Positions 1 to 9,386 of a stretch of DNA of 9,386 nucleotides are shown here, in pieces. The notes under the pieces are model-generated. The model was given only the letters and a program-made list of their open reading frames with translations, ran no database searches and was not told the origin of the DNA. A program made the translations under genes and the position numbers. Numbering within the stretch: the first letter of the stretch is position 1; the number at the start of each line of letters is the position of its first letter. Source of the DNA: Limisphaerales bacterium (GTDB lineage Bacteria; Verrucomicrobiota; Verrucomicrobiae; Limisphaerales; UBA11358); NCBI GenBank assembly GCA_003152145.1, contig PLZL01000225.1:5324-14709 (forward strand). Reading direction: 5' to 3'.

Positions 1-913
1 TGTTGATGCAGAACAGCGGCTCCGCCCCGAGGTCTTCCGCGAGCTGGAGATACTCGTGATAGCCGAGACCCTGTGTGGAATAATACTTCCAGATGTTCCA
101 AAGCGGCGTGCGCGTGTCAATGTTGCCGATGGTGTTCTTCCAATGGTTCATGTGCGCGAAATCATCGCCTTCCACCCAGCAGCCGCCGGGAAAACGCAGA
201 AACCTGGGATGCAGCGCGTCGAGTGATTCCGCGAGGTCGGTGCGCAGGCCATGATCCTTCCATGTCTTTTTCGGCATGAGTGAAATCATGTCTAGGAACA
301 AAACGCCCTTGCCGTCGCCGGAGATTTCCAGTCTCGCCTTCGGGTCGCTGCCGGTCGCCGTCAAATCCAGCGTGCGATAACGCCAGTCGTTGCTGATGCT
401 GGAAAGGTCGCCGCTGGCGAGAACTGCGCCGGTGCTGTTCAAAATTTTCGCCGTGAGTTTGCCGTTGAAGTTTTCGCCGCGCGCCGCGAGCTTGAGCGTG
501 TAGCCGTCGCCTTGCACGATGTTCATGCCCCAGTAACCTTCATTCTCCAAGGTGAACGCGCCGTTCACTCTCACGTGGAGCGATTTCCGGTTGAACGGAT
601 TCAACGGCGGCGGCTGTGCATGCACATCCGCGGTGATGACTGACGCCTCGCTCGTGCCATCGCCAACATTGGCGAACTTCCAATCCTCCGGCGTGTCGGC
701 GTCCTCGAACGAGCGGTTGCGCACCAGTTCCGGGTAAATGCCGCCGTCGGCGGACAAATTGATGTCCTCGAAGAAAATTCCCCACAACGTTGGTGAAATT
801 GCGTGGGCGGGATGCGCCGCATCCACGGTGATTTTTGCCGGCTGCGCGCTTGCCGCCAGGGCGGCCGACAGCGCCACTCCGGCGAGCCAGTTTTTCAATT
901 GGAAGATTGTCAT
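1..913 (-). CDS. Secreted alpha-L-arabinofuranosidase, GH51 (5' part, cut by window edge)
   Basis: The 304 visible residues are the N-terminal part of a GH51 alpha-L-arabinofuranosidase, which removes non-reducing L-arabinofuranosyl groups from arabinan or arabinoxylan. The start at 913 gives a classic Sec signal peptide (hydrophobic residues about 9-21, likely cleavage after Ala-Ser-Ala at 21-23), so the enzyme is exported. Family blocks visible are LWGIFFEDIN (about residues 43-52), a beta-sandwich region resembling a carbohydrate-binding insert (about 75-200), and RFLRFPGGCWVEG. Both catalytic glutamates would lie beyond the left edge and cannot be checked. It is a clear paralogue of the GH51 gene at 4777-6798, with the same blocks in the same order, but it carries a plain signal peptide rather than a possible lipobox. 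Its promoter carries the shared tandem operator at 983-1016. No Shine-Dalgarno sequence precedes the start. The family call is firm; substrate preference is inferred. Confidence 0.93.
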   Translation of the reverse strand, partial: MTIFQLKNWLAGVALSAALAASAQPAKITVDAAHPAHAISPTLWGIFFEDINLSADGGIYPELVRNRSFEDADTPEDWKFANVGDGTSEASVITADVHAQPPPLNPFNRKSLHVRVNGAFTLENEGYWGMNIVQGDGYTLKLAARGENFNGKLTAKILNSTGAVLASGDLSSISNDWRYRTLDLTATGSDPKARLEISGDGKGVLFLDMISLMPKKTWKDHGLRTDLAESLDALHPRFLRFPGGCWVEGDDFAHMNHWKNTIGNIDTRTPLWNIWKYYSTQGLGYHEYLQLAEDLGAEPLFCIN

Positions 914-953
914 GCGCAAAAAATTCAGGGGTTGCTCAAATGGACATCCGGGG

Positions 954-982
954 ATGATTCGCATCGCCAAAAAATTCCGCAA
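954..982 (-). promoter_or_regulatory. Candidate promoter of the left GH51 gene
   Basis: On the minus strand TTGCGG (977-982) is followed after exactly 17 bp by AATCAT (954-959), about 40 nt before the start codon at 913. The -10 hexamer is poor, and the -35 directly abuts the proximal operator unit at 983-995, as expected for an activator-dependent promoter. The same arrangement recurs at 6825-6853 and 8691-8719. No transcription start is known. Confidence 0.5.
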
Positions 983-1016
983 CGCCAATTTGCGTTAAAA
1001 GGCCGCCAAAATGCGT
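983..1016 (-). promoter_or_regulatory. Tandem 13-bp operator upstream of the left GH51 gene
   Basis: Read on the minus strand, ACGCATTTTGGCG (1004-1016) and ACGCAAATTGGCG (983-995) stand in direct orientation with an 8-bp gap, a 21-bp repeat. The same pair with the same spacing lies upstream of the other GH51 gene and of araA. The site also faces the divergent prepilin-like gene at 1133, so it could in principle affect both directions. It is probably a sugar-responsive regulator site; the protein that binds it is unknown. Confidence 0.8.
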
Positions 1017-1132
1017 CGCTGCCATTTAATGGTTTATGATTATTTGTGCGCGGATCAAATCCGTTTTTGGCCGCAGGTTTTTGACTTGTTTTTGTTGGAC
1101 TTCTCCTGGATTGCTGTTAAACAGTAAAAACC

Positions 1133-1969
1133 ATGAATGCTCTGCTCGGCAATGAGGAGGAACCATTCAGGCCCACGCCCAACCGTGTGTGTAGCACGGC
1201 AGGCAGATTATTGAAATTCCAGTTTCAATCAAACCCGGTCGCGTCTTCAAAGGCGGCATTCACTCTGATCGAACTACTGGTTGTGATAGCCATCATTGGC
1301 ATTCTTGCCGCGTTGCTTATGCCCGTGCTTTCTTCCGCAAAAGAGAGAGGGCGTCGCATTCAATGCTTGAATAATCTTAGACAGTTCAATTTGGGTTTGA
1401 TCCTGTATGGCAACGACAATAATGACCGGATGCCGGAAATGAAGGGAGGGTTGTGGGCGTGGGACCTGCCGTATTCGGTCTGTGATGTGCTGATGAAACA
1501 AGGTGTCACGCGGGATATTATGTATGACCCCGGTTTTCCGGAAATGAACCAGGACGGTCTTTGGAATTATGGCGGAAGAACCGGCGACCCTTACCGCGTG
1601 ATCGGCTATGCGATGACATTTCCCGGCACCGCCAGCGTTACGGAAACGAATTGGAATCGCTCTGTCGCTCCGCAACCGATACAGTTTGGCGACATCACGC
1701 TGCCCGCGCCCAGTCCATCGGATCGTGCGATGGTCGCGGGCGCGGTGATTTCGGAACGCGGGGAAAAGGATCCGGCGCAACGCGCCACATATCAATACTC
1801 GGGCATAGTCGGTGGTTATGCGCCCCTGCCGCACCGGTGCGCGCATCTGGTAAAGGGAATGCCCGCCGGCGACAATGTGGCGATGTTGGACGGCAGCGTA
1901 AGATGGCGCATTTTCGCGGAGATGATGCCTCGGACAGATGATCCGGCCTGTCCGACTTTCTGGTGGTGA
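1133..1969 (+). CDS. Prepilin-like protein with N-terminal cleavage/methylation motif
   Basis: This 278-residue protein has a type IV prepilin / type II pseudopilin N-terminus: after Lys40-Ala-Ala comes Phe43, [14 protein letters not shown], giving the processing site, Glu5 and a membrane helix (about 43-65). The rest is a globular domain of the large Verrucomicrobiota/Planctomycetes prepilin-like group. It has [11 protein letters not shown] after the helix, a W-A-W-D block near 108-111, and a C-terminal [13 protein letters not shown] signature (about 246-258) close to the end. The predicted leader before Phe43 is 42 residues, long for the class, and no Shine-Dalgarno precedes the ATG, so a later GTG or TTG start is possible. 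It is the first of three co-directional genes and a paralogue of the convergent gene at 3821-4537. Its function is unknown: these proteins are abundant in the phylum but rarely studied. No convincing promoter was found in 1030-1132. Confidence 0.85.
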
Positions 1970-2030
1970 GGAACACGTTGCGGAGTGATTATTGAATAAA
2001 CAATCGGGTGGTTCTGGAAAGATAAGTTTT

Positions 2031-2903
2031 ATGAGCAAGCCTTTGCATAAAGACATTTCGTTTTGGATCGTGGTCGTCACGCTCGTTGGCGCGGCGGATG
2101 TGGCCCAGCTTCACTTCGGGCTTCCGTGGTTCAAGGGTAAGGTTATCGCCGCGCAGCCAGCGGACAGAAGGACGAATCTAGTGCAGGTCGTGGACGCGTT
2201 CAACCAGCCGGCAAACCTGGATGTCAGCAAGAAAACCTATTCGTGGCAGGCGCCGAGGTTCAATCCCCGCCTGTTGCAGGATGCTCCGGTTCAAGTTGTG
2301 ATTATCCCCACCGAATACACGCCACCTTCCGGTGGCTGGTCAGCTTGGCAATCGAATGCGGTAATTGGTATCCGCATGCCCGCTGATTCTGTTGTTCTGT
2401 CGGCTTACAATTGGACTAGCCGGGCGCGGACGATTCTTCCCGATCAAATGCCGCCGGGCCAATTTGACTTTATCGCCAAGCAACCCAGTGGCGCGCGCGA
2501 GGCATTGCAGGCGGAGGTCAAAAGCAAATTTGGCCTCGTCGCGGAACGTGAAATAATGCAGACCAATGTTTTGATCCTCCGGCTGGACCATACAAACGCT
2601 CCGGGCTTGACACCGATGGCAATGCGAACAGCAACCCCGGCACCAAACCAGCCAGGAATGATGCGGGTTCCGAATGTGGCCATTCTTACGTCCATTCTTG
2701 AATCGCAATTACAGTTGCCGGTGATTGATCAAACGGGATTGACAGGGTCATATGACATTCAATTCCCAATGATACGGCGGACACCCGGCCAGCCGAGTGA
2801 CGCGCTCCAACAGGCAAAGAAAATATTTATCGAACAGCTCGGCCTGGATTTGGTTGAATCAAATGCTCCGGTTGAAGTGTTAGTCGTGAAAAAAATAAAT
2901 TGA
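2031..2903 (+). CDS. DUF3738/TIGR03435-like protein, membrane-anchored
   Basis: The protein has 290 residues from ATG 2031. A short basic N-terminus and hydrophobic segment (about residues 9-25) suggest a signal anchor or signal peptide, so the rest is probably extracytoplasmic. The C-terminal half matches the DUF3738 pattern: an AYN-W block near 125-128, QFDFIAKQP near 143-151, a 'FGLVAEREIMQTNVLILRL' stretch (about 167-185), VIDQTGLTGSYDI (231-243), and EQLGLDLVESNAPVEVLVV near the end. This family is greatly expanded in Acidobacteria and Pedosphaera-like Verrucomicrobiota and has no established function. A longer form from TTG 1992 is possible, because GGAG sits 6 nt before it. I prefer ATG 2031, preceded by GGAAAGA, because the membrane segment then lies near the N-terminus. 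It lies 61 nt after the prepilin-like gene and 33 nt before the next, probably in one transcript. The family call is from remembered motifs. Confidence 0.75.
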   Translation: MSKPLHKDISFWIVVVTLVGAADVAQLHFGLPWFKGKVIAAQPADRRTNLVQVVDAFNQPANLDVSKKTYSWQAPRFNPRLLQDAPVQVVIIPTEYTPPSGGWSAWQSNAVIGIRMPADSVVLSAYNWTSRARTILPDQMPPGQFDFIAKQPSGAREALQAEVKSKFGLVAEREIMQTNVLILRLDHTNAPGLTPMAMRTATPAPNQPGMMRVPNVAILTSILESQLQLPVIDQTGLTGSYDIQFPMIRRTPGQPSDALQQAKKIFIEQLGLDLVESNAPVEVLVVKKIN

Positions 2904-2936
2904 ACAGGAACAACAGTCACCGCGAGGAATAATGCC

Positions 2937-3806
2937 ATGAGTGAATTCAAGTTTAATTGCCCGCACTGTGGTCAACACATGTCCGGCGACGCCGCCCTGC
3001 AAGGCAGCCAGGTCGCCTGTCCTTCCTGCCAGCAAACACTGACGGTGCCGGCTCCACCCGCAAACACTCCGATCACTCGCGCCGGCTCCCAGGCTCCGGC
3101 CTCGGCACCGGACGCCAAACAAATCTCAACGTCCGCACTCCTCTCGCTGGTTTGCTCCCTTGGGCTTGGCATTGGCAGCATTCCGGGAATTATTTTCGGC
3201 CACATCGCCAAGGCTCGAATTCGCCGCGACCCGGCAATTCACGGAAAAGGCCTGGCCGTGACAGGATTGGTTCTTGGCTATTCGTTTTTGATTTTCACAC
3301 TGGTTTTCCTCACGGTTGGTTTTGTGGTGTTAAACCCGAAACATGGCCGGCAAATCACGGCGAAGGAAGAGGCCGCCAGCACACCGGCAACGCTGGCCGC
3401 ACGCCTTGTGGACGAGGTGAAAATCAGCGATTCCGCATCTGAATCCGAGCACGGCATGAAAACCATGTTCAGCACTCATGGAACATACATGAACAACCCC
3501 GTCCGCGATGCCTTGAATGGCGGATTTGTCAGTTACGTCATGAAAGTTGATCCGGTCCAGCCGATGACTCTCCGCTGCAAATACTGGGGAAATGATAATG
3601 CAGCGCGTCGCTTCGACATTCTTGTCAATGACAAGGTGATTGCCACTCAACAATTGGAGTTCAACGATCCCGGCCACTACTTCAGCGTGGAATACGACAT
3701 TCCGCAAACTCTGACCCGAGGGAAAACCGAAGTCACCGTCGTCTTTCAAGCGTATCCCCGAAAAAAAGCCGGCGGGATTTACGGCTGCCAGATACTGAAA
3801 CGCTGA
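2937..3806 (+). CDS. Zinc-ribbon / DUF4190-like membrane protein with GH127-tail-like C-terminal module
   Basis: This 289-residue protein has three visible parts. Residues 1-35 form a zinc ribbon with CPHC (Cys8, Cys11) and CPSC (Cys28, Cys31). A Pro/Ala-rich linker leads to a membrane region (about 62-132) built as in DUF4190 proteins: one hydrophobic stretch, a basic loop with GHIAKARIRR, then a second helix beginning GLAVTGLVLGY. Residues about 157-289 look like the module at the C-terminus of many GH127-type beta-L-arabinofuranosidases (DUF6805, named from memory): GGFVSYVMKV, LRCKYWGND, RRFDILVNDKVIATQ, FSVEYDIP, KTEVTVVFQAYP, AGGIYG. No catalytic domain is present. The start is well supported by GAGGA 8 nt upstream. 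It follows the DUF3738-like gene by 33 nt and ends 14 nt from the convergent gene. Its role is unknown; a membrane protein that binds glycans or senses the cell surface is one guess. Topology cannot be fixed from charge alone. Confidence 0.85.
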   Translation: MSEFKFNCPHCGQHMSGDAALQGSQVACPSCQQTLTVPAPPANTPITRAGSQAPASAPDAKQISTSALLSLVCSLGLGIGSIPGIIFGHIAKARIRRDPAIHGKGLAVTGLVLGYSFLIFTLVFLTVGFVVLNPKHGRQITAKEEAASTPATLAARLVDEVKISDSASESEHGMKTMFSTHGTYMNNPVRDALNGGFVSYVMKVDPVQPMTLRCKYWGNDNAARRFDILVNDKVIATQQLEFNDPGHYFSVEYDIPQTLTRGKTEVTVVFQAYPRKKAGGIYGCQILKR

Positions 3807-3820
3807 TTCCGAATCACTGT

Positions 3821-4537
3821 TCAAAAATTCCATCGCACCGGTCCGCCGGGACCGATGGTGCTGAAACGAACTTCCATGTCTTTGAAGTCGCGCCATTCCA
3901 CATGCTGATCCTCAAAGAGCACGTTTCCTCCAAGAGGATTTTTGTCGTGCATATGATTGCTGCGGTCCACCCAGATTCCCTGGATTTTCAGGTAATCATC
4001 ATCCACACATGCCGTCGCATCGAAGCTCAACTCTGTCTCTTCTGGAGGTGTTTGTCCATCACCGGTCAAGCTCGCCCGCCACAGATTTCGCGGAACTTGT
4101 CCAATCCCTTTGAACAACATCCCGTATCCTATGAGGCTGACCGACCCGTGAGTCTGCTGCCAAAAATTCCAGTGCCGGTCATCGTTCATCGTGGGATTGG
4201 CCGGGCAGTAAAACATCTGGCGTCCAACACCCTTGGATTCCAGATCGCTTACCAGATTGGTGTTCATGTCCCACGGCCACAGCGAACCGGCGAAACGCGG
4301 ATTGGCCGCCGTGCAATCGGGCAACAAATCCTTGTTGTCTTTCGAGTAGAGCGCCAACGCATTGGCAATCTGCTGGAGATTTCCCTGGCATTGCGTCCGC
4401 AACGCGTGTTCCTTTGAGCGGGTTGCGCCGAAAAGGAACAGGAAAGCCAGCACACCCACCACGCAAACAATCGCCGCCACGTCAAGCGGCCTGATCGCGC
4501 CTTCGTTTCTTCGAATTTTGAGAAAAGAGCATTTCAT
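3821..4537 (-). CDS. Prepilin-like paralogue with degenerate processing motif
   Basis: This 238-residue protein is alignable with the prepilin-like protein at 1133-1969 in the same order of blocks: a membrane helix (about residues 19-37), RTQCQGNLQQIANALALYSKDN, W-P-W-D near 87-90, M-F-Y-C-P, HWNFWQQT, LIGYGMLFKG, and a C-terminal GGNVLFEDQHVEW (203-215). The canonical FTLIE processing motif is absent. The equivalent stretch reads AIRPLDVAAIVCVVG, with Asp where Glu5 would be and Arg in place of the usual polar residue. It may therefore be a fixed membrane protein rather than a processed pseudopilin. I chose ATG 4537 because AGGA lies 9 nt upstream; an in-frame ATG at 4555 has no such signal. 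The reading frame is intact and the C-terminal signature kept, so it is not an obvious pseudogene. Function is unknown. Confidence 0.82.
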   Translation of the reverse strand: MKCSFLKIRRNEGAIRPLDVAAIVCVVGVLAFLFLFGATRSKEHALRTQCQGNLQQIANALALYSKDNKDLLPDCTAANPRFAGSLWPWDMNTNLVSDLESKGVGRQMFYCPANPTMNDDRHWNFWQQTHGSVSLIGYGMLFKGIGQVPRNLWRASLTGDGQTPPEETELSFDATACVDDDYLKIQGIWVDRSNHMHDKNPLGGNVLFEDQHVEWRDFKDMEVRFSTIGPGGPVRWNF

Positions 4538-4728
4538 TTTCGGCCATCCTTTCATTGTGGGTCAACGATTACGGGCCATCACTTTTTACCAGAGCTACCC
4601 TGCTGAAGCAAATGAAAGAGAGCAGGAATATCTATATGCGTGGAACGTGCTCTGTCAGCCGGATACATGACAACGCCAGCAATGCCAGCACAAAGCGAAC
4701 GTGAACAATATGGATTTTATCGAGGACA

Positions 4729-4755
4729 TGATTCAACCAGATCAGGGTTGAATCA
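4729..4755. terminator. 10-bp perfect inverted repeat downstream of GH51, possible 3' hairpin
   Basis: TGATTCAACC (4729-4738) and GGTTGAATCA (4746-4755) are perfectly complementary around a 7-nt loop, starting 21 nt beyond the stop codon of the GH51 gene on the minus strand. No T-run follows on either strand, so it is not a textbook intrinsic terminator. It could be an RNA 3'-end stabilising hairpin, a Rho-assisted terminator, or a protein-binding palindrome. The rest of the 4538-4776 gap shows no gene. Confidence 0.4.
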
Positions 4756-4776
4756 CAAAAGTCACAGTGTCATCGC

Positions 4777-6798
4777 CTATTTCAACCGCAGGATGGTGAG
4801 CGAGTTCGCGGGAAAATCGTGTTGAAATGCCGGACTGGAAATGTTCAAGACGCTTTCCTTGGGCGAGATGCTTTGCGGGCCGGCAAAGGAATTTTCATCG
4901 TTGGGTTCGCCGGCCAGCACGATAAGTTTTGCGTCCGAAGAAATGTTTCCCAGACCGGTTAGGTTCAGTTGCACGCTGGCGGCGGTTTTGTCGCCGTTGA
5001 CGACTTTGAGGATGATTTCCCCGCTGGCGTTGTCGCGCGTGGCGGAGGCAAACAGTTTTGCGCCGGTCGGCGAATCCAATTTCACGGGCAGAACCACGTC
5101 GCCGTGGTTCAGGCTGAAGAGCTGCTGCACATAATAATTGGGAGTGCGATAAATGTTCAGGCTGTTCACCCAGATCAAGTCAGGCGTCCACTGCCATGCT
5201 TCCGAATTGGCGAAGAGCGGCGCGTAACTCGCCATGCGCACCACGTCGCCGTTGCGTTCAAGTCCGGTCATGCAGGCGGCTTCGGCGAGGGCGCATTCAA
5301 GATTGTTGCGGTTTTTGACGCTGACGATCTTGTCGCTTTGGGCCGCATACTCGCCGAAGAAAACCTTCGGACCGTTGCGGTCGTAATTGTCGTAGCGGTG
5401 CGTGTTCTCGAAAAACCAGCTTGGATTCGCGTAGCAATGTTCGTCAACGATGTCCGCGTGCAATTCGCGCAGCTTGGGCCACGCGAATTTGAAACGGTCG
5501 TCCGCCGGTTCCGGACCGGCGGCGGAGACGAGCTTGATGTCGGGATACTTCGCCTTGATGGCCTGGGCAAATTTCGCGTAGCGATCAATGTATTGCTGGC
5601 CCCATTGTTCGTTGCCAACGCCCATCATTTTCAGGTTAAACGGTTCGGGATGTCCCATGGCTGCGCGTTTCGCGCCCCACGCGCTCGTCGCCGGGCCGTT
5701 GGCAAACTCAATCAGGTCGAGCGCGTCCTGAATGTAGGGCCCAAGCTCATCAATCGGGCAAAGCTCGCCGGAATTGAACTGGCAGGCCATGCCGCAATTC
5801 AAAATCGGCAGCGGTTGCGCGCCGATGTCCTCGCACACCAGGAAATATTCATAGAAGCCGAGGCCGAATGATTGATAATAATCCGGCGTGGGCCGGTGGA
5901 CAAATTCATAATTCCAGCGGTCGATCAAAAGCGGGCGTTCCTCGACCGGGCCGATGGTTTTTTTCCACTGATAACGGCGTTCGAGCACGCTGCCCTCGAC
6001 GATGCAGCCGCCGGGAAAACGCAGGAAGCCGGGCTTCATGTCGGCCAGCGCCTGCACCATGTCTGCGCGCAAACCGCCGGGACGATTTTTCCAGGTGTGT
6101 TCCGGGAAAAGCGAAATCATGTCGAGGTCAACGCCACCCTTGCCTTCAACCAGCACATAAAGTTTTGCCTTGGTGTCGGTGTCGTTCGGATGCAGCACGG
6201 CCGTGATTTTCTTCCAGTCCCCGGAAAAATCCTTCAAATTCACGGAGTCCAGCACCGCGCCGTCGCCGCCATAAAGCGCGATGCGCAATGTCGGTGTGCC
6301 GGAAACGTTGCGGATTTGGGCGGAAAAATTGTAAGCCTCGCCTTTGCTCACGCCGATGCCGCGAAAACCTTCATTGGCGATACCAATGACATCCTTGCCT
6401 TCGGACTCAACGCGCAGATAGTGAGGATTGGCGGTATTAAAGGGATCTTCATCGCGGATGGACAACTGCCCGCGGGCGTTGCTGGGACTGATTTTAGTCC
6501 AGCCCATCAGCGCCTCAGGAAATTCAAACCCGCGATTCTTGACCATCTCAGCGTAAAGCCCGCCGTCCGCGCCGAAGTTGATGTCCTCGAAGAAAATCCC
6601 CCACATCGCCGGATTAAGCTGCGCACCGGGCTGGTCCACGGCCACGGAAATTTTCGCAGGTTGGGCGTTGGGCGTGATGGTCGTCGCCGTCACCGCGCCG
6701 GAGTGACCGGAGGATCGCGGCGACTTGCATCCGTTGGTCATGCTCCCGATGATCAGCGCCGTTCCGAAGAGGAGGATTTTCCACGTCGAGTTTGTCAT
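4777..6798 (-). CDS. Exported alpha-L-arabinofuranosidase, GH51 (complete)
   Basis: The protein has 673 residues, usual for the long GH51 type. It hydrolyses terminal alpha-L-arabinofuranosyl linkages in arabinan, arabinoxylan or their oligomers by the retaining mechanism of the family. Visible parts are MWGIFFEDINFGADGG (about 65-80), a beta-sandwich, CBM4-like insert (about 97-230), GFLRFPGGC, then the TIM barrel with the acid/base Glu397 in GVGNEQWG, HCY at 454-456, and the nucleophile Glu483 in FFGEYAAQ. A C-terminal beta domain runs to the end. The start at 6798 gives a hydrophobic export segment (8-20) ending MTNGC, with Cys24 as a possible though imperfect lipobox, suggesting a lipoprotein. 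An in-frame ATG at 6933 was rejected because the extension would cross the operator and promoter. There is no Shine-Dalgarno sequence. It lies downstream of araA in the same direction but has its own operator. Confidence 0.96.
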   Translation of the reverse strand: MTNSTWKILLFGTALIIGSMTNGCKSPRSSGHSGAVTATTITPNAQPAKISVAVDQPGAQLNPAMWGIFFEDINFGADGGLYAEMVKNRGFEFPEALMGWTKISPSNARGQLSIRDEDPFNTANPHYLRVESEGKDVIGIANEGFRGIGVSKGEAYNFSAQIRNVSGTPTLRIALYGGDGAVLDSVNLKDFSGDWKKITAVLHPNDTDTKAKLYVLVEGKGGVDLDMISLFPEHTWKNRPGGLRADMVQALADMKPGFLRFPGGCIVEGSVLERRYQWKKTIGPVEERPLLIDRWNYEFVHRPTPDYYQSFGLGFYEYFLVCEDIGAQPLPILNCGMACQFNSGELCPIDELGPYIQDALDLIEFANGPATSAWGAKRAAMGHPEPFNLKMMGVGNEQWGQQYIDRYAKFAQAIKAKYPDIKLVSAAGPEPADDRFKFAWPKLRELHADIVDEHCYANPSWFFENTHRYDNYDRNGPKVFFGEYAAQSDKIVSVKNRNNLECALAEAACMTGLERNGDVVRMASYAPLFANSEAWQWTPDLIWVNSLNIYRTPNYYVQQLFSLNHGDVVLPVKLDSPTGAKLFASATRDNASGEIILKVVNGDKTAASVQLNLTGLGNISSDAKLIVLAGEPNDENSFAGPQSISPKESVLNISSPAFQHDFPANSLTILRLK

Positions 6799-6824
6799 GC
6801 GCAAAATATCAGGAATTGCCGGGC

Positions 6825-6853
6825 ATGATTCGTGGCGCCAAGAAATTTGGCAA
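6825..6853 (-). promoter_or_regulatory. Candidate promoter of the complete GH51 gene
   Basis: TTGCCA (6848-6853) and AATCAT (6825-6830) on the minus strand are separated by exactly 17 bp, and the -35 abuts the proximal operator unit. The -10 is identical to that of the left GH51 gene. The predicted leader is only about 20 nt and has no Shine-Dalgarno sequence. Assignment rests on the repeated geometry at three loci. Confidence 0.5.
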
Positions 6854-6887
6854 CGCCAATTTGCGTCAAAAGGCCGCCAAAATGCGT
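6854..6887 (-). promoter_or_regulatory. Tandem 13-bp operator upstream of the complete GH51 gene
   Basis: On the minus strand ACGCATTTTGGCG (6875-6887) and ACGCAAATTGGCG (6854-6866) are in direct orientation with an 8-bp gap. The pair differs from that of the left GH51 gene only at one gap base, and similarity between the two promoter regions continues to both start codons. It lies 55 nt before the start at 6798. The remaining 6888-7011 stretch up to araA shows no gene. Confidence 0.8.
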
Positions 6888-7011
6888 CGCTGCCATTTCT
6901 TGCCGGATCGGCGCTGCAAGAGCGTTCCGGCATCGGCGGTGGCCTTCGCTGATGTCGCCTTCCAATCCGCCGGACTGGCCTCGCTCCAATAAATGGCGAT
7001 CAGGAAACCCA

Positions 7012-7028
7012 GCCGCGTATTACGCGGC
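7012..7028 (-). terminator. GC-rich hairpin straddling the araA stop codon
   Basis: A 17-bp near-perfect palindrome made of GCCGCGTA and TACGCGGC with one central base can fold as a 6-bp GC stem with a TAATA loop. The TAA stop of araA (7020-7022) lies in the loop. No T-run follows on the minus strand, so termination is uncertain. Confidence 0.3.
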
Positions 7029-8537
7029 CCAACCGCTCTTCAGACCGTAGGCCGCATCGTTCCAGACCAGTTCCTGTTTGAACTGGCGCAGCTTCGTGCC
7101 GGCGTCAATCACGACCACTTCGAGCCCGGCAATCGCCGCGAAGTCTTCGAGCATCTCCGTCGTGACGGCCTGGCTGAAGCCGGTGTGATGCGCGCCGCCT
7201 GCGTAAATCCACGCGGCGCAGGCATCCTCGAAATTCGGACGGCATTTCCAGACGGCCTGTGCCACCGGCAGCTTGGGCATCGGCTGTTCGGGTTTGACGA
7301 CATCCACTTCGTTGATGAGCAGACGGAAGCGGTTGCCGAAATCCATCAGCGCCGCGTTCACCGCCGGGCCGGCGGGCGTGTTGAAGACGAGCCGCGCCGG
7401 GTCGGCCTTGCCGCCGATGCCGAGCGGATGCACCTGCAACGACGCCCTGCCATCCGCGATGCTCGGACAAATCTCCAGCATGTGCGCGCCGAGCACGACC
7501 TTGTTGCCCGGCTGCAAATGATAGGTGTAATCCTCCATGAACGACGTGCCGCCCTTGAGTCCGCTCGCCATGACTTTCATCGCGCGGACGAGCGCGGCGG
7601 TTTTCCAGTCGCCTTCGCCGGCGAAACCGTAACCGTCGGCCATGAGCCGTTGCGGCGCGAGGCCGGGCAATTGCACGAGGCCGTGCAAATCCTCAAACGT
7701 CGTCGTGAAACCCTTGAATCCGCCGTTCGTCAGAAACGCGCGCAGGCCGAGTTCGATGCGCGCAGCTTCGCGGACGGATTTGTGGCGCTTGCCGCCCTTT
7801 TTCAAATCACCGGAAATTTCGTAGGTTGCCTCGTAAGTTTTGCACAGCGCGTCAACTTCCTTTTCCATCGCATCGTTGACGACTTTCACCAGGTCGCCGA
7901 CGCCGTAGCCATTCACGGCGAAACCGAATTTCATCTGTGCGGCAACCTTGTCGCCTTCGGTCACGGCCACTTCGCGCATATTGTCGCCGAAGCGGCAGAA
8001 CTTCGCGGTCTGCCAGTCGGCCCACGCCGCCGCGGCGCGCGCCCACGCGCCAAGTTTGTCCTGCGTGGATTTTTCCTGCCAGAAGCCGACGACCACCTTG
8101 CGGTTCAGCCGCATCCGGCTCCAGATGAAGCCATGCTCGCGGTCGCCGTGCGCGGCCTGGTTCATGTTCATGAAATCCATGTCAATCGTCGCCCACGGGA
8201 TGTCGCGGTTGTATTGCGTGTGCAGATGCGCCACAGGTTTGCGAAGCTGTTTAAGGCCGTTGATCCACATCTTCGACGGCGAGAACGTGTGGCACCAGGT
8301 GATGAGGCCGATGCACTTCGGCGCGTTGTTCGCGGTCTGGCAAAGTTCTGTCACCGCGTCAGGCGTGACCAGCACGGGCTTGAAGATGACCTTCACCGGA
8401 ATCGCGGGCGCGACATTGAGCGTCCTGGCGATTTCCTGCGAATGTTCGGCGACCTTCTTCAGGGTTTCCGGGCCGTAAAGATGCTGGCTGCCGGTGACGA
8501 ACCAGACTTCGAATTGCTTAAGGTTAATGGTATTCAT
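7020..8537 (-). CDS. araA: L-arabinose isomerase
   Basis: This cytoplasmic enzyme converts L-arabinose to L-ribulose with a divalent metal (usually Mn2+), the first step of bacterial arabinose catabolism. The 505 residues are close to the roughly 500 of the E. coli enzyme. The N-terminus [13 protein letters not shown] is diagnostic of the family. The metal/catalytic set is present: Glu308 (GFAGEGDWK), Glu335 (SFMEDYTYH), His352 (GAHMLEICP) and the His450-His451 pair ([11 protein letters not shown]). The start at 8537 fits the family N-terminus. It has no Shine-Dalgarno sequence; an A- and CAA-rich stretch precedes the ATG. The gene has its own tandem operator (8720-8753) and a predicted leader of about 147 nt. 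It follows xylA in the same direction, with a likely terminator between. No araB or araD is in view, so the kinase and epimerase steps are encoded elsewhere. Confidence 0.97.
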
Positions 8538-8684
8538 GGTTGTTGTTTTTTGAATTGTTCAAAATTTCGTGTCGCTGCAATTTATTCCAGCAGATGCAGC
8601 TTTTGGCTCAAATGCGGGGTCAAGCGGAGTTTCTCCGGAACCCAAGCTGCCGGCAATAACCGGATTGATACTGCAGGCTGTGTT
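8538..8684 (-). promoter_or_regulatory. Long untranslated leader of araA
   Basis: If transcription starts just after the candidate -10 at 8691-8696, the araA mRNA has a leader of about 147 nt, against about 20-35 nt for the two GH51 genes sharing the operator. It contains small potential hairpins (CGGAG/CTCCG with a 3-nt loop at 8625-8637; TTTTGAA/TTCAAAA at 8548-8564, ten nt before the start). I recognise no known riboswitch, and no small ORF stands out. Confidence 0.3.
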
Positions 8685-8690
8685 TGTTTT

Positions 8691-8719
8691 ATGAAACTAA
8701 ACGAGGCCTGTTTTCACAA
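8691..8719 (-). promoter_or_regulatory. Candidate araA promoter
   Basis: On the minus strand TTGTGA (8714-8719) abuts the proximal operator unit and is followed after 17 bp by TTTCAT (8691-8696). The TTG at -35 and TCAT at -10 keep the same positions relative to the operator as in both GH51 promoters, although the surrounding sequence differs. That independent conservation is the main support. Confidence 0.5.
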
Positions 8720-8753
8720 CGCCATTTTGCGTCAATCAATCGCCAAAATGCGT
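8720..8753 (-). promoter_or_regulatory. Tandem 13-bp operator upstream of araA
   Basis: On the minus strand ACGCATTTTGGCG (8741-8753) and ACGCAAAATGGCG (8720-8732) form a direct repeat with an 8-bp gap. The gap and flanks are unlike those at the GH51 genes, so only the 13-bp units and the 21-bp period are conserved, as expected of a real binding site. It links araA to the arabinofuranosidases in one regulon. Confidence 0.82.
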
Positions 8754-8794
8754 TTGCGAACCAGAGACGAATCCAACGATCCCACAACGGAGTC

Positions 8795-8815
8795 AAAAAG
8801 ACCCTCTGAAGAGTC
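8795..8815 (-). terminator. Probable intrinsic terminator of xylA
   Basis: On the minus strand GACTCT and AGGGTC pair (six pairs including one T-G wobble) around a TCAG loop at 8800-8815, followed directly by five T (8795-8799). The hairpin overlaps the xylA stop codon. The stem is short, so efficiency is uncertain, but position and T-run fit. It would separate xylA transcription from araA. Confidence 0.5.
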
Positions 8816-9386
8816 AGATGAATTCGTTGATGAGATTTTCCAGGAATTCCTGCCGGCCGCTGACGTTGGGTGTCACTTCGCCTTTCTTCAGGATGTAAGC
8901 TTCAATTTCCTTCAGCGAAGCTTTGCCGGACTCGATTTTCGCACCGATGCCCGAATCCCAGGACGAATAACGCTGCTTCACAAATTCCGCGAGGCGTCCA
9001 TCTCTGCGAATGGCGGCGGCAATCTTCAGGCCGCGTGCGAAGGCGTCCATACCGCCGATGTGGGCATGGAACAAATCCACCGGCTCGAAACTTTCGCGGC
9101 GAACCTTGGCGTCGAAATTCAAGCCGCCGGTGGTGAACCCGCCGTATTTGAGGATGGTGAGCATGATCTGCGTCGTGAGATAAATGCTGGTGGGGAACTG
9201 GTCGGTGTCCCAGCCGATCAGTTCGTCGCCCGTATTGGCATCCACCGAACCGAGCGCGCCTGCCGAACCCACCACTTCGAGTTCGTGCTGCATGGAGTGA
9301 CCGGCCAGCGTGGCGTGGTTGGTTTCGATGTTCAGTTTCAAATCACCCATCAGGTCGTATTCGCGCAGGAAATTCAGGCACGCGGC
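8814..9386 (-). CDS. xylA: Xylose isomerase (3' part, cut by window edge)
   Basis: The 190 visible C-terminal residues belong to xylose isomerase, the cytoplasmic enzyme that converts D-xylose to D-xylulose with two divalent metals. Conserved family blocks are [14 protein letters not shown] (metal-binding His), [20 protein letters not shown] (metal-binding Asp residues in VDAN and GWDTDQFP), [16 protein letters not shown] (further metal-binding Asp), [20 protein letters not shown], and [15 protein letters not shown] at the end. All are intact, so the gene looks functional as far as it can be seen. The start and promoter lie beyond the right edge. It is upstream of araA in the same direction, grouping xylose and arabinose use as expected for arabinoxylan degradation. 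Whether its promoter also carries the 13-bp tandem operator cannot be seen here. Confidence 0.96.

Follow-up and report, generated by a model that had tools for sequence, protein, structure and literature searches.

Which protein reads the paired repeats that lie upstream of sugar genes in this stretch of Limisphaerales DNA, and which genes does it govern? The window, that is, the whole stretch of 9,386 nt that was analyzed, contains exactly three ACGCAWWWTGGCG-N8-ACGCAWWWTGGCG pairs (Table 1). All three are on the minus strand, on which the downstream genes are also encoded, and all have a unit period of 21 bp; this arrangement was matched 0 times in 200 dinucleotide shuffles of the window, and single units with up to two mismatches numbered 12, against 3.25 expected. 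The first-pass annotation had described three direct pairs with a 21-bp start-to-start spacing on the coding strand, each upstream of a sugar gene, and both parts of this description were borne out, Pfam assigning the downstream products to GH51, GH51 and AraA. As set out in the following sections, these pairs are very likely the operator of a XylR-family activator bound as tandem subunits, the second of which touches the -35 element.

Operator pairs in the window

A TTG directly abuts every pair, and a hexamer of the form TTGNNN is separated by 17 bp from one of the form WWTCAT (TTGCGG..AATCAT, TTGCCA..AATCAT and TTGTGA..TTTCAT). This had been summarized as TTG, 17 bp and WWTCAT; the adjacency of TTG and the 17 bp between the hexamers hold, but the gap is 20 bp if counted from TTG itself. 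A matrix trained on the sites of other genomes scored the window sites at 47.7, 43.6 and 43.1 bits, and the runner-up in the window, at 1.1 bits, is the third site read on the other strand. The promoters of copies 1 and 2 show 79% identity across about 124 bp and, judged from their sequences, are one duplicated promoter, so that the window holds two independent cases rather than three. The xylA fragment was recognized by its PDB match and has no Pfam match, and no regulator gene was found within the 9,386 nt of the window.

Table 1. Genes, operator copies and promoter elements of the window
Feature	Position	Strand	Basis
GH51 alpha-L-arabinofuranosidase, presumed target of copy 1; runs off the window	2..913	-	Pfam ASD1_dom, E 1.3e-22; ATG at 913 read from sequence
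-10-like hexamer AATCAT, copy 1, 17 bp from the -35 hexamer	954..959	-	sequence
-35-like hexamer TTGCGG, abuts unit 2 of copy 1	977..982	-	sequence
Operator copy 1, ACGCATTTTGGCG-N8-ACGCAAATTGGCG	983..1016	-	exact match; matrix 43.6 bits for 980-1016
GH51 alpha-L-arabinofuranosidase with CBM_4_9, presumed target of copy 2	4777..6798	-	Pfam; ATG at 6798 read from sequence
-10-like hexamer AATCAT, copy 2	6825..6830	-	sequence
-35-like hexamer TTGCCA, copy 2	6848..6853	-	sequence
Operator copy 2, ACGCATTTTGGCG-N8-ACGCAAATTGGCG; promoter duplicates that of copy 1	6854..6887	-	exact match
araA, L-arabinose isomerase, presumed target of copy 3	7020..8537	-	Pfam AraA_N, central and C domains
-10-like hexamer TTTCAT, copy 3	8691..8696	-	sequence
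-35-like hexamer TTGTGA, copy 3	8714..8719	-	sequence
Operator copy 3, ACGCATTTTGGCG-N8-ACGCAAAATGGCG, within the xylA-araA intergenic region	8720..8753	-	exact match; matrix 47.7 bits for 8717-8753
xylA, xylose isomerase, C-terminal part; upstream of araA, same direction	8814..9386	-	PDB 1a0c, E 1.1e-64

The operator in other genomes

A collection of one genome per species (84,980 species) was scanned for two CGCAWWWTGGCG units separated by any gap from 0 to 30, and 98 pairs in 90 loci were obtained. In this free-spacing scan, the period was 21 in all eight loci (seven genomes) titled Limisphaerales, Limisphaera, Verrucomicrobia subdivision 3 or plain Verrucomicrobia, and TTG followed the pair in seven of the eight; these loci and all three window sites thus share a direct-repeat layout with roughly two helix turns between the unit starts. 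The 20-bp and 36-bp pairs of the same scan look like conserved coding DNA, one sequence being common to 18 of the 19 20-bp pairs and one to 6 of the 10 36-bp pairs, and were set aside without annotation. In the order of genome G006 (320 genomes), 59 sites with at most two mismatches were identified in 32 genomes, and the reversed pattern gave three matches.

The operator was absent from 29 of the 30 closest araA loci (82–94% identity; the window araA is 94% identical to that of G007), and the araA operator is therefore lineage-specific; at the 30th locus, a pilin-like gene lies between the site and araA. That the operator at araA is lineage-specific and that the promoters of copies 1 and 2 are alike would fit another reading, in which the pairs are a mobile repeat or simply products of promoter duplication and do not serve as operators. 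Between genomes, however, it is mostly a 30–38 bp operator-TTG block that is conserved, and the flanks mostly are not: the match of the DNA upstream of the window araA to the other loci fetched is limited to this block, and the copy 2 promoter has two longer weak matches elsewhere (51 bp at 80% and 74 bp at 73%). In addition, 53 of the 59 sites are followed by a called gene of the same orientation, and the sites adjoin one regulator clade and recur next to regulators of another phylum, Planctomycetota, in which the operator also serves other genes and the targets differ. A repeat with no role as an operator is therefore extremely improbable.

Promoter geometry and asymmetry of the units

TT directly follows the operator in 48 of the 59 sites of other genomes. 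Position counts were made on 54 sites, L146, L147, L160, L161 and L192 having been dropped (genomes without the clade regulator, sites without TT); TTG follows the operator in 38 of these 54, and matches to the -10 hexamer (at least four of six) peak at a 17-bp spacer (20 sites), the next best spacer, one base off, accounting for nine. The TT count and the 17-bp peak place the proximal repeat next to a -35 element.

The first-pass annotation had offered an alternative in which two dimers of another regulator family, here taken as LacI/TetR-like repressors, sit side by side, each on a CGC-N6-GCG palindrome, as the CGC...GCG ends of each unit and the 21-bp period, which keeps both on the same face, would allow. 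Although the search pattern allowed mismatches equally at all mirror positions compared (TTG and the -10 hexamer lying outside it), these positions proved to be unequally constrained in the 54 sites. Position 11 of unit 1 deviates in 15 sites, compared with no deviation at its mirror, position 2; positions 3 and 4 of this unit deviate in five and six sites, and their mirrors, 10 and 9, never do. For unit 2, the counts at positions 11 and 2 are six and zero. The two-fold symmetric half-sites of a LacI-type palindromic operator are thus lacking. The inner A4 and G9 likewise fail to pair symmetrically, a feature partly built into the search pattern, which is itself asymmetric, so that counts at fixed letters are partly built in as well. 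Moreover, the proteins associated with the sites carry an AraC-type domain, with no LacI HTH in a Pfam scan of four, and the site abuts the -35 element in the manner of an activator. Paired repressor dimers are accordingly very unlikely.

A XylR clade linked to the operator

A regulator clade was defined with profile A1, which was built from regulators near motif loci and scored against the five best candidates per genome; regulator counts are based on profile searches because greedy longest-ORF calling missed some regulators masked by antisense frames (e.g., L179). The XylR clade (at least 460 bits) is present in 37 of the 320 genomes of the order of G006, and the operator was found in 26 of these 37 compared with 6 of the 283 others (Fisher test, 5e-24). 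Because A1 came from regulators near motif loci, the test was reduced by leaving out the 16 genomes from which profile rows had been taken, which gave 1.4e-9. Sites were also scored with the operator matrix, trained on 48 of the 59 sites picked for TT after the operator, for which the highest score in 200 shuffled loci was -3.5. Among the clade genomes without a two-mismatch match, 10 of 11 carry a matrix site beside the regulator, with best scores of 26–50 bits.

Of 40 clade regulators, many of whose loci were fetched because of a motif, 32 have a matrix site at most 400 bp away; for the 20 whose loci were retrieved on the basis of the regulator only, the count is 13. The other 8 of the 40, including 7 of these 20, have no site within that distance, and two of the positive regulator-linked sites reach just 14–16 bits. 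Beside second-tier XylR paralogues, a matrix site was found in 0 of 20 cases (20 of the 21 best second-tier matches, that of G261 being left out). Near sites are aimed at a neighbor, away from the regulator gene, in 34 of 35 cases. In related genomes, a regulator gene is thus linked to the operator; G109 contains TTG-bearing sites, yet no clade regulator above 367 bits.

Pfam identified Peripla_BP_3 and HTH_18 in all five regulators scanned, and a profile of 18 regulator sequences matches E. coli XylR (4fe7) over nearly its full length (E 9.4e-78); the regulators of related genomes accordingly combine a LacI-like periplasmic-binding domain with an AraC-type double HTH. The E. coli AraC protein, the sensor of which is a cupin domain, likewise has direct repeats spaced at 21 bp, and its targets include araA. 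This similar half-site geometry and the common target would fit a classical AraC, with a cupin arabinose domain and an AraC HTH, in place of a XylR-type chimera, but the cupin-type AraC sensor domain is absent from the five site-linked regulators scanned with Pfam, all of which have Peripla_BP_3, XylR is the best PDB match of the regulator profile, and the operator co-occurs strongly with the XylR clade. A classical AraC is therefore a highly improbable candidate, and the regulator of the window operators is very probably a XylR-family protein. The earlier proposal of an AraC/XylR-like activator on 21-bp direct half-sites beside the -35 element is well supported in related genomes by clade co-occurrence, adjacency and the fixed -35/-10 geometry, and we infer that the protein binds directly and activates rather than represses.

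The XylR-family activator would combine an N-terminal LacI-like periplasmic-binding sugar sensor with a C-terminal AraC-type domain that carries two helix-turn-helices, and its inducer would most likely be L-arabinose or a close derivative. Each subunit would read one asymmetric unit, CGCAAAWTGGCG, so that two subunits would lie next to each other with the same orientation and, at 21 bp, on the same helix face. The second would touch the -35 element of a promoter that is weak (TTGNNN, 17 bp and a -10-like hexamer) and recruit RNA polymerase to it. In the window organism, the genome of which presumably encodes the regulator, two arabinofuranosidases and araA would be switched on in this manner.

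Content of the regulon

The 59 sites yielded 51 immediate downstream genes, six sites having no called gene, two sharing one gene and L192 being omitted. According to Pfam, the counts of which were used because a LamG domain in the query had made the first GH43 labels too numerous, these genes encode 7 arabinofuranosidases, 4 AraA, 4 GH43 proteins and 1 FGGY kinase, together with 18 LamG proteins, 10 proteins with autotransporter repeats and 9 pilin-like proteins, families that overlap. The regulon is thus one of arabinose/arabinan and surface-protein genes rather than a general pentose regulon; the earlier term fits the arabinofuranosidase, AraA and GH43 genes but is too general, and the LamG, autotransporter and pilin-like genes belong as well. 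The operator thereby connects arabinan breakdown with proteins of unknown role (pilin-like, LamG and autotransporter-type), and araA has been drawn into the regulon in one lineage.

Comparison with known systems

The domain order of E. coli XylR (PDB 4fe7, 4fe4), a LacI-like sensor followed by an AraC-type DNA domain, is like that of the clade regulators, and its operators in the xylA-xylF region are, as here, direct repeats at a sugar promoter. Over the initial 75 bases of the xylA-xylF stretch examined from E. coli, the best period among 15–31 is 21 (10/14 bases), a value equaled at period 21 by 26 of 2000 shuffles. The E. coli repeat is AT-rich, whereas the units here are of the form CGC...TGGCG, and the targets of E. 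coli XylR are xylose genes, in contrast to the arabinose and arabinan genes here. The second recognition helix, which we take to be QYFYSVFK in E. coli XylR, is presumably H.ARYFR in the clade regulators.

The half-sites of E. coli AraC differ from the units described here, and AraC also uses a distal loop site, whereas the 120 bp upstream of the 54 sites contain seven extra unit-like matches in five loci, in no consistent place, and one of these matches, at -21 in L174, is a true third unit. Both araI1 and araI2 are occupied by AraC, and it is from araI2 that polymerase is recruited (PMC4760080), an arrangement of two adjacent half-sites with a polymerase-recruiting proximal one that is likewise proposed here. 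Vibrio XylRA, a XylR-type activator shown to bind in gel shifts, resembles the regulator proposed here in its motif of two direct repeats and in governing polysaccharide-degrading as well as monosaccharide genes, but it has xylose as effector, AT-rich repeats and homologues mainly in Gammaproteobacteria (PMC12125979).

Significance and a possible family code

The consulted parts of the open literature on XylR with Verrucomicrobia, Planctomycetes or arabinose, and on Limisphaerales binding sites, contain no such regulon, subscription papers being outside this scope. Verrucomicrobiota and Planctomycetota are important degraders of plant and algal polysaccharides, and to our knowledge gene control in these phyla has been little mapped. 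A defined operator with its regulator clade allows predictions of the responding genes in uncultured members.

It is possible, if somewhat doubtful, that PVC XylR-type regulators bind 21-bp tandem pairs under a readable code, in which the first HTH (SRR..LE.RF) would read the CGC 5' half-unit and the second (H..RYFR) the TGGCG 3' half-unit. If so, the operators of many uncharacterized XylR paralogues would be predictable from protein sequence. Most of the 20 paralogues gave no clear repeat, including L332 and L343 despite RR at the first helix. Consistent with such a code, the same operator is found beside regulators in two phyla with differing targets, and beside paralogues whose second helices differ, 21-bp repeats of other units are overrepresented, CGCAAAA being kept in two of these repeats (L347 and L348).

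Probable Operator Pairs in the Window

The first-pass annotation had described three direct pairs of the 13-bp unit CGCAWWWTGGCG, each with TTG and WWTCAT, and all were found as claimed: the exact paired motif occurs at three places in the window and no others, always on the coding strand, and has 0 matches in 200 shuffles of the window. TTG directly follows every pair, and the WWTCAT hexamer lies 17 bp past the TTGNNN hexamer. The promoters of copies 1 and 2 (79% identical, about 124 bp) represent one duplicated promoter; the three copies therefore count as two independent cases. Between the two GH51 genes, Pfam identifies pilin-like, DUF3738, and DUF4190/DUF6805 genes on the plus strand, and there is also one minus-strand gene without a Pfam match, which we label pilin-like by its appearance.

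Genes and operator copies in the 9386-base window
Feature	Position	Strand	Remark
Second GH51 gene, start	2-913	minus	
Operator copy 1	983-1016	minus	
Pilin-like gene	1133-1969		
DUF3738 gene	1992-2903	plus	function unknown
DUF4190/DUF6805 gene	2937-3806	plus	function unknown
Pilin-like gene	3821-4555		
GH51 arabinofuranosidase	4777-6798	minus	
Operator copy 2	6854-6887	minus	
araA	7020-8537	minus	
Operator copy 3	8720-8753	minus	
Xylose isomerase gene, end	8814-9386	minus	PDB 1a0c, E 1.1e-64

Spacing of the Paired Units

A scan for two CGCAWWWTGGCG units with a free gap of 0 to 30, which does not presuppose a 21-bp period, was performed on one genome per species from 84,980 species (contigs of at least 3,000 bases) and yielded 98 pairs at 90 loci. 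Period 20 accounted for 19 pairs, 18 of them one repeated sequence that is probably coding, and period 36 for 10 pairs, 6 of them alike; the Puniceicoccales and Opitutaceae records (Verrucomicrobiota by title) had periods of 17 and 32. Twelve pairs had a period of 21, comprising eight Limisphaerales-like loci (seven Verrucomicrobia/Limisphaerales-type records), one Phycisphaerales, one Tepidicella, and two Acetobacter pairs. TTG follows seven of the eight Limisphaerales-like pairs, most of which also have T-rich spacers, and neither feature was part of the search pattern. The 21-bp spacing noted at first pass is that of all eight Limisphaerales-like loci in this free-gap scan.

In a record titled only ‘bacterium’ (L079, 2824-2857), an arabinofuranosidase gene is preceded by a period-22 pair, and an XylR-like gene is located about 3 kb farther along. 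At another locus (L174, 4649-4702), three tandem units are arranged in exact 21-bp steps, and three subunits may bind there in a row.

Association with XylR-Type Regulators

In a related order (that of G006, 320 genomes), the paired pattern at up to 2 mismatches identified 59 sites in 32 genomes, versus 3 for a reversed-pattern control. The bases after the second unit are T, T, and G at 52, 50, and 44 of the 59 sites, respectively, and, with 5 chance-like sites removed, a TATAAT-like hexamer (at least 4 of 6) was most frequent at a 17-bp spacer (20/54 sites; next best 9/54). Among the loci of the free-gap scan, araB and a divergent XylR-like gene flank the operator at L002, XylR-like genes adjoin it at L022 and L033, and at L055 it is part of an arabinan cluster that contains araA, GH43, and GH51; the XylR-like proteins of these loci combine Peripla_BP_3 and HTH_18.

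Profile A1 was built from 18 regulators near operator sites, 17 from order-wide loci and one from L079. Applied to the XylR-like proteins of the 32 motif genomes, it gave 29 matches of at least 559 bits in 26 genomes, followed by a gap down to 402 bits. The clade defined by this profile is present in 37 of the 320 genomes, and the motif occurs in 26 of these 37 versus 6 of the 283 others (Fisher 5e-24, or 1.4e-9 once the 16 genomes that contributed A1 rows are set aside). Among the six motif genomes without a clade member, G073, G086, G118, G133, and G261 have sites lacking TT, and G109 has two sites, both with TTG.

The training set of a scoring matrix comprised 48 sites, none of them from the window; the largest matrix score in 200 shuffled control loci was -3.5. 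Beside the regulator in 10 of the 11 clade genomes without a near-exact motif, the best score was 26-50 bits, and in the eleventh (G062) the regulator is at a contig end. The TTG-extended pattern, at up to 3 mismatches, matched 68 sites (control 0) in 35 of 40 genomes (the 37 clade genomes plus G008-G010), with no site in G032, G035, G041, G009, or G010. A matrix site lies within 400 bp of 32 of 40 clade regulators, and 34 of these 35 nearby sites are oriented away from the regulator gene. Many of these 40 loci had been chosen by their motif, and the fair comparison is therefore at the 20 loci fetched for the regulator alone, where 13 have a site within 400 bp, versus 0 of 20 beside second-tier XylR paralogues (outside the clade) in the same genomes. 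The AraC/XylR-like activator proposed at first pass is thus well supported in related genomes by a clade that the operator accompanies and adjoins; activation itself we infer.

Predicted Mode of Binding

Two dimers of another regulator family, bound side by side, had been offered as an alternative. The unit is asymmetric: among 54 sites, position 11 of unit 1 departs in 15 and its mirror position 2 in 0, and the corresponding counts for unit 2 are 6 and 0. The search pattern is itself asymmetric, so that fixed letters alone are weak evidence; mismatches were tolerated equally at mirror positions. This inequality is consistent with a single AraC-type double-HTH domain on each unit and speaks against a palindrome-binding dimer, to which we leave a very slim chance because the asymmetry count is partly built into the search pattern. 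With one double-HTH domain per unit, both subunits would face the same way, since 21 bp corresponds to two helical turns. The second unit touches the -35 element; arabinose would presumably activate at these operators.

The closest solved structure to the clade regulators is E. coli XylR (4fe7). AraC recruits polymerase through binding at araI2 (PMC4760080), and the characterised XylR-type activator XylRA of Vibrio binds two direct repeats and controls xylan genes (PMC12125979). The observation is real and well explained, and the operator sequence and regulon are new within the XylR-operator kind, with binding, inducer, and sign of regulation predicted from sequence.

Composition of the Predicted Regulon

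The Pfam families in the 51 genes directly downstream of operators overlap; they include LamG (18), autotransporter repeats (10), pilin N_methyl (9), arabinofuranosidase (7), AraA (4), GH43 (4), PEP-CTERM (4), and FGGY kinase (1). By coordinates, the operator is directly upstream of araA in nine genomes (G030, G087, G088, G092, G120, G128, G203, G209, and G210). These data indicate arabinose/arabinan as the common theme, plus large secreted or surface-type proteins; of the pentose regulon first proposed, the arabinose/arabinan part therefore stands, but its broad pentose scope does not, given the LamG, autotransporter, and pilin targets.

A pilin-like gene is directly behind the operator at 9 of 59 sites (L142, L150, L155, L164, L170, L171, L177, L180, and L185), which suggests an unexplored part for pseudopilin-like proteins in polysaccharide use.

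Operators at araA

Relatives of the window's araA occur in 83 of 320 genomes, those of G007 and G002 being 94% and 92% identical, respectively. Both of these genomes encode a clade regulator and have operators elsewhere, and the organism of the window likely has the regulator too. Of the 30 araA loci most similar to that of the window, 29 have no operator; in the sole exception (G269), a pilin-like gene separates the site from araA. Among 20 such regions fetched in full, 19 have no operator site, and 13 have xylA directly upstream, with 37-113 bp between matches; the window's xylA-araA gap (8538-8813) is 276 bp and holds copy 3. The operator was thus either gained at araA in the window's lineage or lost in many others. 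This intergenic DNA matches other fetched loci over 30-38 bp only, namely the operator-TTG block, and the copy 2 promoter has extra matches of 51 bp at 80% and 74 bp at 73%.

Phycisphaerales and Paralogues Outside the Clade

Strong A1 relatives were identified in 78 of 148 sampled genomes of Phycisphaerales (Planctomycetota). Nine of the 20 loci returned have a matrix site of 17-47 bits, and 11 have none; the site is about 150 bp or less from the regulator in eight and about 0.8 kb away in L308. The targets include Gfo/Idh oxidoreductases (L316, L318, and L327), GH43 (L321), a gene resembling xylA (L324), and, at L317, a GH127 beta-L-arabinofuranosidase gene with araB behind it; the operator is therefore common to regulators with different targets. 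Of three paralogues tested in G411, two have a site next to them.

Taken together, the second-tier paralogues without this operator are enriched in 21-bp repeats of different units, the mean best match being 9.7 of 14 at this period and 8.0-9.1 at the remaining 30. Scores of 12 or more occur at period 21 in 3 of the 20 loci, versus 2 cases at all the remaining periods combined. Three paralogues outside the clade (L347, L348, and L350) have their own 21-bp tandem repeats of other units, that of L348 being CGCAAAACCTGA twice. In L347 and L348, the first helix begins with RR and the repeat retains CGCAAAA; L332 and L343 also have RR at the first helix, yet show no clear 21-bp repeat. These few cases suggest a modular code. 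In the part of the E. coli xylA-xylF intergenic DNA examined, the best repeat period is likewise 21.
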